Assembly (NCBI RefSeq): GCF_000426465.1
Contig: NZ_KE384527.1
Location: forward strand, 382,034-446,033
From: Epilithonimonas caeni DSM 17710
GTDB taxonomy: Bacteria > Bacteroidota > Bacteroidia > Flavobacteriales > Weeksellaceae
Direction of reading: 5' to 3'
Length of the DNA stretch: 64,000 nucleotides
Position 1 is the stretch's first letter. Every line of letters starts with the position of its first letter. Below are positions 1 through 64,000 of this stretch, in pieces. A program made the position numbers and the translations under genes. The notes under the pieces are model-generated. The model worked only from the letters and a program-made list of their open reading frames with translations, did no database searches and was not told the DNA's origin.

Positions 1-1281
1 TATTCTTAATATTTCTTTATTATTTTCTGATAGAGATTTTGGTGTATCGATGAGTTCAGCAGTGCTATCTTTTACCATGATCACATTCCTATCCATCGTT
101 CTGTAGCTCAGATGGTTGAAAGCGATATTTTGAGAAGTATTCTCTAACCAGATATTGCCATCCTCTGTCGGCACACAAAGTATCACATGATTACCGTCCA
201 TCTTTGGAAAATCCTTATCAAAGACCTTTGCTGTTTTATCACTATAGATAACTGAATAATAAGATGGTATGCCAGCGGCTTTCAAAAGAACTCTCATATA
301 ATTGGTCAGAGCTTTGCAATCTCCATAACCTTTTTTCCTAACATCATCCGCAGACATCGGCTGCCAGCCTCCAATGCCTATCGCAACAAAAACATACCGA
401 GTTTTGCTCTGCATATATTGATAGATCTTCTGCACTTTTTCAGAAACAGTCCCTGTAAGAGCAAGAGCATCAACCTCTTGTTGAATTTCCGGAGTGACAA
501 CAGAAACAGGCTCCAACAAACCTTTGTACCAATTAGCAAAACTGTTCCAATTAGAAAAATCGCCACAAACACCTTTCAAACAAGCTCTGTCTAACGCAAA
601 TTCTACTTTGGAAACAACCACTCTTTGATCCGGCGAATAACTCTCATCTTTATAGGCCGGAAGATTTTTGTAAACCGCTTTTAAAAAATTATCAGATTCT
701 GTGATTTCTGCTTTTCCAAAAGATGTTTCTGTGACTTTTTTACGAAGCTTGATGCCAGATTCATTTTTGAATTCCACACTCCAATTTTGCACTGAAACAT
801 TTTCGTCCATATAGGGCTGCAATACAGGGAGGAATACTGTGTCTGACGACCTTTCCGTATAAGAAGTCTCTATAGTGTAAGGATAAACCGGATTAATAAT
901 TCTCATTCTCAAAGCTCTGTCATCAGAATACAAATAAGAATCGTCTGACTGGCTCACATCATTCAAATCACTTTTTGAGTAGGTTTTGATTTGTTTTCCA
1001 TTCTCATCCAGGACTTTGATCTTGATATCAGAAATTTTGCTGTATTTGTCATAAGGAATATAGACGTATGAGTTGCCTTCGCCCGCTTTATTTAATATCG
1101 AAATAATGATTTTCTTTTTTAATTCAATACTATTTTCAGCTTTGATAACATACTCAGAACTAATGTTACGAATTACAGCATTCGCATCTTTCTTAAGTTC
1201 TTCAGGAATTTCTGAAATACCGTAATTCTGTGACAACATCCTTACAGAGATGACCACAAACAGGGTTATTAGTTTTTTCAT
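1..1281 (-). CDS. DUF3857 / transglutaminase-like exported protein (C-terminus cut by window edge)
   Basis: Open frame of 427 codons from an ATG at 1281, still open at base 1, so the C-terminus lies outside the window. A short signal peptide (MKKLITLFVVISVRMLSQ) is followed by a beta-rich DUF3857-type region (about residues 20-230) and a transglutaminase-like core (about 270-400). The core has the Cys in YGDCKALTNYM (C322) and a His in DGNHVIL. The usual Asp (WLDAT in many relatives) reads WLENT here, so the third catalytic residue may be altered. Bacteroidota proteins of this type are periplasmic or surface-exposed and of unclear substrate. The start lies 15 bp beyond the ferritin stop on the same strand, so the two may be cotranscribed. 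Confidence 0.8.
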   Translation of the reverse strand, partial: MKKLITLFVVISVRMLSQNYGISEIPEELKKDANAVIRNISSEYVIKAENSIELKKKIIISILNKAGEGNSYVYIPYDKYSKISDIKIKVLDENGKQIKTYSKSDLNDVSQSDDSYLYSDDRALRMRIINPVYPYTIETSYTERSSDTVFLPVLQPYMDENVSVQNWSVEFKNESGIKLRKKVTETSFGKAEITESDNFLKAVYKNLPAYKDESYSPDQRVVVSKVEFALDRACLKGVCGDFSNWNSFANWYKGLLEPVSVVTPEIQQEVDALALTGTVSEKVQKIYQYMQSKTRYVFVAIGIGGWQPMSADDVRKKGYGDCKALTNYMRVLLKAAGIPSYYSVIYSDKTAKVFDKDFPKMDGNHVILCVPTEDGNIWLENTSQNIAFNHLSYRTMDRNVIMVKDSTAELIDTPKSLSENNKEILRI

Positions 1282-1296
1282 CAACAAAATAAAATA

Positions 1297-1806
1297 TTAG
1301 TTCTCAGCAGCCGGATTAAAAACCCTTTGTGCCAATTCCTGATCGAATAGATACAATGCAGAAGGATTATCCTTTACCATTTTGATTTTCGTTACCAATA
1401 GAGAAGCGCTAGATTCCTCTTCCACCTGCTCATTAATGAACCATTGGAGGAAGCTTGTCGTCGCAAAATCACCTTCATCATTGGCCACTTTCACGATATT
1501 GAAAATACTCTTTGTCACCAATCTCTCATGATCAAGCGCTTTTTCAAAGATTTCCTGGGCATTGTTGAATTCGTGCGGCGGCTTTGGAACTTCGTTCAAA
1601 ATGATTTGTCCTCCGATGTCGTTCACATAATCGAACATTTTGTCAGCGTGCATCAATTCTTCTTTGGATTGTACACGAAAATAGTTCCCGATACCTTCCA
1701 GATCCTGTGCGTAAAACCAGGCGCTCATAGAAAGATACAATTGTGCCGCATATTGTTCTTTGGTAATTTGTTCATTGACCAATGTGATAATTTTCTCTGA
1801 AACCAT
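1297..1806 (-). CDS. ftnA: non-haem ferritin
   Basis: 169-aa cytoplasmic iron-storage ferritin, the normal length for bacterial FtnA. The ferroxidase residues are all in place in E. coli-like numbering: E17, Y24, E50, H53 (SKEELMHADK), E94, Q127 and E130. It should oxidise Fe(II) and store Fe(III) in a 24-mer shell. The frame stays open upstream to 1902, but the ATG at 1806 matches the family N-terminus (MVSEKIITLVNEQ), and a TAnnTTTG box lies 40 bp upstream of it inside the would-be extension. It is followed closely by the transglutaminase-like gene. Confidence 0.93.
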   Translation of the reverse strand: MVSEKIITLVNEQITKEQYAAQLYLSMSAWFYAQDLEGIGNYFRVQSKEELMHADKMFDYVNDIGGQIILNEVPKPPHEFNNAQEIFEKALDHERLVTKSIFNIVKVANDEGDFATTSFLQWFINEQVEEESSASLLVTKIKMVKDNPSALYLFDQELAQRVFNPAAEN

Positions 1807-1846
1807 AACTTTTTTATATTTTTTATAAAATTTTAACTTTAAAGCC

Positions 1847-1854
1847 CAAATATA
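1847..1854 (-). promoter_or_regulatory. -7 box (TATATTTG) for ferritin
   Basis: Exact match to the Bacteroidota -7 consensus TAnnTTTG, 40 bp upstream of the ferritin ATG. No clear -33 TTG: that region is taken by the terminator of the preceding gene. Confidence 0.55.
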
Positions 1855-1886
1855 AAAAAAAGAGCCGTTAAAAATATAACGACTCT
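1853..1886 (-). terminator. terminator of the Spy-like gene
   Basis: On the minus strand AGAGTCGTTA pairs with TAACGGCTCT (one G-T pair), followed by a run of eight T. It lies just after the stop at 1914, and its T-run touches the ferritin -7 box. Confidence 0.75.
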
Positions 1887-1913
1887 TTCTGAAATTAATC
1901 ACTAACTAAAAAC

Positions 1914-2294
1914 TTATTTCACAACTGCTGAATTAGCACTTTTTCTTTCTTGGAACTTTTCTTTTCTTTCTGCCATTTTTTTAGCTTTCAACTCTTGGAA
2001 TTTTTTGAATTGTTCCGGTGTCAGGATTTTCTGCATTTCAGCCTCATTTTCTTTCATCTTCTGCATTCTGTCTCCTTTTTTAGCTGTCATTTCTTGTTTT
2101 CTTTCAGCAGCCTTGGATTCGTGCAATGCTTTGATCTGTGCCACCTGAGCATCCGTTAGATTCAACTCTTGTTTCATCTTTTGAAGATGTTCTGCTTTCT
2201 TTTGTTCAAAGTTTGCTTTTCTATCTTGTGTTGTTTGAGCAAATCCGAAAACACCTAGTCCAAGAAATGCTGCGCTTAAAATTAATTTTTTCAT
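1914..2294 (-). CDS. small exported Spy/CpxP-like helical protein
   Basis: 126 aa. A signal peptide (MKKLILSAAFLGLGVFGFAQ) is followed by a highly charged, Lys/Glu/Gln-rich helical protein. Two LTxxQ-like motifs, LNLTDAQ (about residue 46) and ILTPEQF (about 91), resemble the LTxxQ repeats of periplasmic Spy/CpxP chaperones and related metal-resistance proteins. Small proteins of this kind are common in Flavobacteriia. A periplasmic chaperone or stress role is inferred from the motifs only. It has its own terminator before the ferritin gene. Confidence 0.7.
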   Translation of the reverse strand: MKKLILSAAFLGLGVFGFAQTTQDRKANFEQKKAEHLQKMKQELNLTDAQVAQIKALHESKAAERKQEMTAKKGDRMQKMKENEAEMQKILTPEQFKKFQELKAKKMAERKEKFQERKSANSAVVK

Positions 2295-2390
2295 TTTTTG
2301 ATTGATTTTAATATTAATAAATTTTATCTGTTAGTTTGATGTCAATTTTTAATCCAGGTTAAAATTTCAAATAATAAAATTTGTTAAATT

Positions 2391-3320
2391 TTATCTTGAG
2401 ACAAATCTGGTTCCAGAACCTCTTCCATTATTTTGGGATCTTGGAGCAGAATTTCTTTGGTCAGAACGCTCATTACTTCTGTTCTCGATTTTTCTTTCAG
2501 AGTTTTGATTTTGTCTGACTCTGCCTCCCTCATTTCTAATACTTGGCGATGGCTGGTTTCTCACATTGGCAGAGTTACTTCCGTTTCTTATTCCTCCAAA
2601 GTTACCTTCTCTTGTCCCTCCAGAATTTCTTATCTCATTATTTTCAGAGCTTCTGATTCCTCCCCGATTATTTCCATTAGAACCACTTCTTGGATCATCA
2701 TTTCTGATTCCGTTATTTCTGATTGGATTTATCATACCTTGGTTTCTTACATTTTCTCTAAATCCTTCTCTGAAGTTTCCTCGGTTGACTTTATAGATAT
2801 TGATATTCACATTTCTGTAAACAGGTCTTACCGGATATCGTCTAGCATAGAAGTTAACGCAACGGTTTCTGTAATATACGAACGGACTTGCTCCACGGAA
2901 ATAAACATTCTGATAAACGACGAAGATTCTTGGTCCTAAAATGTGTTGAAGGGCATAAAATCTGTCATAGTACCATCTATCCGGATTCCATCTGTAATAA
3001 GAGTTCCAAGCCGCATAAGATGCAAAACGATTATTCAGAATCATGATCTGATTGATTTGGAACGGGCTCAAACGATATTGTACAAAAAATTGATTCCAGT
3101 TCACAGAGAAAACCGCATTTCGGTAATCGTTGTAATAACCTTGATAATATTGGTCGGGATAATAATCCGTTGGATAGTTGTAATAATAATCATCCGGATA
3201 ATCGTAGGAATCATCATAATATTCGTATCCGTTATAATCGGTTGGATAAGTGTCGTAGTAATCTTGTGCAGAAACTAATCCACCAAAAATAATAGCAAGT
3301 GTTAAAAATATCTTTTTCAT
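2391..3320 (-). CDS. exported Tyr/Asp-rich, Arg/Asn-rich hypothetical protein
   Basis: 309 aa with signal peptide MKKIFLTLAIIFGGLVSAQ. Residues 20-70 are extremely rich in Tyr and Asp (runs such as YDDSYDYPDDYYYNYPTDYY). Residues 75-175 form a compact, aromatic, more ordered region (FFVQYRLSPFQINQIMILN). The last 130 residues are low-complexity Arg/Asn/Ser/Gly (GNNRGGIRSSENNEIRN), strongly basic and probably disordered. No catalytic motif was recognised. An acidic head and basic tail suggest an exported protein that self-associates or binds polymers; this is inference. Confidence 0.7.
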   Translation of the reverse strand: MKKIFLTLAIIFGGLVSAQDYYDTYPTDYNGYEYYDDSYDYPDDYYYNYPTDYYPDQYYQGYYNDYRNAVFSVNWNQFFVQYRLSPFQINQIMILNNRFASYAAWNSYYRWNPDRWYYDRFYALQHILGPRIFVVYQNVYFRGASPFVYYRNRCVNFYARRYPVRPVYRNVNINIYKVNRGNFREGFRENVRNQGMINPIRNNGIRNDDPRSGSNGNNRGGIRSSENNEIRNSGGTREGNFGGIRNGSNSANVRNQPSPSIRNEGGRVRQNQNSERKIENRSNERSDQRNSAPRSQNNGRGSGTRFVSR

Positions 3321-3493
3321 AACTTTTTATTTTAAAAATTGAATTCGAAAATCCATTTTTCCCTTGAAATGAAACTTTCTATCTTTTGGATATTGACGGA
3401 TAATAAAAGTTAAACGAAAAGTTAGATTAGAAATTAAAATTGAATCCAAAACCAGAATTTACGCCTGATAATCAGACTAATAATTTTCAATAA

Positions 3494-3523
3494 AAAAGCC
3501 CTTCAAAAATTTGAAAGGCCTTA
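3494..3523 (-). terminator. terminator of the amylomaltase gene
   Basis: Minus-strand hairpin AAGGCCTTTCAA / TTGAAGGGCTTT followed by T-run, 18 bp after the stop codon. Confidence 0.8.
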
Positions 3524-3540
3524 AAATTCATTTTTTCGGA

Positions 3541-6195
3541 TTAAAATCGGTCGCTATTTTCAACCCAACTTGCAACTTTCTGATTGAATCTGTCTTTGGT
3601 TTTCAAATCTTCCAATTTAAGATGCATTCTGTATCGCCAATAGTGTGGAAAAACTGCAGGATTGTTGATTCTTTCTTCATCCATATTCGGGTTCATCAAT
3701 TCATGGTCAGTCGCCAAAAATTCCTGAATCGGGAAAATCGCCAGCATCGCATCTGTGTAAAGATGCTGTTTCATTATCATTTCTGACAATTCCGGAGCCA
3801 AATCCCAAGGCGCAGTTCCATACTGTCCTAATTGGTTATTAAAATATTTCTGAGTCAGATTTCTGTCTTCGTGCCACCATTGTCTCAATGTAGAACTATC
3901 GTGAGAAGAAGCTGTAACAACATTCAGATAGCTTGCATTTTTTGGGTCGTACCAAGCGATATTTTCAGAAGGCATTCTTTGAACTTTCAAAGCGGTAATC
4001 GCCAATTTATCCATCACAACCGGAACTGAATCCGGAACCAATCCTAAATCCTCGCCACAAATCAACATCGTTGTAGAATTCAGCAAAGCAGGTAATTTTT
4101 CCATCGCTTTGTGATACCAAAGCCCATCCTGACGTTTGAAGAAATAATCGTTGTAAACATCATTCAGTTTTGCTTTTTCCCAATCCGGAAGATATTTATA
4201 AGAAGTCGTTTTGGCAATATTGAATCTCGGATGATAAACAACTCCGTTTTCTGTTTCTTCAGTTAAGAATAGAACATTTCCAGCCAAAGAAATCAATTTT
4301 TCTTCCGCCCAATCCCAAGATTCTTTCTTGAAATAATCGGTTAATTTTCTCTGAGTATCAAACTCCGGTTTGAAAGTATAAGTTCCATTATGATGATTTT
4401 CAAAGAAATGATTCTGAACTTTATCCTTCACATCTCCGAAGTTTTCCCAAAGTATAGGATCATTTACGAATGGCTTTACATATCTGTCAAAGCTAAACGG
4501 AATCTGTCTGTCAGCAAATTCTTTCTCAGTTACAGGAAGCGCCGGATAAAAATAGCCCAACAAACCTTGAGTCGCAGAAATCGGCATTCTCCAGATTCTG
4601 AAAAATCCAAGAATATGGTCAATTCTCATGGCGTCAAAATACTGTTCCAGAACTTTGAAACGTTTTTTCCACCATTGGTAACCGTCTGCTTTCATCACTT
4701 CCCAATTGTAAGTCGGGAATTCCCAGTTTTGTCCCAGATCCGAAAATTGGTCTGGCGGTGCACCAGCCTGGAAATCCATTCCGAACAGTTCCGGCTCTGT
4801 CCAGGCTTCTACAGAATGCCTGTAAATCCCAATCGGCAGATCTCCTTTTACAGAAATCCCCAAATGGTGCAGATATTCCACAGCGTCTTGTAACTGCAAG
4901 TGCAATTGATACTGAATCCAAGCGTGAAGCATCACTTGAAAGTATTCTTTATGTTTTGGCGAATAAAGTGTCGCTACTTTTCCAGCAACATATTTTTTAT
5001 GAGTCTTCCATTCATTAAAGTTGGGCGTTTTGTATTTGTCTCTCAAAACACAAAAGGCAGAGTAAGGCATCAGCCATCCCTCATTATCTTTAATGAACTT
5101 TTTGAAGTTTTTATCTTTAAGAATAGCCTCTTGATTTTCCTCGAAAACAGCTTTTGCATATTTCCATTTTCCGGAAATCATCTGCTCATAATCAATCAGA
5201 GATAAAGCATTAAGTTCTGCTTTTTTCGTTTGATAATCTTCAACCAAATCTTTTGGTAAAGCATACTCTAATTTTTCAATCGAAAGATATTGCGGATGAA
5301 GTGCATAAACCGAAATCGCTGCATAAGGATAAGAATCTGTCCAACTGTAATTCGCCGTTGTATCGTTGATCGGTAAAATCTGGATCACAGACAATTTGGT
5401 TTCATTGGCCCAATCTCCCAATTTTTTGATGTCAGGAAATTCTCCAACACCAAAACCGTCTTCTGTTCTCAAAGAGAAAACCGGAACCGCAACGCCCGCA
5501 GAATGCCAAAGCGTATGATTATCGAATTTAAAATAATGGTCAGCTTTCACATAAAGAATATCCTTGTTTGGATTTCCAAAAACCCAACGATTTTCGTTTG
5601 GTTCTATGTAAAAAACTTGGCCTGTATTTTTATCTTTGATGGCGTATTTGTAAAGAATCGTCTGATGAGAATTGATTTCTACGCCGGTTTCCCAAACACC
5701 GTAATCAGTTTCATTCAGTTCGATTGCCTTTTCATAATCCCAGTTTCCCAAAGCATCAACATTGCCAATCAAAACCAATTTCCAATTCGGATGATAAAGT
5801 GGTGCTTCTATCCTAAAAAGATGCGTATGCTTCTTAACAACAGGTTGTTTCGCAGGCTGAAAACCTTGTAGACGATTGTGAAGGATTTTGTTGGTGAGAT
5901 AATTTTCCGGAAAATTTTTGAGATTCCATTGGTCAAAAATTACAAATTCTTTGAAGCTGTTCGGAAGATTGAGCTGATGAAAAGGAATCTCTTCCTCCAA
6001 AACCTCCCCATCTTCCTTCACGACAAGATATTTGTAGAGAATCAATTTAGAAAAATAATCAATTTCTGTGGTCCAGTTATTATTTTCGGAATAAGCTAAG
6101 TCGTAGTCACGATGCTCATTTTTGTCGTCAAATAGGCGCAAAATGAGTCTCTGGCCAACTTTTGTCCCGAAGTTAACACTAAAGTATAGTTTCAT
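3541..6195 (-). CDS. malQ: 4-alpha-glucanotransferase (GH77) with N-terminal starch-binding domains
   Basis: 884 aa, no signal peptide, so probably cytoplasmic. Two CBM20-like starch-binding domains (about residues 1-110 and 125-225) precede a GH77 barrel. Catalytic residues are visible: nucleophile D526 in MRIDHILGFFRIW, acid/base E715 in CGEDLG, and the H765-D766 pair in SSHDSSTLRQWW. The length and the two CBM20 domains match the plant DPE2-like disproportionating enzymes rather than the roughly 500-aa classical MalQ. It would move alpha-1,4-glucan segments between maltodextrins or glycogen. No other glycogen or maltose gene is nearby. Confidence 0.93.
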   Translation of the reverse strand: MKLYFSVNFGTKVGQRLILRLFDDKNEHRDYDLAYSENNNWTTEIDYFSKLILYKYLVVKEDGEVLEEEIPFHQLNLPNSFKEFVIFDQWNLKNFPENYLTNKILHNRLQGFQPAKQPVVKKHTHLFRIEAPLYHPNWKLVLIGNVDALGNWDYEKAIELNETDYGVWETGVEINSHQTILYKYAIKDKNTGQVFYIEPNENRWVFGNPNKDILYVKADHYFKFDNHTLWHSAGVAVPVFSLRTEDGFGVGEFPDIKKLGDWANETKLSVIQILPINDTTANYSWTDSYPYAAISVYALHPQYLSIEKLEYALPKDLVEDYQTKKAELNALSLIDYEQMISGKWKYAKAVFEENQEAILKDKNFKKFIKDNEGWLMPYSAFCVLRDKYKTPNFNEWKTHKKYVAGKVATLYSPKHKEYFQVMLHAWIQYQLHLQLQDAVEYLHHLGISVKGDLPIGIYRHSVEAWTEPELFGMDFQAGAPPDQFSDLGQNWEFPTYNWEVMKADGYQWWKKRFKVLEQYFDAMRIDHILGFFRIWRMPISATQGLLGYFYPALPVTEKEFADRQIPFSFDRYVKPFVNDPILWENFGDVKDKVQNHFFENHHNGTYTFKPEFDTQRKLTDYFKKESWDWAEEKLISLAGNVLFLTEETENGVVYHPRFNIAKTTSYKYLPDWEKAKLNDVYNDYFFKRQDGLWYHKAMEKLPALLNSTTMLICGEDLGLVPDSVPVVMDKLAITALKVQRMPSENIAWYDPKNASYLNVVTASSHDSSTLRQWWHEDRNLTQKYFNNQLGQYGTAPWDLAPELSEMIMKQHLYTDAMLAIFPIQEFLATDHELMNPNMDEERINNPAVFPHYWRYRMHLKLEDLKTKDRFNQKVASWVENSDRF

Positions 6196-6266
6196 TTATT
6201 AAGGTCTATTAATATTGATGCAATTTAACGATTTATTGAATTATAAATAATATTCCTGTAAAAAAA

Positions 6267-6998
6267 TCATTTTTTACTAATTCTTTCCAAATATGCACCA
6301 ATATTATTATCCAAAGAAACTGTAAGTCCGCCAATATTTTTGGCTTTCATATACATCAGGACTTTTTCGTCCTGCAATGCAAACATCAGAAAATCATTCA
6401 TATTTTTAGGCTCAATTCCTGCATCACGAAAATATTCCCAATCTACATTATTTTTGACCCAAGCCAAACCTTCCTGTAAATCTTCGTATTTGTAAAGCCG
6501 TCGCAATCTTCTCGACTTCCCACTGACAACATCATAAATCGCCTGAAAATTAAGCATTGGAGGAATGCCGATCAAAGGTTTTACAATATCATCCACAGCA
6601 TCAGCCGGTTTTTCACGTGGTTTTTCCGGTCCTTTTGGTAATCCGATATCCTTTCTAAGCTTTTCTTCCTGAGATTCCGCAATTCTTTTGTTGATCATGC
6701 TAACCTCCTCTATCTCTTGTGGAATTTTCTCAAGTTGAACAACCTGGAAATTATTAGAAGTGATGATGGTCTTCGCAAGTCTGTAGCCCTCCTTTGCAAA
6801 CCGAATCTCATCGCCAATATTTCCACCAATCACAAATTTCCCGTAGGCATCGCTGTATGTTCTTTGGTTGGAGGTCATATTCACAATCAGAACTTTGGAA
6901 ATCATTACTTCATCTTCGGACATTACGTTTCCTGAAATATTCTGAGAAAAAATAAATCCTGCCAAAACGAGAAAAATGATTTGTAAAAGTCTTTTCAA
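6267..6998 (-). CDS. exported carboxypeptidase-regulatory-like protein (paralogue A)
   Basis: 243 aa beginning at a TTG codon (reading MKRLLQIIFLVLAGFIFSQ, a good signal peptide); no in-frame ATG lies before the signal peptide. Residues about 20-90 resemble the CarboxypepD_reg-like / TonB-plug-linker beta domain (ISGNVMSEDEVMISKVLIVN, then YSDAYGKFVIGGNIGDEI). The C-terminal half is helical and unassigned. A clear paralogue starts at 17894 with the same architecture and also a TTG start. Proteins of this type are periplasmic or outer-membrane associated; the function is unknown. Confidence 0.75.
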   Translation of the reverse strand: MKRLLQIIFLVLAGFIFSQNISGNVMSEDEVMISKVLIVNMTSNQRTYSDAYGKFVIGGNIGDEIRFAKEGYRLAKTIITSNNFQVVQLEKIPQEIEEVSMINKRIAESQEEKLRKDIGLPKGPEKPREKPADAVDDIVKPLIGIPPMLNFQAIYDVVSGKSRRLRRLYKYEDLQEGLAWVKNNVDWEYFRDAGIEPKNMNDFLMFALQDEKVLMYMKAKNIGGLTVSLDNNIGAYLERISKK

Positions 6999-7013
6999 AA
7001 GCTATTGTTTGTT

Positions 7014-7021
7014 CAAAAGTA
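7014..7021 (-). promoter_or_regulatory. -7 box (TACTTTTG) for paralogue A
   Basis: TAnnTTTG match ending 15 nt upstream of the TTG start at 6998, which implies a very short leader. The paralogue at 17894 has a box at almost the same distance. Confidence 0.5.
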
Positions 7022-7040
7022 AATTACTTTATCAAAATAA

Positions 7041-7071
7041 AAATACGGTTTAACTTTCATTAACCGTATTT
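7041..7071 (-). terminator. terminator of the T9SS propeller gene
   Basis: Inverted repeat AAATACGGTT / AACCGTATTT, followed on the minus strand by TTTTTATTTTG, 26 bp past the stop at 7097. Confidence 0.7.
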
Positions 7072-7096
7072 CTAAATATTTATGATTGAAAATAAT

Positions 7097-8242
7097 TTAC
7101 TTCACAATGATTTTCTTAGAAACAATCGTTTTACCATTTTCGGATTCTACATTTACCACATAAACACCGGAAACTAGTTTGTCTAATTCAATTCTGTTTT
7201 CAGAATTGGAAATATTGGTAATGGTTTGATTGGAAACCAAATTTCCTGAAACATTATAAACTTTCACATTGGCATTTCCTTTCTGGTTGTCTGCCATTCT
7301 AACATTCACAAAACCTTCGGAAACTATTGTTGGATAAATGTCATTTTTATTATTATCAACAGTCGCTTTATTTGATTTCAAAACATAAGGACTTCCGAGG
7401 TCATAGATTGGCATATCAAGATTATTGTTCATTTTTTCGGACTGTAATGTTTCAAGATTCAAAGTATGGAAAACACCGCCTTTTGCACTGGCCAAAATGA
7501 TTTTTCCTTCAGAATTGACAGCCGCTCCATTGATGGAAAAATTCTCAGGCAAGGATTTTATCTTTCCGATGAATTTAGCTTTCATATCTTTCACTTTGAA
7601 GACATTTCCCAAAGCAGAGAAAACATAGAAATTATTATTCTCATCAGCAATCATATCACCGCCAAAACCAGTCTGCATCTTACTCAGCAGATTTTCTCCA
7701 TTTCCTGAGTCATCTTTTACAATTCCCAGATCTGTAACCGAATATTTACCATCTTTATTAGAAATTTTCAGAAGCTGAGAACCAGAATTAGAAAGTGCAT
7801 AAACATTACCATCACTACCTGTTGCCATTCTGGAAAACTGGGAACCAATGTCACAAGATGTTGGGTTAGAAAGATCATTTTCCAACAAAGTGATGTCTTT
7901 GGTTTTTGAATCCAGAATATAGATATTGGAAGAAAACATCGGCATATAAACCAACTTCCCTCTTCCATCCACAGCCAAAGTTGCAATTTGATTGGATAAG
8001 GCATTGGCTGAAGATTTATTATCCGCAGAAACTTCCTTGTTTAATTTGGTAGAATAAATTCTGGGTTGGTCCTTACCTGACAACAAAATATTTTCAGTAA
8101 TACCTTTTTTGGAATCTAAGGAACGAAAATCCTGAAAAATAATATTTGTAACGTCTTTCCCTGTCAGTGCAAAAATATCTTGCTGAGCAAAAGCCATTGT
8201 ACTAACAGATAACAATAATAAAGTAGATAAAGTTTTTTTCAT
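7097..8242 (-). CDS. T9SS type A sorting-domain protein with propeller-like repeats
   Basis: 381 aa. Signal peptide MKKTLSTLLLLSVSTMAFAQ. Residues about 75-285 contain repeated short beta motifs (IATLAVDGRGKLVYMPMF, SRMATGSDGNVYALSNSG, NSEGKIILASAKGGV) typical of a six- or seven-bladed propeller. The C-terminal roughly 75 residues (from IYPTIVSEGFVNVRMAD to VSKKIIVK) form a T9SS type A domain, with KVYNVSGNLV and LVSGVYVVNVES as hallmarks. The protein should be exported and anchored or released at the cell surface. Ligand or activity cannot be told. Flanked by its own terminator. Confidence 0.85.
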   Translation of the reverse strand: MKKTLSTLLLLSVSTMAFAQQDIFALTGKDVTNIIFQDFRSLDSKKGITENILLSGKDQPRIYSTKLNKEVSADNKSSANALSNQIATLAVDGRGKLVYMPMFSSNIYILDSKTKDITLLENDLSNPTSCDIGSQFSRMATGSDGNVYALSNSGSQLLKISNKDGKYSVTDLGIVKDDSGNGENLLSKMQTGFGGDMIADENNNFYVFSALGNVFKVKDMKAKFIGKIKSLPENFSINGAAVNSEGKIILASAKGGVFHTLNLETLQSEKMNNNLDMPIYDLGSPYVLKSNKATVDNNKNDIYPTIVSEGFVNVRMADNQKGNANVKVYNVSGNLVSNQTITNISNSENRIELDKLVSGVYVVNVESENGKTIVSKKIIVK

Positions 8243-8304
8243 AGTTGATATTTTAAATTACTATGACTAAGTTAGTTATTTTTAGAATACAACGTTACAT
8301 TCAA

Positions 8305-8336
8305 CAAAAAAACCTTCCGCTTTTTACGAAAGGTTT
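8305..8336 (-). terminator. terminator of cysS
   Basis: Minus-strand hairpin AAACCTTTCG TAAAA AGCGGAAGGTTT then a T-run, 20 bp after the cysS stop. Confidence 0.8.
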
Positions 8337-8356
8337 AATATTATTATTTTAAATAA

Positions 8357-9826
8357 TCAATTCAAAACGTAAGTTGTTCCGTCTCTTCCATCCTTCAGCT
8401 CGATCCCTTTTTCAAGAAGCTGGTCACGGATCTGGTCAGACAATTCCCAATTCTTGGATTTTCTTGCCTGATTTCTCAGATCGATCAAAACCTGCAAAGT
8501 CTGGTCGAGCTTATCGTTATTGGATTCTTCAATCGTTTCTAATCCTAAAACATCAAAAACAATCGCATTCAGGAATTGTTTCAGATCTTCATAATCTTCT
8601 GTAGAAATACTTTCTTTGCCTAATTTTGAAGCTGAAATAAACTTCACGGCTTCGAATAAATGGGAAATCAGGATCGGACTGTTGAAATCGTCTGACAAAG
8701 CCTCCAACACTTTTTCTTTCCAATTTTTATAATCAAAAGAAGAAGTTTCCACGCCTTCTACAGGAACTTGCGTATTCAGGATTTTCACAGCTTCCATCAA
8801 TCGGTTAAAACCTTTTTCGCTCGCCAGCATCGCATCATTGGAAATATCCAGAACACTTCTGTAATGGGCCTGTAAAAAGCAAAACCTCAAAACGCTCGGA
8901 TGAAACGCTTTCTCAAAAAAGTCGTTATGCCCGGTAATCAATTCCATCGGAAGGATATAATTTCCGGTCGATTTACTCATTCTTTGTCCGTTCATCGTCA
9001 GCATATTGGCATGCATCCAATATTTTACAGGTTCTACCCCGTTGCAAGCTTTCCCCTGGGCAATTTCACATTCGTGGTGCGGGAATTTCAAATCCATTCC
9101 ACCACCGTGAATATCGAATTGGTCACCAAGATATTTGGTGCTCATTGCTGTACATTCCAGATGCCAGCCTGGGAAACCTTCTCCCCAGGGCGAAGGCCAT
9201 TTCATGATATGTTCCGGTGATGCTTTTTTCCAAAGTGCAAAATCCTGAGGATTCTTTTTCTCGCCCTGTCCATCCAGATCTCTTGTATTGGCAAATAATT
9301 CCTCGATGTTTCTTCTGGACAACTCGCCATAATTAAGACCTCTTGCATTATATTCCAAAACATCGAAATAGACAGAACCATTGCTTTCGTAGGCAAAACC
9401 TTTTTCTACCAAAAGTTTAGTCAGTTCCAATTGTTCGATGATGTGACCTGTTGCTGTCGGCTCAATAGTTGGCGGAAGCAAATTGAACTTCTTCAGAACA
9501 TCATGAAAATCGACTGTATATTTCTGTACAATTTCCATAGGTTCCAGCTTCTCCAACCTGGATTGTTTGATGAAACGGTCATTATTGATATCGCCATCGT
9601 CTGTCAGATGTCCTGCATCAGTAATATTTCTGACATATCTGACTTTGTAGCCAAGAAACTGAAGACTTCTGTAGATGAAATCGAAAGACAAAAAAGTTCT
9701 CACGTTACCCAAATGCACATTGCTGTAAACCGTTGGCCCGCAGACATACATTCCGATATTACCTTCTAATATGGGTCTGAAAACTTCTTTTTCGCCTGAC
9801 AGCGAGTTGTATATTTTTAGTTGCAT
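8357..9826 (-). CDS. cysS: cysteinyl-tRNA synthetase
   Basis: 489 aa, within the usual class I CysRS length. HIGH-type motif HLGN at 38-41, KMSKS-type motif RMSKS in [13 protein letters not shown], and the zinc-binding set C29 ([10 protein letters not shown]), HLECTAMS and [11 protein letters not shown]-terminal DALR helical domain and the typical SDxIRDQL ending ([20 protein letters not shown]). It charges tRNA-Cys in the cytoplasm. Monocistronic, followed by a strong terminator. Confidence 0.97.
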
Positions 9827-9875
9827 TGATTTTTAATTAATGATAAATAATTGATAAATGATTAAATATGGGCAC

Positions 9876-9904
9876 AAAAAATCAGCAACAAATGATGGTT
9901 GCGA
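9876..9904 (-). terminator. probable terminator of folE
   Basis: Minus-strand GCAAC (8-nt loop) GTTGC followed by TGATTTTTTG, about 40 bp past the folE stop. Short stem, so moderate confidence. Confidence 0.5.
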
Positions 9905-9942
9905 TGAAAATCTTATGAGAATATTTTTTAAATTTTATCATT

Positions 9943-10608
9943 TCAATCAAATTTCGCATGGCTTCCTACATAATGTAAGAATTCCTGTCTCGTAATCGGG
10001 TTTGTTCTAAAAATCCCGCTTAATTCCGCCGTGATTGTGGAGCTTGCCGTATCCTTGATTCCTCTGCAATTCACACAAAGATGTTTAGCATCTATGATAC
10101 AAGCTACGTTTTTCGTTCCTAAGGCTTCTTTCAAAGCATCAACAATCTGCATGGTCAGTCTTTCCTGGACCTGCGGGCGTTTTGCATAATAATCAACAAT
10201 TCTGTTGATTTTTGACAGTCCAATTACTTCTCCGTTAGATATATAAGCTACATGCGCTTTTCCGATAATTGGTAAAAAATGATGTTCACAGAAAGAATAA
10301 ACCGTAATATCCTTCTCAACAAGCATCTGACGGTATTTATATTGATTTTTAAATGTCGAAACTCCAGGTTTGTTCTCTGGGAGAAGACCACCGAAAATCT
10401 CATTCACATACATTTTTGCAACACGTTTTGGAGAATCTTTCAAAGAATCGTCTGTCATATCCAAACCAAGCGTATGCATAATCTCTGCAAAAAGACCTTC
10501 TATTTTTTTCACCTTATCTTCTGGCTTTAGTTCAAAAGCATCGGGTCTCAAAGGAGTGTGGTCTTTGCCTGTGAACAGATCATCGTCATTATTAGGAAAA
10601 TGTTCCAT
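9943..10608 (-). CDS. folE: GTP cyclohydrolase I
   Basis: 221 aa, typical length. Zn-binding/catalytic motifs YSFCEHHFLPIIGKAHV and KHLCVNCRGIKDTASS are present, as are YAKRPQVQERLT and GLSKINRIVDYY. The enzyme converts GTP to dihydroneopterin triphosphate, the first step to folate and pterin cofactors, as a cytoplasmic decamer. A TAnnTTTG box sits 23 bp upstream of the ATG. No other folate gene lies alongside. Confidence 0.96.
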   Translation of the reverse strand: MEHFPNNDDDLFTGKDHTPLRPDAFELKPEDKVKKIEGLFAEIMHTLGLDMTDDSLKDSPKRVAKMYVNEIFGGLLPENKPGVSTFKNQYKYRQMLVEKDITVYSFCEHHFLPIIGKAHVAYISNGEVIGLSKINRIVDYYAKRPQVQERLTMQIVDALKEALGTKNVACIIDAKHLCVNCRGIKDTASSTITAELSGIFRTNPITRQEFLHYVGSHAKFD

Positions 10609-10630
10609 AATATTATTTAATAATAAGTCG

Positions 10631-10638
10631 CAAAAATA
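10631..10638 (-). promoter_or_regulatory. -7 box (TATTTTTG) for folE
   Basis: TAnnTTTG match on the minus strand, 23 bp from the folE ATG. No clear TTG at -33. Confidence 0.5.
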
Positions 10639-10728
10639 AACAAAATTTTGCAGCCTATCCAGAGTAAATATAAAGATTTGATTATAAAAAGGATAGATTT
10701 AGAACAAGTTTAAAAAACTAAAAAAAAA

Positions 10729-10757
10729 TTGAAATGATTTGAAATTTTATATATTTG
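10729..10757 (+). promoter_or_regulatory. promoter of acpP (TTG-N18-TATATTTG)
   Basis: Full Bacteroidota housekeeping promoter: TTG at 10729-10731, an 18-nt spacer and TATATTTG at 10750-10757, giving a leader of about 25 nt before acpP. It probably drives the acpP-fabF-rnc-pyk run, because no later promoter or terminator is visible until 14993. Confidence 0.75.
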
Positions 10758-10788
10758 CACCAAATTAACATAATTAAAAATAAATACT

Positions 10789-11028
10789 ATGTCAGACATT
10801 GCATCAAGAGTAAAAGCTATCATCGCTGATAAGCTTGACGTTGAAGAAACAGAAGTAACTCCAGAAGCTAGCTTCACTAACGATTTAGGGGCTGATTCTT
10901 TGGATACTGTAGAACTTATCATGGAGTTCGAAAAAGAATTCAACATTCAAATTCCAGATGATCAAGCAGAAAAAATTACAACTGTAGGTCACGCTATTGC
11001 TTACATCGAAGAAGTTGTAAATAAATAA
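10789..11028 (+). CDS. acpP: acyl carrier protein
   Basis: 79 aa, acidic. The 4'-phosphopantetheine attachment site is S37 in [11 protein letters not shown]. Flanking helices match AcpP ([20 protein letters not shown] and [19 protein letters not shown]). It carries growing acyl chains in type II fatty-acid synthesis. It is followed after 24 bp by fabF, the usual bacterial pairing. Confidence 0.98.
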
Positions 11029-11052
11029 TATTATCTAGACAGAAAAAAATTT

Positions 11053-12300
11053 ATGGAATTAAAAAGAGTAGTTGTAACCGGTTTTGGCGCCATTACACCA
11101 ATCGGAAATAATGCGAAAGAATACTGGGAAAACCTTAAAAAAGGAGAGAGCGGAGCTGCTCCCATTACTCTTTTTGATTCCACTAATTTCAAAACTAAGT
11201 TTGCCAGCGAGGTAAAAAACTATGACCCTCTCAATTATTTCGATAAAAAAGAGGCGAAAAAGATGGATAGAAATTCCCAGTTCGGGCAAATTGCCGCAAG
11301 AGAAGCTATCGCTCACAGCAGACTTATAGAAGATAATGTGAATAAAGACCGTGTGGGTGTTATCTGGGGATCAGGAATCGGTGGACTGGAGACTTTTGAA
11401 ACAGAAGTTTTAGGTTTTGCTGAATCCAACGGTATTCCGAGATTCAATCCTTTCTTTATTCCAAAAATGATCGCAGACATTACGCCTGGAAATATTTCTA
11501 TCGAATATGGTTTCCATGGGCCTAACTACACAACTGTTTCTGCTTGTGCTTCTTCTGCCAATGCTTTGATTGATGCTAAAATGCTAATCAATCTTGGTAA
11601 AGCGGATGTTATTGTCTGTGGTGGTTCGGAAGCTGCTGTTACAGCGAGCGGAATGGGAGGCTTCAACGCGATGCATGCACTTTCCACAAGAAATGATGAT
11701 CCAAAGACAGCTTCCAGACCATTTGACAAAGACAGGGATGGATTTGTTTTGGGAGAGGGTGCCGGATGTATCATTCTGGAAGAATATGAGCACGCAAAAC
11801 AGAGAGGTGCAACGATCTATGCAGAATTAGCCGGTGGAGGGATGAGCGCAGATGCACATCACATGACCGCTCCACATCCTGAAGGACTTGGTGCTTATCT
11901 GGTAATGAAAAATTGCCTGGAGGATGCCGGTGTAACTGCTGATGAAGTAGATCATATCAACATGCATGGTACATCTACTCCACTAGGAGACATCGCAGAA
12001 TCTAATGCAATTGCAAGATTATTCGGAGAGCATGCTTACGACATTCAGATAAATTCTACAAAATCCATGACCGGACATCTTTTGGGTGCTGCAGGTGTTA
12101 TAGAAGCTATTGCAGCTTTGCATACTATTATCCACGGTATTGTTCCGCCAACCATCAATCATTTTACCGATGATGAAAAAATCGATAGTAGGCTTAATTT
12201 CACTTTCAACACAGCTGTTGAAAAAGACGTTAATATTGCCATGAGTAATACTTTTGGTTTCGGAGGACATAATGCTTGTGTACTTTTCAAAAAAATATAA
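11053..12300 (+). CDS. fabF: beta-ketoacyl-ACP synthase II
   Basis: 415 aa, normal for KAS II. Catalytic triad C165 (TVSACASSANAL), H305 (MHGTSTPLGD) and H342 (KSMTGHLLGAAG), and the C-terminal GFGGHNA loop (FGFGGHNACVLF). It condenses malonyl-ACP with acyl-ACP in fatty-acid elongation. It lies directly after acpP and 9 bp before rnc. Confidence 0.97.
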   Translation: MELKRVVVTGFGAITPIGNNAKEYWENLKKGESGAAPITLFDSTNFKTKFASEVKNYDPLNYFDKKEAKKMDRNSQFGQIAAREAIAHSRLIEDNVNKDRVGVIWGSGIGGLETFETEVLGFAESNGIPRFNPFFIPKMIADITPGNISIEYGFHGPNYTTVSACASSANALIDAKMLINLGKADVIVCGGSEAAVTASGMGGFNAMHALSTRNDDPKTASRPFDKDRDGFVLGEGAGCIILEEYEHAKQRGATIYAELAGGGMSADAHHMTAPHPEGLGAYLVMKNCLEDAGVTADEVDHINMHGTSTPLGDIAESNAIARLFGEHAYDIQINSTKSMTGHLLGAAGVIEAIAALHTIIHGIVPPTINHFTDDEKIDSRLNFTFNTAVEKDVNIAMSNTFGFGGHNACVLFKKI

Positions 12301-12309
12301 TATGTTTTT

Positions 12310-13077
12310 ATGGAGTTGAAAAATTATTTTTCTAAATTCCTTCCTAAAAACAGAATAAAACTTTCGGAAAAAGACATTATTTTTCGAAAAAAAATCTCAG
12401 AAATAGTTGGCTACAACGTCCATGATTTGGAAATTTTCAAAGAAGCTTTCTCTTTAAAGTCTTCTTCGAAAAGCACGAGTAAAAAAAATTACGAACGTCT
12501 AGAGTTTTTAGGGGATTCTGTTTTAGGAACCATCATTTCCTGTCATCTTTTTCAGACATATCCTAATGGAAATGAGGGTTATCTTACCCAGATGAAGTCC
12601 AAGATTGTTAACAGAAAGAATCTTAACAAATTAGGCGATGACCTAAAACTTAGTCATCTTCTGCAATCTGATATCAGCCAGACCATACTTAGTGAGAATA
12701 TTTCGGGAAATCTTCTGGAAGCATTGATAGGCGCTATCTATTTGGATATAGACTATGAATTTTGTAAGAAAATAGTTTTGGAAAGAATTCTTACACCTTC
12801 TACCATTAATAAACTGGAAAACAAGATCATAAGTTACAAAGGTCTTTTGCTGGAATGGAGCCAAAAGAAAAAGATCCCGATCAGATACGAGACGTGTGAG
12901 GAATTTCAGCCGAATAAAGTAATTGTATTTCGCTGTCATGTATGGCTGCAAAATGAGAAAATTGCAAATGCTGTGGAAACCTCAAAAAAGAAAGCCGAAG
13001 AAAAAGCAGCGCAAAGGGCTTTTTATATGCTAAGCAAAAAAGAAAATATTATTGAAAATCAAAAAACAATATCTTAA
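12310..13077 (+). CDS. rnc: ribonuclease III
   Basis: 255 aa. The RNase III signature ERLEFLGDSVLG holds E65 and D69. The second catalytic motif reads GNLLEALIGAIYLD with E137 conserved, but Asn134 sits where E. coli has its metal-binding Asp114; I recall the same Asn from other Bacteroidota RNase III proteins. A dsRNA-binding domain follows (about residues 175-245, ending KKKAEEKAAQRAFYML). It cleaves dsRNA in rRNA and mRNA processing. The start at 12310 is 9 bp after fabF; the 3' end overlaps the next gene by 26 bp. Confidence 0.93.
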   Translation: MELKNYFSKFLPKNRIKLSEKDIIFRKKISEIVGYNVHDLEIFKEAFSLKSSSKSTSKKNYERLEFLGDSVLGTIISCHLFQTYPNGNEGYLTQMKSKIVNRKNLNKLGDDLKLSHLLQSDISQTILSENISGNLLEALIGAIYLDIDYEFCKKIVLERILTPSTINKLENKIISYKGLLLEWSQKKKIPIRYETCEEFQPNKVIVFRCHVWLQNEKIANAVETSKKKAEEKAAQRAFYMLSKKENIIENQKTIS

Positions 13078-13525
13078 GCTTGAAGTAGATCATACAGAGA
13101 TCTCCATTGGATTGATAAGGCTTACAAGACCAATCCCAGAGCACGAATTGTTTTTTTTCATTAATAAGGTCAATCAGTTCCAATTCAAGAGAATCAGCGA
13201 CATCTTTGTCAAAGGAGAATATTTTGACTATTATTTTTCCCGATATCAGGCCTATGACCGAGCCACCAAGAACTGCTATAGTTTTATTTCCAACAAATCG
13301 ATTCTCGCTGTAGAGAAGAAAGTGCAAGATCTACTTTTTTCAGATGAATCAAATATTAAATATTTACTAAATCTACACGAAGATGTGGATTACCTTTTAA
13401 CTAATTCTGATATATTTGGGGATTTTTCGTTAATTTTGCTCCCGGAAAATTTCGCGTTCCATATTCAGGAATATCCATTGAGTTCTGAAGAGGAACTTTA
13501 TCAATTAATTCAATACTATGAATAA
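13052..13525 (+). CDS. small Bacteroidota-specific protein between rnc and pyk (IPExxVDY-like)
   Basis: 157 aa, no signal peptide or membrane segment. It starts inside rnc (26-bp overlap) and overlaps pyk by 8 bp, so it is very probably translated as part of the same transcript. The sequence contains RPIPEHELFFFINK near the N-terminus, HEDVDYLL at about 110 and LLPENFAFHIQEYPL near the end. I recall a family named IPExxVDY at this rnc-pyk position in Flavobacteriia; the assignment rests on position and these motifs. Function unknown. Confidence 0.75.
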   Translation: MKIKKQYLKLEVDHTEISIGLIRLTRPIPEHELFFFINKVNQFQFKRISDIFVKGEYFDYYFSRYQAYDRATKNCYSFISNKSILAVEKKVQDLLFSDESNIKYLLNLHEDVDYLLTNSDIFGDFSLILLPENFAFHIQEYPLSSEEELYQLIQYYE

Positions 13526-14963
13526 AAACCTAAAAAAGACAAAAATAATTGCAACACTGGGACCTGCTACTTCTAGCAAGGAAACAATGATACAGATGAT
13601 ACAAGCTGGTTGCGATGTATTTAGAATAAATTTTTCACATGCCGATTATGAATTGGTAAAAAGAAATATCGATCTGATTCGTGAGATCAATAAAGAATAT
13701 GGCTACTCCGTCTCTATTTTGGGAGATCTGCAAGGTCCGAAGCTTAGAGTTGGTGTCGTGAAAGAAGGTTCATTCCTTAATCCGGGAGATGTTTTGACGT
13801 TTACTAATGAAAAACTGGAAGGAGATGCTACAAAAGTTTATATGACTTACGAGAAGTTTCCTCAGGATGTAAAAGTTGGAGAAAGAATCCTTATCGATGA
13901 TGGAAAATTGGTATTTGAAGTTATCGAAACCAACAATGTTGATACAGTAAGAGCCAAAACGATACAAGGCGGACCTTTGAGTTCTAAAAAAGGGGTAAAC
14001 CTTCCAAATACGAATGTTTCCTTACCTGCACTTACAGAAAAAGATATAGAGGATGCTAACTTCATGCTCGATAACGAGTTTGATTGGATAGCTCTATCAT
14101 TTGTACGTCACGCACAGGATATCATCGATCTAAAAGAATTGATGGCAAAACATCCAACGAACAAGACAAAAACCCCTATCATCGCTAAGATAGAAAAACC
14201 GGAAGGTGTTAAGAACATCGATCAGATCTTGATGGAATGCGATTGTCTTATGGTTGCGAGAGGAGACCTGGGAGTAGAAGTTCCTATGGAGCAAGTTCCT
14301 GTGATCCAGAAAAACCTGGTGAATAAAGCCAGATTATATGCCAAGCCTGTGATTATTGCAACTCAGATGATGGAGACGATGATCAACAGTTTAACACCTA
14401 CAAGAGCGGAAGTAAATGACGTTGCAAACTCTGTATTAGACGGAGCTGATGCAGTAATGCTTTCCGGAGAAACTTCCGTAGGGAAATACCCTGTAGATGT
14501 TGTAAGAAACATGGCAAAGATCGTAAAGAATATCGAACAAACTCCACTTTATGGAAAATTAAACCACGTGATCGAGGAAAAGATCAATTGTGTGGATGAG
14601 AGATTCATCACAGATAAGGTTTGTCGTTCTGCTGTTGACATTGCAAAATCTACCGGATCTGAAGCAATTGTAACGTTAACAAGCTCTGGTTACACAGCTT
14701 TCCAAATATCCGCACACAGACCTTCTTCTCACATTATTGTTTTCAGCAACAACAAGCGTGTTATCACCATGTTGAATCTTCTTTGGGGGGTAAGAGCGTT
14801 CTATTATGACATGCAAAAATCTACTGACGAAACTGTGATCCAGGTCAATATGCTGACTCACAACTATGGTTTTGTAGAGCAAGGAGATTTCGTAGTGAAT
14901 CTGAATGCGATGCCAGTTCATAATGGAGGGAAAACCAATACTTTGAGATTATCTACAATCTAA
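13518..14963 (+). CDS. pyk: pyruvate kinase
   Basis: 481 aa, typical for bacterial pyruvate kinase. N-terminal TKIIATLGPATSS, catalytic-site MVARGDLGVEVPMEQVP, IIATQMMETMINSLTPTRAEVNDVAN and DAVMLSGETSVGKYPV are all present. It converts phosphoenolpyruvate and ADP to pyruvate and ATP. The C-terminal allosteric domain is complete. Last gene of the acpP run; a strong bidirectional terminator follows 30 bp later. Confidence 0.97.
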   Translation: MNKNLKKTKIIATLGPATSSKETMIQMIQAGCDVFRINFSHADYELVKRNIDLIREINKEYGYSVSILGDLQGPKLRVGVVKEGSFLNPGDVLTFTNEKLEGDATKVYMTYEKFPQDVKVGERILIDDGKLVFEVIETNNVDTVRAKTIQGGPLSSKKGVNLPNTNVSLPALTEKDIEDANFMLDNEFDWIALSFVRHAQDIIDLKELMAKHPTNKTKTPIIAKIEKPEGVKNIDQILMECDCLMVARGDLGVEVPMEQVPVIQKNLVNKARLYAKPVIIATQMMETMINSLTPTRAEVNDVANSVLDGADAVMLSGETSVGKYPVDVVRNMAKIVKNIEQTPLYGKLNHVIEEKINCVDERFITDKVCRSAVDIAKSTGSEAIVTLTSSGYTAFQISAHRPSSHIIVFSNNKRVITMLNLLWGVRAFYYDMQKSTDETVIQVNMLTHNYGFVEQGDFVVNLNAMPVHNGGKTNTLRLSTI

Positions 14964-14992
14964 TCATGATAGAGATGTAGAAATACTTAATA

Positions 14993-15029
14993 AAAAAAAG
15001 GCACTAAATGTAGATTTAGTGCCTTTTTT
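14993..15029. terminator. bidirectional terminator between pyk and the S8 protease gene
   Basis: AAAAAAAGGCACTAAA / TTTAGTGCCTTTTTT, perfect stem with A-run before and T-run after, between convergent genes. Confidence 0.9.
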
Positions 15030-15050
15030 ATGTTTAAAACTCAATGAATA

Positions 15051-17120
15051 TTATTCCTTAATAATCTTTTTAGAAATCGCCCCTGATCTGGTTTTTATTG
15101 TAATGACATAAACAGCGCTTGGGAATTTATTTAGGTTAATGATTTGAGATTTTGCTTTATCAGTTGTCTCAAATAACATTTTCCCATTCATATCAAAAAG
15201 AGCAATTCTCTCTGCCTCATTTTGAAGGTTGATATTCACTACATCTTTTGTTCGTGTCGGGTAGATTTTTACATCGTCTTTAATTGAATTATTTACAGAC
15301 ATCGTAGCTATTTTCTTAGTTCCAGTTGCAACCAAAGCAAAATCTTGTGTCGCTGGATTCCCATCTTGGTTCACAAGAGAAGTCTTATTTCCTACTTCTA
15401 TTCTATAGATTGCTCCTGCTGTCGGGCTGTCTATGACAACTTGTTCCACATTGTCCACTGTATTATCACCTTTTGTGGCATTGGCATTTGGATCATTGAT
15501 GTCCAATCTCCAAGGATAATAAATTGCACCAGAACTTACCTCTACTACTCTCAGATCCAGATCATTCACAAGCCTGGAAGCGTGATTATTCTGCATATCA
15601 TCATCTGTTATAAAAGGTACAGCAGCGGGGTCTACCCATGAGATGCTTACCTTAAGTGGCTCAGATCCTGTAGCCTGTATTTCTTTAGTAAATACATTCC
15701 CAGACTGTAACGTATTTCTACTAAAAACAGCATCCTCAGTTAATTTATTTACTAAAACCTGAGCAGCTTTTTTAGCATCCACAAGCCCCCATCCATACCA
15801 GACATCAGGCCCGGGCCTTCCTGCTTCGTTGGCTGTATGCGTTAACAACGCTTTCATTTCATCTGCCTTGAAAATAAATGTACTGTTACTTTGTAAATTC
15901 CTTTGAACCTGGGTCAATGCTCCGGCAACTCCACTGACCACTGCCGCCGAATATGAGGTCCCGAGAGAAACCAAATAAGAATTATTTACACTATTAGAGG
16001 TATAATTTGGCATGATCATATCAACACCAACTGCCACTAAGTCTGGTTTTACAGCACCATCTTTTCTTGGTCCTGCACTTCCAGAAGAATATTTGACAAC
16101 ATCAGAAGATTGCGTATATTTTTGTCCGGTAGTAGTCAATTGATTTACAGCACCTACAGTAATAATATTTTTAGCTAAAGAACCATAACCTACACAATTA
16201 TAGCCAAGACTACAATTGGCAGGCGGCAGCTCATCACCTGAAGCAAATTGCACCCAATTTCCCGCTACCGTATCATATCTATATTTTACAGAAGATGCAT
16301 TAGGACCAATTCCGTAATAGTTGCCTGTAGATTTTATAATGATCTGATTTGGTTGGGAATATACGATCTTATCAAATTTAGAATCATCTGTTCCATAAGT
16401 ACCAGAGTAAGTATCAAGATGACTAAAATCGTAATTGCCATACCAATAGTATGTATTAGCAGCACCAGGCTTATTCCATCCATTATTCGCACCATAAGAA
16501 TGGTTTGAAATATTAAGATCTGATAAACTTGTTAATTTTTCAAACTTATCGCCTAAAGCTGTCGTTGAGAACAAATAATTATCTGTAGCAGCTTGAGGCA
16601 AAACTCCTTTTGCATTGGCTTTTGGATAAGGAACACTATTTTGGGTAAAATTTCCGGTGGCCGTCCCATTGCCTATAATTACCCCCGTTACATTAGTGGT
16701 ATGCGCACTCTTAGCCAAAGTAGAAGCTTCTTTGTTTACAGCTCTACTTGTAGTGAATTGCTCATGAGTATCATGCACCCTGCCTTCATCAAAGACCGTA
16801 ATTTTCACCCCATTTCCAGTAATAGCAGAAACTCCGGGAATAGTTCCATTTTGCAGTTCATCAACATTGGCCGTAGCATTGGCTCCGGTTTCCTCGGCAG
16901 AATAAAATATTGGTATAACTCCTGTAAAACCGGCGAGTCTGCTTTTGAGATCTTCTTTTTCTTTATCAGAATATCTTCCTGTGTTGGTCAGAAAATACTG
17001 ATCTAATTTTTTTTCATTCTCCAGACGTTGTTGTCTGAACTCATTTCTTAATTTAAGATCTTGAGCATTAGAAAAATAAAAAGAGAACAAAAAACTTATA
17101 CTGAATAAAATTTTTTTCAT
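15051..17120 (-). CDS. subtilisin-like (S8) serine protease with T9SS type A domain
   Basis: 689 aa from the ATG at 17120; an upstream TTG start would fall inside the -7 box. Signal peptide MKKILFSISFLFSFYFSNAQ. Catalytic triad D111 (ITVFDEGRVHD), H140 (SAHTTNVTGVI) and S389 (GTSYSAAVVSGVAGAL), with oxyanion Asn in STGNYYG. A beta-sandwich (about 470-605) follows the catalytic domain, then a C-terminal T9SS type A domain whose usual YPNP reads YPTRTKDVV. It should be a secreted or surface endopeptidase. It has a short leader and shares a terminator with pyk. Confidence 0.93.
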   Translation of the reverse strand: MKKILFSISFLFSFYFSNAQDLKLRNEFRQQRLENEKKLDQYFLTNTGRYSDKEKEDLKSRLAGFTGVIPIFYSAEETGANATANVDELQNGTIPGVSAITGNGVKITVFDEGRVHDTHEQFTTSRAVNKEASTLAKSAHTTNVTGVIIGNGTATGNFTQNSVPYPKANAKGVLPQAATDNYLFSTTALGDKFEKLTSLSDLNISNHSYGANNGWNKPGAANTYYWYGNYDFSHLDTYSGTYGTDDSKFDKIVYSQPNQIIIKSTGNYYGIGPNASSVKYRYDTVAGNWVQFASGDELPPANCSLGYNCVGYGSLAKNIITVGAVNQLTTTGQKYTQSSDVVKYSSGSAGPRKDGAVKPDLVAVGVDMIMPNYTSNSVNNSYLVSLGTSYSAAVVSGVAGALTQVQRNLQSNSTFIFKADEMKALLTHTANEAGRPGPDVWYGWGLVDAKKAAQVLVNKLTEDAVFSRNTLQSGNVFTKEIQATGSEPLKVSISWVDPAAVPFITDDDMQNNHASRLVNDLDLRVVEVSSGAIYYPWRLDINDPNANATKGDNTVDNVEQVVIDSPTAGAIYRIEVGNKTSLVNQDGNPATQDFALVATGTKKIATMSVNNSIKDDVKIYPTRTKDVVNINLQNEAERIALFDMNGKMLFETTDKAKSQIINLNKFPSAVYVITIKTRSGAISKKIIKE

Positions 17121-17135
17121 TATCGTTATTTTTTG

Positions 17136-17143
17136 CAAAGATA
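17136..17143 (-). promoter_or_regulatory. -7 box (TATCTTTG) for the S8 protease
   Basis: TAnnTTTG match ending 15 nt before the ATG at 17120. The expected -33 region is occupied by the hairpin that ends the upstream gene. Confidence 0.55.
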
Positions 17144-17176
17144 AAAAATACTTAAATGAAATACATTTTTAAGTAT
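17142..17176 (-). terminator. terminator of paralogue B, abutting the S8 promoter
   Basis: ATACTTAAA / TTTAAGTAT with an 11-nt loop, followed on the minus strand by TTTTTTA. It begins 5 bp past the stop at 17181. Confidence 0.6.
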
Positions 17177-17180
17177 ATAA

Positions 17181-17894
17181 CTATTTATTCCTGAATTTTT
17201 TAAAAGTTTCTTCAAAGTGAAGTTTCAAATTGCCAATATCATCATCACTACAATATCCGTATTTCAGGATATGCCCTGTCCTGAACTTCTGAAGTGAATA
17301 ATACAAGAACGAATTGATCTCGGAAAAGCCCAATCCCATCGAAATAAAATAATCATCCTTAAAATTTTCCCTGATCCAATCTATAAGATCTGTCAAGGTC
17401 CATTTGTCATGAATCTTTCCAAAACTGATTCCCCCGCCAACAGGTTGTACAAATTCTCCGTGTCTTGGTTTTAGTAATTCCTCACTGGAAGGTGCTTTGA
17501 AATAGACCTTCAAATCATTATTCAAAGTGGTTTTTTTCTTATTTTCATCAAAAAGTTTAGAATCTTGGCGCAAATCTCCGGATAATTTTTTTCTGACCTC
17601 TACTTCTTCTATCTCTATCGCTAGTTTATTAATATGAATGAGCAAGTCATTTTGATTTTTTACAGTTATCATTTTCCGTTCATAACCGTCTTTCAAAAAT
17701 CTAATTTCATTTCCAGGATCAGCATCAATGAAAAACTGACCTTGAATATCAGAATAAGCTTTTTTCTGAGAATTAATATTGATAACCAAAACCTGGCTCA
17801 CAGATACAGAATCAGAAATAATCTTTCCCCTGATCAGCTGAGAAAAAATAAAATGTGAAATGAATAAAAGTGTAACTGGTAAAAGTTTTTTCAA
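17181..17894 (-). CDS. exported carboxypeptidase-regulatory-like protein (paralogue B)
   Basis: 237 aa starting at TTG (MKKLLPVTLLFISHFIFSQ signal peptide). It is related along its length to the protein at 6267-6998: same signal peptide pattern, ISDSVSVSQVLVININ then YSDIQGQFFIDADPGNEIRF, and the same IEEVEV junction into a helical C-terminal half. The likely fold is a CarboxypepD_reg-like beta domain plus an unknown domain; likely location periplasm or outer membrane. An out-of-frame ATG at 17908 directly follows the -7 box and should not be transcribed. Confidence 0.75.
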   Translation of the reverse strand: MKKLLPVTLLFISHFIFSQLIRGKIISDSVSVSQVLVININSQKKAYSDIQGQFFIDADPGNEIRFLKDGYERKMITVKNQNDLLIHINKLAIEIEEVEVRKKLSGDLRQDSKLFDENKKKTTLNNDLKVYFKAPSSEELLKPRHGEFVQPVGGGISFGKIHDKWTLTDLIDWIRENFKDDYFISMGLGFSEINSFLYYSLQKFRTGHILKYGYCSDDDIGNLKLHFEETFKKFRNK

Positions 17895-17908
17895 AGGCTA
17901 TTTTTCAT

Positions 17909-17916
17909 CAAAAATA
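17909..17916 (-). promoter_or_regulatory. -7 box (TATTTTTG) for paralogue B
   Basis: TAnnTTTG match 14 nt upstream of the TTG start at 17894, mirroring the arrangement at paralogue A. Confidence 0.5.
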
Positions 17917-18045
17917 AATTTAATTTCAACTGATAAAATAGATTTAACCAGCATTAACTTTTTTATGAAGAATTAACAAAATAGGACTTAAAACCTATTT
18001 TTTAATCTTTTTTAAAACACTAACTTTACGCAAATTTCTATGTAG

Positions 18046-21000
18046 ATGTATTTAGTTTTCGATACCGAAACCACTGGTTTACCCAAAAATTTCAACGCTC
18101 CGCTTTCAGATTCAGACAATTGGCCGAGAATGGTCCAGATCGCCTGGCAGATCCACGATGATAATGGAAACCTGATCGAAAATCAAGATTATATCATCAA
18201 ACCGGAAGGTTATGATATCCCTTTCAATGCTGCAAGAATCCACGGCATTACGACGAAAATCGCAAACGAGGAAGGCCGTGATCTGGAAGAGATTTTGGTT
18301 GAATTTTCTAAGGCTTTGGAAAATGTAAAAGTCGTTTCCGGACACAATGTAGAATTTGATTACAACATCGTTGGCGCAGAATTTTACCGAAAAAACATAA
18401 AAGATAATCTTCAGGAAAAACCAAAAGCCGATACAATGATACTTGGAACAGATTATTGTAAACTGGAAGGCGGACGAGGCGGAAAATATAAATCTCCAAA
18501 ACTAGAAGAACTTTACGAAAAACTCTACGGACACAAATTCGATGAAGCGCATAATGCGGCAGCCGATGTGAATGCAACAGCGCAAGTTTTCTTCGAAATG
18601 ATGAGAATTGGCGTAATCCCAACTGAAGTTTTGAAAATCAACGAAGCTCAATTAAGAGAATTTCAATCGCTCCATCCGGATCCGATAAAACCATTCGGAA
18701 TTGTCATCAGAAGGCAAGTCGCGAGTTTCAATAATAAAAAGAAGCAAGTTGACATTACGAACATTGATGAGATCGATCTGGGTAAATATTTCCATTTTGA
18801 CAATCACAGTGTTTTCTCGACTTTGACTGCGACTACGAATATCAATGACCTCATCAAAAAAGCTAAAGATGATAATTTCTCGGCTGTAGGTATTGTTGAT
18901 ATTGGAAATATGATGGGCGCTTTCAAATTTGTTACGGCGGTCGAGGCAGCTAATTCAGCAGTCACAAAAAAGCATAAAGAATATTTGGCAAGAAAAGCTG
19001 AGGCAGAAGAAAAAGGCGAGGAATTCAATGAAGAAGAGCCAGATTCCAATCAGCTGATTCCAATTGTAGGTTCAGAATTTTATATTTCGGACAGATACGA
19101 GCAAAAACAATTTACCAAAGACGATCCGGACAGACGGACACAGGTTGTTTTGCTCGCAAAAGATTTCGACGGTTATAAAAATTTGGTCAAATTATCAAGT
19201 ATCGGCTTCCAGAAGGGATTTTATTTCGGAGTTCCGAGAATCAGCAGAGAGTTGATCGCACAATATAAAGAAGGATTGATTGCTTTGACATCCGGAATCA
19301 ATGGCGACATTCCCAGCACAATCCTGAACATCGGAGAACAAAAGGGGGAAGAATTGTTCCAATGGTGGAAAGAGGAATTTGGCGACGATTTTTACGTTCA
19401 GATCCAAAATCATAATCTGCCGGAAGAGGAGCATTTGAATGAGGTGCTACTCCAATTTGCGGACAAGTACAATGTAAAGATCCTCGCTCAGAATGAAACT
19501 TTTTATACAGATAAAAGCGATGCGAATATTCAGGATATTTTAGCTTGCATCAAAGACGGCGAAAAATTATCAACGCCTATCGGAAAAGGATTCGGCAAAA
19601 GAAAAGGTCTGACTACTGATGAATATTATATTAAAAATGCGGAAGAACTGAAAGCTGCTTTTCTCGCTTATCCGGATGCTTTCGAAGCATATGATGAGTT
19701 TTTGGCAAAATTCAAACCCTATACCTTGAAGCGTGATGTATTGCTTCCTAAGTTTGATATTCCTGCAGAATTCATTAATCCGGAAGATGATATCGATGGC
19801 GGAAAACGAGGCGAGATGGCTTATCTAACGCATTTGACCTATGAAGGAGCAAACAAAAGATATAAGGAAACAGGAATCACTCCTGAAATAAAAGAACGTT
19901 TGGATTTTGAACTGGAAGTTATTGCCAACACTGGATATCCGGGTTATTTCCTGATCGTTCAGGATTTCTGTAACGAGGCCAGGAAAATGGGCGTTTGGGT
20001 CGGTCCCGGCCGTGGTTCGGCGGCAGGTTCGGCTGTTGCTTACTGCATCGGAATCACTAATGTCGATCCCATAAAATATGATCTACTTTTCGAGAGATTC
20101 TTGAATCCGGAAAGGGTCTCTATGCCTGATATCGATATCGATTTTGATGATGAAGGCCGTGATAAGATCATCAAATGGGTGGTTGAAAAATATGGTCAGG
20201 AGCAAGTGGCACAGATCATCACCTATTCAGTTTTAGGAGGAAAATCGGCAATTAAAGACGCTGGGCGGGTTCTGGATGTTTCGATTCCGGAAACCAATAT
20301 GATTGCAAAATTAATTCCGCCAAGCCCGGGAATGAATATTGCCAAAGCCCTTTCAAAATACGATAAACTGAAACCTGAAGACCAGCAATTGGTGGATGAA
20401 ATGAAAGCCATTCTTGCAGACCAAAATGACTCCAGATTTTCGGTTTTGGATAGTGCCAAGAAAATGGAAGGCTGTATCAGGAATACAGGAATCCATGCTT
20501 GTGGTGTGATCATCACGCCGGAACCTGTGAGCAATCTGGTTCCGATTACAATTGCAGCGAAAGATGCAGATATTTTAGTCTCTCAGTTCGATAACTCGGT
20601 GGCGGAAGATGCCGGTCTTTTGAAAATGGATTTCCTGGGATTAAGAACCTTGACCATTATAAAAGACGCTGTAAAGCTCGTCAAAGAACGTCACGGAATC
20701 GACATCGACCCAGATGCAATTCCGCTTGACGATGCAAAGACCTATCAATTATTCAAGGACGGAAGAACTATCGGGATCTTCCAATATGAAAGTCCCGGAA
20801 TGCAAAAATATATGCGCGAACTGAAACCAACGGTTTTTGCCGATCTAATCGCCATGAACGCATTATACCGGCCAGGTCCTATAAAATATATCCCGAACTT
20901 CATTAATAGAAAACACGGAACTGAGGAAATCATTTACGACTTGCCGGAACTTGAGGAATATCTGGAAGAAACCTACGGAATTACGGTTTATCAGGAACAG

Positions 21001-22701
21001 GTAATGCTTCTGTCTCAAAAACTCGCCAATTTTACAAAAGGTGAAGCCGATACTTTGAGAAAAGCGATGGGTAAAAAACAGATCGATGTCCTTAATAAAA
21101 TGTACCCGAAATTCATTGAAGGTGGAAGGAAGAACAACCTCAACGAAGAACGATTAGAAAAAATATGGAATGACTGGAAAGCCTTTGCAGAATATGCTTT
21201 CAACAAATCCCACTCGACTTGTTACGCCTGGATCGCTTATCAAACCGCTTACTTAAAAGCCAATTATCCCGCTGAATATATGGCAAGTGTAATGAGCAAC
21301 AATATTAACAACACCGCTTCTATCACAATGTTTATGGAAGATTGCAAAGCGATTGGTGTGGATGTTTTGGGACCCGATGTAAATGAATCCCAGTACAAAT
21401 TTTCTGTAAATGAGAAAGGGCAAATCCGTTTTGGGCTGGGTGCAATCAAAGGAATTGGAGAAGGACCAAGTGAAGCAATTACCAAAACCAGAGAAAATGG
21501 AAGATATAAAAACATCTATGATTTCTTTGAAAGGATTCCGCCTTCACAAGTCAATAAAAGAGTTGCTGAAAGCTTGATCATTGCTGGTGCTTTTGATGAA
21601 CTGGATTCTTATCACAGGGGGCAATATTTCGACATCGACCAATCTGGAAGAACCAATATTGAAAGACTTTCTAGATATGGGCAAAGTTTTCAGGACAGCA
21701 AAAATGAGATGGAAAATTCGCTTTTTGCAGATTTTGCTGAGGAAGTTCAGATTGAACAACCAAAATTAGCGCCATGTGCGGAATGGCCAAATATGCACAA
21801 ACTGAATAAAGAAAAAGAAATCATCGGTTTCTACCTTTCTGCACATCCATTAGATGAGTTTAAATACCAATTCCAATTTATGCAGGGCGTTCTTTCCAAA
21901 AAAGCAGTTCTGGAAGAAAAAAGAGATGACCTGCCTGTTCTGGAAGAAGTCGCGCCAATTTTAGAAAAAGATAGCAATCCAGACGAAGAAGTTCCGGATA
22001 TTGTAGTTTCTGACGATTCGGGATTAGAGGAAGAAATTATCGAAGAGTCTACGAAAAAGGTAGAACCAAAAGGGAATTTCAACTTCCTGAATCTTGATGA
22101 GGTGGAGGCTTTCAAGGATTTGGCTTTCCCTACAAAAACGCCAGAACTTTTTGAAGAAAAGAAAAGCTGGAAAGACAAAATGAATGAAAAAGACAATACC
22201 AAAGAATATACCGTCGCCGGACTCATTACAGAATATAGAGTCGCAGACGGTTTCCGAAGTGGTGAAAAAGTAGCCTTCGTGATGTTGGAAGATTACACCG
22301 GCTCCTACTCTTTCCGTTTGGGAGACAGAGATTATATGCGGTTGAAAGACAAATTGGAAGTTCAGAGATTTGTCATTATGAAGATCAAGTACTCTCAAGG
22401 AAAAGATGGACGCGTATTTGTAAACGTAAACGAGGTCCTTGAACTGAAAGAAGCTTTTGACAGGTTTGCGAAAAGTTTGTCAATTGTTGTTCCATTAGAT
22501 TCTCTGAGAAAGACGGATATTGAATTCTTCAGAGAAAATATCATTCAGAATCAAGGCGAGCAAAAGCTCAATTTCTTTATCAAGAATCCGGAAGACCAAT
22601 CTGTTTTGGAAGTTGTATCAATGCAGCACAAGATCAATATCAATGAAAATCTTTTGGAGGTGATCCATCAAATAAATAATTATGAAGTTTTTCTGAATTA
22701 A
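18046..22701 (+). CDS. dnaE: DNA polymerase III alpha subunit with fused N-terminal DnaQ-type 3'-5' exonuclease
   Basis: 1551 aa, about 400 longer than E. coli DnaE. Residues 1-185 are a DEDDh exonuclease: D6 and E8 (DTETTG), D105 (GHNVEFDYNI), H169 and D174 (EAHNAAADVNAT). A PHP domain follows (about 245-530) whose first motif reads HFDNHS (H250, D252, H254), lacking the usual HxH. The polymerase core has VGPGRGSAAGS, D695 and D697 in PDIDIDF, and D862 in LLKMDFLGLRTL. A helix-hairpin-helix region, an acidic linker (about 1300-1390) and an OB-fold (KEYTVAGLITEYRVADG onward) complete it. It is the chromosomal replicase with proofreading in cis. Monocistronic with a strong terminator. Confidence 0.96.
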   Translation: MYLVFDTETTGLPKNFNAPLSDSDNWPRMVQIAWQIHDDNGNLIENQDYIIKPEGYDIPFNAARIHGITTKIANEEGRDLEEILVEFSKALENVKVVSGHNVEFDYNIVGAEFYRKNIKDNLQEKPKADTMILGTDYCKLEGGRGGKYKSPKLEELYEKLYGHKFDEAHNAAADVNATAQVFFEMMRIGVIPTEVLKINEAQLREFQSLHPDPIKPFGIVIRRQVASFNNKKKQVDITNIDEIDLGKYFHFDNHSVFSTLTATTNINDLIKKAKDDNFSAVGIVDIGNMMGAFKFVTAVEAANSAVTKKHKEYLARKAEAEEKGEEFNEEEPDSNQLIPIVGSEFYISDRYEQKQFTKDDPDRRTQVVLLAKDFDGYKNLVKLSSIGFQKGFYFGVPRISRELIAQYKEGLIALTSGINGDIPSTILNIGEQKGEELFQWWKEEFGDDFYVQIQNHNLPEEEHLNEVLLQFADKYNVKILAQNETFYTDKSDANIQDILACIKDGEKLSTPIGKGFGKRKGLTTDEYYIKNAEELKAAFLAYPDAFEAYDEFLAKFKPYTLKRDVLLPKFDIPAEFINPEDDIDGGKRGEMAYLTHLTYEGANKRYKETGITPEIKERLDFELEVIANTGYPGYFLIVQDFCNEARKMGVWVGPGRGSAAGSAVAYCIGITNVDPIKYDLLFERFLNPERVSMPDIDIDFDDEGRDKIIKWVVEKYGQEQVAQIITYSVLGGKSAIKDAGRVLDVSIPETNMIAKLIPPSPGMNIAKALSKYDKLKPEDQQLVDEMKAILADQNDSRFSVLDSAKKMEGCIRNTGIHACGVIITPEPVSNLVPITIAAKDADILVSQFDNSVAEDAGLLKMDFLGLRTLTIIKDAVKLVKERHGIDIDPDAIPLDDAKTYQLFKDGRTIGIFQYESPGMQKYMRELKPTVFADLIAMNALYRPGPIKYIPNFINRKHGTEEIIYDLPELEEYLEETYGITVYQEQVMLLSQKLANFTKGEADTLRKAMGKKQIDVLNKMYPKFIEGGRKNNLNEERLEKIWNDWKAFAEYAFNKSHSTCYAWIAYQTAYLKANYPAEYMASVMSNNINNTASITMFMEDCKAIGVDVLGPDVNESQYKFSVNEKGQIRFGLGAIKGIGEGPSEAITKTRENGRYKNIYDFFERIPPSQVNKRVAESLIIAGAFDELDSYHRGQYFDIDQSGRTNIERLSRYGQSFQDSKNEMENSLFADFAEEVQIEQPKLAPCAEWPNMHKLNKEKEIIGFYLSAHPLDEFKYQFQFMQGVLSKKAVLEEKRDDLPVLEEVAPILEKDSNPDEEVPDIVVSDDSGLEEEIIEESTKKVEPKGNFNFLNLDEVEAFKDLAFPTKTPELFEEKKSWKDKMNEKDNTKEYTVAGLITEYRVADGFRSGEKVAFVMLEDYTGSYSFRLGDRDYMRLKDKLEVQRFVIMKIKYSQGKDGRVFVNVNEVLELKEAFDRFAKSLSIVVPLDSLRKTDIEFFRENIIQNQGEQKLNFFIKNPEDQSVLEVVSMQHKININENLLEVIHQINNYEVFLN

Positions 22702-22736
22702 ACCGAAATTGTCACTAATCACGAAAAAAATTCAAT

Positions 22737-22777
22737 AAAAAAAATCTATTTAATTAATTTTAAATAGATTTTTTTTC
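22737..22777 (+). terminator. terminator of dnaE
   Basis: AAAAAAATCTATTTAA / TTAAATAGATTTTTTTT hairpin with a long T-run, about 35 bp after the stop. Confidence 0.85.
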
Positions 22778-22873
22778 GAAGGAAAAGAGTTGTTAATTAT
22801 GGAAAAACAACAATTTGACGAAAAAAAATAAATTAAAACCAAATTATAATGCTAAAAATTACAAATAAAATAC

Positions 22874-22881
22874 TATATTTG
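22874..22881 (+). promoter_or_regulatory. -7 box (TATATTTG) of GEVED gene 1
   Basis: TAnnTTTG match 25 bp before the ATG at 22907; no clear -33 TTG. Confidence 0.55.
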
Positions 22882-22906
22882 TTTCAATTATAAAAATTAA
22901 ATAATT

Positions 22907-24457
22907 ATGAAGAAATTTTTACTTTCGTGCTCATTAGCACTTGGAATTGGAGCAAATGCCCAATACAACTACACAGCAGACCCTACTACGGATGCTAATT
23001 TGATTTATTTTGCTGCTACTCCCACAACAACTACTGGTTGTGTTGGCGGAGGCCTTTCACAAACAGGTAATGCCACCAATACGCAAATTGGCGCAGGTAT
23101 CAACCTAACTACCCTAACTGATAGCGATCCTTCGCAAACTAACAACGGACAAGCTGCTACGATTACACTTTCTTACAAGAAAACAGGAACTGGTGCAGGT
23201 ACTTTATACCTAGTATATTTCGACACAGATGCCGGCGGAACTACCTGGGGAGTTAATACTATCGCAAGTGCTTCAATAACATCCAGTACAGTAACAACAT
23301 GTACAACTCTAACAGGAACAATACCCGCTGGAACACTGAAGCTGGACGGCTCTAAAGATTATGCTTATGGATATTTCTTTGTTAGAAGTTCTGGAAGCTC
23401 AACAATTGTAACTGCTGATTATAAAATTGTTCAGAACGTTGTAACTACCGCACCTTCATGTACAACTATTACATCTCCTACCAATGGCTCTGTCATATCA
23501 GCTGGGCAACCATCAATAACATGGACAGCGGCACCTACTGCAATAGATTACAAATTAACAATTGGTACCACTTCTGGAGGAAGTGAAGTATTCAATGGAA
23601 CAGTAAGTGGCACCTCATATGCTTTCCCTGCGACTGTAAATACAACATATTATGCCAAAGTAGTACCATCTAACCTATCTGGTGACGCTACGGGATGTAC
23701 AGAGATAACATTCAGTACAAACAATACGGTTTCATATTGTACAGCCAGCGGACCTGCAAGCGCACAATACGACAAAATAACCAATGTCACCTTTGCCAAC
23801 ATCAACAACACCTCTCCAGGAAGCACAACGCCTTACCCTCCAGGATACGAAGACTTTACTTCTGTTGTTGGTAATGTAAATAAGGAAAGTACCTATGGTC
23901 TTGTTGTGAAATCGGATAGAGTTTATGCCGGGGATGTTATCCGTGCATTCATAGATTACAATAATAATGGAACTTTTGGTGATGCTGGAGAATTAGTCGC
24001 TACGATCAACGTTACAGCAAATTCAACCACATACACTAGTGCAACTACTAATATTGCTATTCCTGCAACAGCAACAGAAGGAACAACACGTATGAGAGTA
24101 CTGATTTATGACAGTACTGCAACGTTCGCTTCAACTTTAGCCACAACAGGTTGCGGAACTGCCACTTATGGACAAGTTGAAGATTACACTTTAAATATTG
24201 CTGGCCCAGTAATGGCTGTTTCAGATGTAAACAAAGGAGGAGTGACAGTATATCCAAACCCGTTCACTGATGTCCTTAAAATTTCTGATGTGAAAGGCGT
24301 GAAATCAGTTTCTATAAATGACGTATCAGGAAGAGAAGTTAAGTCACTTGCTCCGGCAGCTGAACTTAATCTTTCTAACTTGAAAGCAGGATTATACATT
24401 GTAAACCTTAAAATGGAAGATGGAAGCGTAAAAACTTTCAAGGCAATCAAAAAATAA
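22907..24457 (+). CDS. GEVED-domain T9SS surface protein 1
   Basis: 516 aa. Signal peptide MKKFLLSCSLALGIGANAQ. An N-terminal beta domain (about 20-180) is followed by an Ig/FN3-like module (about 184-275, with YKLTIGTTSGGSEVFNGT) and a GEVED domain (about 278-430, ending CGTATYGQVEDYTLNI, with IDYNNNGTFGDAGE as a calcium-loop-like Asp/Asn stretch). The T9SS type A domain begins at VTVYPNPFTDVLKISDVKG and ends VKTFKAIKK. Expected at the cell surface; ligand unknown. First of four tandem paralogues with nearly identical signal peptides and C-terminal domains. Confidence 0.88.
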   Translation: MKKFLLSCSLALGIGANAQYNYTADPTTDANLIYFAATPTTTTGCVGGGLSQTGNATNTQIGAGINLTTLTDSDPSQTNNGQAATITLSYKKTGTGAGTLYLVYFDTDAGGTTWGVNTIASASITSSTVTTCTTLTGTIPAGTLKLDGSKDYAYGYFFVRSSGSSTIVTADYKIVQNVVTTAPSCTTITSPTNGSVISAGQPSITWTAAPTAIDYKLTIGTTSGGSEVFNGTVSGTSYAFPATVNTTYYAKVVPSNLSGDATGCTEITFSTNNTVSYCTASGPASAQYDKITNVTFANINNTSPGSTTPYPPGYEDFTSVVGNVNKESTYGLVVKSDRVYAGDVIRAFIDYNNNGTFGDAGELVATINVTANSTTYTSATTNIAIPATATEGTTRMRVLIYDSTATFASTLATTGCGTATYGQVEDYTLNIAGPVMAVSDVNKGGVTVYPNPFTDVLKISDVKGVKSVSINDVSGREVKSLAPAAELNLSNLKAGLYIVNLKMEDGSVKTFKAIKK

Positions 24458-24478
24458 TTTTTAAATCACTTTATACTT

Positions 24479-24504
24479 AAACCGCTCATTCGAGCGGTTT
24501 TTTT
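24479..24504 (+). terminator. terminator of GEVED gene 1
   Basis: AAACCGCTC ATTC GAGCGGTTT followed by T-run. Confidence 0.88.
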
Positions 24505-24601
24505 ATTAATGAAACCCAATAAATTTATCGTAATTATACACATATAGTTAATTGAATAAAAAAAACACAACATATAAGTAAAATTTATTAAAAATAATCA
24601 T

Positions 24602-24609
24602 TAGTTTTG
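24602..24609 (+). promoter_or_regulatory. -7 box (TAGTTTTG) of GEVED gene 2
   Basis: TAnnTTTG match 25 bp before the ATG at 24635, the same spacing as for gene 1. Confidence 0.55.
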
Positions 24610-24634
24610 CGATAAGTTAAATAATTAAATAATT

Positions 24635-26929
24635 ATGAAGAAATTTTTACTTTCGTGCTGCCTAGCACTTGGTATTGGAGCAAATGCTCAAATTACCTAC
24701 AATGCAGATTTTGAAGATGCAGGAACTCCCGGTTACTCAACTACGCTGTATGGACAGTTTGGTGGAGGGTCCAGAACAGCTGCGGCCGCATGTAACGGAG
24801 CCTATGGCGGACAGTTAGCCATTAGCGCCACATATGCCCAAACAGGTTATATGGTAATATTGAATAATATTACGGGACAAACAAATAACGGACAAGCTGT
24901 AACTGTAACAGCCGGTTATAAAAAAGCCGCTGGAGCCGTTGGAACGTTAAGCATCGCATATATGGTACAAGACCCTGCAACTTCAACCTGGTCAGTTTAT
25001 CCAGTAGGAACTGCAGCATCATTAACAAGTGCAGCGGTTACAACCTGCTCCACATTAAGCGCTACAATTCCGTCAGGAGCTTTACAACCCGACAAAACAA
25101 CCGCAATTGGTGTTTGGTTTGTTAGATCTTCCGGAAGTGGAAACGTGTATGTTGACGACATTAATTTCCAACAAGCTACAGTTACAACTGCACCTGCTTG
25201 TACAACATTAACCACTCCTGTTAATGAATCTACAGTTTCCGCAGGGAACAGCGTATTTACATGGCCAACTGTTGCAACAGCTGTAAATTACAAATTATCA
25301 GTCGGTACAACGCCTGGAGGTTCTGATGTTTTGAGTACTACAGTTGCCGGAAACTCTTTAAATGTATCTTTACCTCCAAGTTCAACCTTATATGCTAAAG
25401 TTACACCTACAAATTCAGTTGGCGATGCAACAGGTTGTACAGAAATCACATTCAATACCAATAGTACAATTTCATATTGTGGACCGATCACCGCATCATC
25501 CACTGTATATCCAATATCATCGGTTACATTTAACGGCACCACAAAAACATCCGCTGCAACAACCGGAGGTCCAGCGTATGAAGATTACACAAGCACTGTT
25601 TTCAACGCAACTGTTGGTACTTCATATCCAATTTCCGTAACAGGAACAGGAGCTGCTGGAAACAGATTTGGAATGACAGTATTTGTTGACTGGAATGGCG
25701 ATGGTGATTTTAATGATGCAAGCGAACAATATTTTACCACTTCACCTTTTGTAGGAAATAATATCGCTACAAATGTTTTAGCTGGAAACATACTTGTCCC
25801 TGCTAATACTACAGCCGGAAACAAGAGAATGAGAATAAAATACAACTTCAACTCTTCTACGACAGCTATAACCCCAGCATTATCAGACCCTTGTGCGAAT
25901 ATGGGCAACGGGCAAGTGGAAGATTACATCATTTCTGTAACAATACCTACCACAGCACCTACGTGTACAACGCTTGCCTCTCCAGCTAATGGAGCAACCA
26001 ATGTGACTCCAAACCCAGCCGTATTGACATGGAATGGTGTTGAAGGAGCAAGTGGCTATAAACTTTACATCGGAACCACGTCCGGAGGAACAGATATTGC
26101 AAATGGAACTCTTGTTTCTACACCAACGTACAGCACAGTTTTAGCTTCTAATATAACTTATTATGTGAAAATTGTCCCTACAAACAGTATCGGAGATGCT
26201 ACCGGTTGTACAGAAACATCTTTCACAACAGGTGCAGCAGTTTATTGTACTGCAAGTGCAACCAATGTCAGCACTTCTTTTGAGAAAATCGCTAACGTAA
26301 CTTTTGCAGATATAAACAATAGCTCTACAGTATTTACTGGTTATTCAGACTATACTTCAGTTACAGGTAATGTAACAAAAGGTAATGCTTATACATTCAC
26401 AGCTACTGGAAATGCAAACGCCTGGACAAGTGACATTGTGTTAGTATGGATTGATTATAATAAAGATGGCGTTTTTGATAATACTACAGAATTAGTATTG
26501 ACATCAGCTATTGGAGTTGGTCCATGGACAGGTAGCATTACTATCCCTACAGATGCAGCAACAGGGACTACACGTATGAGAGTTCGTTTATCAGACTCTT
26601 CAACTGGTCACAATGCTCTTCCTTGTGGAACATCTACTTATGGAGAAGTTGAAGATTACACACTCAACATTACTGGCCCTACAATGGCTGTGTCAGATTT
26701 AAGCAAATCAAACATATCTGTTTATCCTAACCCATTCACAGATATACTTAAGATCTCTGATATAAAAGGAGTGAAATCTATCTCTATAAATGACGTATCC
26801 GGAAGACAAATTAAAACATTGTCCCCATCTGTGGAAATCAACTTATCCAATCTTAGACAAGGATTGTATATTGTTAATCTTCATATGGAAGACGGAAGTG
26901 TGAAATCTTTCAAAACAATCAAGAAATAA
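24635..26929 (+). CDS. GEVED-domain T9SS surface protein 2 (two GEVED modules)
   Basis: 764 aa. Signal peptide MKKFLLSCCLALGIGANAQ, nearly identical to that of gene 1. Order: N-terminal beta domain (about 20-185), Ig/FN3-like module (about 186-282), GEVED domain (about 283-430, MGNGQVEDYIISV), second FN3-like module (about 440-535, YKLYIGTTSGGTDIANGT), second GEVED domain (about 538-675, STYGEVEDYTLNI), then T9SS type A domain from ISVYPNPFTDILKISDIKG. The extra FN3-GEVED pair makes it the longest of the cluster and suggests growth by module duplication. Surface exposed; function unknown. Confidence 0.88.
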   Translation: MKKFLLSCCLALGIGANAQITYNADFEDAGTPGYSTTLYGQFGGGSRTAAAACNGAYGGQLAISATYAQTGYMVILNNITGQTNNGQAVTVTAGYKKAAGAVGTLSIAYMVQDPATSTWSVYPVGTAASLTSAAVTTCSTLSATIPSGALQPDKTTAIGVWFVRSSGSGNVYVDDINFQQATVTTAPACTTLTTPVNESTVSAGNSVFTWPTVATAVNYKLSVGTTPGGSDVLSTTVAGNSLNVSLPPSSTLYAKVTPTNSVGDATGCTEITFNTNSTISYCGPITASSTVYPISSVTFNGTTKTSAATTGGPAYEDYTSTVFNATVGTSYPISVTGTGAAGNRFGMTVFVDWNGDGDFNDASEQYFTTSPFVGNNIATNVLAGNILVPANTTAGNKRMRIKYNFNSSTTAITPALSDPCANMGNGQVEDYIISVTIPTTAPTCTTLASPANGATNVTPNPAVLTWNGVEGASGYKLYIGTTSGGTDIANGTLVSTPTYSTVLASNITYYVKIVPTNSIGDATGCTETSFTTGAAVYCTASATNVSTSFEKIANVTFADINNSSTVFTGYSDYTSVTGNVTKGNAYTFTATGNANAWTSDIVLVWIDYNKDGVFDNTTELVLTSAIGVGPWTGSITIPTDAATGTTRMRVRLSDSSTGHNALPCGTSTYGEVEDYTLNITGPTMAVSDLSKSNISVYPNPFTDILKISDIKGVKSISINDVSGRQIKTLSPSVEINLSNLRQGLYIVNLHMEDGSVKSFKTIKK

Positions 26930-26952
26930 AAATTTCTTAATCTAATTAATAA

Positions 26953-26982
26953 CAAAAAGCCACTCAATAGAGTGGCTTTTTG
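26953..26982 (+). terminator. terminator of GEVED gene 2
   Basis: CAAAAAGCCACTC / GAGTGGCTTTTTG hairpin with T-run. Confidence 0.85.
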
Positions 26983-27043
26983 TTATTAATAAGCATTATT
27001 GCATTTTAATGTTAATATGCTTTCTCAAAAAGAAAAAAAACTT

Positions 27044-27051
27044 TATATTCG
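27044..27051 (+). promoter_or_regulatory. -7-like box (TATATTCG) of GEVED gene 3
   Basis: One mismatch to TAnnTTTG, 27 bp before the ATG, the same place as in the two upstream paralogues. Confidence 0.4.
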
Positions 27052-27078
27052 TATCAGTTTTAAATAAATTTATTAAAT

Positions 27079-28680
27079 ATGAAAAAAATTCTATTCTCTT
27101 GCCTTTTGGCATTAGGTATCGGAGTGAATGCTCAGTATGACTTCACTGAAGGTTTTGAAGAAGACATGATTGGTATGGGCCAATTTGGTGGTGGTGGCAC
27201 AACCACTACCAATGTATGTAGTGGAGCTGTAGCGGGTTCACTTACTTATAGTGCTTCGGTAACACAAACAGGTTGGTTTGCTAATCTATTGGAAGTAGGA
27301 GATTATTATGGACAAGTAGATAACGGGCAAAAAATAGATGTAAGCTTTAAATATAGAAAAGCTGCAAACCTCACCGGAACGCTATATGTCATGTATGCCG
27401 TACAAAATGAAACTTCAGGAGCCTGGTCCATATATACAGTTGGAACTGGTGTTACATTAACAGCTCCAGCCGTTACAACATGTGGGACAGTTACTGCTAC
27501 AATCCCAGCCGGTACATTTGAACCTGGCAAAGTCTATGGTATCGGTACTTGGATGGTAAGAACAGGAAGTACGACAGGCGCATTATATATAGATGACCTT
27601 GTCGTGAAGCAGGCTGTAGTTACAACAGCACCAGCTTGTACTGCATTTACATCGCCTACAAACGGAAGTACAATTTCTGCTGGTACTGTAGGTTTCACAT
27701 GGCCATCTGTAGAAGGTGCTTCCAGCTATAAGGTAACTGTTGGAACATCTGCAGGAGCGTCTGATGTAGTAAATACAACTGTATTAGGAGCTTCTACTTC
27801 ATTGAATGTTTCACTTTCTCCTAATACAACCTATTACACAAAAATAGTTCCTACAAACAACGTAGGTGATGCTACAGGTTGTCAAGAGATCACATTCACA
27901 ACTAATAGTAACATAAGCCATTGCGGTCCTATTACCTCAACAGCACCTACTGCAATTGCACCGATTAAATCTGTTACTTTTGCAGGGGTTACCAATACTT
28001 CTGACCCTACAGCTACTACTATCGGCTCTTTCCCAGTACATCAGGATTTCACATCTACAGAATTTATTGTTAAAGATGATGTTACCACTCTGCCTATAAC
28101 AGTATTAGGAGGAACTAATGGTAATGCTGTAAACGGATGGGCAACAGCAGTATTTGTAGATTGGAACAATGATGGAGACTTTGATGATGCCGGAGAATCA
28201 TACTTCAACACTTTTGCTACCAAAGTTTATACTACCGGAACAACTGCTAACCCAGTTACTTTGACGGGTAATATTACAGTTCCTGGAGGAACTGCTCTTG
28301 GTAAGAAAAAGATGAGAGTGAAATACAACTACCAACCACCAACTTTCACTGAAATGAACACGCCGTTACAAACAGCTTGTACAACTATGATCAATGGTCA
28401 GGTAGAAGATTATACTATCGATTACCAAAGTGCTCTTGCTGTATCAGACGTGAACAAAAAAGGAATCTCTGTATATCCTAACCCATTCACAGATGTTCTT
28501 AAGATCTCTGATGTAAAAGGAGTGAAATCTGTTTCTGTGAACGATATCTCAGGAAGACAAGTTAAAACCCTTGCCGCTACAGAAGAACTTAACCTATCTA
28601 GCCTGAAAGCTGGTCTTTACATCGTCAACCTTCAAATGGAAGACGGAAGCGTAAAAACTTTCAAAGCAATCAAAAAATAA
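27079..28680 (+). CDS. GEVED-domain T9SS surface protein 3
   Basis: 533 aa. Signal peptide MKKILFSCLLALGIGVNAQ. N-terminal beta domain related to that of protein 2 (GQFGGGGTTTTNVCSGA versus GQFGGGSRTAAAACNGA), FN3-like module (about 185-278, YKVTVGTSAGASDVVNTT), GEVED domain (about 280-447, with VDWNNDGDFDDAGES and MINGQVEDYTIDY), and T9SS type A domain (about 460-533, ISVYPNPFTDVLKISDVKG). Asp/Asn-rich loops in the GEVED domain suggest calcium binding. Own promoter-like box and terminator, so expression can be separate from its neighbours. Confidence 0.88.
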   Translation: MKKILFSCLLALGIGVNAQYDFTEGFEEDMIGMGQFGGGGTTTTNVCSGAVAGSLTYSASVTQTGWFANLLEVGDYYGQVDNGQKIDVSFKYRKAANLTGTLYVMYAVQNETSGAWSIYTVGTGVTLTAPAVTTCGTVTATIPAGTFEPGKVYGIGTWMVRTGSTTGALYIDDLVVKQAVVTTAPACTAFTSPTNGSTISAGTVGFTWPSVEGASSYKVTVGTSAGASDVVNTTVLGASTSLNVSLSPNTTYYTKIVPTNNVGDATGCQEITFTTNSNISHCGPITSTAPTAIAPIKSVTFAGVTNTSDPTATTIGSFPVHQDFTSTEFIVKDDVTTLPITVLGGTNGNAVNGWATAVFVDWNNDGDFDDAGESYFNTFATKVYTTGTTANPVTLTGNITVPGGTALGKKKMRVKYNYQPPTFTEMNTPLQTACTTMINGQVEDYTIDYQSALAVSDVNKKGISVYPNPFTDVLKISDVKGVKSVSVNDISGRQVKTLAATEELNLSSLKAGLYIVNLQMEDGSVKTFKAIKK

Positions 28681-28705
28681 TTCTAAGAATTATAAAGCCA
28701 CATTT

Positions 28706-28737
28706 AGTCCGTGTCGTTTAAACGACACGGACTTTTT
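28706..28737 (+). terminator. terminator of GEVED gene 3
   Basis: AGTCCGTGTCGTTTAAACGACACGGACT, a 14-bp perfect palindrome followed by TTTTT. Confidence 0.9.
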
Positions 28738-28810
28738 GATTATTTATTAACAAATCCATAGTATTTTTTAATTTTTTTTCTTAATTTGGTTAACAATTAA
28801 AATAATTATT

Positions 28811-30208
28811 ATGAAAAAACTTTTATTCTCTTTTTCAATGTTGTGCATAGCCAACGTTGTCAATGCACAATGTGTAGATGGATATGCCTATCCCGAAGAA
28901 CCAATTGCAATATCAACCTGTGACGGAACAACCGAAAACATTATTACCGACGATAGCTGGAGTGGTGAGTATGCTATCGTAAGCTTAACTGCAGGAAGAA
29001 TCTATACATTCATCACTACAGAAGCGGATTACTACATTACTATTGCAACTCCGTCAGGAACACCCTTGGTTTATGGAAAAGGACCCTTAGTCTATTCACC
29101 AACAGCGAATGGCGAAGTCTATTTCTACACACATACAAGCGCAAATTGTGGAAGCACATGGTTTGATGATCACTCAAAAATTGTAATATGCTCCCCTCCT
29201 CCAACTACTGCTCCCAACTGTACTACCTACACTTTACCAAGCAATGGCGCAAACCCGAACGACCCTGTGACAATCAATTGGGCTATCGCATCCGGAGCAA
29301 CTGGCTATAAATTATACCTAGGAACTAGCACCGGTAATTATAATATAGCAAATGGTATAAGCGTAACTGCGACCAGCTACACTATTCCTAGCCCTGCTGC
29401 CAACACAACATATTATGTAAAAATAGTTCCTCTAAATAATATAGGCGAAGCAACTGGATGTTCTGAAAGCAGCTTTGTTACCGGAGCATCAGATTATTGT
29501 ACTTCAATTCCAACTAATATTGGCTTTAATGATGGCATTACAAATGTTACACTAAACGGAGAAACACAGAATATCAATAATACGACCACTACTGCTGCCG
29601 GGTCAGAATACACTAATTACTCTTCCACAATTGGAGCAGACCTTGCAAAAGGAAAAAGCTACAACCTAAGTGTTTCTGTAAATACTGATGGTGACTATAC
29701 TCAATATCAAATTGCGTGGATCGATTGGAACCAGAATAAAGTGTTCGAAGATTCTGAGAGATACGACCTGGGAACTGCTACGAACGTAACCAGTGGATTA
29801 AGTTCTGCTTGCCCGTACAGCTTCACCGTTCCTTCTAGTGCTACTCTAGGAGATACAAGAATGAGAGTCAGAACTTTCTATTATTCCGGTAATGTAGAAA
29901 ATCCTTGCATGAATGGTGATGATGGCGAAGTAGAGGATTACAAAATCACTGTACTTGATAATCTTGCTGTATCTGATGTAAACAAGAAAGGAATCTCTGT
30001 ATATCCAAACCCATTCCATGATGTTCTCAAGATCTCCGATGTAAAAGGTGTGAAATCCATCTCTGTTAATGATGTTTCAGGAAGAGAGGTCAAATCTCTT
30101 GCACCGTCTGCAGAACTTGATCTATCAAGCTTGAAAACAGGATTGTATATCGTTAATCTTAAAATGGAAGACGGAAGTGTAAAAACCTTCAAAGCAATTA
30201 AGAAATAA
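28811..30208 (+). CDS. GEVED-domain T9SS surface protein 4
   Basis: 465 aa. Signal peptide MKKLLFSFSMLCIANVVNAQ. The N-terminal module (about 25-130, CDGTTENIITDDSWSGEY and YITIATPSGTPLVYG) differs from the other three and instead resembles a module in the protein at 47788. Then come an FN3-like module (about 135-228), a GEVED domain (about 231-378, IDWNQNKVFEDSERY and DDGEVEDYKITV) and the T9SS type A domain (from ISVYPNPFHDVLKISDVKG), which is almost the same as in proteins 1 and 3. Last of the tandem set, closed by a strong terminator. Confidence 0.87.
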   Translation: MKKLLFSFSMLCIANVVNAQCVDGYAYPEEPIAISTCDGTTENIITDDSWSGEYAIVSLTAGRIYTFITTEADYYITIATPSGTPLVYGKGPLVYSPTANGEVYFYTHTSANCGSTWFDDHSKIVICSPPPTTAPNCTTYTLPSNGANPNDPVTINWAIASGATGYKLYLGTSTGNYNIANGISVTATSYTIPSPAANTTYYVKIVPLNNIGEATGCSESSFVTGASDYCTSIPTNIGFNDGITNVTLNGETQNINNTTTTAAGSEYTNYSSTIGADLAKGKSYNLSVSVNTDGDYTQYQIAWIDWNQNKVFEDSERYDLGTATNVTSGLSSACPYSFTVPSSATLGDTRMRVRTFYYSGNVENPCMNGDDGEVEDYKITVLDNLAVSDVNKKGISVYPNPFHDVLKISDVKGVKSISVNDVSGREVKSLAPSAELDLSSLKTGLYIVNLKMEDGSVKTFKAIKK

Positions 30209-30229
30209 TTCTTAGAATTATAATATACC

Positions 30230-30255
30230 AAACCCGCTCGATCGAGCGGGTTTTT
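30230..30255 (+). terminator. terminator of GEVED gene 4
   Basis: AAACCCGCTCGATCGAGCGGGTTTTT, perfect stem and T-run. Confidence 0.9.
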
Positions 30256-30369
30256 ATTTTCCATTTCTTTCTCAAAACTAAAATCTATAATTAATTTTTT
30301 TGACCTACATTAAATACCTTATGTCATTATAAAAAGAATGACCTCTACAAAGCCCATGAAAAAAGGGAT

Positions 30370-30477
30370 GTAGAGACATGTGAAAACGTCGAGACCTTTT
30401 AGTGAAAACCTCCCGTCGTTTTATGCAAAACGTCGAGACCTTTTTAGACAAACATCAAGAGGTTATTTGGAAAGAAC
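30370..30477. repeat. degenerate ~22-nt tandem repeat in intergenic DNA
   Basis: Successive units start at 30370 (18 nt), 30388, 30410, 30432 (22 nt each) and 30454 (24 nt). Each begins with a GTCGAGAC-like core and ends in an A-rich AAAAC. The best pair, 30388 and 30432, share GTCGAGACCTTTT. The period is not a multiple of three and no gene is credible here. The rest of 30256-30552 shows only a CTCTAC/GTAGAG inverted repeat (about 30334-30375). Confidence 0.55.
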
Positions 30478-30552
30478 TAAGAGCTTATTTTCAGTTATAT
30501 TATTTTCCAATATTAAAACATATCATTAATAAAATATCAAAAGAGCTTCATC

Positions 30553-30580
30553 AAAAAAATCCTGTGAAATTCACAGGATC
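30553..30580 (-). terminator. terminator of the M13 peptidase gene
   Basis: Minus-strand GATCCTGTGAATTTCACAGGAT followed by TTTTTTT, 27 bp beyond the stop. Confidence 0.88.
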
Positions 30581-30606
30581 TTTTAATCATTATTTTAAAA
30601 TCTATT

Positions 30607-32631
30607 TTACCAGATCTTGATTCTCTCTTCCGGCTTTTTGTAAAGCTTATCACCTTCTTTCACATCAAATGCTTTGTAGAAAGCCTCTGTGTTGACCAAA
30701 GGTCCAAAACTTCTGAAGAATCCCGGAGAGTGCGGATCCGTCTTAACTTGGTTCGTAAGATATTTTTCTGTTGACAAAGTTCTCCAAACTGTTGCCCAGC
30801 TAAGGAAGAATCTCTGATCTGGGGTGTACCCATCGATCTTCCCTGGGTTACCTTTATCTTTAAGATACATTTGTAGTGCATCATAAGCAATGTTAACTCC
30901 ACCCAGGTCGGCAATGTTCTCCCCATTTGTGAAAGTTCCGTTCACATGAACATCTTTTGCCGGTTCATATTTGTCATATTGTGCAGCAAGACTTTTTGTA
31001 GCTTTTTCAAAGTTGGCCTTATCTTCCGCAGTCCACCAGTCTTTCAGGTTACCATCTCCATCAAACTGGGCACCACTGTCATCGAATCCGTGTGTCATCT
31101 CATGACCGATCACTGCACCAATTCCTCCGAAGTTAACCGCTGCATCAGCATTTGGATTGAAGAAAGGTGGCTGAAGGATCGCAGCTGGGAAAACAATCTC
31201 GTTATTAACCGGATTGTAATAAGCATTTACCGTTTGCGGAGACATACCCCACTCTGTTTTATCTACAGGTTTGCCTACTTTTTCCAACTCTTTGCTGTAA
31301 TGCCAGCTTTCCACATTTTTCAGGTTAGAATATAATGTTCCTCCATCCTTTTCAGATCTAAGGGTCAATTTGGAATAATCTTTCCATTTGTCAGGATAAG
31401 CAATCTTCACAGTGAATTTATTAAGCTTATCAAGAGCTTTCTGCTTTGTAGTAGAAGACATCCAGGTCAAGTTGTTGATATGAGCACCAAAACTTTTCTT
31501 AAGATAATCTATATAAGTAAGCATCTGAGCTTTTGCTTCCGGGGTAAAATATTTATCAACATAAACTTTACCGAAGGCCTCTCCAAGAACGCCATTGATC
31601 AAAGACAAGGCTCTCTTGTTAAGTGCTCTTTGTTCCTGTTGCCCTTGTAGATACTTGCTGTAAAAATCAAACTTGAGATCGTCCAATTTTTGATTAAGAT
31701 AACCAGCACTTCCGGAAGTCAAATGAAACTTAAGATAATCTTTGATCAAAGGGATATTCTTTTCAGTCAAGAATGTATCTAGATTTTTATAATAGTTGAT
31801 CTCCCCAATAATCACTTTATCAGTTTTCACACCTGCTTCTGCAAGATATTTTGGAAGGTCTATGTTTTTCACCAAAGTTTTCAGTTCCGGCAATGTCTTT
31901 GGGTTGTATTGTAGATTGGCATCACGGATCTGTTCATTGGTCAATAGTGTTTTTGCCATTTTCTTTTCAAAATCCACGATTTGCCCGGCAACTACATCGG
32001 CATTTTTGTATCCTATTTCAGTTAGAATCTTGGCTACATATTTTTTGTACTCTGCAATTGTCTCGGCATTTTTCGGGGATTCCTTCTGATAATAATCTCT
32101 ACCAAGACCGAAAGAGGCATCTCCAAGATAGACCGCATTCATTTTAGAATCCTTCAAATCCCCGTCAACACCCCAGCCATAAAACGCATTCTCACCATTT
32201 TTGGTCGCTTCGGTAAGATATTTTTGAAGATCGGACAAGTTTTTAATGGCATCAATTTTTGCAAGATCTGCTTTTATTGGATTAAGTCCATCAGCATTAC
32301 GTTTGTTCATATCCATATAAGTCTCATAAAGCGCCTGTATCTTCTGCCCCTCTGATCCTGTTGCAAATTTTTCTTTCAGGATGTTATCCAAAAGCCCCAG
32401 AGAATTGTTGTCTGTAGTTTCTCTAAGCTGTGTGAAAGAACCCCAGCTTGGTTTATCCGCAGGAATCTTTGCTGTTTTCATCCAAGTTCCGTTCACATAA
32501 TTATAAAAATCATCTTGCGGACGAATGGAAGTATCCATATAATTAAGTTCCAAAGCAGGTTGTTTGGTCTGTGCAAAAGTAAGGCTGGAAAGTGATGCCA
32601 GCATCAATACACTTAATGAGGTCTTTTTCAT
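30607..32631 (-). CDS. M13 family (neprilysin/PepO-like) metallopeptidase
   Basis: 674 aa from the ATG at 32631, which opens a standard signal peptide (MKKTSLSVLMLASLSSLTFAQ); the frame extends to 32721 but that extension adds nothing family-like. Zinc site HEMTH at 510-514 (VIGHEMTHGFDDSG) with third ligand E571 in NGENIADLGG. The N-terminal M13 lobe (about 40-430) and the INAYYNP-type substrate motif (VNAYYNPVNNEIVFPA) are complete. An exported oligopeptidase cutting small peptides. Monocistronic, divergent from the antiporter gene. Confidence 0.94.
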   Translation of the reverse strand: MKKTSLSVLMLASLSSLTFAQTKQPALELNYMDTSIRPQDDFYNYVNGTWMKTAKIPADKPSWGSFTQLRETTDNNSLGLLDNILKEKFATGSEGQKIQALYETYMDMNKRNADGLNPIKADLAKIDAIKNLSDLQKYLTEATKNGENAFYGWGVDGDLKDSKMNAVYLGDASFGLGRDYYQKESPKNAETIAEYKKYVAKILTEIGYKNADVVAGQIVDFEKKMAKTLLTNEQIRDANLQYNPKTLPELKTLVKNIDLPKYLAEAGVKTDKVIIGEINYYKNLDTFLTEKNIPLIKDYLKFHLTSGSAGYLNQKLDDLKFDFYSKYLQGQQEQRALNKRALSLINGVLGEAFGKVYVDKYFTPEAKAQMLTYIDYLKKSFGAHINNLTWMSSTTKQKALDKLNKFTVKIAYPDKWKDYSKLTLRSEKDGGTLYSNLKNVESWHYSKELEKVGKPVDKTEWGMSPQTVNAYYNPVNNEIVFPAAILQPPFFNPNADAAVNFGGIGAVIGHEMTHGFDDSGAQFDGDGNLKDWWTAEDKANFEKATKSLAAQYDKYEPAKDVHVNGTFTNGENIADLGGVNIAYDALQMYLKDKGNPGKIDGYTPDQRFFLSWATVWRTLSTEKYLTNQVKTDPHSPGFFRSFGPLVNTEAFYKAFDVKEGDKLYKKPEERIKIW

Positions 32632-32883
32632 TTTATAGATAATAATATTTAAGTTGATATGTCTTTTATGATCATGATTTGTTACAATAGAAATAGACAT
32701 TATGAAATGTAAAAATAACAATCTTTAAAATTAATGCAAGGAGTATAAACCACTTACAACTAAATCTTTACATAAAATCTCTGATTAGAAAATCTATTTC
32801 TTCAATTAATTTATAGAATGTATAGGATTTTAATTATCAGAACCTTATTTTTACGGTAAAAACATAATTAAATTCTTTCATCA

Positions 32884-34491
32884 ATGCATCATAATTTATT
32901 GTTGATACTTGCTTTACTTTTTTCTGTTTTCATGATGGTAATGGTAGCAAAAAAAATGAAGATCGCCTATCCTATTTTCTTGGTCTTAGCTGGATTAATA
33001 ATCAGTTTTCTGCCTGGAATCCCGGAGATAGAACTTGACCCCGAGCTGGTCTTCCTGATCTTTCTTCCACCATTACTTTACGAAGCCGCATGGTACACCT
33101 CCTGGAACGACTTCTGGAAATGGAAAAGACCAATTTCCTTATTGGCATTCGGGTTGGTTTTTGCAACCTCCTTGATTGTCGCTTATCTTTCCCAAGCAAT
33201 GATTCCGGGGTTTACATTAGCACTTGGTTTTCTATTAGGGGGCATTATTTCTCCACCAGATGCAGTTGCTGCAACATCCGTCCTTAAGGGATTGCCTGTC
33301 CCAAAGAGAATCGTAAGTATTCTGGAAGGTGAAAGCTTGGTCAATGATGCATCATCACTAATCGTTTTCCGATTTGCTTTGGCGGCTATACTGACCGGCA
33401 GCTTTTCTATGCATGAGGCTGTGGGACAGTTTTTTCTGGTAGCAGGAATGGGAATTGTGGTTGGATTGATCGGTGCTGGAATTATGTATCTTATTCATAG
33501 ATTTTTACCTACAACATCCGCTATTGACGCTGCATTGACGATAATGACACCTTACATGCTGTATCTAGGTGCGGAGCAATTTCATTTCTCCGGAGTGATG
33601 GCCGTGGTTACGGGTGGGCTTTTCATCTCCTACAGGTCCCATGAGATCTTCAAAAACGGAAATACCCGTCTTAATATGCTGGGGGTATGGACAACTGTTA
33701 TTTTTGTAATGAACGCCATGGTTTTCATTCTTATCGGGCTATCCCTTCCCTCTATCATTCATGGTCTGGAAGAGGCATCGTTGATAGAAGGTATCAAATA
33801 TGGCGTTATCATCAGTATTGTTGCTATTGCTATTCGTTTTTTATGGATCTATCCAGCTGCATTTGTTCCGAGATGGCTTTTCAAATCGGTGAGAAGAGAA
33901 CAATCTCCGGGCTGGAAAGGGCCACTTGTCATCGGCTGGGCAGGAATGAGGGGGGTTGTTTCACTTGCAACTGCACTTTCTATTCCTTTTACATTGGCAG
34001 ACGGAACAGCTTTTCCTCATAGAAACCTGATTCTATTTATAACATTCATCGTAATTTTTATAACATTGGTGATTCAGGGACTTACATTACCTTTTATTGT
34101 AAAAAAACTCGATATGCCATCCATGGATGTTGTCCTGCCGCAGGAACAACAGGAGGCTCAGATACAGATCAGATTGAATCGGCTTGCTCTCAGTCATATC
34201 AATACTAATTATTCTGATATCATTGACAAAAGCAATCTTTTGAAAAATTATCAAACTCAGATCTCTATTGAAACCGAGAATACAGAAAATCAGCTCGACC
34301 TTTTGGAATGTAACAATTGTACAACACAGGAGATTGATAAATTCTCCGAAATCCTTAAGGAAATCTACGACAAGCAAAGACTCGAGATCTTCCAAATGAG
34401 ACGCGAAAAGTACTATGACGATGAGGAAATCCGAAAAGCAGAATTACAGCTTGACCTGAACGATCTGAAAATAAATCCTAACTTCCATTAA
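32884..34491 (+). CDS. CPA1 family Na+(K+)/H+ antiporter
   Basis: 535 aa with about 12 hydrophobic segments in residues 1-410 and a hydrophilic helical tail (about 415-535). CPA1 hallmarks: FLPPLLYEAAW in the N-terminal half, SPPDAVAATSVLKGL, GESLVNDASSLIVFRFA (the ND pair that carries cations), and GWAGMRGVVSLATALSIPF. It should exchange Na+ or K+ for protons at the inner membrane. Which cation cannot be told. Single gene with its own terminator. Confidence 0.92.
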   Translation: MHHNLLLILALLFSVFMMVMVAKKMKIAYPIFLVLAGLIISFLPGIPEIELDPELVFLIFLPPLLYEAAWYTSWNDFWKWKRPISLLAFGLVFATSLIVAYLSQAMIPGFTLALGFLLGGIISPPDAVAATSVLKGLPVPKRIVSILEGESLVNDASSLIVFRFALAAILTGSFSMHEAVGQFFLVAGMGIVVGLIGAGIMYLIHRFLPTTSAIDAALTIMTPYMLYLGAEQFHFSGVMAVVTGGLFISYRSHEIFKNGNTRLNMLGVWTTVIFVMNAMVFILIGLSLPSIIHGLEEASLIEGIKYGVIISIVAIAIRFLWIYPAAFVPRWLFKSVRREQSPGWKGPLVIGWAGMRGVVSLATALSIPFTLADGTAFPHRNLILFITFIVIFITLVIQGLTLPFIVKKLDMPSMDVVLPQEQQEAQIQIRLNRLALSHINTNYSDIIDKSNLLKNYQTQISIETENTENQLDLLECNNCTTQEIDKFSEILKEIYDKQRLEIFQMRREKYYDDEEIRKAELQLDLNDLKINPNFH

Positions 34492-34492
34492 T

Positions 34493-34523
34493 AAAAAGAG
34501 CTTCCAGATTTGGAAGCTCTTTT
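34493..34523 (+). terminator. terminator of the antiporter gene
   Basis: AAAAAGAGCTTCCA GATT TGGAAGCTCTTTT. Confidence 0.88.
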
Positions 34524-34599
34524 CAATAAACCGGTATTGTGTTTCATCTCTTGAATTTCTAAAAGAATAGCTTAACATATCTATCTTATTACTGGTCTA

Positions 34600-34842
34600 T
34601 CAGAAAAGCATCATATTCCTGACCTTTATTATTTTTTCATTTTCTTTAGCATCAGAATTTGAAAATAATATATCTATTACTGACTGCAGAGCACAATAAT
34701 CACTGGTCTCAATGTGCTTTCTGATCTCCAGAATTTTCTCCTTAGAGATAAACATCCCAGAGGCTGATAACTCATCCTCCAATAATGAAATAAAATCCTC
34801 TAAATACTCAAATCCATCGTTACCGTATATTTTTTCATCCAT
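34600..34842 (-). CDS. small acidic hypothetical protein
   Basis: 80 aa from the ATG at 34842 (MDEKIYGNDGFEYLEDF); a GTG at 34875 would add 11 residues. No signal peptide or membrane segment. Predicted helical and acidic, with repeated Ile/Leu/Glu (FISLLEDELSASGMFISKEK). No family recognised. It lies between the antiporter terminator and a small membrane-protein gene on the same strand; the protein-like composition is the only support. Confidence 0.5.
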   Translation of the reverse strand: MDEKIYGNDGFEYLEDFISLLEDELSASGMFISKEKILEIRKHIETSDYCALQSVIDILFSNSDAKENEKIIKVRNMMLF

Positions 34843-34943
34843 TTTTATAAAGCTGTTTAAGGAATTTATATTCACTCATTATATTAGTTTTGCCATTTCC
34901 CTTTTACAGGATAAATTATGTAAATCGAAAAAAATGGGTAATA

Positions 34944-35408
34944 TTAATCTTCAAAATATTTTTTTGCATTTTGGAGTGACTGTTTCAATTCAGATATCTG
35001 CCCTTTGTTCAGCCCTGTTATTTTACAGTACAGTTTTTTTGTTTTCTGCTCTTTGGATCTTATAATTAACACAAGAGATGTGGTGAATAATCCATTACGG
35101 ATGCTAAAACCGACCAACATATCGATTGGAAACTCTATAGATGTCACACCTGGATTTAATTTCCAGAAATAAGGTTGCTTTATGGATATAAACTGTTGAG
35201 AATTTTCATATTCAAAGAATCTAAGTTTTGAAATTGTATAAAAAGTCACGACAAAACCTACCATACAGATCATTAAAAATAAATGGTAAAATGATGCTGG
35301 TTTCAACATATATATGATAATTCCAAAAAAGGATAGGAGTACCAGTATGACAATCAATATTTTGATATAAAAATCAATAATCTTTTTGTTGTTTATCTTT
35401 TTCATCAT
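34944..35408 (-). CDS. two-TM membrane hypothetical protein
   Basis: 154 aa. A basic N-terminus (MMKKINNKKIIDFYIK) is followed by two hydrophobic helices (about 16-36 and 42-62) and then a soluble beta-rich C-terminal domain (about 70-150, VTSIEFPIDMLVGFSIRN then SLVLIIRSKEQKTKKLYCKI), which looks like the small PH-like domains that follow two helices in several bacterial membrane proteins. Function unknown. Same strand as the fibre cluster but separated from it by a terminator-like hairpin. Confidence 0.65.
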   Translation of the reverse strand: MMKKINNKKIIDFYIKILIVILVLLSFFGIIIYMLKPASFYHLFLMICMVGFVVTFYTISKLRFFEYENSQQFISIKQPYFWKLNPGVTSIEFPIDMLVGFSIRNGLFTTSLVLIIRSKEQKTKKLYCKITGLNKGQISELKQSLQNAKKYFED

Positions 35409-35421
35409 TCTAGTTAAAAAA

Positions 35422-35490
35422 TTAAGCCCTCTTCAGAAATATCTCTCTCATCATTTGTATATCTGATTTTATAAATAATAGAGGGCTTAA
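35422..35490 (-). terminator. long-loop terminator-like inverted repeat
   Basis: Perfect 11-bp arms TTAAGCCCTCT (35422-35432) and AGAGGGCTTAA (35480-35490) around a 47-nt loop. On the minus strand it is followed by TTTTTTAAC, so it probably ends transcription of the gene at 35555-36073. Confidence 0.6.
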
Positions 35491-35554
35491 AGTTTAATTG
35501 ATCATTATTACCTTTCTAAATAATCTTAACCATTGCTTTTTTTGAAAATTAAAT

Positions 35555-36073
35555 TCACGGTTTCCAAAAGCTCCAGACGGTTCCGTTGTAAACAGCCAAT
35601 TGTTTTTTGGTTGTATCATATACCATCATTCCGGTACTTGGATTGATAATATTGAGATGTGGACTGGCAACTTTGGGTAGGATCATGGCCTTGTTCGTAT
35701 CGGTCAGCACCAAGATACCTTGCGTAGTGTCTGTCGCACCATTGACTCCAATGGCTGTTTTAGCAGTGGTCTTTTCTATTTTTTCAGGTCCTTGGATTAT
35801 AGCATTTGCCTGACCATTGGCATCTACACTAAGGTCAAACCAATTCCCGTCTTTCAGATATTTTACTTTCTTATCTGCCATATCATAGATCACTGTACCG
35901 TCTTCTACTATGCCGCTTTTATCCTCGACATAGGGAAGAATCATTCCCCTGTTCTCTGCATCCGAGAATTCCAGAGAAACAGAGTTGTTGGTTAAAATAG
36001 CTTTTCCTATTGCTACTTGAGATTTTATAACAATGACAGGGAGCATCATTATTGTTACTATTATATTTTTCAT
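35555..36073 (-). CDS. small exported protein with two copies of a YD..K.L..Y.G..W module
   Basis: 172 aa, signal peptide about residues 1-20 (MKNIIVTIMMLPVIVIKSQ). Two related halves: RGMILPYVEDKSG...TVIYDMADKKVKYLKDGNWF (about 42-80) and KAMILPKVASPH...MMVYDTTKKQLAVYNGTVW (about 128-170). The same module occurs at the end of the 1273-aa protein upstream and in the C1q-like proteins further up. I take it as a minor component of the surface-fibre cluster; no enzymatic motif. Confidence 0.75.
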   Translation of the reverse strand: MKNIIVTIMMLPVIVIKSQVAIGKAILTNNSVSLEFSDAENRGMILPYVEDKSGIVEDGTVIYDMADKKVKYLKDGNWFDLSVDANGQANAIIQGPEKIEKTTAKTAIGVNGATDTTQGILVLTDTNKAMILPKVASPHLNIINPSTGMMVYDTTKKQLAVYNGTVWSFWKP

Positions 36074-36157
36074 TCTGTATTATTTATATGATGAAAATCG
36101 AAAATATTTTCAATTGATTGCTCATAATTTTCATTTTGAGTTGTATCATTAGATTGT

Positions 36158-39100
36158 TTATTCGGGACAGGTTTGCGTACCGAAACAATACCATCCCCAG
36201 GCAGTACCATTATTGGTATAAATTTTCAGGCATTTGTTCGTCGTATCATAGACCATCATACCTTCTACAAAATTGGTCGATTCTATTCCTACAGGATTAC
36301 CTGAGGCATCAAAAGCCAATCTGTTTGGTACAAAACCTTTGGTTTTTGCTTCTAAAACCAACCATGCTCCTTTTCTTTCCATTGGCCAGTTATCTGGATC
36401 ATCAGACCCCGCTCTATCTAACGAGCTGATACCCAATTTGCTGTCCAAAACAGGCCCGCCAGTGATAGCGCCAGGTTTGTAACAAATGTTATTGGTACAG
36501 ATAATAGGCGTGTTACCATCCCCAGGAACCGTTATTACAGATGTTCTTGTATCTATATATGCAGAATATACTTTCAATGTTTGATCCCCTAGTGAAACAA
36601 CACTTCCAATAGAAATTTTCACTTCATCAAAAGGTTTTGTTGCCTGGAAACCCGGTGTATAGATATCTGCAGGTGTACCAAACCATTGGGTGAAAAAAGA
36701 AAAATCTATTAAAGCATTACCACTTCTTTCTTCCTGGTAATTACCATCTAGATATGTAGTTACCTTAACATTGGGTAAAAAAGCACCGGAAAAAGGGAAA
36801 TTCTGTTTATCTACCATAAATCCCGCAAATGTACCTATCGGTAAAGTTACTTTAGGGACAGCTATAGAGATAGATCCCGTAACACCAGCTGTCGCAGGCA
36901 AATGTATTGTTGCAAAATCTGTTTTGCTTGGGCTTACCGCATTCCAAACTTTATCAATACCATATCCTGCTGATGCTAAACCTTCATATCCAGTATTGGC
37001 AAATTCTATCACCGCAGGGATGGTAGGAGAAGTCGTAGTCGTGGGACCATCGGTAAGTACATAAGTACCATCGCATTGCAAAACTAGCGGACAAGTAGAA
37101 GAGGAAGTAGGACTGAAATCTCTTGCTACTACATTATAGATTCTAATCTCACCAGCAGAAGCGCCCGCAGCACGAGTTATCACATAACGCACCTCATCGA
37201 ATGGTACGTGAGCCACTGTTCCTATTATCAAACGCTGGAAACCTCCTGAAACTACGGCAGTACTTAATCCGCCAGCAAGCTGGGTACCTGCACTCGTCTG
37301 TACCAGATTGCCGTTTCGGTACAATTCTATTTTATTTTGTTCGAAAGCGCCTGCCTGTGCTACATCTAATGTTTCAATGTCGAAACCGATATAAGTATCT
37401 TTAGGAAAATCACCAAAACCATTCGCTACACTGAAACCTAATCCAGAAAGTGCACTAGCACCAAGCTGCATTGTAGCATAGCTGTTTGGGTCGTTATCAA
37501 TGGCGTTCTGAGAAAGACTGATAGAACTATTACCATCTACAAAAGCAGTAACTCCGGTTCTTTCTCCATTTACATATAATGGATATTTAGGAACGCTTAT
37601 GTTTTCTATCTCATCACACTTAATAACAGGAGTTGCACAGAATCTTTCAATAACTGCCGAATAGATCTCCAAAACACCCGCACTGGCACTTGCAGCTTTA
37701 TTTACTGTAAGCTTAACACCTGTAAATGGAGCATCAGAAGCAAAACCTAATATCTGACGATTAGCAGTCCCATTAAGAATAGATGTATGTAAACCGAAGA
37801 AACTTGAATTCATCACAGCTGAGTCTGCAACTGTTCCGTCTGCATTTAAAGTTGAAATAGTTATAGTACTACCTGCCAATTCTGCTGCAACAAGTGTAGG
37901 AAAAGCTACGTCAAAACCGGCAAAAGTACCAGCAGGATACAACTCATAAGTAGCATCTCCCGGGACACCAATTGCTTTACTACCATCTTGTACCGCTACC
38001 GAAGCATTGGTTATACCACCTATGGCAGTATACAATTTAGCTGGCTGATCGGTATTTGCTACAAGATTGTCCAAATCCTCAAAATAAGTATTCCCTGTCG
38101 CTACACCCGATACGCCGGTGTTTGCAGCATCAATAAACACAGGATAAACTGGTCTTTTAAGATTTGTAACGGTGTTACAAGCCTGAGCAGGTGCTGCGCA
38201 AAATGTTTCTATTACAGCACGGTAAACTTTTGTACTGGAGCCAGCAGACGCACCCGCTATCAGTTCTACAGTAATTCTTACCTCATCAAAAGCAGGGCTT
38301 TTAAAACCTATAATATACTTTCCATTATTGGGCGTAAAGAGGTTAGCTGCTAATACATTTGTGGTGCTATATCTATCTACTTCTATTCCATTTTTATAAG
38401 TACTGATGATAAAATTCTTACCCGCACTTGCTGTTGCAAAACTGTCGTCCTGAATTTCGAAACCGGCAAAAGTACCATCTGGGTAACCACGGTTAGTAGT
38501 ATTATCTGGGTCACCAGGATTCGACTTTTGTCGTGAAATAACCGAGATGCCATAGTTAGAAAATAGCGATGCACCTGTGGCAGCACCTATTTCTGCATAA
38601 TTGTTCAAATTTGTGTCTATCACATTTTGTACGTTGGTAATACCCGGGTTTCCAAGAGAAGCAGTAAGTATACTGGTACCAAGGGCTCTCGTATAGACCG
38701 GGTGGTTTTGTACACCATTCGGGGTAATCTCTCCGGCAATAAGACTTACCGGTGCCCCACACGTAATGGCAGCATCACAAAAACGCTGAACGATAGGGTA
38801 ATAAATTTCTAGTGTGCCGACAGCAGCAGTTACATTCATCTGAATTTCAAATTCAACGGTATCAAACGGAAGGTCTGAAACTGCACCTACCGTTAGGAGA
38901 CCACCACTGGCAGAAGCACTTAGAAATTCCTCATTCACGACATCTGAACCTTGCTGACTACCATTTAAATAGAATCTGAGCCTTTTTGTCACATTTACCC
39001 CTCCGGATACGGCATTCAGCTGATAAACACCGCCTCCAAAAGTACCGGCAGGATAGACCACGCCTTCGTCTTTTAAGGTACCCCTATAAGTTGCCAAACC

Positions 39101-39979
39101 GAGACTGATAAAAGGAATTGTACCATGGCTTGTAGGACCTGGATCTTCGTCTTCAAGATTAGGTACCAAATCAGGCCACGAAGTTGCAGGAATTAGGACA
39201 ACGAACGGTGGTAACGGTATTGCAACCGCTGCATACCCTGTTGCTGTTACTCCCCTACCTGTAAGCGGTATTTGCGCATTACAGGTGGCAACTTTATCGC
39301 CAACAGTATCAAAACCGCCACCGGTACGGGTGTAGCGTTGCAGATAGACATTGTGTATCCTTTGGTTTAGTGTAGCAGTACCAACAGGATTTGCATTTGA
39401 AGCTGTTGAAACAAGCTGAACCTCCACCCTATCAAATGGTTTGTGAACGAAGAAACCAACATCTGTAATTCCTGTAAGAGCCCACCCTAAAGAAGTGCTT
39501 GTTTCTACCGGAGCAGGATCGGCTCCCAAATAGGTCTTTATAACAATACCACCGAGGCTAGCAACGGCAATACCTGTAGTATTTCTGCTGACATTTACCC
39601 CTACATAATACCCTGTAAATGGTGTAGTATTGTAAATATTGCCATCACTTACGCTGACGGGGGCAGCGGTATATTGTGTGCCAATCGTAAAAGGAACACT
39701 CGAAGAATATTGTGCATAATCTGTCGTTGCAAGATTGCTATCAACTATCCTAGGCGTATTTACCCATCCTGTTACTGGTGGAGCTGTTACTCCTGTGAAA
39801 CCGGTCGGTCCTCCATTTACCCAAGCAACTTTTCCTGTAGCATCGGTAATGTCTTTATTAGTAGGAAATACCTTCACATCCTGAGAATAGACGGCTATGT
39901 TTCCTGCTAAAGCGATCAGCATCATAAGATGCCTACAAAAGCTTTTTGCTTTTTGCTTTAAATTGTTAAGATTCATCAT
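36158..39979 (-). CDS. large modular exported surface protein
   Basis: 1273 aa. Long signal peptide (about 1-33, ending GNIAVYSQ). The body is about six related modules of 170-200 residues. Each contains a ...P.GTFAGF.I... line (for example YPDGTFAGFEIQDD, YPAGTFAGFDVAF, FPKDTYIGFDIETLD, LPIGTFAGFMVDK), a later FDEVRI.V strand, and an ending like AGxLEIYxxVIERFC. The C-terminus carries the module GMMVYDTTNKCLKIYTNNGT. No T9SS domain is visible, so export beyond the periplasm must use another signal. Upstream neighbours are C1q-like fibre proteins. Probably a surface adhesin or layer protein; inference from architecture. Confidence 0.78.
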   Translation of the reverse strand: MMNLNNLKQKAKSFCRHLMMLIALAGNIAVYSQDVKVFPTNKDITDATGKVAWVNGGPTGFTGVTAPPVTGWVNTPRIVDSNLATTDYAQYSSSVPFTIGTQYTAAPVSVSDGNIYNTTPFTGYYVGVNVSRNTTGIAVASLGGIVIKTYLGADPAPVETSTSLGWALTGITDVGFFVHKPFDRVEVQLVSTASNANPVGTATLNQRIHNVYLQRYTRTGGGFDTVGDKVATCNAQIPLTGRGVTATGYAAVAIPLPPFVVLIPATSWPDLVPNLEDEDPGPTSHGTIPFISLGLATYRGTLKDEGVVYPAGTFGGGVYQLNAVSGGVNVTKRLRFYLNGSQQGSDVVNEEFLSASASGGLLTVGAVSDLPFDTVEFEIQMNVTAAVGTLEIYYPIVQRFCDAAITCGAPVSLIAGEITPNGVQNHPVYTRALGTSILTASLGNPGITNVQNVIDTNLNNYAEIGAATGASLFSNYGISVISRQKSNPGDPDNTTNRGYPDGTFAGFEIQDDSFATASAGKNFIISTYKNGIEVDRYSTTNVLAANLFTPNNGKYIIGFKSPAFDEVRITVELIAGASAGSSTKVYRAVIETFCAAPAQACNTVTNLKRPVYPVFIDAANTGVSGVATGNTYFEDLDNLVANTDQPAKLYTAIGGITNASVAVQDGSKAIGVPGDATYELYPAGTFAGFDVAFPTLVAAELAGSTITISTLNADGTVADSAVMNSSFFGLHTSILNGTANRQILGFASDAPFTGVKLTVNKAASASAGVLEIYSAVIERFCATPVIKCDEIENISVPKYPLYVNGERTGVTAFVDGNSSISLSQNAIDNDPNSYATMQLGASALSGLGFSVANGFGDFPKDTYIGFDIETLDVAQAGAFEQNKIELYRNGNLVQTSAGTQLAGGLSTAVVSGGFQRLIIGTVAHVPFDEVRYVITRAAGASAGEIRIYNVVARDFSPTSSSTCPLVLQCDGTYVLTDGPTTTTSPTIPAVIEFANTGYEGLASAGYGIDKVWNAVSPSKTDFATIHLPATAGVTGSISIAVPKVTLPIGTFAGFMVDKQNFPFSGAFLPNVKVTTYLDGNYQEERSGNALIDFSFFTQWFGTPADIYTPGFQATKPFDEVKISIGSVVSLGDQTLKVYSAYIDTRTSVITVPGDGNTPIICTNNICYKPGAITGGPVLDSKLGISSLDRAGSDDPDNWPMERKGAWLVLEAKTKGFVPNRLAFDASGNPVGIESTNFVEGMMVYDTTNKCLKIYTNNGTAWGWYCFGTQTCPE

Positions 39980-40320
39980 ATTTTGGTTTTTAGAAAATTA
40001 GATTTAGGTTTACAAGTCCTTTTTGGTCTAGTTCCTAAATTTTAAGGTTCCTGACCTTAAAATTTATACTGTCATACCGTTGGCACTCTTTTGGGAGTCA
40101 GAGTGACCATCTTATCTGATAAAGCTGTTGCAGACCCTGCAATGCTTTGCTTATTGCCGTTTTTCTCCGTATCGGAAATGTCGGCTTTCAAAATTTAAAA
40201 AGGGCATAGATTAATTATTTTAATGGTTATTGAATTGAGAACCAGTTCGTTTTCTCTACTATGCTTTGAAGGCAAAAGTGATGGATGATAAGCTTCTGCC
40301 ATCATCCATCTCCTTATTAT
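39980..40320. other. 341-bp intergenic region with two inverted repeats
   Basis: No credible gene. It holds AAATTTTAAGGT TCCTG ACCTTAAAATTT (40035-40064) and GATGGATGAT / ATCATCCATC (40280-40310). The second lies just after the stop at 40321 and could slow or end transcription, but no T-run follows. No TAnnTTTG box clearly placed for the gene at 39979 was found. Confidence 0.5.
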
Positions 40321-41220
40321 CTATTGTTCTACAATTGTAAGAGCGTTGTATACTCCCGAAGATTCAAACTGACTAAGGTCAGTATCGTTAAACCTGGTAG
40401 AGATCCAGGAAAAAGGTCTTAGCTTATCCCCTTGATTTAAATAAACACTTACTGTACAGGCGGAACCGACTGGTTGTTGGTTGCTTCCCGAATTGGAAGC
40501 ATAACCATTGTTGGTTTTTACCCTTTGCGTAATCGTCCCAGATGAATTTCTCACCTCCCAGATTGCTTCTGTCTGAACATTAGCACCAGCCTCTACCACC
40601 TGATTTGCAAGCGCATAGGTAAAAGTGGCAAAATATACCCCTGCTCTCGGCGCAACAAACTCTCCTGTAGTAGGATTGAAATTATTAACCCCAGTTGCCA
40701 CACCAGAATCGGTATCTGATATCTCTGTCCAGTTCGTAAGATAAGACGAACGGCGCTGCATTAAACCCGTTTTAGGACCTGAATCAGCTCCTTCAAATAC
40801 CACAGTATTCTGCGTCGTTTTATTTGCCATTACCACAATACGTGGTTTGCCATAAGGGAAAAAGCTTACCCAATTGGTGCCATCTGAATATTCCAGATAA
40901 CCCAATACACCAATTGCAGGACTGTTGACATATCGCAATGCGCCTTTGCCCGCCACGGCAGCTGTCTGGGCAGTATTTCCTATGCCAACTGAACGATTGG
41001 TGCCGCTGCTACGCAAATCCATAGCTACTTTAGGACTGGCGACCATTACGCCTATTTTTCCTGTATTATCTACAATTACTTTACCTGCAGTGGTCACAAT
41101 TTCAGTAGGATTTCCTGGTGAAAGTTCACCTACTCCCATCTGGGCATATACTTGTGTTCCAAACAATACCGGTAAGCAAGCACATCCAAAATTTTTTATT
41201 TTATGTTGTAATCTTCTCAT
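40321..41220 (-). CDS. C1q-like-domain exported protein (a)
   Basis: 299 aa, N-terminal signal sequence with a basic start (MRRLQHKIKNFGCACLPVLF...QVYAQ). Residues 30-110 form a fibre-like N-terminal region with GKGALRYVNSP and LEYSDGTNWVSFF. Residues about 130-299 are a C1q/TNF-like jelly roll (FVAPRAGVYFATFTYALA, then SACTVSVYLNQGDKLRPF and ending YNALTIVE). C1q-like domains normally trimerise. Third of three consecutive C1q-like genes separated by only 11-12 bp, so cotranslated. Function unknown. Confidence 0.8.
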   Translation of the reverse strand: MRRLQHKIKNFGCACLPVLFGTQVYAQMGVGELSPGNPTEIVTTAGKVIVDNTGKIGVMVASPKVAMDLRSSGTNRSVGIGNTAQTAAVAGKGALRYVNSPAIGVLGYLEYSDGTNWVSFFPYGKPRIVVMANKTTQNTVVFEGADSGPKTGLMQRRSSYLTNWTEISDTDSGVATGVNNFNPTTGEFVAPRAGVYFATFTYALANQVVEAGANVQTEAIWEVRNSSGTITQRVKTNNGYASNSGSNQQPVGSACTVSVYLNQGDKLRPFSWISTRFNDTDLSQFESSGVYNALTIVEQ

Positions 41221-41231
41221 TGTAATGCTTT

Positions 41232-42089
41232 TTATAATTCTTGGATGCTGAAGTTGTTTAATGTGGCATCATTCAAAACTGTTCTTGTTCCGCCTGTGGT
41301 ATGCTTAACAGTAAAAAAAATCTTTGACCCTTGATTGAGGTAAAAAATACCATTGCAGTTACCACTTATGTAATTTCTAATAGTACTGGCCTGAAATGCG
41401 GGATAAGAATTTACCGTTATGAATTTAGGAATGGTAGTAGCAGGTGCATCGCTAGTTTCTATAGCCGTCTCTATAAAGGTGCTATTGTTTATATTACCGG
41501 CAGCACCTGTATTGGGTCCCAAAGTAATGCTGAAAGAAACCAGATAGAACCCTGCACGGGGTGCAGTAAAATCATTATTCATATTACTAAATGTACTTTC
41601 TGTATCCCCACTTAAAGTCCAACTTCCTATACGTGTATTGAAGTTATTGTTAACAGTCTGTCCTGATGCTGTTGTACCACTTATGCTTACCTTGGTAGGC
41701 GCTGTCTGTGCCAGAGGAATCCAATTAGCCCCATCAGAATACTCTAACTTAAGGGTTGTCGCATTATAACGTATGGCACCGGCACCGGCAGCAGCAGCAG
41801 TTTGCGTATTGGTACCTAAACCTATAATCCCTTTCTGATCTGCAGAACGAAGATCGACCTTGGTTACAGGAGCTAAAACTCCTACTCCCAAATTACCTGC
41901 TGTAGTTACCACCACATCATTTGCTGCCTGAGCAGTGCTGATGGTAGCTGTATTATCATCTGCCGCATCTATATGCAGAGTAGTAGATGGGTTCTGGGTA
42001 AGCACTCCTGTCTGAGCCGCAATAGTACTGGTAGAAAAAATCAGAGTACAAGCCAGCAGTTGATATATAATACTCACTTTCTTTTTCAT
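41232..42089 (-). CDS. C1q-like-domain exported protein (b)
   Basis: 285 aa, signal peptide MKKKVSIIYQLLACTLIFSTSTIAAQ. N-terminal region has GVLTQNPSTTLHIDAADDN, LGVGVLAPVTKVDLRSADQ, and the module GAIRYNATTLKLEYSDGANW. The C-terminal jelly roll starts about residue 130 (FTAPRAGFYLVSFSITLG, NGIFYLNQGSKIFFTVKH, ending NNFSIQEL). Gene spacing is 12 bp upstream and 11 bp downstream. Built like its two neighbours, so these likely arose by tandem duplication and may form hetero- or homotrimers. Confidence 0.82.
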   Translation of the reverse strand: MKKKVSIIYQLLACTLIFSTSTIAAQTGVLTQNPSTTLHIDAADDNTATISTAQAANDVVVTTAGNLGVGVLAPVTKVDLRSADQKGIIGLGTNTQTAAAAGAGAIRYNATTLKLEYSDGANWIPLAQTAPTKVSISGTTASGQTVNNNFNTRIGSWTLSGDTESTFSNMNNDFTAPRAGFYLVSFSITLGPNTGAAGNINNSTFIETAIETSDAPATTIPKFITVNSYPAFQASTIRNYISGNCNGIFYLNQGSKIFFTVKHTTGGTRTVLNDATLNNFSIQEL

Positions 42090-42101
42090 AATCTGTATTA
42101 T

Positions 42102-43037
42102 TTAATGTTCTATAATTGTTAAACTATTAAATCCTGCATCCGGATTATCGGGAAGGGAATTATTTGGCACTCTTAGCGGTATATTTCCCCCTGTAAGATT
42201 ATGAAGCATCCTTACTGTAACTGTAGCACCCTGAGCTAGAGTAAATGTCGCTACACTTGAACCACCCGCCTGTGTATCCTTCATTCTAAAACCTGAAGGA
42301 CCATCCTCAGTTTCATTATTCATTGAGTGACCAAAAGTTTTATATACTCTCGCCAAAACGGCAGGTGTTCCTGAAGTTCTATAAAACTGAGATTCAACCC
42401 GAGTACCATCATCAATCATAGTGGCTGCAAGGTTAAAAGTGAACAAGAAAGTGTACTTTCCATCACGAGGAGCTGTAAACACACCCGTTGCAGGAGCAAA
42501 GCCAATATTATTTGCCTGAGAATCTAAGGTCCAATTAACGATATCAGCGGCAGTATTTCCTATATTTTGTCCTGAAACCTGACGGGCTACTACAACCACT
42601 TTTTTGGGGGCCACATACAATTTGTTCCATACCGAACCATCTGAGTACTCAATTTTTGCTCCTACAGGTGCATTTACTTCATCATATCGCACCGCACCTG
42701 CACCTGCGCCTGCGGCTGTCATTGTGGTAGTCCCAAGGCCCAAAGCATTATCAGTATTTACAGTAGACCTCATATCGAGTGGTACTGCAGGGGCTAAGAC
42801 GCCCACGCCGACAAAGCCAGTTGTTTTATCTACAATCACATCATTCGCGGCCTGTGTTGTTGTAGGCGCATTGGGTGCAGTAGCATCATTATCCTTTGCT
42901 CCGTCTACGTGCAGAGCCCCTTTTGGATTTCTGGTGCCAACACCGGTTTGCCCCGCCTGAGCAGAGATCAAACCGATTGAGCAACACCATATTGACATTG
43001 CCAATATTATGTTGATTCCTTTATGTCTATTTTTCAT
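42102..43037 (-). CDS. C1q-like-domain exported protein (c)
   Basis: 311 aa. Signal peptide about 1-28 (ending GLISAQ). N-terminal fibre region GVGTRNPKGALHVDGAKDN and GVGVLAPAVPLDMRSTVN, then the module GAVRYDEVNAPVGAKIEYSD. C1q-like jelly roll about 150-311 (FTAPRDGKYTFLFTFNLA, then VATFTLAQGATVTVRML, ending FNSLTIIE). It follows the coiled-coil fibre gene by 18 bp. The invariant ending LTI(V/I)E in (a) and (c) marks the last beta strand. Confidence 0.82.
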   Translation of the reverse strand: MKNRHKGINIILAMSIWCCSIGLISAQAGQTGVGTRNPKGALHVDGAKDNDATAPNAPTTTQAANDVIVDKTTGFVGVGVLAPAVPLDMRSTVNTDNALGLGTTTMTAAGAGAGAVRYDEVNAPVGAKIEYSDGSVWNKLYVAPKKVVVVARQVSGQNIGNTAADIVNWTLDSQANNIGFAPATGVFTAPRDGKYTFLFTFNLAATMIDDGTRVESQFYRTSGTPAVLARVYKTFGHSMNNETEDGPSGFRMKDTQAGGSSVATFTLAQGATVTVRMLHNLTGGNIPLRVPNNSLPDNPDAGFNSLTIIEH

Positions 43038-43055
43038 TTTTTAAAGGAATTTGGA

Positions 43056-44606
43056 TTACTTGTTATTTTTTTCTTTTATAAGAAGCTGCTCCAGCTTTTC
43101 GAGACGGGATATCAGGTCATTGATCTCAGTTTTTTGCTTAGTGATCTCCTGCTGCTGCTCTATGGTATGCAGATATAATTCTTCTATCTTTTCCAATTGC
43201 TGGATAGACAGCTCGGATAAGTTAACCGTATAGCCATTTTCTGTTTTCAGAATATCTCTGATAGAAGTAACTCCCGGTAAATGCTTGTTTTCTTTAATAT
43301 AAGCAGCTGTTTCTTCCAATGATTTGAATTTGTAATCTTTATTGATTGTAGACGCACCATCTAGATAATCTTCAAATACATAATCTGCATATTTACCTGT
43401 TGTGGTATAGAAAGCTCCTGTAGAGGCAATGTCCCCTGTTACGGATAATTTTGGCGTAACAGTCACTGAATTTGAAGTAAACGGTGCAATAGGTGTAGAA
43501 GAACCAATGGAAACATTTCCTGTCTGGTAAATATTCTGCGTATTGGAAGTAGCGGAGTTGGTTGTCCCCTGAATTCTCCATGGTTCCGGTGCAAGGTCTG
43601 AAACATTTTGCCACGAAAGTTGTGCCCCCGTCATCAGTGTAGATGCAGCACCATTGGTTACCAACACTTGACCAGGTGCCCCGTTGTTGTGCGGGAAGGT
43701 GTAGTTACCTGTTGGTGAACCTATATTTCCATGTTTAAAGGTTATTCCGTCTGCTTTATCAACAAGTAGTCTGGTTGCCGTATGTGCAAGGGAATTTTCA
43801 CTGCGTAATATAATCTTATCAACCTGTTCAGTTTCACCGTTGGTTCCTACAATAATTTTGTTAACTATATTTGTAGTGGTATTTCCTACTGACATTTCTG
43901 CCTTTAACCCCACAGAGGGAATAATCGTAGAACCCAAAGCTGAATTACCATCGACCCCTTGTACACTTAGCGAAGCATCATTAATACTCGTTGATACTAT
44001 TGAAGCCTTTGTTGCGGCAATTAGGTCTGGATTATCAGACAAAAACATCATATTAACAGGAAATCCAAAAGCAGTATTATTGGTTTCTAAAACACTATAT
44101 GTACCTGCATTGTTTACAGCTGCTTTTAAATCCCCTTTTACATCGAATTGCTTCCCGGATACTGCATCAGTATTGCTGAAACCAACGGCTACTTTACCAT
44201 TTTGATAAATGTTCTGGGTATTTGCAGATGCCGGAGTAGTTGTATTTTGTATGTACCAAGGTTCTGGTGTAGAAGTCCCAGTCCCACTACCAAACTTTGT
44301 CCAAACACTCCCATCAAAATAATAATAGCCCTCTGCTGTTATATTAGCCGTTTTTGTAGATGCTGTTCCTACGGGTGCTGTTGCGTACACAATAGCTCCT
44401 TTTTGTGGGGTATCGTATAATGTATCTCTTGATTTGATCTCATCTCCGGTCAATCTTGGAGCAATGATACCTTCCGGAAGGCTGGCCCCTGTTGTTTTTA
44501 TGGCAACATCAAGTGTAGCTTGAGGAGTCTCTGTATTGATTCCTACCTGTGAAAATGCAAGGGAACTAATAGCGATAGCTCCTAAAAGAATTATATTTTT
44601 TTTCAT
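43056..44606 (-). CDS. fibre-like exported protein with C-terminal coiled coil
   Basis: 516 aa. Signal peptide MKKNIILLGAIAISSLAFSQ. N-terminal VGINTETPQATLDV fibre motif, then ...AIVYATAPVG...YYYFDGSVWTKFG. An internal duplication is seen in PEPWYIQNTTTPASANTQNI (about 118) and PEPWRIQGTTNSATSNTQNI (about 344). The C-terminal 130 residues match the common Bacteroidota fibre ending (YKFKSLEETAAYIKENKHLP) followed by a heptad coiled coil (SIQQLEKIEELYLHTIEQQ onward). First gene of a tight run with the three C1q-like genes; probably the stalk of a trimeric fibre. Confidence 0.82.
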   Translation of the reverse strand: MKKNIILLGAIAISSLAFSQVGINTETPQATLDVAIKTTGASLPEGIIAPRLTGDEIKSRDTLYDTPQKGAIVYATAPVGTASTKTANITAEGYYYFDGSVWTKFGSGTGTSTPEPWYIQNTTTPASANTQNIYQNGKVAVGFSNTDAVSGKQFDVKGDLKAAVNNAGTYSVLETNNTAFGFPVNMMFLSDNPDLIAATKASIVSTSINDASLSVQGVDGNSALGSTIIPSVGLKAEMSVGNTTTNIVNKIIVGTNGETEQVDKIILRSENSLAHTATRLLVDKADGITFKHGNIGSPTGNYTFPHNNGAPGQVLVTNGAASTLMTGAQLSWQNVSDLAPEPWRIQGTTNSATSNTQNIYQTGNVSIGSSTPIAPFTSNSVTVTPKLSVTGDIASTGAFYTTTGKYADYVFEDYLDGASTINKDYKFKSLEETAAYIKENKHLPGVTSIRDILKTENGYTVNLSELSIQQLEKIEELYLHTIEQQQEITKQKTEINDLISRLEKLEQLLIKEKNNK

Positions 44607-44720
44607 TGTGAATTTATTTTTATGTATTCCGACTTTGCAGAATATCTGAATTAATGGGTATAAGAATCCCTGATTGGTCCGGACTTAAGACCAACTAGAA
44701 GAAAATGTTCGTTAAAAAAT

Positions 44721-45329
44721 TCAGGATATTGACGGAGGAGGTCTTGAAAAGAAATAACCAGAATGGTATTCTGTCACAAAAGCATTTACAAAATCAAAGT
44801 TTATTGTAACCGCCTTTGGTATTGTAAAAAATGTATTTTTATAATTCCCTTCATAAGAAATAGCTTTTATTTGTGTTTGTGAAGATGGAATCACAAAATT
44901 ATTTCCAATGTAAAGAGAAAGAGCGAACAAAGAATGGGGACTACCTGCGGATACTTTTACTTTAAATTGCTTAGTTGGAATCTTCACATATTCCTTGGCT
45001 ATTTTCTTACCTTCTAACCGAAAACTTTTTTTGGCAATCTTATTTTTTGTTGTACTTTCAAGTGCTTTTTCGTAAGTAATGCTCAAATTACCTTTAATGC
45101 TATCAATATTGATGATAGTTGTTCCATTTTTCACAAATACTTCTACCTTGGAAGTATCCGGAATATTAATTGTATCTTTTTCTGAGCTTTGTGAGACCTC
45201 ATCATCGTTTATAGACCTCTCCGAACCAGCGGCAAATAGCAATGTTGCCGCTGCAAAAAAAACAATCACAAAGGTTATCTTCCTCTGGAAGACATATAAT
45301 ACCTCAGTGATTGCTTTTATGTTCATCAT
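44721..45329 (-). CDS. membrane-anchored hypothetical protein
   Basis: 202 aa. One hydrophobic segment near the N-terminus (about 17-34, ITFVIVFFAAATLLFAAG) acts as a signal or anchor. The rest is beta-rich and Lys/Ser/Thr-rich (KVEVFVKNGTTIINIDSI, IPTKQFKVKVSAGSPHSL), with a hydrophobic C-terminal strand region and a proline-rich end (FFSRPPPSIS). No family recognised. It sits 114 bp upstream of the fibre gene on the same strand and may be the head of the cluster. Confidence 0.6.
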   Translation of the reverse strand: MMNIKAITEVLYVFQRKITFVIVFFAAATLLFAAGSERSINDDEVSQSSEKDTINIPDTSKVEVFVKNGTTIINIDSIKGNLSITYEKALESTTKNKIAKKSFRLEGKKIAKEYVKIPTKQFKVKVSAGSPHSLFALSLYIGNNFVIPSSQTQIKAISYEGNYKNTFFTIPKAVTINFDFVNAFVTEYHSGYFFSRPPPSIS

Positions 45330-46076
45330 TTGTGTGAAAAATTTTAAAGACCTTAATAATTGGCCTTAATAATTTTCTACAATATTATATGATATTATGA
45401 TACATAAAAAGAATTTGGAGTTAGATATTCGGAATATATCTTCTATAAAGACAGTTAGAAAATCCGATTAATAAAGGCTATTAATTCATTTTTAATATTT
45501 GGGTATTTGTCTTTAAAATGCCGCCAAGAAAAAGCAAAGCCAAATTTCCTTCACAGGTAAAATATTACCTAATCCAATCTAAATAATTACCTATTAAAAC
45601 ATATACACATTTATAAGGCAGCGTATTGGTTGACTAAGAAATAATATGATTAATTATTAATTCTGGAAACTTTGTAAAACTACCATAATTACTATTTTTG
45701 CAATTTTTAACAAAAAAAATGGATAAAAAAAGCATTTAAATAACATATTGGAAATACATTTGCTATATAAATATCAAAACTTCATTCATAAAATTTTATA
45801 TTATTAGAATCGCACGTAAAAATCAAATAAGACATATAAATTTATATTTTTAAATTGTTTTATATTTCGGCAAAAAAGGCTACAACGTATATCAATAATT
45901 GTGATTTTCTTAAAAAAACATATTAATAAAAAAAAGAATTAAATACAGTCAATCTACTTAAAAACCAAATAATTACACAATAATAAACACAAGATAAAGT
46001 AGGAAAATATCACAATAAGTCATATACCAGTTTTTAAATTTAGCAGTTTATTTGCGCCCTCAAATACCGTGCAATT
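45330..46076 (+). promoter_or_regulatory. 747-bp AT-rich intergenic region; promoter TTG-N18-TATTTTTG at 45672-45700
   Basis: No credible long gene. It contains one consensus promoter: TTG at 45672-45674, 18-nt spacer, TATTTTTG at 45693-45700. The promoter is followed 19 bp later by ATG GAT AAA AAA AGC ATT TAA, a six-codon frame. A palindrome AGGTAAAATATTACCT lies at 45555-45570. The distance from promoter to the gene at 46077 is about 375 bp, so the product may be a long leader or a separate small RNA. Confidence 0.5.
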
Positions 46077-47687
46077 ATGAAAAAAATTATTCTTATATTT
46101 TCTTGTTTGATTTTCGGATTTTATTACACCCAAACCGATGAAAAACTGACAACACAAAAAACGATAGATGCCATTTTGGAGTCCGCTGAAAAAATCTATT
46201 TGACCAACTCGGATAAATCACTAAAACTTTTCTTAAAAGCACATAATGCCTCCAAAAAAATTGATTACAAAAAAGGCATTTTGCAAAGCAATGGATTTCT
46301 GATGCGTATTTTCCATGAAAAAGGAGAAGATGAGAAAACGATAGAATATAGCTACGAGACAGAAAAAATAGCAACAAAACCCACTGACACAGAATATCTT
46401 GCGGGCGCTTACATACAAAGAGGTATATCATTTTCCTATCTGAACCATTTTGACGAGAGCTATAAAGAGTTTCAGAAAGCCATAGAAACAATAAAAAAAT
46501 ATCCTGAAAAGGATAAGCAGCATTATCATATGTCATCTGTATATGAAAGTCTGGTAAGTTGTTATTATGCTCCGATCAAAGCACCCCAGGATACTATCTT
46601 GACATACCTTAAAAAAAGTTTGTGGGAGGCTGAACAAATAGACGAAAGCATAGACAATATACATCCAGATAAAAAATACGACATGATATCCTATCTCAAT
46701 ATGGATATAGGAATGTTCTATGCCGGTGTCCATAAACCACAAAGGTTAGACCTTGCAGAGCAGTATCTCAAAAAATCTCTAAGCATTATCAATAATAGAA
46801 AATTCACAAAAATTAAAATCAATAAAATACCAATTCTAAATGCATTGGGTAGATTTTATGTAGAGCAGGAAAAATACAGTAACGCCATAGAGCACGCCTA
46901 TGAAGTTCTAAAGCTAGAAAAAAAACAAAAATCCCCAAATGATAGAATGGTAGCCTACATGGTGCTAACTAATTCTTATGAGGGTTTAAATCGTAAAGAT
47001 TCTTTAATAAAGTATATGGCTTTATACACTAATATCAGTGACAGTATTACTCATTTCAAAAGTCAAGGGAGCAACAATCTCATCAAAAAAACAAATATAA
47101 AAAGAGAGGAAAATTACAATAGCAACCTTCAAAAGATCATCTTATTCTCAAGTGCATTGGCTCTTATCATGATATTGGGCGGATTATTTTTATGGAAAAA
47201 AAATAAAAGTATCCTTCATAAAAAATATAGGGCGATCATAAATGAGATCAAGGTAGAGGAAAAAAGCAAATCAAAGTCCCAAGATCCCATCCAAGATAAA
47301 GGAATTGCAATCACAGATGCTACGACAAAAAATCTGCTGGAAAAATTAGCAAAATTTGAAAGTTCTAAAAAATTTCTCAAAAAAGAAGTCAGTCGTGTTT
47401 ATGTGGCCAATTACCTCAATACCAATACACGATATCTTTCTGACATCATAAAGGAATACAGGGGAAAGAATTTTAACAATTACATCAACGGGCTAAGAAT
47501 CCAGTACATTACAGAAATGCTTTACAATAATCCTGTGTATAGGGAATATAAGATCAGCTTCTTGGCAGAAGATTGTGGATTCGCTTCAAGAGAGGTCTTT
47601 GCTGTCGTGTTTAAAAAAGAAACAGGCGTAACCCCATCCTATTTCATCTCTCAATTAAAAAATGACTCCAAAGAAACAGAGTTATAA
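46077..47687 (+). CDS. membrane-anchored TPR / AraC-type transcriptional regulator
   Basis: 536 aa. Signal-like N-terminus (MKKIILIFSCLIFGFYYTQ). Periplasmic TPR helices (about 30-330; pairs such as AYIQRGISFSYLNHFDESYKEF), a single membrane helix (about 357-375, IILFSSALALIMILGGLFLW), a charged linker and a C-terminal AraC-type double helix-turn-helix (about 415-530: VANYLNTNTRYLSDIIKEYR, LAEDCGFASREVFAVVFKKE, TGVTPSYF). Such proteins sense a periplasmic signal and bind DNA while membrane-anchored. Position between the fibre cluster and a T9SS protein suggests it controls one of them. Confidence 0.85.
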   Translation: MKKIILIFSCLIFGFYYTQTDEKLTTQKTIDAILESAEKIYLTNSDKSLKLFLKAHNASKKIDYKKGILQSNGFLMRIFHEKGEDEKTIEYSYETEKIATKPTDTEYLAGAYIQRGISFSYLNHFDESYKEFQKAIETIKKYPEKDKQHYHMSSVYESLVSCYYAPIKAPQDTILTYLKKSLWEAEQIDESIDNIHPDKKYDMISYLNMDIGMFYAGVHKPQRLDLAEQYLKKSLSIINNRKFTKIKINKIPILNALGRFYVEQEKYSNAIEHAYEVLKLEKKQKSPNDRMVAYMVLTNSYEGLNRKDSLIKYMALYTNISDSITHFKSQGSNNLIKKTNIKREENYNSNLQKIILFSSALALIMILGGLFLWKKNKSILHKKYRAIINEIKVEEKSKSKSQDPIQDKGIAITDATTKNLLEKLAKFESSKKFLKKEVSRVYVANYLNTNTRYLSDIIKEYRGKNFNNYINGLRIQYITEMLYNNPVYREYKISFLAEDCGFASREVFAVVFKKETGVTPSYFISQLKNDSKETEL

Positions 47688-47787
47688 GTTTCATTATTTT
47701 TGAAAGATAATTTCGGAATTCCTTGCATGACATGATTTTGTAGACAGTCCAAATACCGCAATTTTGGTAGAGTATTAAACTTTTATT

Positions 47788-49752
47788 ATGAAAAATATTA
47801 TGAAAAAAATTTACTTGCTCTCTGCCTGCCTATTTCTAAGTGGTGCAAATGCTCAAACTAGTTTGAGGGTACTTGATGGCTGGGGAACCCGTTTGTACGA
47901 TATCAATAGTAACGGTATTGGTGTTCACCCGGGTGGTTATTATGATTATACCAGCAATGTCAGCAGTTCAATAGAAACTGGTGCTTCTGCTACCAATCGA
48001 CTGAACAATACAGGAAATGTAGCTGGCAAAATGCCCTATTCTGCTACAGACGGATCTAACCTGGACCAGGCTGCCTATAGGAAAAATGGCATATGGACGG
48101 CTATTGGCTATTTTCCTGGAGATGTACCAGGAAACAGCTGGTTTGGAAATGCAACTGCCATTTCAGAAAACAGCAAATATGTAACCGGCCAGATCTCCGT
48201 AGGGGCTTCCGGATCTTATCCTTTTATATATAATACAGAAACCAATACGCTTACTAAACTTACTGATGGAGATAATCTTTGGGAATATGGAAGAGGCCAG
48301 GGCATCAATGATGCAGGGTACGTCTCTGGGTTTGTAGACAGAGAAGATCTTTTTAACTCGGGTACATATTGGGTTCCGGCTTATTTTGAACCAAACGGCA
48401 CATTGCATTATATTGATATTGATACATCTGCATCTGAATATGGCCAAGGCGAAGCAGCAGATATAAACAATGCAGGGCAAATTGTAGGATATATAGGTAA
48501 TAAAGCATTCATATATAATATTAATACAAATACCTATAAAACTTTCGGATCCACAACTACTATAACCAACCCTATTTTTACAAGTATTTCAGAAAATGGT
48601 CTAGCAATAGGTTACGAAGGAAGCCTTGGAAGCCGTAATGTTATCGTATATCATGAAGGAATGAACGAACCTATACTTCTAAAAGATTATTTAGCTCTAA
48701 AAGGTGTGAATATCACTACATTCGATGGAAGATTAGGAACAGGAATGGGCGTCTCTCCTGATGGCAAATACATTTGCGGATTCGACAATACTGCTCCCAC
48801 ATTGTTTGCGGCAGGCTGGGTTGTACATCTTGATGAACTTCCTTATGCACCAGGTTGTCTCAGCAGTCCTAATGGAATCAATCCTTCGGTTCTATATACA
48901 CCGTCCTGCAATGGAACAACAGAAACCATTACTTCTTCTGCCCTTACGGGAGAATATTCTCTGGTACAGTTGACGGCAGGCAAAAAATACACTTTTACAA
49001 GCTCTGTAAGTACCGATTTTATAACAATTGCCAATGAAACCGGAACAGAGGTTATCAAGTATGGTACTGGCTCTGTGACCATATCTGCTACCACTGACCA
49101 AATTATTAGATTTCAGCTTAATCTTGCGGATAACTGTACCTACTCTTCTGATACAAGATCAAAATCCGTTAGTTGTTCGGATATTCCTGGTTGCCAATGG
49201 ACAGTACATGTTTTTGACTTCTTAGGAATGGGGGACGAAGTGAGCTGGTCCTTGAAAAACAGTGCTGGAGATGTTGTACTTTCCGGAGGAGGATATGGTG
49301 CAGGATACGATGACACACAAACTGCATTGGCAGAAGGCCCACTCACATTTTATATAGAATCTATGGGAACATTTGGAGATAACACACCTGTTTACACAGT
49401 TTCTAACGGAACTACAGAAGTAGTATCCGGATCATTGCCACAAGACCTTGGAGTTCTGGAGGCGACCTATTCCGACCTCAATTGTGCCACCATGTCTGTT
49501 ACTGATGAATCCAATAAATCGACTCTTAGATATTATCCAAATCCTATTAAAGATATATTGAAGATCTCGTCTGAAAAGAACATCAGATCATTAGCAATAT
49601 ATTCTTTGGATGGTAAAATTGTCATGAATAATTTATCATTTAATAACAAATCCGGGGACATAAACCTTTCTACACTGAAAACCGGTAACTATATTGTTTC
49701 TGTTATCTTTTCTGATGAAAGCGCTCAATCCTTTAAGGTTATCAAAGAGTAA
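47788..49752 (+). CDS. T9SS surface protein with HAF-like repeats
   Basis: 654 aa; the second Met (47800, MKKIYLLSACLFLSGANAQ) gives the cleaner signal peptide. Residues about 25-350 hold six or so HAF-type repeats (AISENSKYVTGQISVG, GINDAGYVSGFVDRE, DINNAGQIVGYIGNK, SISENGLAIGYEGS, GMGVSPDGKYICGFD), which usually form a propeller. Residues about 360-470 resemble the N-terminal module of the GEVED protein at 28811 (CNGTTETITSSALTGEYSLV). The T9SS type A domain starts at LRYYPNPIKDILKISSEKN (about 580). Directly downstream of the TPR/AraC regulator. Confidence 0.85.
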   Translation: MKNIMKKIYLLSACLFLSGANAQTSLRVLDGWGTRLYDINSNGIGVHPGGYYDYTSNVSSSIETGASATNRLNNTGNVAGKMPYSATDGSNLDQAAYRKNGIWTAIGYFPGDVPGNSWFGNATAISENSKYVTGQISVGASGSYPFIYNTETNTLTKLTDGDNLWEYGRGQGINDAGYVSGFVDREDLFNSGTYWVPAYFEPNGTLHYIDIDTSASEYGQGEAADINNAGQIVGYIGNKAFIYNINTNTYKTFGSTTTITNPIFTSISENGLAIGYEGSLGSRNVIVYHEGMNEPILLKDYLALKGVNITTFDGRLGTGMGVSPDGKYICGFDNTAPTLFAAGWVVHLDELPYAPGCLSSPNGINPSVLYTPSCNGTTETITSSALTGEYSLVQLTAGKKYTFTSSVSTDFITIANETGTEVIKYGTGSVTISATTDQIIRFQLNLADNCTYSSDTRSKSVSCSDIPGCQWTVHVFDFLGMGDEVSWSLKNSAGDVVLSGGGYGAGYDDTQTALAEGPLTFYIESMGTFGDNTPVYTVSNGTTEVVSGSLPQDLGVLEATYSDLNCATMSVTDESNKSTLRYYPNPIKDILKISSEKNIRSLAIYSLDGKIVMNNLSFNNKSGDINLSTLKTGNYIVSVIFSDESAQSFKVIKE

Positions 49753-49784
49753 AAAAATCCTTCTTCATTTTATCTAATTGGAAT

Positions 49785-49818
49785 AAAGGCTGTTTATGGT
49801 TTCATAGACAGTCTTTAT
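49785..49818 (+). terminator. probable terminator of the HAF-repeat gene
   Basis: AAAGGCTGTTTATG / CATAGACAGTCTTT with G-T pairs and a short T stretch. Confidence 0.55.
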
Positions 49819-49840
49819 TCACTAAAAAAACTACCAACAC

Positions 49841-50095
49841 ATGTACACATCAAAAAGATACAAATCCAATATCAAAATGACCTTGAAAGAACTTATTGGC
49901 AAAACAAGAGAAGAAACCGATCTGATTTTGTACAAAAAGGGGTTTAAAAAAAATGAAGAAGACATATATGTCAGAAAAACAAACTTACTTTCTACTGCTA
50001 AGCTAGAGATCTATTCTGAAAACAATATCACTTTGATGATAACATTTTATAAAAGTTTTTTAAAAATACCAATCTATGAAAACGTATTAATATAA
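49841..50095 (+). CDS. small hypothetical protein
   Basis: 84 aa; an internal ATG at 49877 (MTLKELIGKTREETDLILYK) may be the true start, giving 72 aa. No signal peptide. Basic-acidic mixed helices then a beta stretch (EDIYVRKTNLLSTAKLEIYS, NNITLMITFYKSFLKIPIYE). No family recognised. Lies between two hairpins, convergent with the carbonic-anhydrase operon. Confidence 0.55.
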   Translation: MYTSKRYKSNIKMTLKELIGKTREETDLILYKKGFKKNEEDIYVRKTNLLSTAKLEIYSENNITLMITFYKSFLKIPIYENVLI

Positions 50096-50132
50096 AAAAA
50101 ATGGTTCAAATAATAATTTGAACCATTTTTTT
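50094..50132. terminator. bidirectional terminator ending the carbonic-anhydrase operon
   Basis: AAAAAAATGGTTCAAA / TTTGAACCATTTTTTT, perfect stem; serves the plus-strand small gene and the minus-strand operon. Confidence 0.9.
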
Positions 50133-50865
50133 ACTGATAATATTCATCCATCAGACTTCTCCTCTCCTTTGTCTCCAGATCTATATACTCGAATTTCTTA
50201 TACTGGCAGAAAGATCCCATATCTTTATCACCATTGATAAAGATAGCCCCTACCAGAATCACATATTTACAAGGGTAATTTGTTTCTCGTACCAGAACCT
50301 CTATCCTGTCATCTATAGCTTCATACATTACCTCTGTAGCTTCAAATATTTGGTTTTCAGCAGTCATGATACGATTTTTCTGATGAAGGAAGATCTGCTC
50401 TATGGTATTCATCTGGAAATCAAGAGAGGTTATATTCCCCTCAATGATTTGATCATTTGCCAGTTTTCCTAATGCACCTTTCGCAGCGCCGCAACACGCA
50501 GAATTATCGGATTGTCCTATTCTGCTTATCTCACCAATAGTTCCATCTTTGGTAATTCCGATATGTGGTGCATAAAATATGATCACCGCTCCGTCTTCCG
50601 GAACATGATGGGCAAAGGCATTCATCCCCGTGATACCTGCAAATGGGTATCCGTCCAAACCTCCCAAATGAAAAGGTCCCAGCATCTCATATGCCCTTGG
50701 CGGATATTGTATGGCATTCACATCATCGCAACACATACTATCTGCATGCATGAGCTGATATGGTTTAAGACCTAAATGTTTTTCGATTGTATCTAAAAGA
50801 CGATTCACGGTATCAATAGACGTTAATGCTTGTGGATACCATTTTCTAACAGATTCTATACTCAT
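50131..50865 (-). CDS. LCIB/LCIC-type beta-carbonic anhydrase-like protein
   Basis: 244 aa, no signal peptide, so cytoplasmic. The body follows the LCIB/C carbonic anhydrase family: MCCDDVN (candidate zinc ligand C46 with D48), GLDGYPFAGITGMNAFAHH (H86 or H87), YAPHIGITKDGTIGEISR, and SACCGAAKGALGKL (C125). Two Cys and one His is the beta-class zinc set. Family members include the LCIB protein of the algal CO2-concentrating mechanism; some are active CO2 hydratases and some not. Last gene of the minus-strand run, 22 bp after a bestrophin-like channel gene. CO2/bicarbonate interconversion is inferred. Confidence 0.75.
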   Translation of the reverse strand: MSIESVRKWYPQALTSIDTVNRLLDTIEKHLGLKPYQLMHADSMCCDDVNAIQYPPRAYEMLGPFHLGGLDGYPFAGITGMNAFAHHVPEDGAVIIFYAPHIGITKDGTIGEISRIGQSDNSACCGAAKGALGKLANDQIIEGNITSLDFQMNTIEQIFLHQKNRIMTAENQIFEATEVMYEAIDDRIEVLVRETNYPCKYVILVGAIFINGDKDMGSFCQYKKFEYIDLETKERRSLMDEYYQ

Positions 50866-50887
50866 AATTTTGTTTGTGTTTTTTTAC

Positions 50888-51901
50888 TTACATTAAAATA
50901 TTATTATTTGGTTGTATTGCCGGAGGTAACTCTTTCTCTCCAAGCATTTCGCGCAAGTCTATTTCTATATTTCGGCTGATCTGTGTGATCGGAATATCGT
51001 TGGCACTTCCCTCAAATGGATTTTCTGTGCTCTCCCCTATCTGTTCCAATACAAGAAAAACCCAGCCCAGCAATACACTGAAAGGAACTACAAGCCAAAT
51101 GATATTCTCACCAAACTTTTCTATCATTTTTGAAATCTCTCCTATAAAACCCAGAGGTAACAATAAACAAAGTGCATTGGTAAAATAGAGATTGATGCTT
51201 GAGAACTGTCTTGGATAAGGGAAATTTTTGATACGCTCACATTTCCCTTGCTGATCATAAAGTTCTTTCAACTGATTTTCCAGAGCCACATAATTATAAT
51301 CTGATATCTTACCTTCTTGATTCAGTTTTCTGAGCTGTGAAGATTGTATAGCTATGATCTGTGTAGCCCTATTTTTTGTTGATAGGATATATTGTCTTTC
51401 TTCCTCATTAAGAAAAGTCTTCAACTCTTCATCCAGAGTACTTTCCCATTCAGGAACTTTGTAGTGTTTGAGATATTCCAGATTATAGCTTTTCGTTTTT
51501 ACATTTTCCCAGCTCTTGACCTCTCTTAACTGAAACCTCAGCGCAGTAAGCCAAGCAAAATGACGATAGATGATCTCTTGATGGATCTTAGCCTGATGTT
51601 CATCGTCCTCTCTCACAAAATCCTTCACCATTATACCAAAAGCCCGGCTGTTGTTGATGATCGCACCGTAGATCTGCCTCGCTTCCCAAGTCCTGTTATA
51701 GGTCTGTGTATTTTTAAACCCTGAAATGAAAGCTGTAGCAGTTCCCAACAACGCAACCGGCACCCAAGGAATAGCAAGCCACTTCCAGTCAAGGAAATAA
51801 AACAAAAGAGTCGGGATGATACTAAGAATAAGCATTTTATATATCTTAACCCTTGTCCAGGGAATAAAATGCTGAAGTTTATAGTGAGAACTTATATTCA
51901 T
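50888..51901 (-). CDS. bestrophin-like (UPF0187/RFP-TM) ion channel
   Basis: 337 aa. Four main membrane helices (about 24-38, 41-60, 232-252, 265-285) with the bestrophin family sequences WVPVALLGTATAFISGFKN, NRTWEARQIYGAIINNSR and, after the last helix, ENPFEGSANDIPITQISRNI followed by IEIDLREMLGE. Eukaryotic bestrophins pass chloride and bicarbonate; at least one studied bacterial homologue prefers cations, so selectivity is open. Start 6 bp after the K+-channel-like gene stop and 22 bp before the carbonic-anhydrase gene. Confidence 0.88.
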   Translation of the reverse strand: MNISSHYKLQHFIPWTRVKIYKMLILSIIPTLLFYFLDWKWLAIPWVPVALLGTATAFISGFKNTQTYNRTWEARQIYGAIINNSRAFGIMVKDFVREDDEHQAKIHQEIIYRHFAWLTALRFQLREVKSWENVKTKSYNLEYLKHYKVPEWESTLDEELKTFLNEEERQYILSTKNRATQIIAIQSSQLRKLNQEGKISDYNYVALENQLKELYDQQGKCERIKNFPYPRQFSSINLYFTNALCLLLPLGFIGEISKMIEKFGENIIWLVVPFSVLLGWVFLVLEQIGESTENPFEGSANDIPITQISRNIEIDLREMLGEKELPPAIQPNNNILM

Positions 51902-51907
51902 ATAAAA

Positions 51908-52576
51908 TTAATTTTTGGATGAAAATTTACTAATTAAAATCCCAACCAGCACAACTGTGTAAAATTGTCCGCTTATGCCGATAAAAGCTGTTATTAATTT
52001 AGTAATATGCATATTCGGAGTAATATCTCCAAAACCGATGCTGGTGAAGGTTATAGAACAAAAATATACCAAATCAATGAAAATGCTGGCAGGTGATGAA
52101 GTGTCAATTCCTTTAAAAGACTGGGGATTATGATATTCAAAGGTTTGTAATAAGAATGTTGAAATTTCTATCAATAAAAAATAACCACATACCGATGCAG
52201 AAATAATATCGCTATTAATGTATCCGGGCCTTAACAAAAAACGAAGTAACTCTAAAAACAGAAATACAAAAAATATGACATAATTAATATTAAGAAAAGT
52301 AAAATACCAAGGTATATCTTTGAAAAAAGGAATTCCTATAGGCAACAACAATACAATTATAAAATGAATATTGCGAAACCAATGACGCCACCCCATCTTT
52401 CCCGTAAATATAAAAATACTTCCCAACCCCAATAACAACATATTGACCGGCCATATGACCCGTGTATAAAAATCTAGGTCCGTAAGGAAAATCCCTACAA
52501 ATAGATGTTGTATCAATGCTAAAAGCAATAGCTCGTACTTTCTTTTACTCAGACGATCTAATACCACTCTGCTCAT
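51908..52576 (-). CDS. K+-channel-like membrane protein
   Basis: 222 aa with about six or seven hydrophobic segments. The last two flank a pore loop with the selectivity filter TSIGFGD (YFCSITFTSIGFGDITPNMH), the GFG variant of the K+ filter. There is no Arg-rich voltage sensor like that of Kv channels and no C-terminal RCK domain (ends ILISKFSSKN). It should pass K+ across the inner membrane as a tetramer. Packed between an aldehyde dehydrogenase gene (11 bp) and the bestrophin gene (6 bp). Confidence 0.85.
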   Translation of the reverse strand: MSRVVLDRLSKRKYELLLLALIQHLFVGIFLTDLDFYTRVIWPVNMLLLGLGSIFIFTGKMGWRHWFRNIHFIIVLLLPIGIPFFKDIPWYFTFLNINYVIFFVFLFLELLRFLLRPGYINSDIISASVCGYFLLIEISTFLLQTFEYHNPQSFKGIDTSSPASIFIDLVYFCSITFTSIGFGDITPNMHITKLITAFIGISGQFYTVVLVGILISKFSSKN

Positions 52577-52587
52577 ACAATCAGTAA

Positions 52588-53964
52588 CTATCCAAAAACA
52601 CTTAGATTTTTAGCAATATCTTTTCCTGCATAAGGAGGGAAAACATCCAGCTCCAGGTCGGGATTGCCTATTAGCATCGCTTTGGTATTGCTTAAAGCAT
52701 CAAACCCAGCTTTTCCATAGTATTTCCCCATTCCAGCATAGCCTACACCCCCAAATGGCAGGCTATCTATCCAGCAATGCAGATTGGTTTGATTGATACA
52801 GCCTCCTCCAAAAGACACCGAATTCAGAAAATAATCTATATTGGATTGATCTTTACTAAAGAAATATGCAGCCAAAGACTTCGGCTTACGCTTAATTATC
52901 TCGACTATTTCTTTCAGATCATTATAAACCAAAACAGGAAATACAGGACCAAAGATCTCTTGCTGCATGGCCGGGTCATCCCAAGTACTAGGATATAAAA
53001 TAGTAGGTTCCACATATCTGTCTTTTATATCATATCGCCCTCCCAGAACTACTTTCTCAGGAATGATATATGAAGCGACCCTTTCTGTATCATGCTCGCT
53101 GATCATCCTTGCAAAATCGGGACTTTGTTGTGGATCTGTACCATACATTTTTGCGACGGCCGCTTTCAGCTTATCAAGAAACTGACCGGCAATATTCTCA
53201 TGAACGTAAACATAGCCCGGAGCAATGCACCATTGCCCTGAAATAGCCATATGCCCCCAAGCAATACGGTCTGCAGCAATATCCAGGTTGGCTGTCTCAT
53301 CTACCACAGTTGGGTTCTGTCCCCCTAGTTCCAGAATGACAGGTGTAAGATTTTCGGCAGCTGCACGCATTACAACCTTGCCGACCGCAGAGCTCCCGGT
53401 GAAAAAAATAAAATCAAAAGGAAGCTGCAACAACTCTGTGATCTCCTCTCTTCCGCCAGTAACTATATTAACAGCTTCCGGTTCAAAGTATTTAGGAATC
53501 AGCTCCTGAAAGAGAGCGGCAACGGTAGGCGTCGTATTTGCAGGTTTGAGAATGACAGGATTCCCCGCCGCCAATGCTGCAATAGCCGGATCTAATAACA
53601 ACAATATAGGCGCGTTGAATGGTCCTATGACCAATGTAACACCGTAAGGCTCTTTATATATGATTCCTTTGTTGCCCGTTTCTTCCAATCCTCTAGGTAT
53701 TGCCACTTGTTCAGGAGACATCAGGCTTTTTAAATTTTCTCTATAATACTTTATATTACCTAACGGAACAGTGATCTCGAAAAGTTGTTCAAACGGAGGC
53801 TTGTTAAAATCTGCCTTCAGTGCTTGGCAAAAAACCTCCTGATTATCCGTAAGCATTTTTTCCAATCTGTCAAGCTGATCGATCCTCCATTCGTAAGTTT
53901 TGGAAACATCTGTATAAAAAAACTCTTTTTGTTGGTCGAATATGGTTTGATAATTATTCATCAT
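52588..53964 (-). CDS. aldehyde dehydrogenase (class 3-like)
   Basis: 458 aa, the short length typical of ALDH3 / coniferyl-aldehyde-type enzymes. General base Glu in VILELGGQNPTVVDE, catalytic Cys in ISGQWCIAPGYVYVHE, Rossmann-type FFTGSSAVGKVVM and the ending PFGGVGYAGMGKYYGKAGFD. It oxidises an aldehyde to the acid with NAD(P)+. A medium- or long-chain or aromatic substrate is likely but cannot be read. The third residue before the Cys is Trp-type (GQWC) rather than the common GQTC or GQIC. Confidence 0.92.
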   Translation of the reverse strand: MMNNYQTIFDQQKEFFYTDVSKTYEWRIDQLDRLEKMLTDNQEVFCQALKADFNKPPFEQLFEITVPLGNIKYYRENLKSLMSPEQVAIPRGLEETGNKGIIYKEPYGVTLVIGPFNAPILLLLDPAIAALAAGNPVILKPANTTPTVAALFQELIPKYFEPEAVNIVTGGREEITELLQLPFDFIFFTGSSAVGKVVMRAAAENLTPVILELGGQNPTVVDETANLDIAADRIAWGHMAISGQWCIAPGYVYVHENIAGQFLDKLKAAVAKMYGTDPQQSPDFARMISEHDTERVASYIIPEKVVLGGRYDIKDRYVEPTILYPSTWDDPAMQQEIFGPVFPVLVYNDLKEIVEIIKRKPKSLAAYFFSKDQSNIDYFLNSVSFGGGCINQTNLHCWIDSLPFGGVGYAGMGKYYGKAGFDALSNTKAMLIGNPDLELDVFPPYAGKDIAKNLSVFG

Positions 53965-53979
53965 CTGTATTTTTAAAGA

Positions 53980-54393
53980 TTAATTAGCTTGGCCAATATC
54001 TAAGCGATCGAATTTTCCCTCAGTATTCTGATGAAACTTAAAGAAAACCTTAAATGTACCCCATTTTCCAGCTTTGAAATTTCCATAGACATCTTTACCA
54101 TCATTCTCAACTTTATCAATGCTAAGAAATTTTTCCTCTCCCAAAGCTTTTGCGAAGAATGATTTGAAATCAACCTTATTACCATCATCGGTCATTGTAG
54201 GATTTTCCGTAAAGTAAGAGTACCAGCTTTTGTCTCCGTTTTCTAAAGCTTCAACGGCTTTTTTTACAGTCTCATTTGTTATTTTGTTGTAGTCCATTAT
54301 TTGTTGTTTTTGATTTGCAATTGTTTTTTCAGTTTTTTGCGCACATGTCGAAATGGTAAAACCTATTATCAGCATAAAAGATAAAAGTCTCAT
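53980..54393 (-). CDS. exported NTF2-like (SnoaL-like) small protein
   Basis: 137 aa. Signal peptide about 1-19 (MRLLSFMLIIGFTISTCAQ), possibly a lipoprotein because Cys17 follows IST, though that lipobox is weak. The mature part fits an NTF2/SnoaL cone fold: VKKAVEALENGDKSWYSYF, then SFFAKALGEEKFLSIDKVEN and GTFKVFFKFHQNTEGKFDRL. No catalytic residues assigned. The ATG overlaps the upstream DoxX-like stop by 4 bp (ATGA), so translation is coupled; the ALDH gene follows after 15 bp. Confidence 0.75.
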   Translation of the reverse strand: MRLLSFMLIIGFTISTCAQKTEKTIANQKQQIMDYNKITNETVKKAVEALENGDKSWYSYFTENPTMTDDGNKVDFKSFFAKALGEEKFLSIDKVENDGKDVYGNFKAGKWGTFKVFFKFHQNTEGKFDRLDIGQAN

Positions 54394-54749
54394 GATAAAA
54401 AGCCATCTTTGAAAGGGTGTTGCAGGTAGATGATGATCAGATTCAGTAATAAAAATGGTAATTCGATCATTACTCCTTTCAGATCTTTATCTATCAGGTG
54501 GAAGCAGATAATCAAGAGAATCCCGGCAGCCATGATAAAATTGCCCCAGACAAATGTTTTCGGGAAAATCAGCATAATAGCAGCAATCATTGTAACAGCA
54601 CCGTTAACAGCCAATCCCGTCCTGGAAAATCCCCATTTGCTGAACATCTCCATCATCTCCGCTTTACCAGAGAACATAGCGAACCCTTGCTTAACTCCCA
54701 TGAACAGTGCGACAAGAATCAATATAGAGTTAATGATTTTCAGTATCAT
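54390..54749 (-). CDS. DoxX-like four-helix membrane protein
   Basis: 119 aa, four hydrophobic helices (about 5-24, 45-62, 68-86, 93-110), typical of DoxX-like small membrane proteins. An early GVKQGFAMFSGKAEMMEMF loop resembles the family. Role in this organism unknown; relatives are linked to thiol or redox stress. Overlaps the next gene by 4 bp and follows the SDR gene by 91 bp. Confidence 0.72.
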   Translation of the reverse strand: MILKIINSILILVALFMGVKQGFAMFSGKAEMMEMFSKWGFSRTGLAVNGAVTMIAAIMLIFPKTFVWGNFIMAAGILLIICFHLIDKDLKGVMIELPFLLLNLIIIYLQHPFKDGFLS

Positions 54750-54840
54750 ATAATAGTTCTTTATAGTAAAAAGAATGGATAACCGAATTTAATATTAAAT
54801 CACAATTATCCATTCTACATTAATTTTGAAAAATCAATTA

Positions 54841-55596
54841 TTACCTGGTAGTGTAACCACCATTAGCAAAGATCGTTTGACCAGTGATCCACCAACCTTC
54901 TGTTACCAAGAACTCTACCAACGGGGCAATATCCTTGATGTCTGTCAAACCTCCTAAAGCTGCTGCAGATTTATGATAAGCTACAGCATCGTCGCTTTCC
55001 TGACCATAGAAAAAAGGTGTATCCATAGGACCAGGCGCAACCGCCGTTACGGAAATCCCTCTGCTTCCAAATTCTTTAGAAGCCGCTCTTGTGAAATGCT
55101 CTACAGGGGCTTTTGCACCGGCATAGGTAGAATAAAGTCCTGTATAAGCCGCCAATAAAGAAGTTACAATCGTACAGATCTTACCATTGTCGTTCAGTTT
55201 TTTCCCAGCTTCTTGCAAAAAGAAATAGGCTGACTTGGAATTAACCCCGAACATGGTATCATATTCTGCTTCAGTAGTCTCTGTAAATGGCTTCTTAAGT
55301 ACCATCCCAACAGTATTAATAGCGATATCGATACCTCCGAACCTAGCAATAGTCTCATCAAAGAATTTGGTGATATTTTCTACCTTGGTCAAGTCTCCTT
55401 GAAACAAAAATGCCTCTGCTCCCAAAGCCTGAACTTCTGCTAAGGTTTTCTCACTTTCCGCTTTAGAACTTTCGCTGTTGTAGTGTATCGCCAATTTAGC
55501 TCCTTTTGCAGCAAAATCTTTACTTAATAATCCACCAAGGTTTTTCCCGCCCCCGGCAATTAAAACAACTTTACCTTTTACATCTTGTGTTGACAT
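54841..55596 (-). CDS. short-chain dehydrogenase/reductase
   Basis: 251 aa, classical SDR length. The nucleotide-binding motif reads LIAGGGKNLGGLL rather than TGxxxGIG. Active-site residues: Ser in CTIVTSLLAAY and the YxxxK pair in YAGAKAPVEHF. GVNSKSAYFF carries the structural Asn, and APGPMDTPFFYG and the ending ITGQTIFANGGYTTR are standard. NAD(P)-dependent oxidoreductase of an alcohol or carbonyl, substrate unknown. First enzyme gene after the AraC regulator, with candidate operators just upstream. Confidence 0.92.
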   Translation of the reverse strand: MSTQDVKGKVVLIAGGGKNLGGLLSKDFAAKGAKLAIHYNSESSKAESEKTLAEVQALGAEAFLFQGDLTKVENITKFFDETIARFGGIDIAINTVGMVLKKPFTETTEAEYDTMFGVNSKSAYFFLQEAGKKLNDNGKICTIVTSLLAAYTGLYSTYAGAKAPVEHFTRAASKEFGSRGISVTAVAPGPMDTPFFYGQESDDAVAYHKSAAALGGLTDIKDIAPLVEFLVTEGWWITGQTIFANGGYTTR

Positions 55597-55663
55597 TCTT
55601 ATAATTTTTTTAAATGTTAATCATACAAAAGTCAACAATGAAAATCACAATTACATGGTGAAC

Positions 55664-55714
55664 TTTTCGGAATATAGAAGAATTTCGGAAATTATTACAT
55701 CTTTTTCCGAAATT
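55664..55714. promoter_or_regulatory. TTTCGGAA repeats: candidate AraC operator
   Basis: TTTCGGAA occurs as a direct repeat at 55665-55672 and 55683-55690 (18-bp period). The second copy forms a perfect 11-bp inverted repeat with 55704-55714 (AATTTCGGAAA / TTTCCGAAATT, 12-nt spacer) that spans the stop of the AraC gene. No T-run follows, so it is less likely a terminator than a binding site in front of the SDR gene. Confidence 0.5.
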
Positions 55715-56063
55715 CACCAGGTGTCATTCCCGTCCATTTCTTAAAGAATTTGGAAAAATTAGAAGGGTCGTAAGTTAATGATAAAGAAACATTTGCAATA
55801 GAGACTTTTTTGTCTTTTAAAAGTTCTTTTGCCATAAGAATTATTTTTTCATCATAAAAATGGCATGGATGTTCTCCTGTTTCTTTTCGTATCGTATCTG
55901 TCAAATGTTGATGGGAAATCGCCAACTCGGATGCAATTTGATTAAGCTCCATGAACTCCAAAACTCTTCCATTGACAACATCATTGATATGCTGATCTAA
56001 AAATTGGAAATATTTGGTTGTAATTTCTTTACTTCTAGAATTGATCTGAGAATTATTTTTCAT
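55695..56063 (-). CDS. small AraC-family transcriptional regulator
   Basis: 122 aa, essentially only the DNA-binding domain: first HTH at about 38-60 (MELNQIASELAISHQHLTDT), second at about 88-110 (SIANVSLSLTYDPSNFSKFF), ending KKWTGMTPGEFRKKM. No ligand domain is present; the N-terminal 30 residues are helical. It lies 98 bp upstream of the SDR gene on the same strand and is the likely regulator of the SDR-to-carbonic-anhydrase run and perhaps of itself. Confidence 0.88.
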   Translation of the reverse strand: MKNNSQINSRSKEITTKYFQFLDQHINDVVNGRVLEFMELNQIASELAISHQHLTDTIRKETGEHPCHFYDEKIILMAKELLKDKKVSIANVSLSLTYDPSNFSKFFKKWTGMTPGEFRKKM

Positions 56064-56137
56064 TCAATATGTGTATTGGATTATTTAAATATACATCTAA
56101 ATTATAAATACTTTTAAATCAGTTACATTATTTCAAA

Positions 56138-56172
56138 CAAAAAAGCCCTCTAATATAAATTAAAGGGCTTTA
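56138..56172 (-). terminator. terminator of the histone H1-like gene
   Basis: Minus-strand AAAGCCCT / AGGGCTTT with a T-run, about 40 bp past the stop at 56213. Confidence 0.8.
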
Positions 56173-56212
56173 ATTGTCTACAAATAAAAAACTTATCCTG
56201 TTAGAATAAGAA

Positions 56213-56389
56213 TTATTTTTTAGATTCTTCCACAGAAACTTTTCTGAATTCTTTAAAAAGCTTTGTAAGTTCCAAAGCTGACTTTCTGGCTCTTGTCCCA
56301 GCTGCTTTGTTTCCTTTTTCTGATTGTTGTTCCGCTTCTTTTGAGAATGCATCAAACTCTGCATTGATCTTTTCGATTAGCTCTTTCAT
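56213..56389 (-). CDS. histone H1-like protein
   Basis: 58 aa from the ATG at 56389 (MKELIEKINAEFDAFSKEAE); a longer frame to 56494 adds residues absent from the family and covers the promoter box. It matches the small histone H1-like family of Bacteroidota: Lys/Glu-rich helix, GNKAAGTRARKSALELTKLF, ending EFRKVSVEESKK. Thought to bind DNA through its Lys/Arg-rich middle. Own promoter box and terminator. Confidence 0.88.
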   Translation of the reverse strand: MKELIEKINAEFDAFSKEAEQQSEKGNKAAGTRARKSALELTKLFKEFRKVSVEESKK

Positions 56390-56421
56390 TTGTCTATAAA
56401 TATTTTTTGTTAAAAATGAAT

Positions 56422-56429
56422 GCAAATAT
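56422..56429 (-). promoter_or_regulatory. -7 box (TATATTTG) for the histone H1-like gene
   Basis: TAnnTTTG match 32 bp upstream of the ATG at 56389. Confidence 0.55.
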
Positions 56430-56653
56430 AATTGTTTTATAATATTTTCATATCTATCACAGAGAATATATTTTTTGAAATCTCGTATTAACATTTAATT
56501 GTTCTTCAAAAAATCAATTCTTTCTCCTGTTTTTTTTATTTTTGAATAAGTTGGTAAAAAATTATTTTACAATCTGTCTTTTTATCGACATACAACATCA
56601 ATAAACCCATTTCTAAAAAAAACGGGTATAATGAGTTCTAAAAGGAAGTTAAT

Positions 56654-56965
56654 TTAAAATAGCCCTTCCAACTGATCAAAGACAGGAATTAAAGACCTTC
56701 CTTTTTCTGTAAGATGATATTCTATATGTAAAGGTTTTTTACTAATAATAATTTTCTTGAGTAATTCCGCTTCTGTCAAATCCCTTAAAGCAATTGATAG
56801 TGACTGTTTATTTGAACCTTCCAGTTCGCGTAACAGACTATTAAATCTTAAAGTAGATTTTGTTGCCAGAAAAAATATCTCAGGCTTTAGTTTACCGGAA
56901 AATAGTTTCAAAAGTTTTTGCATAGGGCAAATTTCTAAATCATCAAGTGTGTTTTTGGTAGTCAT
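56654..56965 (-). CDS. HxlR-family winged-helix regulator
   Basis: 103 aa. Family start CPMQKLLKLFSGKLKPEIFF (Cys14 followed by the GKWKP-like motif), the LRFNSLLRELEGSNKQSLSI recognition region and the wing KKPLHIEYHLTEKGRSLIPV. HxlR proteins sense aldehydes, quinones or redox state through Cys residues and usually control a neighbouring gene. The divergent neighbour here is the 1545-aa T9SS protein; the aldehyde-related run lies 0.6 kb downstream beyond two genes. Which one it controls is unknown. Confidence 0.88.
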   Translation of the reverse strand: MTTKNTLDDLEICPMQKLLKLFSGKLKPEIFFLATKSTLRFNSLLRELEGSNKQSLSIALRDLTEAELLKKIIISKKPLHIEYHLTEKGRSLIPVFDQLEGLF

Positions 56966-56979
56966 ATTTTATTTACTTA

Positions 56980-57010
56980 TTGTGAAATTATTCTATAATA
57001 TTAATATTTG
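56980..57010 (+). promoter_or_regulatory. possible promoter of the FISUMP-module gene
   Basis: TTG at 56980-56982, 20-nt spacer, AATATTTG at 57003-57010 (one mismatch to TAnnTTTG), about 136 bp before the ATG at 57147. Confidence 0.35.
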
Positions 57011-57146
57011 CATAAAATATAATAACATAACTACAAAGTAATACCAAACATATTAATTAGCAAACAAATAATTAAGAAAAAAAATATGAAAAATCATTAG
57101 AAAGAAGAATAGAACGCATAAACACAATCAACAAAAACATGAAAAA

Positions 57147-60100
57147 ATGGAAAAAAAATCTTTTTTAAAATTCTTATTTCTATTTTTGAGTCTAATACAG
57201 ATACCTATTAATGCCCAAAGCACAGTAGACCTAGATTCAAACATTGAAGTCAATCAAGTCATCAACCAGAACGGAGCAGTCGTAATTAAAGGAAAGTTTA
57301 CCAAACCAATTACTACGGATGATGTAAAAGTTACCATCAAATACAAAAATGCGCAAGGAAATTGGATAGGAATATGGTGCAAGTCATTCACTGCAAATAT
57401 CCAATACAATCAAGACCTTACGGCTACTTTTGAGTTACCAGCATCTACCGTGAGCTTGCGAAATATGAAGATAGAATTAAGTTCCAATACCAATCTTACA
57501 AACTGGCAATCCATCTCTTGGGATAAACAAGTAAGTCATTACAAACAGTCTGATTATAGCTCGAACAACTGTGAATTGGATGAAAATGAATATACAATTC
57601 TATTCACTCCCAAGAAAAATGGAACAGTTTTATTAAACCCTGACGGAACAGTCTCTGGAGTAAAGGATAGAGTCACATCCCAACATTTAAACAAAAAACT
57701 GGACAATATCGTTCTATCAATCCAGGGAAACGGCACAATTGATAATACTGATATAAATTCACCTGCAATCAAAATCGAGAATCCTAATAATCTCGAAACA
57801 ATAGCAAGTTCTCAAAAATACATATATCAAGGAAGTGATACCAGTCCTTTTGAATACTCTTATCATGATCCTGTTTATATGTTTGCCGGCAAATTCTCCA
57901 GCGCAGGTTTCTTCATTAATTTCAGCAATTGGTTTTTGCCTCCGGAAGAAGGAGGAGAAGGTTGGGGAAGAGGATATTTGGATTTTAAAAACCCCAATGC
58001 ATTAGTTAACAGATATTACAACCTTTATAACTATATCAGCAATAAACTGACCGATGTCATCACAGACCAGGAGCCTGTTGTAATAGTTATCAGTAAGGTA
58101 ACAGGATTGAGAGTTTATAAGGCTAACGGAAGCTATGTAACAATTGATGCCTTAAGCAATTACAATACCGTGAATGATTATGGTTATCCCCCTCTCTATG
58201 GAAAAGACAGAGGACCTGGTTCTGAAAATTTCTTTTTAAGTAACACTTCCAAAGCTTCATTATATGGAGTTGGCGCTATCAGAAACAGACAAGTAACAGC
58301 AAGTTGGAATGGGACTTCCAGACCTTTGTCCGAGATAGAAGCTCAGGTTAGGAAATTCATCAAATATGTGGGGGTTTTTGGAAACTCTACAGCATATGAT
58401 CCCACCGATTGTGCAAGCAATTGTATTGTGATCAATACTGGGGCGCAACCGGACAATACTGTAAAAGATTGGACCAAAGCTCCAAATAGTTATATTTTTG
58501 ACCCCTCAAAAAACAATGACGGGTTATACATTCCCGTAGGAAAAGCTTATGCCATGTGGGCAAATACCACTGATAATATTTTATCATTAGGGACTCCCAT
58601 TTCAGGAGGACAAGCATCTGCATATGTATATTGGGAGGATAATTCCGGCTTGATCAAAACCCCTCAGCCAAATTCTTATAAACTGGACATTGTCTCTGGA
58701 GCAACACCAGACCTGTCAAAAATTAAGATTTTAATAGATAAAGCAAAAGGAAAAGGAAATGCCGTAGTTACTTTTCACATAGGAAACAACGGAAACTCTA
58801 CTGACCCTATATATTGGAGTTGGCACATTTGGGTAACCGATGATGTTGAAGCCGGAGGTTCAACTTACAGACAAGGGTATGAATTAGGATTACTTCCTGC
58901 CAATTTAACAACTTTTACCACTGCAACTCTCAATCCATATTTGTTTAATAATTTAACAAACAGAGATGGCTCGCCCTATACATTTCAATGGATGAACAGA
59001 AATCTGGGAGCGACCAATGCAGAATTTTTAGGTAACGATTGGAATAAATCTGCCGGACTAATGTATCAGTGGGGAAGAAAAGACCCTTTTCCCCCTTTAG
59101 TTTACAAAGACGGCTCTGCATATGAGATCAATGGGGAAGCCGGCAGATATGTATATTCAAATTTCAACAAGGATACCGGTCGTTCATATGGGTGGATCAC
59201 CAGACCCTACAATAGTCCTAATATTCATACAGAGATAAAGGAAAACATAAAATATTCTATTAAAAATCCTTTAACAATGATATCTTTCATAGAACGTTTT
59301 GGTCATTGGTTTTCGGATGACTACTTTAGATTAGATTCCTCAGATATCTATGCTAAAATAAACTGGGACTTATGGGGTGACAATAGAAAAGGGGCATGGT
59401 CCAATCATACCACAAGTAATGCCGCAGTAGCAGCCGATTCAAAATCCTATGAATTGAAATCATCCTATGACCCATGCCCTTGCGGATGGAGAATACCTTC
59501 TCATACAGGCAGTATTGTGGGAGCAGGAAACGCTAATACATTCAATCCGTTAGGTAGAACCTGGGGAACTGATGATGACAGACATAATGCTACTGGTGCT
59601 TTAAATCCGGCAGTTAATGGCGGAAAACCGGCAGGAGAGTTCACCTATACCGCTACTAACCCATTTGCGAATAACTTGAGAATATATCCAAGTTTAGGAT
59701 TTGATTTTAGAAACGAGCCTGGTAGAAACTTGGGCATCATTCCAATTTCCGGAGCATATGTTTTTATTGGACCTAATGAACAAGGAGATTACATGAACTC
59801 GACCCCAAAAATTGGATATATGAATTGGTTGAGCACAGGAGGTGTTGCGTTGGCAACATTATCTATCTATGATAACGCCTCTGCAAGAACCTTTGGTATT
59901 GTAGAAGATTTCTATAAATACGCCAAAGATTCAAAATACAGAATGAATGTGGGGCAAATCAGTCCGCAAAAAGGTGCAGGGCCAGTGAGATGTATTAAAG
60001 ACCCGAACGAAAAGCATTTGGATAATTTTACCACCGAATTTATTCCTTCCATTAATACTGGCCTTTCTTCAGAAACTCTTAAAACATGGACAAAGGACGC

Positions 60101-61784
60101 CAATACTTACATTATATTACCAACTGAAAATAATAAAACTTTCAATGTAAGAAAAGCTTTTGCAATGCAGAAATTGCATTTATCAGACAATCAAGAATTT
60201 CCTGCTGGGATAAAATCCGCAAGTATAAATTGGACCACTAATCAGAATCTTATTTCTAATATCTCTTTAACAGATAACGGACTGGAAAACACTGTTATCA
60301 CAGTTGAAAGAAACGCTGGTGTCTATGGAAATGCTGTTATAGCCTTACATTCGGGAAATAATGGAAATTCATCTGACCCTATCATATGGAGCTGGCAAAT
60401 ATGGGCACCGGAAACCGAACCACAACCTATAGCGGAATATATTACCGAAGGAATTTATATTCCTAATCCCAATAATGGAATAGTTGTAAATCCGACAGAA
60501 AGTCTCGTTACCGCACCATTAAAAACAAAGTTTATGGACCGAAATTTAGGCGCATTAATAGCTTTTCCTTCTTTAGCACAAGGAGCATTGATAGATGACG
60601 TTACTTATAAAAAATCTATTGGGCTACAATATCAATGGGGAAGAAAAGATCCTATACCAACTTTCTTGGATCAAGAGAATATTTTCAAGGGAGCTGAGAT
60701 AATTAATGAAAATATATACAATAATACAGTGACAGGATATGTTAGAAATTATTCTCAATATTCTGCAATAGTCAATACTGCTTCCAAAAGAATAGACCAG
60801 ATTCAAAAAGTCATTAAATATTCGGTTGAAAACCCATTAATGTATCTGTATCAAGATGTTCCAACGGGCGCAAGTAAAGACTGGTTAAGCAATAATCCGA
60901 ACCTGGCAGCAAACCGTTGGGGACATGCTACTGAAAAATCTCCATATGACCCTTGTCCAGATGGATGGAGAATTCCTGATGCTTCTTTTGCTTTCCTTAA
61001 CAGTTCTCCTTCTAATCCTTATGTCAGAAGTGGTGACGGGATCAAAGGGAACTCTCCATGGTATTATGGAAATATTCTAGATCCATTGAGAACCGACAAT
61101 GTTAAAGGAATACAGCAGACATGGGATTCATCAACGAATACCATTATTACCAATTCAGCGATTGAGATATATGCGGGCAGAACGATTTCTTCAGGAACAA
61201 CCGTTTCCACAGGCTGGATTTTTGACAATGCTAATTATAATATAGGTAATTATCCTATCACAGGCATACGAGGTGAAAACGGCATTTCACTAGCCAAAGA
61301 TTTTCCAAGAGTCGGTGTTTGGACAGCTTCTTTAGGAGATTCGAATGTAGGAAATGCAATGGGTCTAAGTATAAGATATTCAAAAATGGCAACAGGTGCA
61401 GCATTTAACCCACATCAGGCAATGTCATGTCGCTGTGCAAAAATAGAATATGATGCTAATGGTAAAGAAATCGGAAGATATGACCCTAATGCAATTCCCG
61501 CCCCGCCAGACGCTCTTCAAAAAGCAACAACCGTTTTTGCAAAGACTGAAGTGGTGCAAATGGCGGAAAAGCTTAAAGTATTCCCTAATCCTGTAAAAGA
61601 TAAGTTGAATATTGATGCAAACGACGACAAAGAATATTTTTTCCAGATCTATAATATGTCAGGTCAATTAGTGAAGGAAGGTAGATTTGATAATAAGCAG
61701 ACAGATGTGAGCAATTTATCTACAGGGATATATCTCTTAAGAATAAATAATTCTGAAAGTGTTATAAAAATTATAAAACAATAA
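57147..61784 (+). CDS. large T9SS protein with two FISUMP-like modules
   Basis: 1545 aa. Signal peptide about 1-24 (ending LIQIPINAQ). An N-terminal unassigned beta region (about 25-420) is followed by a tandem duplication. Each half has a linker domain with WTKAPNSYIFDP / WTKDANTYIILP and SDPIIWSWQIW-type strands, then a FISUMP-like module with NRNLGAT / DRNLGAL, YQWGRKDPFPPL / YQWGRKDPIPTF and YDPCPCGWRIPS / YDPCPDGWRIPD. The T9SS type A domain starts at LKVFPNPVKDKLNIDAND (about 1476). Surface protein of unknown ligand, divergent from the HxlR gene, closed by a strong terminator. Confidence 0.85.
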   Translation: MEKKSFLKFLFLFLSLIQIPINAQSTVDLDSNIEVNQVINQNGAVVIKGKFTKPITTDDVKVTIKYKNAQGNWIGIWCKSFTANIQYNQDLTATFELPASTVSLRNMKIELSSNTNLTNWQSISWDKQVSHYKQSDYSSNNCELDENEYTILFTPKKNGTVLLNPDGTVSGVKDRVTSQHLNKKLDNIVLSIQGNGTIDNTDINSPAIKIENPNNLETIASSQKYIYQGSDTSPFEYSYHDPVYMFAGKFSSAGFFINFSNWFLPPEEGGEGWGRGYLDFKNPNALVNRYYNLYNYISNKLTDVITDQEPVVIVISKVTGLRVYKANGSYVTIDALSNYNTVNDYGYPPLYGKDRGPGSENFFLSNTSKASLYGVGAIRNRQVTASWNGTSRPLSEIEAQVRKFIKYVGVFGNSTAYDPTDCASNCIVINTGAQPDNTVKDWTKAPNSYIFDPSKNNDGLYIPVGKAYAMWANTTDNILSLGTPISGGQASAYVYWEDNSGLIKTPQPNSYKLDIVSGATPDLSKIKILIDKAKGKGNAVVTFHIGNNGNSTDPIYWSWHIWVTDDVEAGGSTYRQGYELGLLPANLTTFTTATLNPYLFNNLTNRDGSPYTFQWMNRNLGATNAEFLGNDWNKSAGLMYQWGRKDPFPPLVYKDGSAYEINGEAGRYVYSNFNKDTGRSYGWITRPYNSPNIHTEIKENIKYSIKNPLTMISFIERFGHWFSDDYFRLDSSDIYAKINWDLWGDNRKGAWSNHTTSNAAVAADSKSYELKSSYDPCPCGWRIPSHTGSIVGAGNANTFNPLGRTWGTDDDRHNATGALNPAVNGGKPAGEFTYTATNPFANNLRIYPSLGFDFRNEPGRNLGIIPISGAYVFIGPNEQGDYMNSTPKIGYMNWLSTGGVALATLSIYDNASARTFGIVEDFYKYAKDSKYRMNVGQISPQKGAGPVRCIKDPNEKHLDNFTTEFIPSINTGLSSETLKTWTKDANTYIILPTENNKTFNVRKAFAMQKLHLSDNQEFPAGIKSASINWTTNQNLISNISLTDNGLENTVITVERNAGVYGNAVIALHSGNNGNSSDPIIWSWQIWAPETEPQPIAEYITEGIYIPNPNNGIVVNPTESLVTAPLKTKFMDRNLGALIAFPSLAQGALIDDVTYKKSIGLQYQWGRKDPIPTFLDQENIFKGAEIINENIYNNTVTGYVRNYSQYSAIVNTASKRIDQIQKVIKYSVENPLMYLYQDVPTGASKDWLSNNPNLAANRWGHATEKSPYDPCPDGWRIPDASFAFLNSSPSNPYVRSGDGIKGNSPWYYGNILDPLRTDNVKGIQQTWDSSTNTIITNSAIEIYAGRTISSGTTVSTGWIFDNANYNIGNYPITGIRGENGISLAKDFPRVGVWTASLGDSNVGNAMGLSIRYSKMATGAAFNPHQAMSCRCAKIEYDANGKEIGRYDPNAIPAPPDALQKATTVFAKTEVVQMAEKLKVFPNPVKDKLNIDANDDKEYFFQIYNMSGQLVKEGRFDNKQTDVSNLSTGIYLLRINNSESVIKIIKQ

Positions 61785-61791
61785 ATTTTAG

Positions 61792-61818
61792 AAACTCCGC
61801 ACAACAGCGGAGTTTTTT
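61792..61818 (+). terminator. terminator of the FISUMP-module gene
   Basis: AAACTCCGC ACAACA GCGGAGTTTTTT. Confidence 0.88.
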
Positions 61819-61883
61819 ATTTTATAATTTCTGAACAAAAAACAACAAAGGAATCCTTTAATTTTTTGATCATTAACTTTTTC

Positions 61884-62024
61884 GTTGTCGTTATAGGAAC
61901 TTGTATGTAGTAAGAAAGGCTTTTAGATCTATGGAATTATCGAAGGCGGGATCAAGTATTTAAATATAGCAAAAAATTCAATAGAAGCACTTCAACACAG
62001 CTTTGGCAATACCATGTTAGCTGA
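61884..62024. repeat. cassette-boundary-like element, left copy
   Basis: Shares blocks in the same order with 62757-62892: CGTTATAGG near the start, GAAGGCGGGA, CAAGTA, GCACTTCA, and an end reading TTTGGCAATACCATGTTAGCTG. The middle differs in length and sequence. Sits immediately downstream (minus sense) of the SUKH gene. Confidence 0.45.
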
Positions 62025-62031
62025 CGTATTT

Positions 62032-62733
62032 TTAATCGTCCTCATATTCTTCTTCGCAATCTTCATCTTCGTATGAAGTATAAGACCAATCAATATCAAG
62101 ACCGTCTAAAATTTTATCAAAACTATCCTGATTACTTGTTCCAATAAAAATTCCGTTACAATTATCCTGATCATCAAATGAGAGGCTTAAAACTTCGTGG
62201 AAATTAACTGTATAAACTTTTTGTTTATCCCAGGAAATTTCTGTTACTATTGTCCAATTCTTTTCTATAAGTTTAATTGTTTCTGATTGAACCTGTCCAA
62301 AATAATTAGCATTGTATTTTAGCCCACCAAAAGTTCCGTTATAAACAGCCATAAGCAGCAAGAAATTATCTGTTGAATTTGCTTCAACATGCCAATCTGG
62401 ATTTTCTTCTGTCCCATAATTTCCCCAAACTTCCGGATTGTCTAACTTTAAATCTTCCTCTTTAATTCCCCAATAAACAACTCCTTGATTTTCCTCATAA
62501 AACACTAAATATCTGTCATTTGAAAATCCAATTTCATTTCTTGGATTTAAAAGCCTGTTGTGTGAATAGTTTAATGTTTTGACTTTTCCTAAAGTCAAAT
62601 AATAGTTTTTAAGTGCTAAAGGAAATTTGATATTTAGTTTTTCTTCAAGTTCAATAATTTCAGTATCGGCAAACCCAAAATTTTCGTTTTGGGGTAAGCC
62701 ATAAAGTTTTCTGATTTTTTCTGTATTTGTCAT
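62032..62733 (-). CDS. SMI1/KNR4 (SUKH) family protein
   Basis: 233 aa, cytoplasmic, acidic. SUKH features: ADTEIIELEEKLNIKFPLAL at about 22-41, then YYLTLGKVKTLN, a central YLVFYEENQGVVYWGIKEED and a W-rich NPDWHVEANSTDNFLLLMAV. SUKH proteins commonly act as immunity proteins against polymorphic toxins; no toxin gene is recognised beside it. The C-terminal 15 residues are almost all Asp/Glu/Tyr. The gene lies between two copies of a palindrome-ended element. Confidence 0.85.
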   Translation of the reverse strand: MTNTEKIRKLYGLPQNENFGFADTEIIELEEKLNIKFPLALKNYYLTLGKVKTLNYSHNRLLNPRNEIGFSNDRYLVFYEENQGVVYWGIKEEDLKLDNPEVWGNYGTEENPDWHVEANSTDNFLLLMAVYNGTFGGLKYNANYFGQVQSETIKLIEKNWTIVTEISWDKQKVYTVNFHEVLSLSFDDQDNCNGIFIGTSNQDSFDKILDGLDIDWSYTSYEDEDCEEEYEDD

Positions 62734-62756
62734 TCTGTATAGATTTCGTAATATGG

Positions 62757-62892
62757 CAGTTAACGGTTATGGCTTGGTGAAGGCGGAACGATCGAAGTAC
62801 TACCCGTTCGACTAATGTACAAAACTTAACCAGAAACACAAAAGCCGAAGTTTGCACTTCAGTCTTATTCTTTGCCAATACCTTGTTAACAG
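62757..62892. repeat. cassette-boundary-like element, right copy with inverted ends
   Basis: Imperfect inverted ends: CAGTTAACGGTTATGGCTTGG (62757-62777, plus strand) against CTGTTAACAAGGTATTGGCAAA read on the minus strand (62871-62892). Inside are GAAGGCGGAAC, GAAGTA and GCACTTCA blocks shared with the left copy. A weak open frame crosses it but is not protein-like. The rest of 62893-63043 shows nothing recognisable. Confidence 0.5.
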
Positions 62893-63043
62893 TAGTTTTT
62901 TATTCAATTCTGTCTGTGTTATATTTCTCTTTGGCAAAAATATTTAGTATGTATTAAATTGAATTCCACATAAACTGATCTTACTACATATCGACAAACT
63001 GGATAATAAAATAAGCAGAATTGTCTTAATTGGCTCCAATAAT

Positions 63044-63072
63044 AAAAAAAGCCGTTGCAATACAACGGCCTT
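63044..63072 (-). terminator. terminator of the SprB-repeat gene
   Basis: Minus-strand AAGGCCGTTGTATTGCAACGGCTTTTTTT, 17 bp past the stop. Confidence 0.88.
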
Positions 63073-63088
63073 ATCTTTAATATTATAA

Positions 63089-64000
63089 TTATTTCTTAAT
63101 GAATTTAATGGTCTGGATGCCTTTTTCAGTGAATACATTGATAATATAATTTCCTTGAATCAAATTATGAACATCCACCATTTTATCATCATTCATCACC
63201 TTCTCCATTACTTTTTTACCCTCTAGTGAGAAAATGATGACCTTACTGATTTTTTCATTACCCGAAAACCTCAAGATATCATTTACAGGATTGGGGTATA
63301 CCAGCATTTTAGCAAGCTTGCCCTCATTTATAACACCCAATGTAATATCGGTGGCCTTAACTGCAAGTGATGTCTTTGATTCGCAACCTCCTATTGTTTG
63401 GGTCGCATAATAAGTCGTATTTGTCACCAGTAAAGTACTCATAGGTAATACATTATTATGGTTAGTTGCGTCTGAAGCTGAAGCATACCACTTTATATTC
63501 TGCCCGTTCACGACTAAAGCACTTAGATTATCCCCGGAATTAAAGGTCTGATCCGTAGCACCTGACGGTGCACTGATTGCGGTGGCCTGCGTGATGGTAA
63601 ACGATTTTGTCGTCTGACAATTGTTGGCATCTATGATAGTCACAATGTAGGTACCTGCTGCCAGTCCTGTAGCCGTAGCTGCCGTACCTCCTGATGGTGA
63701 CCAACTATAAGTATAAGGACCTATTCCACCGGATACGTTGACTGTCGCTGTTCCTGTTGCACTTCCATTACAAGCCACATTGGTCTGGGATGTAGTTACG
63801 ACAAGAGCCGTTGGTTGTGTGATAGTGAATGTTCTTGTCACCGTACAACTGTTAGCGTCAGTAACGGTTACCGTATAGGTTCCCGCTGCAAGGCCCGTAG
63901 CTGTTGCGGCAGTACCGCCACTCGGTGACCAGCTGTAAGTATAAGGGCCTGTTCCGCCGGAGGCCGTTACCGTGGCTGAACCATTTGAAGCACCGTTACA
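63089..64000 (-). CDS. SprB-repeat T9SS adhesin (N-terminal part outside the window)
   Basis: C-terminal 303 residues of an open frame that continues past base 64000. Two SprB-type repeats with a 228-bp (76-residue) period are visible: CNGSATGTATVNVSGGIGPY and CNGASNGSATVTASGGTGPY, each followed by TYSWSPSGGTAATATGLAAG and TITQPT/TITQAT. A short Ig-like spacer (about 125-215 from the cut) leads to the T9SS type A domain starting MLVYPNPVNDILRFSGNEK and ending IKFIKK. SprB is the mobile gliding adhesin of Flavobacterium; proteins with these repeats are cell-surface adhesins. The number of repeats is unknown because the gene is cut. Confidence 0.88.
   Translation of the reverse strand, partial: CNGASNGSATVTASGGTGPYTYSWSPSGGTAATATGLAAGTYTVTVTDANSCTVTRTFTITQPTALVVTTSQTNVACNGSATGTATVNVSGGIGPYTYSWSPSGGTAATATGLAAGTYIVTIIDANNCQTTKSFTITQATAISAPSGATDQTFNSGDNLSALVVNGQNIKWYASASDATNHNNVLPMSTLLVTNTTYYATQTIGGCESKTSLAVKATDITLGVINEGKLAKMLVYPNPVNDILRFSGNEKISKVIIFSLEGKKVMEKVMNDDKMVDVHNLIQGNYIINVFTEKGIQTIKFIKK

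Follow-up and report, generated by a model that had tools for sequence, protein, structure and literature searches.

A gene for an LCIB/C-type beta-carbonic anhydrase, a gene for a bestrophin, and a gene for a K+-channel-like protein lie side by side in the heterotrophic bacterium Epilithonimonas caeni DSM 17710, raising the question of what, if anything, the three proteins do together. The reading we favor, at a probability of roughly 40%, is that they constitute one pH-control module that travels as a block; their joint function would be export of bicarbonate and K+ from the cell with protons retained inside. The locus is described here within the window, the whole 64,000-nucleotide stretch of DNA that was analyzed, and is compared with its relatives in other Bacteroidota genomes.

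Organization of the gene run

The three open reading frames (ORFs) lie on the minus strand exactly where the sequence-only reading had placed them, and code for the carbonic anhydrase LCIB (50131 to 50865, 244 aa), the bestrophin (50888 to 51901, 337 aa), and the K+-channel-like protein (51908 to 52576, 222 aa), with gaps of 22 bp and 6 bp. That reading had described a tight run of three genes, but the run continues upstream on the same strand with genes for an aldehyde dehydrogenase (ALDH; 52588 to 53964; PF00171, 288 bits), a small unnamed protein of 137 aa (53980 to 54393) that is SnoaL/NTF2-like by eye only and has no Pfam or NCBIfam match, a DoxX-like membrane protein (54390 to 54749; PF13564), an SDR oxidoreductase (54841 to 55596; NF009385, 442 bits with a cut-off of 296), and, farthest upstream in the run as delimited here, a short AraC-type DNA-binding protein that is a possible regulator (55695 to 56063; PF12833/PF00165). 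Going upstream from the K+-channel gene, the spacings are 11 bp (to the ALDH gene), 15 bp, a 4-bp overlap, 91 bp, and 98 bp, and this spacing suggests one shared transcript. A terminator-like hairpin on the minus strand (56142 to 56171), with 13 pairs and a T tail, may separate the run from the preceding gene, although the consensus scan that located it finds five such sites in the region with 4.1 expected in shuffles, a weak excess. The genes had also been described as fused into one unit, but they are only adjacent, and no natural bestrophin-LCIB fusion is present among the 120 listed of 5590 matches to a joined query, scoring having covered the 7997 candidates with the most words in common.

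The upstream genes could point to a different role, in which the eight genes form an AraC-controlled operon directed against aldehydes or other electrophiles, with efflux of K+ and bicarbonate acidifying the cytoplasm protectively while ALDH and SDR clear the aldehyde. Escherichia coli K+ efflux systems provide such protective acidification of the cytoplasm. The ALDH, SDR, DoxX, and AraC genes are co-stranded and closely spaced, a benzaldehyde dehydrogenase model recognizes the ALDH with a score short of its cut-off, and relatives with at least 40% identity to the ALDH, SDR, DoxX-like, and AraC-type proteins are coded no farther than 6.5 kb from LCIB in 10, 19, 30, and 14, respectively, of the 80 LCIB loci described below. 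Relatives of the small unnamed protein are found near LCIB in 25 of these loci. However, two loci of a single genome (L015 and L024) have the triad without accessory genes, the bestrophin-LCIB pair is commonly found without them, and the accessory genes differ between loci while the pair is constant, all of which make a stress operon unlikely. The accessory ALDH, SDR, and DoxX genes are nonetheless unexplained by pH control alone.

The LCIB/C-type carbonic anhydrase

Sequence, fold, and active-site residues agree in placing the product of 50131 to 50865 in the LCIB/C family, as had been proposed. It matches LCIB_C_CA (PF18599) with 226.4 bits (curated cut-off, 25; E value, 3.4e-67) over positions 3 to 223 of 223, is without a hydrophobic segment by hydropathy, and all eight of its sequence matches in the PDB are LCIB-family chains. 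Its AF2 model (pLDDT of 81) also matches eight PDB chains at an E value of 1e-3 or lower, all of the LCIB family, with TMq values of 0.77 to 5b5y_A and 0.79 to 6kfs; loops 46 to 50, 66 to 74, and 121 to 123, which are close to active-site residues, have pLDDT values below 50. Residues C45, D47, H87, H101, R115, and C125 are invariant in an alignment of 79 close rows, 17 distant rows, and three solved LCIB-family chains; L061 and L098, each without an LCIB ORF longer than 200 aa, are absent from the alignment and tree, L104 to L106 are aligned yet belong to neither tallied group, and G140 was dropped as being under the LCIB cut-off. These residues presumably include the zinc ligands and the Asp-Arg pair. 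Position 51 drew attention as a candidate loss of a catalytic arginine, being Ala or Ser where PtLCIB4, 6kfs, and 9w05 have Arg, but this was ruled out, as the position is also variable in distant Bacteroidota LCIBs and R115 is identical in every tallied row.

These features suggest that the protein hydrates CO2, although family membership is no proof of activity because, according to Jin et al. (cited in PMC8825250), Chlamydomonas LCIB and LCIC lack carbonic anhydrase activity in vitro. The same observation favors a protein that is not an enzyme and acts instead as a sensor of CO2 or bicarbonate, or as a gatekeeper bound to the bestrophin. Such a role is highly improbable, given that there is no variation at the residues that zinc binding and catalysis should require, that position 46 is Cys or Ser, whereas the PtLCIB4 S47R construct has Arg, and that diatom PtLCIB3 and PtLCIB4 are reported to have apparently constitutive activity (PMC9614477).

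The bestrophin and the K+-channel-like protein

The family assignment of the bestrophin also stands, with a match of 156.4 bits to Bestrophin_2 (PF25539; cut-off, 27), and its closest solved chains are 4wd7 and related bacterial bestrophins (E values from 2e-27). We take 4wd7 to be KpBest, a member of the same superfamily. In an alignment with 4wd7 the neck of the protein reads Thr-Phe-Phe (T54, F58, and F62), of which the middle and last residues match those of animal bestrophins and the first is polar, whereas the neck of 4wd7 reads Ile-Ile-Phe, as does that of KpBest in the review PMC8496536. According to the same review, KpBest has Ile at the middle position and is a Na+ channel, and substitution I66F moves its selectivity towards Cl-, such that Phe at this position favors anions in KpBest (PMC8496536). 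The middle Phe is present in all 65 bestrophins linked to LCIB and in 7 of 20 unlinked ones, which were hand-chosen rather than drawn at random; the seven are neighbors of the linked ones in the tree or fall among them, and the Phe neck is thus a mark of the clade and not of linkage. We infer that bicarbonate is the ion passed and that it moves outward. Bacterial bestrophins are termed uncharacterized by the authors of PMC4271186, who report a Methylobacterium bestrophin mutation that was selected alongside others believed to increase the efflux of Cl-.

The product of 51908 to 52576 matches Ion_trans_2 (PF07885) with 39.7 bits (cut-off, 22.5), consistent with its earlier assignment as K+-channel-like, and has seven hydrophobic stretches by hydropathy, the pore region included. 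The filter had been read as TxGFGD, but in strict register it is SIGFGD, comparable to the SIGYGD filter of SK2, with which the pore region aligns. All 32 relatives have the filter [S/T]IG[F/Y]GD, and in 30 it is SIGFGD; the protein is predicted to be K+ selective. The AF2 model of this protein, with a pLDDT of 49, was discarded.

Linkage of LCIB and bestrophin genes in Bacteroidota

A conserved neighborhood of LCIB and bestrophin is evident in related genomes. The comparison covers 80 LCIB loci, all of named genomes, which are the best 80 of 248 and are thus biased to close relatives. In 65 of them a bestrophin is coded on the same strand as LCIB and no more than 700 bp from it. It is called as a full-length ORF in 62 of these and is in pieces in three (broken in L053, at a contig end in L069, and a 38-aa remnant in L077). 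A full bestrophin is present on the same strand within ~1 kb in 64 of the 80 loci (including L033 and L049, where it is ~1 kb away), and 13 have no trace of one within this distance. One locus (L061) has no LCIB ORF in one of the ORF surveys (79 of 80 loci) but is counted in the linkage tally. The bestrophin is within 700 bp in 34 of the 37 loci in which LCIB is at least 70% identical and in 31 of the 43 below this value. The source genome (4.1 Mb) has only four Bestrophin_2 matches and one LCIB, yet the two are this close at 65 of the 80 loci of other genomes, which is more than chance would give. The pairing is kept down to 39 to 43% bestrophin identity and occurs on either side of LCIB; three loci (L067, L072, and L097) have bestrophins of a separate clade, with an IFF neck, on the opposite side.

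This neighborhood is a property of the close LCIB subfamily and is not general for Bacteroidota LCIBs. In a sample of the phylum, 29 of 34 LCIB-containing genomes hold distant LCIBs; 17 of these 29 were fetched, and in none of the 17 is a bestrophin adjacent to the distant LCIB. The 14 of the 34 that were not fetched are G000 and G082, which were already known, and 12 genomes of family f23, whose LCIBs are classed as distant by bit score (all below 200, versus at least 225 for the five close LCIBs) and among which only G211 has any Bestrophin_2. No report of LCIB-bestrophin linkage in bacteria is apparent among the papers listed by searches of the open-licence PMC literature.

A K+-channel gene is present at 32 of the 80 loci, with an adjacent bestrophin ORF in 31 and the 38-aa remnant in the other (L077), and a CPA1-type Na+/H+ antiporter gene is present at 11, always in the order antiporter-bestrophin-LCIB; the two genes occur together at none of the 80. 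The antiporters are identified by PF00999 at L036 and L054, with TIGR00831 above its cut-off for L036, and the nine others by tblastn to L036 (76 to 84%). Classified by partner, 33 of the 65 linked bestrophins have a K+-channel gene, 9 have an antiporter gene, and 23 have neither, so that K+ as the counter-ion, as had been proposed, would be only one version of the module. Exchange between K+ channel and antiporter requires three changes on the bestrophin tree with two states, or 12 if "neither" is a third state. At two Spirosoma loci, LCIB adjoins a membrane pyrophosphatase (L092 by Pfam/NCBIfam; L098 by tblastn), again an ion pump.

Apparent transfer as a block

The module of a Chitinophaga genome (L028) is closer to that of the source genome (LCIB, 88% identity; bestrophin, 83%; K+-channel-like protein, 77%) than is its RpoB (69%), and the block therefore seems, from these sequence comparisons, to be mobile horizontally between Bacteroidota genomes. 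Chryseobacterium ZHDP1 has the reverse pattern, with RpoB 93% identical but LCIB 67% and bestrophin 55%. In a comparison of 13 genomes, which were hand-chosen and are not a random sample, the similarity of LCIB exceeds that of RpoB in 9. No LCIB match is present in 72,556 plasmid records, and the best match to the bestrophin in them is 41%.

The apparent mobility, the variation of accessory genes from locus to locus, and the 13 loci without a nearby bestrophin are also consistent with loose neighbors, in which bestrophin, LCIB, and channel have separate roles, such as control of osmotic balance or of the membrane potential, and owe their linkage only to traveling together. This is improbable, as the pairing persists to low bestrophin identity, on either side of LCIB and in separate bestrophin clades, and the K+-channel gene is almost never found without an adjacent bestrophin ORF. 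A functional module is the likeliest reason for the conserved neighborhood, as the sequence-only reading had supposed.

Comparison with carbon-concentrating systems

In topological terms, the bacterial cytoplasm is the counterpart of the stroma, and the periplasm that of the lumen. By this analogy, LCIB would make bicarbonate on the uptake side of the bestrophin, as in the CO2-concentrating mechanism of Chlamydomonas, where LCIB/LCIC and BST1-3 belong to the same two protein families (PMC13159521). In this bacterium, unlike in the alga, the genes are linked in one run, a K+-channel or Na+/H+ antiporter gene joins them, and there is no RuBisCO. The DAB2/MpsAB systems (DabA-DabB) also combine a bacterial zinc beta-carbonic anhydrase-like protein with an ion-conducting membrane partner, but they are of other families (PF10070 and PF00361), and a coupling between the flow of protons and the hydration of CO2 has been proposed for them, whereas the partner here is of a channel family (PMC13144422, PMC6689103).

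These parallels could point to a small CO2-concentrating device, in which LCIB and bestrophin bring in or hold bicarbonate for carboxylases; the algal mechanism uses the same pair (PMC6708349; PMC13159521), and for one heterotroph, dependence in air on a system that concentrates bicarbonate, MpsAB, has been demonstrated (PMC6689103). However, the algal bestrophin is thought to remove bicarbonate from the compartment of LCIB (PMC13159521). Moreover, the source genome has no match to RuBisCO (PF00016) or to DabA (PF10070), which are matched in 5 and 2, respectively, of 14 control genomes, and codes elsewhere for two ordinary beta-carbonic anhydrases, such that LCIB need not be the housekeeping enzyme. 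On general electrochemical grounds, a passive anion channel should also allow bicarbonate to escape when the membrane is negative inside. In the absence of RuBisCO the CO2-concentrating reading is weak, and we consider carbon supply decidedly unlikely. Of the three functions offered earlier, carboxylase supply and CO2 retention thus fit badly with a passive anion channel and no RuBisCO, and pH homeostasis is favored by the antiporter swap.

A possible pH-control module

In the pH-control module, cytoplasmic LCIB would hydrate waste CO2 to bicarbonate, which would leave the cell through the bestrophin, and exit of K+ through the third protein would balance the charge. The protons left behind would acidify the cytoplasm and likely prevent excess internal alkalinity, with net KHCO3 efflux and free entry of CO2 amounting to K+ out for H+ kept. 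The Na+/H+ antiporter version would load acid by another route, which would explain why K+-channel and antiporter genes exclude each other at one place. Counting against the module are the 23 linked bestrophins with neither partner gene, the 13 loci with no bestrophin trace, and the distant LCIBs with no bestrophin partner seen. Carbonic anhydrase is paired with bicarbonate transport in the animal bicarbonate-transport metabolon, and Kef-type K+ efflux acidifies the cytoplasm; the transporter families of both are unrelated to those of this run, and we know of no gene run of this kind in either.

A fuller version is doubtful: a horizontally moving, CO2-driven acid loader in which LCIB would join a bestrophin of the anion type and a K+ channel in a carbonic anhydrase complex that is bound to the membrane, exports KHCO3, and is interchangeable with the Na+/H+ antiporter version, so that the algal LCIB-bestrophin partnership would be present, ready-wired and with the same sidedness, in heterotrophic bacteria. 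The exchange of K+ channel and antiporter makes the pH reading directly testable, and the bacterial pair, kept together in relatives across the phylum, is a genetically simple setting for three questions: whether bicarbonate passes from LCIB to the bestrophin, which way it moves, and which cation compensates the charge. Its value is the greater as the biochemistry of algal LCIB is unsettled, with no in vitro activity according to PMC8825250.

The window also codes for a CPA1-type Na+/H+ antiporter that stands alone outside the run (32884 to 34491, plus strand; PF00999) and is 67% identical by BLASTP to the antiporter of the L036 module. As the same subfamily stands alone in this genome, the place of the antiporter in the other modules could be a loose one.

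Gene run and host genome

The sequence-only reading had described three minus-strand genes in one tight run, coding for an LCIB-type carbonic anhydrase (50131-50865), a bestrophin (50888-51901), and a K+-channel-like protein (51908-52576); these positions are exact, the spacings of 22 bp and 6 bp are as claimed, and LCIB_C_CA, Bestrophin_2, and Ion_trans_2 each score above the Pfam cutoff. The run is not limited to three genes, and continues upstream on the same strand with an aldehyde dehydrogenase (52588-53964, after an 11-bp gap), an unnamed 137-aa protein (53980-54393, 15-bp gap) without a match in Pfam or NCBIfam, a DoxX-like protein (54390-54749, 4-bp overlap), an SDR (54841-55596, 91-bp gap), and a short AraC-type protein (55695-56063, 98-bp gap). 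A terminator-like hairpin lies immediately upstream of the AraC gene, its type being no more frequent than in shuffled sequence. Because of these accessory genes, a role of the run in aldehyde stress is a serious rival to the acid-loading mechanism proposed below. The 4.1-Mb Epilithonimonas caeni genome carries a single LCIB alongside four Bestrophin_2 matches, two ordinary beta-carbonic anhydrases, and six Na+/H+ exchanger matches, and no match to RuBisCO or DabA.

The LCIB-type protein

The 50131-50865 product is assigned to the LCIB type by sequence, as had been proposed, and its predicted fold agrees. The eight solved sequences that it matches all belong to the LCIB family, including PtLCIB4 and two entries for LCIB and LCIC (5k5w and 5b5x), and the AF2 model (pLDDT 81) retrieves eight PDB chains at E<=1e-3, again all LCIB family, with ordinary beta-carbonic anhydrases ranking far lower. 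C45, D47, H87, H101, R115, and C125 are unchanged in 79 close rows (including the window), in 17 distant rows from Bacteroidota, and in three chains of known structure. Cys or Ser follows the first Cys; PtLCIB4 has Ser there, and a named PtLCIB4 mutant has Arg. On the predicted CO2 hydration, published results diverge: algal LCIB and LCIC are reported to lack activity in vitro (PMC8825250), and diatom LCIB proteins reportedly appear active (PMC9614477).

Linkage of LCIB and bestrophin

Among the best 80 of 248 LCIB loci from named genomes, whose titles are all Bacteroidota except one given only as 'bacterium', a bestrophin lies on the same strand within 700 bp of LCIB in 65 (62 called as full open reading frames and three as pieces); L033 and L049 have a full bestrophin about 1 kb away, and 13 have none within about 1 kb. 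Bestrophin usually precedes LCIB, with the order reversed in four loci (L057, L067, L072, and L097), three of which have bestrophins in a separate clade with an IFF neck. On the LCIB tree (99 rows, bootstrap unsettled) bestrophin adjacency requires 11 changes, compared with 26.3 in shuffles. A K+-channel gene is near LCIB in 32 loci, together with a bestrophin open reading frame in 31 and a remnant in one. Relatives of the 137-aa protein occur in 25 of the 80 loci, accompanying DoxX and LCIB, and three Pedobacter loci (L091, L094, and L095) have related genes after LCIB, that of L091 matching 3-keto-disaccharide hydrolase.

Of 148 genomes sampled in the host family, 10 carry an LCIB above the cutoff. 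Seven of them, including the host, have the order K+-channel gene, bestrophin, LCIB; two carry only the LCIB; and the last, G007, combines a K+-channel gene with a bestrophin remnant and a short LCIB. The G007 locus (L020, 7579-8943) is apparently a decayed copy, with the remnant matching over 48 aa, in a 1.6-Mb genome that is 83% complete.

The predicted conservation of this neighborhood in Bacteroidota holds for the close subfamily but not for the distant LCIBs fetched. LCIB is present in 34 of 345 genomes sampled across the phylum, 29 of them with distant versions; the 17 of these fetched (L107-L123; 27 to 40% identical, most from one family, f23) have no bestrophin among neighboring genes, and Bestrophin_2 matches are confined to one of the 29 genomes. 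Bestrophin adjoins three of the five close LCIBs in the same sample, and the pair thus belongs to one LCIB subfamily.

Exchange of the third partner

The K+-channel slot is filled in 11 of the 80 loci by a CPA1 Na+/H+ antiporter of about 535 aa, always in the order antiporter, bestrophin, LCIB, and no locus has both channel and antiporter genes. PF00999 matches in L036 and L054 and TIGR00831 exceeds its cutoff in L036, to which the remaining nine are 76 to 84% identical by tblastn; the reading frame is interrupted in L033 and L041. The bestrophin tree requires three channel/antiporter changes, or twelve with 'neither' as a third state. In two Spirosoma loci (L092 and L098) a membrane pyrophosphatase adjoins LCIB instead. 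The recurrent third partner is thus a cation or proton mover, although neither the channel nor the antiporter gene adjoins 23 of the 65 linked bestrophins. The L092 H+/Na+ pyrophosphatase (5089-7848) lies directly before LCIB and ends in an OmpA domain, and the LCIB frame behind that of L098 is split in two. The window also codes for a stand-alone CPA1 antiporter (32884-34491, plus strand) that is 67% identical to that of L036.

Bestrophin neck

KpBest conducts Na+ and has an Ile-Ile-Phe neck; with Phe in place of the middle Ile its preference moves towards Cl-, and human bestrophin 1 becomes less permeable to Cl- when the opposite substitution is made (PMC8496536). The window bestrophin has Thr-Phe-Phe, and the middle Phe is present in all 65 LCIB-linked bestrophins examined (61 TFF and four IFF; the window, 63 from the 80-locus set, and one from the phylum sample) and in 7 of 20 hand-chosen unlinked ones. 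Since these seven group next to or within the linked proteins on the bestrophin tree, the neck marks a clade, most sampled members of which are LCIB partners; the linked label requires four changes, compared with 18.3 in shuffles. A Methylobacterium bestrophin mutation was selected alongside others thought to increase chloride efflux (PMC4271186).

Proposed function

In a membrane that is negative inside, general electrochemistry would direct bicarbonate outward through a passive anion channel. LCIB would act in the cytoplasm on CO2 that enters the cell freely or arises there, giving bicarbonate plus H+; bicarbonate would leave through the bestrophin, and K+ exit through the K+-channel protein would restore charge. 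The net loss of K+ and retention of H+ would load the cell with acid, an advantage when the external pH is high. Acid is also loaded by a Na+/H+ antiporter, which would explain the channel/antiporter swap. We give this mechanism a probability of roughly 0.4, and it is more likely that the LCIB-bestrophin link is functional at all. A carbon-supply role, with LCIB and bestrophin bringing bicarbonate to the cell or holding it there, is a weaker candidate. The algal arrangement is believed to have the sidedness proposed for acid loading, with LCIB in the stroma and bestrophin towards the lumen (PMC13159521).

The families are individually known, and we found no report of bacterial LCIB-bestrophin linkage or the channel/antiporter swap in the open-licence literature searched. 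Like DAB/MpsAB, the module would pair a carbonic anhydrase with membrane proteins that conduct ions, although it is assembled from different parts.

Apparent horizontal transfer

The LCIB-bestrophin-K+-channel block seems to move as a unit, judging from its mismatch with RpoB identity, its tree placement, and its patchy presence in the host genus (LCIB in 2 of 21 sampled genomes). The window proteins are 88%, 83%, and 77% identical, respectively, to those of Chitinophaga polysaccharea (RpoB, 69%) and 86%, 82%, and 77% to those of Sphingobacterium GVS05A (RpoB, 73%), but Chryseobacterium ZHDP1, with 93% RpoB identity, has only 67% for LCIB and 55% for bestrophin. LCIB identity exceeds that of RpoB in 9 of 13 hand-chosen genomes. 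A search of plasmid records found no copy of the block. The bestrophin tree nests Chitinophaga polysaccharea and Sphingobacterium GVS05A within Chryseobacterium rows with high support. In RpoB, the host and Epilithonimonas hungarica share 99.8% identity.
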